Source: Chitinophagaceae bacterium (GTDB taxonomy: Bacteria; Bacteroidota; Bacteroidia; Chitinophagales; Chitinophagaceae). Taken from it: DNA of 11,273 nt. The DNA is taken from NCBI GenBank assembly GCA_020846105.1, contig JADLEN010000246.1:1-11273 (forward strand). The letters are read 5' to 3'. The position numbers were made by a program, and so were the translations under genes. Shown here piece by piece: positions 1 through 11,273 of this stretch (its first letter is position 1; each line of letters begins with the position of its first letter). Under the pieces are notes generated by a model. The model did no database searches. It saw only the letters and a list, made by a program, of their open reading frames with translations, and was not told the origin of the DNA.

Positions 1-1202
1 GCTACTTTACAGGTTTTGTTTATTTCACCCCGCTTATTGGCGGCTGGCTTGCCGATAGGTATTTAGGACAAAGATTGGCAATTACTATTGGTGGTCTTAC
101 AATGATGATGGGGCAATTTGCATTATTTGCTATCAACACCCATCTAGGTTTGTATCTTGGTTTGTTTTTACTCATTATAGGTAACGGTTTTTTCAAGCCA
201 AATATATCTACACTTGTGGGCAGGCTATATGACGAAAAAGACCCTCGCCGCGATAGTGCCTTTTCTATTTTTTATATGGGTATTAATATTGGGGCATTTA
301 TAGCACCTTTGGTAATCGGTCTATTCTCTGACAATTTATTTGCTGTCAAAGATGACTCTGGCGCTATCATTACTTACGGTTACAAGTATGGATTTTTAAT
401 ATCTGGCTTGGGGATGCTTTTAGGACAATTAATTTTCAATACCCAAGCAGCTAAGCACCTTGGCAATATTGGTAAATCGCCAAAAAGCCTTGCCAAAATA
501 GAGCAGGAAAACGACACCAAAGATGCAGGAGCCGACCGTCCTGTGACCCACGAAGACAAACAGAGAATGACTGTAATATTTATTCTTACCGCCTTTGTAA
601 TCTTTTTCTGGGCTGGTTTTGAGCAAGCAGGCTCCTCGCTTTCACTTTATACTGATAAATTTATCGACCGTCAAGTGGGCGATTTCTTGATTCCTACGTC
701 TTGGTTTCAATCAGTAAATCCATTGTTTATTGTCGTTCTTGCACCATTATTCAGTATTTTTTGGGTTAGCAAATTGGGCAAAAGAATGAGTACTCCAGTA
801 AAAATGGGTTTAGGTATGATATTGCTTGGCATTGGTTTCTTCTTTATGCTTGGCGCAGTAGCGCAGCGTGGTGGCGATGTACAAGACGAGGCTGTAAAAG
901 CAAGTCTTATTTGGTTGATTATGACCTACTTGCTACATACTATTGGCGAGTTGTGCCTTTCTCCTGTTGGTTTATCTGTGGTTACCAAACTAGCGCATCC
1001 CAAATTTGCATCTCTGATGATGGGCGTATGGATGTTGGCTACATTTATTGCTAATATTATGGGTGGCTATCTTGCTTCTTTTGTTGAAGAAATGGGTGCA
1101 CAAAATATTTTCACCACTATTGCAGGTTTTGTAATCGTGCTTGGTCTAATAATGATTGGACTAAGTAAACCAATTGCCAAAATGATGCACGGAGTAAAAT
1201 AA
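1..1202 (+). CDS. POT/PTR2-family peptide MFS transporter, 5'-truncated by the window edge
   Basis: C-terminal part of a proton-coupled oligopeptide transporter that imports di- and tripeptides across the inner membrane. The reading frame is open from base 3 and begins YFTGFVYFTPLIGGWLADR, the PTR2 signature around TM2-TM3, so the ATG at 75 is an internal Met and not the start. Other family hallmarks are the segment GNGFFKPNIS, then FYMGINIGAF (second PTR2 signature), the hydrophilic loop between the two six-helix halves (about residues 145-185, rich in K/E/D), FEQAG on the first helix of the second half, FQSVNPLFIVVLAP, and GELCLSPVGLS near the end. About 400 residues are visible against a usual length near 500, so roughly 70-100 N-terminal residues, including the ExxERF proton-coupling motif, lie outside the window. 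The frame is intact to TAA at 1200-1202 and a terminator follows. Substrate range cannot be read from sequence. Confidence 0.93.
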   Translation, partial: YFTGFVYFTPLIGGWLADRYLGQRLAITIGGLTMMMGQFALFAINTHLGLYLGLFLLIIGNGFFKPNISTLVGRLYDEKDPRRDSAFSIFYMGINIGAFIAPLVIGLFSDNLFAVKDDSGAIITYGYKYGFLISGLGMLLGQLIFNTQAAKHLGNIGKSPKSLAKIEQENDTKDAGADRPVTHEDKQRMTVIFILTAFVIFFWAGFEQAGSSLSLYTDKFIDRQVGDFLIPTSWFQSVNPLFIVVLAPLFSIFWVSKLGKRMSTPVKMGLGMILLGIGFFFMLGAVAQRGGDVQDEAVKASLIWLIMTYLLHTIGELCLSPVGLSVVTKLAHPKFASLMMGVWMLATFIANIMGGYLASFVEEMGAQNIFTTIAGFVIVLGLIMIGLSKPIAKMMHGVK

Positions 1203-1228
1203 AATTCCAACCAAAATAATAATTCCCC

Positions 1229-1262
1229 AAAAAGGCAGCTAAAAATTTTAGGCTGCCTTTTT
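1229..1262 (+). terminator. Rho-independent terminator after the peptide transporter gene
   Basis: A long hairpin starts 27 nt after the transporter stop. AAAAAGGCAG pairs with CTGCCTTTTT, and CTAAAA pairs with TTTTAG inside it, with one bulged G at 1252. The 3' side ends in a run of five T. The matching A run on the 5' side means it could also work on the opposite strand. It separates the transporter from the der promoter. Confidence 0.85.
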
Positions 1263-1332
1263 GCTTTCTACCACTTCTTAAAAGCTTATTGGTAAATCTA
1301 TTATAGACAAAGGTTTTACCGCATAAAAAACA

Positions 1333-1340
1333 TACTTTTG
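1333..1340 (+). promoter_or_regulatory. Candidate Bacteroidota -7 promoter element for der-rimO-DUF423
   Basis: TACTTTTG matches the Bacteroidota consensus TAnnTTTG exactly and lies 20 nt before the der ATG, implying a leader of only about 10-15 nt. No convincing TTTG -33 element is seen at the usual spacing (TTTT at 1314-1317 is the nearest), so the call rests on the -7 box and its position between the terminator and der. Confidence 0.55.
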
Positions 1341-1360
1341 CACACTAATTTTAATATACA

Positions 1361-2830
1361 ATGGCAGGATTTACAGTAGCGATAGTAGGGCGTCCAAACG
1401 TAGGGAAATCAACCCTTTTCAACAGATTACTAGAACAAAGAAAAGCAATAGTTGACAATATAAGCGGCGTAACACGCGACCGACAATATGGTGTAGCAGA
1501 CTGGAATGGTAAAACATTTAACGTTATAGATACAGGTGGTTTTGTGTCGCGCAGCGAAGATGTATTCGAAAGAGAAATCAGAAAACAAGTGCTTATTGCC
1601 CTTGACGAAGCCGACCTTTTGATGTTTATTGTAGATACCGCCACAGGTATTACTAGCCTAGACGATGACATGGCAGACCTCTTGCGTCGCAGCACCAAAC
1701 CCGTGTTGCTAGTGGTAAATAAAGTAGATAACAGCACCCGCATGCTCGAAGCCACGGAATTTTATGCAATGGGTTTCGATAAGCTGTTTTTTGTATCTGC
1801 AATATCTGGTAGTGGTACTGGTGAATTGCTTGACGAGATAACCGCTCAAATGCCCGACGATGCTGAAATGGCGACACCAAACGTAAAACGAACCATCAAA
1901 AAAGTGCGCAAACAGCTTACCGATACCGAGCTAGAAAACGAATGGGAAAATGATGGTGATAATGAAGAAGATCCAGAAGAGTTTTATACCGAAGATTATG
2001 ACCAAATAGACGAAGAAAACAAGGTAATAGAAATAGATGAGTATGTACCTAAAATAGCCATTATCGGCCAGCCCAATGCAGGTAAATCGACCCTGCTAAA
2101 CGCACTAACGGGCGAAGAGCGCACCATTGTGAGCAATATACCAGGTACCACAAGAGATAGTATCCATACGCATTATAAGCTTTTTGGTAAAGAATTTGTA
2201 CTTATAGACACTGCAGGCTTGCGCAAAAAGAAAAACGTTCATGAAAACCTTGAATTCTACTCAGTAATACGCGCTATACGTGCTATGGACGAGGCCGATA
2301 TCTGCCTGATGGTAATAGATGCCCTTAATGGAATTACCATGCAAGACATCAACATTTTCAGCCTTGCAGCACGTAAGGGAAAAGGTATTGAAGTGCTTGT
2401 AAATAAATGGGATGCTTTTGAAAAAGAAACCAACACAGCACGCGATTATGAGCAGAAAATAAAAGAAAAATTAGCACCGTTCAACGATGTGCCTGTTGTC
2501 TTTATTTCTGCAATGGACAAAACAAGGATTTTTCAAGCAATGGAAAAAACCATTGAAGTACACGAAAACCTTAAACGCAGAATACAAACTTCAAAACTCA
2601 ATGAAACAATGCTCAAAGAAATTCAACGTTTCCCGCCGCCAATGAGCCGTGGACACAATGTGAGCATCAAGTTTGTGCGTCAGCTACCCACCAAAACACC
2701 GTCTTTTGCTTGCTACGCCAACTATCCCGAAGCGCTGAGTAATGCTTACCGCAATTTTATTGAAAATAAACTTCGTGGACATTACAAATTTTCGGGCGTG
2801 CCATTGCGCATTTATTTTAGAAAAAAATAG
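1361..2830 (+). CDS. der: Ribosome biogenesis GTPase Der (EngA)
   Basis: Essential cytoplasmic GTPase with two tandem G domains that acts in assembly of the 50S ribosomal subunit. G domain 1 shows GRPNVGKST (residues 10-18), switch TRD (38-40), DTGG (57-60), NKVD (120-123) and SA (146-147). G domain 2 shows GQPNAGKST (236-244), TTRDS (263-267), DTAGL (283-287), NKWD (348-351) and a later SA. The C-terminal KH-like domain occupies about 400-489 and includes the typical PPPMSRG and GVPLRIYFRKK ends. At 489 aa it is about 50 residues longer than compact homologues (about 435 aa, as in Bacillus). The extra length is a strongly acidic linker between the G domains (about 187-228, mostly E/D/N). The ATG at 1361 gives the standard N-terminus MAGFTVAIVGRPN; there is no Shine-Dalgarno. 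It leads a likely operon, with rimO starting 15 nt downstream. Confidence 0.97.
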   Translation: MAGFTVAIVGRPNVGKSTLFNRLLEQRKAIVDNISGVTRDRQYGVADWNGKTFNVIDTGGFVSRSEDVFEREIRKQVLIALDEADLLMFIVDTATGITSLDDDMADLLRRSTKPVLLVVNKVDNSTRMLEATEFYAMGFDKLFFVSAISGSGTGELLDEITAQMPDDAEMATPNVKRTIKKVRKQLTDTELENEWENDGDNEEDPEEFYTEDYDQIDEENKVIEIDEYVPKIAIIGQPNAGKSTLLNALTGEERTIVSNIPGTTRDSIHTHYKLFGKEFVLIDTAGLRKKKNVHENLEFYSVIRAIRAMDEADICLMVIDALNGITMQDINIFSLAARKGKGIEVLVNKWDAFEKETNTARDYEQKIKEKLAPFNDVPVVFISAMDKTRIFQAMEKTIEVHENLKRRIQTSKLNETMLKEIQRFPPPMSRGHNVSIKFVRQLPTKTPSFACYANYPEALSNAYRNFIENKLRGHYKFSGVPLRIYFRKK

Positions 2831-2845
2831 TAAAAAATTATACTT

Positions 2846-4159
2846 GTGAGAAGCAAAACCCTCAAAAAAAACAAAGTCAATATCATTACACTCGGTTGCT
2901 CTAAAAACCTTGTAGATAGTGAAGTGCTGAGTGGACAATTAGCTGCCAACGATATTGCCGTAGTACACGAAAACAGCAAAAAAGACCACAATATTGTTGT
3001 GGTAAATACTTGCGGATTTATAGACAAAGCCAAAGAAGAAAGTATCAATACCATACTTGAGCAACTAGAACTTAAAGAAAAAGGCAAGCTAGATAAAGTA
3101 TATGTCACTGGCTGCCTTAGCGAACGCTACAAAGGCGACCTTTCTAAAGAAATAGCCAATGTAGATGCGTGGTTTGGCACTATGGAGCTGCCCATGCTGC
3201 TCAAAGAATTGGAAGCAGATTACAAATCAGAATTGGTGGGCGAGCGACTTTTGGCTACGCCAAAGCATTATGCCTACCTCAAAATATCCGAAGGTTGCAA
3301 CCGCACTTGCTCTTTCTGCGCCATACCGCTTATGCGCGGTGGCCACGTGAGCAAGACCATCGAAGAGATAATTACCGAAGCCAAAAAACTGGTATCAATG
3401 GGCGTAAAAGAGATAATGCTCATAGCCCAAGAGCTTACCTACTACGGACTAGATATTTACAAAAAACGCGCCCTACCCGACCTACTAAAACACCTGAGCG
3501 ACATAAAAGGCTTGCATTGGATACGCCTGCATTATGCATACCCATCCAAGTTTCCGTTAGAGATATTGGACGTTATGCGTGAGCGCGACAATATTTGCAA
3601 CTACCTAGACATGCCTTTGCAGCACATTACCGACAATATGCTGAAAGCCATGAAACGCCAACAAGACAAGCAAGAAATGCTAGACCTATTAGACGCAGTG
3701 CGCGAGCGTGTGCCTGGGATAGCCTTGCGCACCACGCTTATTGCAGGTTTCCCCGGCGAAACCCGTGATGACGTTGAGGAGGTAAAAGCTTTCTTAGAGC
3801 AACAACGTTTCGACCGTGTGGGCATTTTTACCTATTCGCACGAAGAAAATACCAGCGCTTACGACCTTATTGACGATGTGCCTGCCGACGAAAAAGAAAA
3901 ACGTGCACAAGAAATAATGGAAGTGCAGCAAGAGATTTCTTACGAAAAAAACCAAGAATTCATAGGCCGTACCCTTAAAGTATTGGTAGATAAAAAAGAA
4001 TCTGGCCGCTACCTAGGCCGTACCGAATACGACTCTGTGGACGTGGACAATGAAGTGATCGTAAACAGTGATAAAGCCATTAAAATTGGTGAATTTGTAA
4101 ATGTAAAAATTGATAAAGCCTACGATTTCGACCTTGAAGGAACCGTGGTAGCATCTTAA
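2846..4159 (+). CDS. rimO: Ribosomal protein uS12 (S12) methylthiotransferase RimO, GTG start
   Basis: Radical-SAM enzyme that adds a methylthio group to the beta carbon of a conserved aspartate of ribosomal protein uS12, using two [4Fe-4S] clusters. The N-terminal UPF0004 domain carries its three cluster cysteines in GCSKNLVDSE (Cys18), NTCGF (Cys56) and TGCLSERY (Cys90). The radical-SAM cluster motif is EGCNRTCSFC (Cys151, Cys155, Cys158) followed by the RimO-type AIPLMRGG. The C-terminal TRAM domain covers roughly residues 370-437. Length (437 aa) is normal and separates it from MiaB, whose motif context differs. The start is GTG at 2846: it gives an N-terminus (RSKTLKKNKVNIITLGCSKN) of the form expected for this phylum, and no ATG or other good in-frame start lies just upstream. 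It sits 15 nt after der and 16 nt before the DUF423 gene. Confidence 0.95.
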   Translation: MRSKTLKKNKVNIITLGCSKNLVDSEVLSGQLAANDIAVVHENSKKDHNIVVVNTCGFIDKAKEESINTILEQLELKEKGKLDKVYVTGCLSERYKGDLSKEIANVDAWFGTMELPMLLKELEADYKSELVGERLLATPKHYAYLKISEGCNRTCSFCAIPLMRGGHVSKTIEEIITEAKKLVSMGVKEIMLIAQELTYYGLDIYKKRALPDLLKHLSDIKGLHWIRLHYAYPSKFPLEILDVMRERDNICNYLDMPLQHITDNMLKAMKRQQDKQEMLDLLDAVRERVPGIALRTTLIAGFPGETRDDVEEVKAFLEQQRFDRVGIFTYSHEENTSAYDLIDDVPADEKEKRAQEIMEVQQEISYEKNQEFIGRTLKVLVDKKESGRYLGRTEYDSVDVDNEVIVNSDKAIKIGEFVNVKIDKAYDFDLEGTVVAS

Positions 4160-4175
4160 TAAAACGAGCCCTTTT

Positions 4176-4562
4176 ATGTACAAACCAGCCCTCCTACTCG
4201 GATTCGTATTTGCAGCACTCAGCGTAGTTGTTGGTGCATTTGCCGCCCACGCCCTCAAACCCATGATGGAGCTCAGCCAGCAAAATACCTTCGAGACAGG
4301 GGTACGCTACCAAGTGTACCACAGCTTTGCACTTATAGCCATAGGCTTGCTCAGCGCGCATATCAGCAATAGCCATATCCAATACGCTACCCTATTTTTT
4401 ACCCTTGGCATTCTATGTTTTAGCGGCTCGCTTTATGCGCTTTCGCTATTGCAAATGAACGGTATTGTGGGCCTCAAAGGTGTCGGTATCATAACCCCGA
4501 TAGGTGGCGTTTTTTTTATTATTGGTTGGGTAATGAGCGTATTGGCAGTAGTGAAGGGATAA
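4176..4562 (+). CDS. DUF423 (YgdD-family) small integral membrane protein
   Basis: A 128-residue protein of four predicted membrane helices (about residues 5-25, 48-64, 70-90 and 100-125). The DUF423 hallmarks are visible: GAFAAHALK near the end of helix 1 and FETGVRYQVYHSFALI leading into helix 2. Family length is about 120-130 aa, so it is complete. The function of the family is not established; it is an inner-membrane protein in E. coli (YgdD). The ATG is 16 nt after the rimO stop, so it is probably the last gene of the der-rimO transcript. No clear terminator follows its TAA at 4560-4562; the only nearby hairpin (4657-4671) lacks a T tract. Confidence 0.9.
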   Translation: MYKPALLLGFVFAALSVVVGAFAAHALKPMMELSQQNTFETGVRYQVYHSFALIAIGLLSAHISNSHIQYATLFFTLGILCFSGSLYALSLLQMNGIVGLKGVGIITPIGGVFFIIGWVMSVLAVVKG

Positions 4563-4756
4563 ATATACTTTGCCAATAGCAATACTTTAGTAGTAGGATT
4601 GAAATATAAAGCCAAACATAGCGCTATTCATATTAAATGAAAGTTATTTAAATCAGATTGTTAGCAACAATACCTTGCGATAACCTTTCAAGCTTCAATT
4701 TTGGTATTTGTATTTCATTTTTTTTCACTAATGTACTCATTATCAAGCTCCCTGCA
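4563..4756. other. Intergenic stretch after the DUF423 gene, no gene seen
   Basis: AT-rich sequence without a credible reading frame. The only structure I see is a small hairpin at 4657-4671 (ATTGTT, loop AGC, AACAAT), too short and without a following T run to be called a terminator. It opens the nearly 1-kb gap that separates the housekeeping operon from the adhesin gene. Confidence 0.6.
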
Positions 4757-4878
4757 ACTTTGGGGCGAGCTTGCTATTTGCGAGCAAGCTACATGCGCCC
4801 TCGTTACGTCTTTGCTATTTAGTAGCAAGTCCTAGGCGACACCGCAATATCCTTGCTCGCAAATAGCAAGCCCCAAGT
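4757..4878. repeat. Inverted pair of palindromic elements (TTGGGG + CTTGCTATTTGCGAGCAAG)
   Basis: CTTGCTATTTGCGAGCAAG at 4770-4788 recurs as its exact reverse complement at 4852-4870. Each copy is itself a hairpin (AGCTTGCT/AGCAAGCT with a 7-nt loop at 4768-4790; CTTGCT/AGCAAG at 4852-4870). The similarity extends outward on one side through ACTT(T)GGGG (4757-4765 against 4871-4878), the left copy having an extra T and an extra CGAG. A third, related hairpin lies between them (TTGCTA, loop TTTAG, TAGCAA, 4812-4828). The arms could also pair with each other over a 63-nt gap. This resembles a bipartite REP/BIME-type extragenic element. Confidence 0.7.
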
Positions 4879-4917
4879 ACACGCGTTTACGCTTTACTCC
4901 CCACTAGCAGGTCTTGT

Positions 4918-4952
4918 ACACCCTTGCTACACCCTTGCTCGCATCTAGCAAG
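4918..4952. repeat. Tandem 11-mer plus a further TTGCT/AGCAA hairpin
   Basis: ACACCCTTGCT occurs twice in perfect tandem (4918-4928 and 4929-4939). The second copy supplies the 5' arm of another hairpin, CTTGCT (4934-4939), loop CGCATCT, AGCAAG (4947-4952), closely related to the palindromes at 4768-4870 but with a changed loop. It is part of the same palindrome cluster. Confidence 0.65.
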
Positions 4953-5015
4953 TATCATGAATCATAACGGCACACATGCTCGTAAGTAGCACAGGCCAGG
5001 CTACACCGTTTTGGC

Positions 5016-5034
5016 CCTGCTAGTAACTAGCAGG
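5016..5034. repeat. Short strong palindrome CCTGCTAG-TAA-CTAGCAGG
   Basis: An 8-bp perfect stem with a 3-nt loop closes the palindrome cluster. The motif CTAGCAGG also occurs alone at about 4903-4911. Outside the perfect stem further pairing is possible with one C-C mismatch. No T tract follows, so it is not a standard terminator. Confidence 0.6.
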
Positions 5035-5477
5035 CCTGCCGCTCATTTATATTAATTATACATTTTTTTTGAAGGTCGGCTTCATCGTCGTTGTTAGGCT
5101 TTGGTTGGCGTCGCACCGTCAGGGTTCATCATTTCTTTGGGCTTTGCTTTATATACACAGGCACACAATATTTATTGTTATCATCTTCCAAAAAAACACC
5201 ACAATTCAAAGATAAATTAACATCATCTAGCATTAAAATGGGACAAAACCATCCAAAAACACACTTGCGATAAAAATAATTATACTATTTTTTTATCCTT
5301 ATGTTTGCCCAAACAAACAAAGCTAGCCATATTATTAAAAACCATAAAACTTATCAAAAGCTGCGACAATACACATTTACAAAAGACAAGCAATGTGCTA
5401 GGCAAGACAAACAACACAGAATTACGCAATACTACAAGTAGTCCTAAAATACATTTCCTGCCAAACAGATTATAATA
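5035..5477. other. AT-rich intergenic region upstream of the adhesin, no gene seen
   Basis: About 440 nt with low-complexity A/C-rich and T-rich tracts, especially after 5160. Short open frames (for example 5091-5273 plus and 5280-5492 minus) have no recognisable product and low-complexity composition, so I do not call them. A small TGTTTG/CAAACA palindrome lies near 5303-5316. A long leader or a small RNA cannot be excluded, but nothing in the sequence shows one. Confidence 0.5.
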
Positions 5478-5542
5478 TTGTTTTGTTTTCACAGAATTAA
5501 CCCTATTTTTATCAGCTAATTAACAAAGTGAAAACAAAACAA
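5478..5542. repeat. Perfect 15-bp inverted repeat flanking the adhesin promoter region
   Basis: TTGTTTTGTTTTCAC at 5478-5492 is the exact reverse complement of GTGAAAACAAAACAA at 5528-5542, with 35 nt between. The right arm ends 11 nt before the adhesin ATG. The spacer holds the candidate -7 box (5504-5511). It could be an operator-like dyad at DNA level. If a transcript starts upstream of 5478, it could instead be a leader hairpin that hides the start codon region. Confidence 0.7.
5482..5511 (+). promoter_or_regulatory. Candidate Bacteroidota promoter for the adhesin gene
   Basis: TTTG at 5482-5485 and TATTTTTA at 5504-5511 are separated by 18 nt, close to the TTTG / TAnnTTTG arrangement known for this phylum; the last base of the -7 box is A instead of G. 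A start near 5518 would give a leader of about 35 nt. The TTTG overlaps the left arm of the 15-bp inverted repeat, so a dyad-binding protein would compete with sigma factor. Confidence 0.35.
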
Positions 5543-5553
5543 AAAATTCCTTT

Positions 5554-8500
5554 ATGAAAAAACTTAAAACTTTCTGCAAACTAGGCATTTCCATACTTTT
5601 TGTCTTAGGCTTGGCGCAGCACACAGCACTGGCACAAGTATCTGTAGCAGCAACAGCCGGTACTGCTACGGGTAGCTATACCACACTCAATGCAGTTTTT
5701 TCAGCCATTAATGCCGGCACACACCAAGGCGAGGTTACCATCACCATCACAGCCAACACTACCGAGCCAGCCACGCCTATACCGCTATTAAGGTCGGGCA
5801 CAGGGTCTTCTAGTTTTTCAAGAATAGTAATAAAACCTTCAGGCGATCGTATTATCAACTCGGCCACCACACCTGTTACCAACCGTAGCGTTATTGAGCT
5901 TGTGGGTGCGGATAATGTTACAATTGATGGCGATGACCCTGCCACACCCGGTGTGCGCAACCTTACCATACAGTGCGCATCCTCTACCCTAGCGGGTGTG
6001 GGCGCCATCCGTCTAGCATCCAACTCTACAGCAGGTGCAGATGGAGCAGATAACGATACTGTGATGAACTGTATTCTTATAGGCCCAAGAAGTAGTGCTA
6101 CGGCTACTACTATAAACTATGGTATTTGTTTTTCTACAGGCACTACAGCTACTACCACTGGTGCTTACAAAAATCAGAATGCTGTAATAATGAATAATGA
6201 AATTAAAAAATTCTATTACGGTTTGTTCTTAACAGGGGCTAGCTCCACATACCCAAATATTGGTACTAAAGTTTTGAACAATATCATTGGCACCGATGTT
6301 ACAGCAGATAATGTTTATGGCCGAGGAATATATATGAGCTATAGCTCTAGCAACACATCTTCTAGTTCAGACAATGCCGAAATTAGTGGCAACGATATTA
6401 GAGTGGGTAGCTATACCACTACTGGCTATAGTCTTACCATTTCTGGAATAGAATTAACAAGCTACACTGCGGGTACTAAGATTCTGAACAACAATATTCA
6501 TGACATCAACCAACCACTCAACTCTACTAGCTATGGTGCTTATGGCATTTCCATTATCAGTAGTGCTCATACCAATGGCATTGTAATAGCAAACAACTTT
6601 ATCCGTAACATTAGCAATGCTGGTGCTCAAACGGCAATACCTACTACGGGCATGGCTGCAGGTATCTACATTACATCTGGCGGTACAGACTTCGAACTTA
6701 AGCACAATACTATTGTAATGGGTAGCCAAACAAACACAAGCACCACCAAGTCATCTGCTTGTATCACAATGGGTTCAACTGTTAAGTTCTCGAAAATACT
6801 CAACAACATATTCATCAATTTGCACAGTAGTAGCAATGCCTATGGTATTTACAGCACAGCCATTACCAATTTCAATGACGGCAATGTCAATAACAACAAC
6901 TATTATCTTTCTTATGCCTCTGCCAAAGTTGGTTTTTACAACTCACTTGCAAGAGCCTCATTACTTGCTTGGCAATTAGGCGCACTTAAAGATAACCTTT
7001 CGGTAAACGAAAACACTACCTTTACCTCTGCTACAGATTTACACATTCCTGCTGGCACTTTCTCTCTTTGCGAGTCGGGCGGGGCTACCACCACCATTAC
7101 TGGCACTACCAAAGATTATGACAATGAAACAAGACCAGGCACTAGCACTTACGGTTTTGGCACGCGCCCAGATATAGGTGCCGATGAGTTTAACGGCCGC
7201 GTAAACTATACTTGTACCACGCCTGCACCTGGCAACACCAGCATCACACCTTCCTCTATTTGTCTTGGCGAGTCTGTCAAGCTTTATTTATCTTCTACTG
7301 TTGGTGGTACAGGTATTACGTATCAATGGCAATCTTCTAATGATGGTACCACTTACACCGATATTCCAGGTGCCGTATTTAGCGAGTGGATACTAACCCC
7401 CACAACCTATACCTATTACAAATGCAAGGTTACTTGTGTAAATGGCCCTACAACTACTACCTCTACACCGCTACAAATAACTTATAATAACAATGTAGTG
7501 ACTACTACAGGTGCACAAAGATGTGGTAGTGGCCGAGTAACTCTTGCCGCTACAGGCTCTGCTGGCACCACACTACGCTGGTACGATGCTGCAACATCAG
7601 GTACTTTATTAGGTACAGGTGGTTCTCTGCTTACACCCACTATTGGTGGCACTACCGATTTTTATGTAGATGCCGGCATAGCCACTACCGAAACCCGCAA
7701 CACCAACCACACTGGAAAGACTACATGGGAATATGGCGAGCCCGTTTCTCCTTTTTCTGGCTATTATTTGTCTTGCCGCACCCAATACGTTATTCTCGCT
7801 TCTGATTTGCAAAAAACTGGCTTTATTGCTGGCAACTTCAACTCTATAGGCTTATTTGTTTTAAGCAACTATACCAGTGATTATTATGAAAATTTCACTA
7901 TCAAAATGGCACAAACCTCAGCCACAGATTTAAGTGGTGGTTTTTTATCTCCTTCCTTTACTACTGTTTGGGGCGCTACAGATTATTATGTCAATAGTGG
8001 CGATAATACCTTTACCTTCTCTAGTGGTTTCACTTGGGATGGTACTTCCAATATCGTTGTACAAATGTGCTTCGACAATACAAGCTCTTATTACCCTTGG
8101 GAAGCTTATGTACGATCAATAAATATGCCCTACCAAGCTTCTTACCAATCTTTTAGCGACTATGACGACCAATGCAGTGTTGGCTACGGAGACTATGAGT
8201 ATGGCGACTATTACATCCCAGATTTCACATTCAACGGTGTCACCGTTTGTGCTGGCCCGCGCAAAGCCGTTACTGCTACCGTAAATCCGTTACCTGCCAC
8301 CAACATCAGCCCAGCCACAGGCCCAGTAGCAGTCTGCAACCTCGATGCTAAAACCTTTACCACCACCAGCGTAGGCAACCTACAATGGCGCAATGCTAGC
8401 GGGCCTATCTCTGGCGCCACATCTAGTAGCTATAGCACAGGCACAGCAGGCAGCTACAGTGTAGTGGTTACCAACCCCACCACAGGTTGCAAAGACAGTT

Positions 8501-9720
8501 CCGCGGCCGTTACCCTCAATATTGTACCAAGACCATCCGTGTCTATCACACCAAGCACTGTTACCAATATCTGTACAGACTCTTCTATAATGCTCAAAAG
8601 CACCTATACAGGCACAGGCCTTAGCTTTATGTGGTACAAAGACAATGTGCTTATCACCGGTGCTAGTGCAGACTCTTTGCGCATATCCGATGCAGGTGCC
8701 TATACACTTGCTGCCATTGCCGCATCTTGTGCCGATACCAGCAATGCCAGCACACTCAACCTTATTCCACTACCCACAGCTACCTTCGACATCTCTGATA
8801 CCATAAAAGCCATATGCGCAGGCCGCCCTGTAGAGCTAGAAGCACTAGCCATACCCACAGGCTACAGCTACCAATGGCTAAGAGACGATGTAGTAATACC
8901 AGGAGCTACTAGCCGCAAATACATTGCTAGCAACGTCGGCGTATATCAAATACGCATCACCGACAACAACAATTGCCGCAACCTATCAGATACCATCAGT
9001 GTTGTAGTGTCGCCACTAGGCACACCATCCATCACCCCCAACGTAGCCAACATTTGCGAAGGCACTACCCTACTACTCATAGGTAGTGGCGGCGCATACG
9101 CCACCTATTACGAGTGGCAAAACGCTGGCGTCATACTGCCAGACACTACAGACAAGCTACGTGTATCTACCCCAGGTGTATACTCCGTTACCGTTCGCGA
9201 TATCTACAACTGTGTTGCCAAGTCTACCCAATCCATCGTATCGGTATACCCAATGCCTAGCAAGCCAGACATCGTAGAAACACCCGGAATGCTCAGCACC
9301 AAGCTAGCCTACAGCAGCTACCAATGGTACCGCAACGGCAAAGCAATTGCAGGCGCCACCAACCGCAACTTCTTCATCACCTTCGACGGCAAATACTCTG
9401 TAACCGTAACCAACGCCGCAGAATGCAGCAACTACTCCGACACACTCGTGCTCCAAAATCTATCCATAGACCACAGCCGTACCGCCACCGCAGTAGCCAT
9501 ACACCTTTACCCCAACCCTACTAGCCACATCATAAACATAGATGCGCCAATAGTAGTAAACGCTACCATCACCGACATGCAAGGCCGCCGCATAGCCACC
9601 TACACTGCCACCAAGCAGATAGACCTACAAAGCTTTGCAGACGGCACCTACCTCATAGCCATCACAGACAGCGAGGGTAGCCTCTTACAAACCAACAGAG
9701 TAGTAAAACACAGCAACTAA
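5554..9720 (+). CDS. Secreted T9SS-sorted adhesin-like protein: beta-helix plus Ig-like repeats
   Basis: A 1388-residue exported protein. Residues 1-27 form a signal peptide (KK near the start, hydrophobic core, ALA before Gln28). About 60-480 look like a right-handed parallel beta-helix: VTIDGDD, then many turns with N-rich steps such as ILNNIIG and ILNNNIHDI. The segment ends near 545 with the IGADEFNG boundary usual for such helices. Ig-like modules follow (about 553-712, with YQWQSS and LRWYDA). Residues about 713-905 are a Tyr/Asp/Gly-rich beta domain. Five more Ig-like repeats of about 80 aa run from about 919 to 1305, recognisable by YQW/FMW, the GAT turn, AGxYxV and an IC cysteine lost in the last. 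The tail (about 1314-1388, LYPNPT at 1318-1323, then DMQGRRI and DGTYLIAI) is a T9SS type A sorting domain. Role is inferred as surface adhesion or glycan binding; no catalytic site was identified. It is monocistronic, with its own terminator. Confidence 0.9.
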   Translation: MKKLKTFCKLGISILFVLGLAQHTALAQVSVAATAGTATGSYTTLNAVFSAINAGTHQGEVTITITANTTEPATPIPLLRSGTGSSSFSRIVIKPSGDRIINSATTPVTNRSVIELVGADNVTIDGDDPATPGVRNLTIQCASSTLAGVGAIRLASNSTAGADGADNDTVMNCILIGPRSSATATTINYGICFSTGTTATTTGAYKNQNAVIMNNEIKKFYYGLFLTGASSTYPNIGTKVLNNIIGTDVTADNVYGRGIYMSYSSSNTSSSSDNAEISGNDIRVGSYTTTGYSLTISGIELTSYTAGTKILNNNIHDINQPLNSTSYGAYGISIISSAHTNGIVIANNFIRNISNAGAQTAIPTTGMAAGIYITSGGTDFELKHNTIVMGSQTNTSTTKSSACITMGSTVKFSKILNNIFINLHSSSNAYGIYSTAITNFNDGNVNNNNYYLSYASAKVGFYNSLARASLLAWQLGALKDNLSVNENTTFTSATDLHIPAGTFSLCESGGATTTITGTTKDYDNETRPGTSTYGFGTRPDIGADEFNGRVNYTCTTPAPGNTSITPSSICLGESVKLYLSSTVGGTGITYQWQSSNDGTTYTDIPGAVFSEWILTPTTYTYYKCKVTCVNGPTTTTSTPLQITYNNNVVTTTGAQRCGSGRVTLAATGSAGTTLRWYDAATSGTLLGTGGSLLTPTIGGTTDFYVDAGIATTETRNTNHTGKTTWEYGEPVSPFSGYYLSCRTQYVILASDLQKTGFIAGNFNSIGLFVLSNYTSDYYENFTIKMAQTSATDLSGGFLSPSFTTVWGATDYYVNSGDNTFTFSSGFTWDGTSNIVVQMCFDNTSSYYPWEAYVRSINMPYQASYQSFSDYDDQCSVGYGDYEYGDYYIPDFTFNGVTVCAGPRKAVTATVNPLPATNISPATGPVAVCNLDAKTFTTTSVGNLQWRNASGPISGATSSSYSTGTAGSYSVVVTNPTTGCKDSSAAVTLNIVPRPSVSITPSTVTNICTDSSIMLKSTYTGTGLSFMWYKDNVLITGASADSLRISDAGAYTLAAIAASCADTSNASTLNLIPLPTATFDISDTIKAICAGRPVELEALAIPTGYSYQWLRDDVVIPGATSRKYIASNVGVYQIRITDNNNCRNLSDTISVVVSPLGTPSITPNVANICEGTTLLLIGSGGAYATYYEWQNAGVILPDTTDKLRVSTPGVYSVTVRDIYNCVAKSTQSIVSVYPMPSKPDIVETPGMLSTKLAYSSYQWYRNGKAIAGATNRNFFITFDGKYSVTVTNAAECSNYSDTLVLQNLSIDHSRTATAVAIHLYPNPTSHIINIDAPIVVNATITDMQGRRIATYTATKQIDLQSFADGTYLIAITDSEGSLLQTNRVVKHSN

Positions 9721-9745
9721 ACTACTAAATACTAAACACTAACAC

Positions 9746-9780
9746 AGCGCCCGTCTATTCTTAGATGGGCGCTTTATTTA
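9746..9780 (+). terminator. Rho-independent terminator after the adhesin gene
   Basis: A 12-bp stem (AGCGCCCGTCTA pairing with TAGATGGGCGCT, one G-T wobble) with a TTCT loop spans 9746-9773. It is followed by TTATTTAT and starts 25 nt after the adhesin stop. It stands between the convergent adhesin and minus-strand genes. On the minus strand no T run follows, so it is mainly a plus-strand terminator. Confidence 0.85.
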
Positions 9781-9966
9781 TGCCTATTGTGTAGCTTTTG
9801 GGCGGTTAAGCTATTCCTTACTATTAGGCTTTGGGGCTCCAGCTATCCACTACTACTCCGCCACAAGGCCGCCGCCGCAAAGGCTTCAGCGGGGTAGCCG
9901 CTGCTATCTGGCGCAGGCTCAGCTTTTGTCTTGCTATGGGGCTTTGCCGGCCGCGTAGGCACAGCA
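9781..9966. other. GC-rich convergent intergenic spacer with hairpin, no gene seen
   Basis: This sequence between two converging genes is visibly richer in G+C than the rest of the window from about 9830 on. It contains a GCCGCCGCCGC tract, a hairpin CAGCGG (loop GGTAG) CCGCTG at 9887-9903, and related phrases GGCTCCAGCTATC and GGCTTCAGC...GCTATC. No credible reading frame is seen. It may be a palindromic extragenic repeat of this genome, but a single copy cannot prove that. Confidence 0.45.
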
Positions 9967-10917
9967 CTACAACAGCTGCAAAGTATAAGCACCATCTTGC
10001 ACCGCAGACAGGTTTTGCACTTTCAGAAACCGATGCATAGCCACATCGCCAAGGTCTGCCGCCAAAAAATGCAACTCAGCCATAGGCGCTACCCGCACCA
10101 CAGGCTGCCCTACAGCTGCCTGTGCAGTAGCACCTAGCCAAAACACCAGCTCGGTGCCACCACGGTTCACGATACGCAGCGCATCGCCAGGCAAGAAAGT
10201 GTGGGTAAGCACCAAGCGGCTCATACCTGCTTTGATACCACGTTGGTAGCGGCTCTGCTCGTGGCGGCGTATGGTTTTGGTATCGAAAAAGGTGGCCACA
10301 CTTTGCGGGCGACCCTTGTAATACCTCATGAGTGCACCTAGCACAGCATACAGCTCTGTACACACCGCCACACGCGCATGCTCTACGGCAGTACTGTACT
10401 GTTTGGTACTGCTTTTGTTTTGCAATTGCTGGCCATTGGCTATTTGTAGCTTGTCGTAAAAGGCAGCAACATCTTGCAGCGTGGCAGCTAGTGCAGGTAT
10501 GGCTTGCAGCATTAGTACTAGTGCGCCTACCGATGATATAATATCGCCTTGGCTACCTTTTTGGAAAGGCACACGCCTATACGGTAGCAGGCGTATATAC
10601 TCCATGCTGCGCTGCCTGTATAGCTGCTGTATCTGTATGTCCCATTCTTGTATTTTGCTATTGCGTAGCTCTTTTAGCAGGCGCTGTAGGCTAATGGTAC
10701 GGCTTTTTTGTTTGCCTTTTTGCCCAGCCCAGTCTAGGTAGGCTTGGCCATAGGCTTGCACAAATGGTTGTAGCTCGGCGTGTAGTGTGGCAAAAAAGGG
10801 ATTGGATATTTGCCCATGCAATGCAATGAGCGTATGGTGTGCTATTTTCTGGCAGTTGCGGTAAGAGTTTACCGTGCTGCTTTCGAAACTGTTTTGTAAA
10901 TATATCCAAGTGCGCAT
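9967..10917 (-). CDS. Hypothetical protein, family not recognised
   Basis: I do not recognise this protein and assign no function. From the ATG at 10917 it has 316 residues (MRTWIYLQNSFESS...). The frame stays open to a TTG at 10971, which would give 334 residues; I prefer the ATG because TTG starts are rare and the added 18 residues show no signal peptide or domain. The first two thirds look mainly helical, with basic stretches (GQKGKQKSR; LLPYRRVPFQKG) and one hydrophobic helix (GALVLMLQAIPALAATL). The last 80 or so residues look like a small beta domain (RLVLTHTFLPGDALRIVNRGG, then AELHFLAADLG and a hydrophobic C-terminus AYTLQLL). There is no signal peptide or T9SS tail, so it is probably cytoplasmic. 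Its G+C is higher than that of the genes to its left. It is convergent with the adhesin, and its upstream side faces the 42-bp array. Confidence 0.75.
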   Translation of the reverse strand: MRTWIYLQNSFESSTVNSYRNCQKIAHHTLIALHGQISNPFFATLHAELQPFVQAYGQAYLDWAGQKGKQKSRTISLQRLLKELRNSKIQEWDIQIQQLYRQRSMEYIRLLPYRRVPFQKGSQGDIISSVGALVLMLQAIPALAATLQDVAAFYDKLQIANGQQLQNKSSTKQYSTAVEHARVAVCTELYAVLGALMRYYKGRPQSVATFFDTKTIRRHEQSRYQRGIKAGMSRLVLTHTFLPGDALRIVNRGGTELVFWLGATAQAAVGQPVVRVAPMAELHFLAADLGDVAMHRFLKVQNLSAVQDGAYTLQLL

Positions 10918-11018
10918 GGCTGGCAATTTTTTATTTGTAGGTAAAAATGATTTGATAATAGCTAGCGCCAAAGAGGCTATGGTATAAAAATAACCATTTG
11001 AGCTGCATTGTATTGCTA

Positions 11019-11026
11019 CAAAGATA
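11019..11026 (-). promoter_or_regulatory. Candidate -7 promoter element for the minus-strand hypothetical gene
   Basis: On the minus strand this reads TATCTTTG, an exact TAnnTTTG match. Transcription would start near 11012 and run into the hypothetical gene with a leader of about 95 nt to the ATG at 10917 (about 40 nt to the TTG). No TTTG -33 box is seen at 17-21 nt. The element lies 17 bp from the first unit of the tandem array. Confidence 0.45.
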
Positions 11027-11042
11027 TAAAATTAGTTGTTTT

Positions 11043-11273
11043 AGTAGGTTTGTGTTTTTACAAACTAGCTAAATCTAGCGATTGAGTAGGTTTGTGTTTT
11101 TACAAACTATTTAAATCTAACGATTGAGTAGGTTTGTGTTTTTACAAACTAGCTAAATCTAACGATTGAGTATGTTTGTGTTTTTACAAACTAGCTAAAT
11201 CTAACGATTGAGTAGGTTTGTGTTTTTACAAACTAGTTAAATCTAGTGATTGAGTAAGTTTGTGTTTTTACAA
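11043..11273. repeat. 42-bp tandem repeat array, 5.5 copies, continuing beyond the window
   Basis: Units begin at 11043, 11085, 11127, 11169, 11211 and 11253 (the last cut by the window end), a period of exactly 42 with no insertion or deletion. Each starts AGTAGG or a one-base variant. Unit positions 6-25 (GTTTGTGTTTTTACAAACTA) are invariant and contain a hairpin GTTTGT, loop GTTTTT, ACAAAC. Positions 26-42 (GCTAAATCTAGCGATTG in unit 1) vary only at 26, 27, 36 and 37. Position 5 is the only other variable site. There are no unique spacers between copies. The array lies upstream of the minus-strand hypothetical gene; nothing visible shows whether it is transcribed. Confidence 0.95.

What the first reader, a model, noticed from the sequence alone, without database searches (positions are those of the whole stretch)
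11043..11273. Exact 42-bp tandem array with a conserved hairpin core, not CRISPR
Five full units and half a sixth repeat with strict 42-bp spacing and a 20-bp invariant core holding a 6-bp inverted repeat. 42 bp equals four turns of B-DNA, so the same face of every unit, including its T5 tract, would align. That is what a cooperatively bound protein array needs. The plan of one small inverted repeat per direct repeat of about 43 bp is the known layout of the F-plasmid sopC centromere. Candidate roles are a partition or condensin-type site, an iteron-like origin, a phase-variable VNTR upstream of the hypothetical gene, or a transcribed array of hairpins. None is proven by this sequence.
Basis: partly seen in the sequence, partly recalled or inferred. 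Interest (0 to 1): 0.72.

Follow-up and report, generated by a model that had tools for sequence, protein, structure and literature searches.

The report
Gene family with private 41/42-bp arrays
The 42-base repeat array sits just upstream of a gene from an undescribed, multi-copy bacterial protein family in which nearly every copy examined has its own, differently spelled array of 41- or 42-base repeats, which points to an unknown protein-and-repeat system in Bacteroidia.

Summary
The array is real: five full 42-bp units plus 21 bp, running into a contig end; contig C58 of the same assembly begins with the same units. The repeat itself was not found in 58 relatives, but the architecture is conserved. 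It lies 125 bp upstream of a 316-aa gene (9967-10917, minus) of an orphan family. Its one paralog in the genome also has an upstream 42-bp array, of unrelated sequence. In 77 of 81 family loci the best upstream self-repeat is at 41/42 bp or a multiple (downstream 6 of 79); 25 of 27 further loci from other families of the class agree. Units differ between paralogs, but their similarity rises with protein relatedness. In two complete carriers, 8 of 12 gene-less arrays match an array beside a family gene of the same genome; in a third carrier only 1 of 13 does, in the window's own genome none was found. The 41/42-bp rule (four DNA turns), lack of strand bias and some reversed arrays favour DNA over RNA. 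Best reading: each protein has a private, helically phased DNA repeat, beside its gene and in some genomes dispersed. Binding is inferred, not shown. Partition, CRISPR, iteron and type III toxin-antitoxin readings are not supported.

The parts
11043..11273 (+). 42-bp tandem array, five full units and 21 bp, cut by the contig end
   Evidence: continued by contig C58 (L004:1-124)
11048..11067 (.). first copy of the 20-bp invariant core with the 6-bp inverted repeat GTTTGT/ACAAAC
11001..11042 (.). decayed unit at the gene-side edge of the array
   Evidence: 74-78% to array units
10918..11042 (.). 125-bp spacer between array and start codon (includes the decayed unit)
9967..10917 (-). 316-aa gene of the orphan family (ATG at 10917; the ORF list also allows a TTG start at 10971)
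   Evidence: no match in Pfam/NCBIfam/PADLOC for the window's protein

Best explanation
The array is the private DNA repeat of the 316-aa protein encoded 125 bp away; protein and array are one copy of a two-part element found in part of the class Bacteroidia, with two to about ten copies in the carriers counted. Shown: nearly every family gene examined has its own 41/42-bp array on its 5' side; units differ between paralogs, yet related proteins tend to have related units; in two complete genomes the same private units also form gene-less arrays elsewhere. Inferred: the protein recognises its own unit as double-stranded DNA, units lying on one helical face because 41-42 bp is four turns, and acts in trans on dispersed copies, either as an array-bound structural or regulatory protein that also controls its own promoter, or as a factor that favours birth and spread of such arrays.
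For: Best upstream lag 41/42 or multiple in 77 of 81 loci, downstream 6 of 79; lag-41/42 identity >=0.55 in 76 of 81 upstream, 3 of 79 downstream, 35 of 2000 random control stretches. Other families of the class: 25 of 27 upstream, 4 of 26 downstream. All 7 family genes met in 1.2 Mb of census have an array. Unit similarity follows protein relatedness: z>3 in 13 of 16 pairs at >=80% identity, 9 of 14 at 70-80%, 6 of 264 sampled below 30%. 8 of 12 gene-less arrays in G495 and G451 match a gene-side array of the same genome, scores 149-340 against shuffle maxima 22-48. Non-coding 41/42 arrays, gene-side ones included: 5, 5 and 11 per 400 kb in three carriers, 2 in 1.44 Mb of control. No strand bias in folding; reversed related arrays, e.g. 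L138/L139.
Against: No binding was tested. The protein has no recognised DNA-binding fold and is only mildly basic on average (mean pI 8.0, 12 of 39 acidic). Close proteins can have unrelated arrays: L129/L140 (88% identity), L109/L118 (86%), L139/L141 (85%). Four of 81 loci lack the rule (L191, L192, L205, L211). No gene-less sibling was found in the window's own 73%-complete genome for either array and only 1 of 13 in G225, compared with 7 of its gene-side stretches; four of 12 fail in G495/G451. The carrier/control contrast rests on three genomes. A dyad is lacking in 30 of 67 units, and changes inside dyads are mostly one-sided (126 cells against 3 compensatory).
Confidence: 0.5

Rival explanations
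1. Cis-only expression element: the array tunes the promoter of its gene (phased operator for a host factor, or a bend), copy number giving variable expression; gene-less arrays are left by gene loss or duplication.
For: Fixed 5' side and typical spacer of about 100-300 bp; copy number differs between orthologous arrays (15 against 6 units).
Against: Private units per paralog are odd for one host factor; 8 of 12 gene-less arrays keep the unit of a gene-side array in the same genome; promoter boxes between array and gene not above chance by much (12 of 66, 8.2 expected).
Confidence: 0.17
2. RNA array, in the style of a type III toxin-antitoxin locus: the repeats are transcribed with the gene and the RNA units bind the protein.
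For: Tandem repeats upstream of a gene, private to each copy, as in ToxIN (PMC5086642, passages); units fold better than shuffles (mean z -1.69 sense, -1.81 antisense); G-T exceeds A-C mismatches in dyads, 57 to 36.
Against: No strand preference against shuffles (p 0.29; raw energies favour the antisense strand in 45 of 67); related arrays sometimes reversed; terminator-like hairpins in the spacer 14 of 65 sense and 14 of 65 antisense (6 expected); period strictly 41/42; no PADLOC or Pfam toxin match.
Confidence: 0.12
3. Coincident satellites: these genomes make 21/41/42-bp arrays in intergenic DNA by some general mechanism, and the genes sit in such regions without a functional tie.
For: Gene-less arrays are common in carriers, and G225 has many of period 21, 41, 42, 62 and 63 with only 1 of 13 41/42-type ones related to a gene-side array.
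Against: 77 of 81 upstream against 6 of 79 downstream and 35 of 2000 controls at the 0.55 level; same-genome matches of gene-less units to gene-side units.
Confidence: 0.13
4. Partition site or iteron-like origin.
Against: No ParA/ParB/Rep-type Pfam match in four window proteins or 39 family members; nine or so sites on one chromosome; no family hit among 72,556 plasmid records with one member as query.
Confidence: 0.03

Closest known systems
REPtrons: RAYT transposase genes flanked by REP palindromes that are also dispersed in the genome (PMC3733652, abstract and the section on tyrosine transposases)
   Same: A gene with its own repeat beside it and copies of that repeat elsewhere; several repeat families per genome, each with its gene; palindromic units.
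   Different: No tyrosine/HUH transposase (only W, L and Q invariant in 39 members); units in tandem arrays of fixed 41/42-bp period on the 5' side only; no dispersed copies found in the window's own genome.
Type III toxin-antitoxin loci (ToxIN, AbiQ, CptIN, TenpIN; PMC5086642, passages)
   Same: Tandem repeats of constant length directly upstream of a gene, diverging between systems while unit length stays constant.
   Different: 41/42 bp instead of 34-36 nt for the ToxIN family; no regular terminator between array and gene; some related arrays reversed; protein about 316 aa without a known toxin match.
F-plasmid sopC centromere (recalled)
   Same: Tandem units of about four helical turns with an inverted repeat each.
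   Different: No ParA/ParB partner seen; several private arrays per chromosome.

Membership tests
REPtron (RAYT/REP) | Gene encodes a tyrosine transposase of the HUH group | tested here: not met
   No transposase match in Pfam or NCBIfam for 39 members (one member has a weak Integrase_1 hit, E 0.0097); no invariant His or Tyr
REPtron (RAYT/REP) | The gene's repeat is also dispersed in the genome | tested here: inconclusive
   8 of 12 gene-less arrays in G495/G451; 1 of 13 in G225; none found in the window's genome
Type III toxin-antitoxin | Tandem repeats directly upstream of the gene | tested here: met
Type III toxin-antitoxin | Rho-independent terminator between repeats and gene | tested here: not met
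   14 of 65 spacers on the sense strand, 14 of 65 on the other, 6 expected (own simple scan); none in the window's spacer
Type III toxin-antitoxin | Protein is an endoribonuclease of the ToxN/CptN/TenpN kind | tested here: inconclusive
   No match in Pfam or PADLOC and no toxin in the fold lists seen, which cannot exclude it
Type III toxin-antitoxin | Repeats transcribed on the gene's strand | tested here: inconclusive
   No strand bias in folding, some reversed arrays; no RNA data
sopC/parS-type partition site | ParA and ParB encoded next to the array | tested here: inconclusive
   No such match in the four window proteins scanned; the C58 genes were not scanned
CRISPR array | Unique spacers between conserved repeats | tested here: not met
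   37 of 42 columns invariant over seven full units

The most novel reading that the evidence does not exclude
A new class of two-part element in Bacteroidia: a fast-evolving, apparently non-enzymatic protein family whose paralogs each recognise a private, helically phased 41/42-bp satellite, maintain or create arrays of it with a fixed ruler beside their gene and across the genome, and thereby organise, mark or parasitise the chromosome.
Probability: 0.35. Interest if true: 0.92.

Novelty: categorically new. Interest (0 to 1): 0.82.

Why it matters
If right, part of the Bacteroidia carries several parallel, mutually private pairs of a protein and a DNA satellite with an invariant ruler of four helical turns. 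That would be a new kind of protein-DNA system that re-tunes its specificity quickly, a bacterial parallel to co-evolving satellites and their binders, and a possible source of orthogonal DNA-binding arrays. It would also explain a class of bacterial minisatellites. The claim is directly testable with one purified protein and one array.

Full report
What is there. The array at 11043-11273 is real and the only tandem array that TRF reports in the window: five full 42-bp units and 21 bp, no indels; 0 of 200 shuffles gave any array of score 100. The window is a whole contig, C246, of a 73%-complete assembly of 358 contigs. C58 of the same assembly starts with a unit tail and three more units in the same orientation, the first full one identical to the last full window unit, the last one decayed. 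The simplest reading is one array of nine or more units broken by the assembler. The gene on the far side (370 aa, L004:397-1509, minus) has its 3' end towards the array; of the longer ORFs on both sides the one whose 5' end faces the array is the 316-aa gene at 9967-10917, minus. The 6-bp inverted repeat of the window unit is by itself within chance (p 0.29).

The turn of the case. The repeat was not found by DNA in 58 relatives, and the gene not in the five other genomes of the genus. But the genome has a paralog of the gene, 48-49% identical, on contig C201, and it too has a 42-bp array, 106 bp upstream of its start, with the unrelated unit AAATACACTTGTATTTACTCGTCGGCTACATCTCCGACCTAT.

A rule beyond the species. 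Re-searched with all candidates scored, G225, G495 and G451 gave 9, 9 and 10 match rows, some of them broken genes. I examined 85 loci: the 45 genes behind the 46 rows, and 40 of the 91 rows, picked by hand to cover its genomes. Four were left out before counting: L111 and L151 (contig ends) and L116 and L150 (genes without their N-terminal part; L116 has 21-bp repeats upstream, L150 none). In the other 81, the best self-repeat lag within 900 bp upstream is 41, 42 or a multiple in 77; downstream in 6 of 79. Identity of at least 0.55 at lag 41/42: 76 of 81 upstream, 3 of 79 downstream, 35 of 2000 random stretches from 80 control loci. TRF calls such an array in 67 of 81. Misses by best lag: L191, L192, L205, L211. 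Of the 28 loci handed out, 27 could be analysed (L264 has no ORF of 80 aa): best lag fits in 25, with identity >=0.55 in 24, TRF in 22; downstream 4 of 26; misses L260 and L261, weak L250. Of 67 best upstream TRF arrays with score >=100 and period >=25, 66 have 41, 42 or multiples; one has 250. In G451 one gene (L277) has its array about 1.5 kb upstream. Many of these loci are related to each other, so the counts are not independent events.

Private units. Unit similarity rises with protein relatedness: z>3 in 13 of 16 pairs at >=80% identity, 9 of 14 at 70-80%, 4 of 21 at 55-70%, 13 of 79 at 45-55%, 8 of 125 at 38-45%, 5 of 43 at 30-38% and 6 of 264 below 30%, the last two groups sampled. Exceptions at the top are L129/L140, L109/L118 and L139/L141. 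For L129/L140 the homologous block runs from about 137 bp before the start to 21 bp past the stop and ends short of the arrays. Loci L183 and L189 with 87% identical flanks keep the outer part of the unit and the centre of its dyad but differ in the stem (CTCTGGC/GCCAGAG against GTGGGGA/TCCCCAC), read by eye.

Dyads. A dyad with arms of at least 5 bp and a loop of at most 12 occurs in 37 of 67 units against 49 of 340 shuffled units; its columns are more conserved between units than the rest (0.942 against 0.910; higher in 27 of 37). Inside arrays, changed pairs are mostly one-sided (126 cells, 3 compensatory). A stricter test is significant in 20 of 68 rows. The common feature is the period, not the hairpin.

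Arrays without genes. In 400 kb each of G495, G451 and G225 there are seven family genes, each with an array. Of 12 gene-less arrays of 41/42-type period in G495 and G451, 8 match an array beside a family gene of the same genome (scores 149-340, shuffle maxima 22-48); 2566492 (33), 2630070, 2749945 and 2823290 do not. Six of the eight fit their own genome's gene-side array clearly better than the sister's, 476305 about equally (225, 223), 729369 less well (149, 160). In G225 1 of 13 such clusters matches one of seven gene-side stretches compared (L391, score 134). G502 and G487 hold gene-less arrays of the unit type seen beside three G451 loci, with 15 and 6 units at an orthologous site with 92% identical flanks. 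Non-coding 41/42 arrays, gene-side ones included, number 5, 5 and 11 per 400 kb against 2 in 1.44 Mb of control and 0 in 53 kb of same-genus non-carriers. The window's genome showed no further copy of either of its arrays.

DNA or RNA. Units fold better than composition shuffles on both strands (mean z -1.69 sense, -1.81 antisense) without preference (p 0.29); raw energies favour the antisense strand in 45 of 67. Some related arrays are reversed relative to their genes (L138/L139, L278/L327), others not (L277/L327). The 41/42 rule, with alternating period 83 in L185 and L187, fits four turns of B-DNA. G-T over A-C mismatches (57 to 36) is a weak point for sense RNA.

The protein. Mostly 316-323 aa, three invariant columns among 39 members; only weak, single- or two-member hits in Pfam, NCBIfam, PADLOC, PHROGs and PDB sequences. 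The model (pLDDT 88, pTM 0.51) has two helices of about 58 residues and a jelly-roll-like C-terminal domain; neither part has a telling structural neighbour.

Reading. I commit to a two-part DNA element: a paralog-specific protein and its private, helically phased repeat. Shown: association, period, side bias, privacy, same-genome siblings in two genomes. Inferred: recognition, action in trans, consequence for expression or chromosome. It works most like a REPtron in logic but lacks its transposase, and like a type III toxin-antitoxin locus in layout but lacks its terminator and a recognised toxin. Gene names such as Der, RimO or BamA used for neighbours are recalled, apart from the Pfam matches.

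Noticed in passing
window 9832-9923 (minus); L017:5854-5928 (plus): Flavo-1 RNA (RF01705) lies downstream of both family genes of this genome on the gene's strand: below the gathering score in the window (29.8 of 42 bits), above it in L017 (54.2).
   Followed up: no
L275, L280 and sister genomes G451, G502, G487, G495: Dispersed repeats of about 140 bp with dozens of listed matches per genome (80-110 match rows each), often near the arrays.
   Followed up: no
L280 (G495:694000-708000): The two flanks of this family gene are 18-23 kb apart in G451, G502 and G487, one of them inverted: the element sits at a rearrangement junction.
   Followed up: no
L275:5761-5995 and 7614-7848: 235-bp direct repeats (94%) enclose array and gene; the duplicate locus L276, whose gene is broken, shows no second copy.
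   Followed up: partly
L377-L396 (G225): Non-coding tandem arrays of period 21, 41, 42, 62 and 63 are frequent in this genome (24 of 25 non-coding clusters in 400 kb), a wider helical-multiple pattern.
   Followed up: partly
window 5554-9720 (plus): 1388-aa protein with Ig-like domains and a Por secretion tail, without a tblastn hit in the nine related loci compared, next to the family gene.
   Followed up: no
L024: Record titled Phycisphaerales encodes a protein 93% identical to window 1361-2830 and shares its gene neighbours; probably a mislabelled bin.
   Followed up: no
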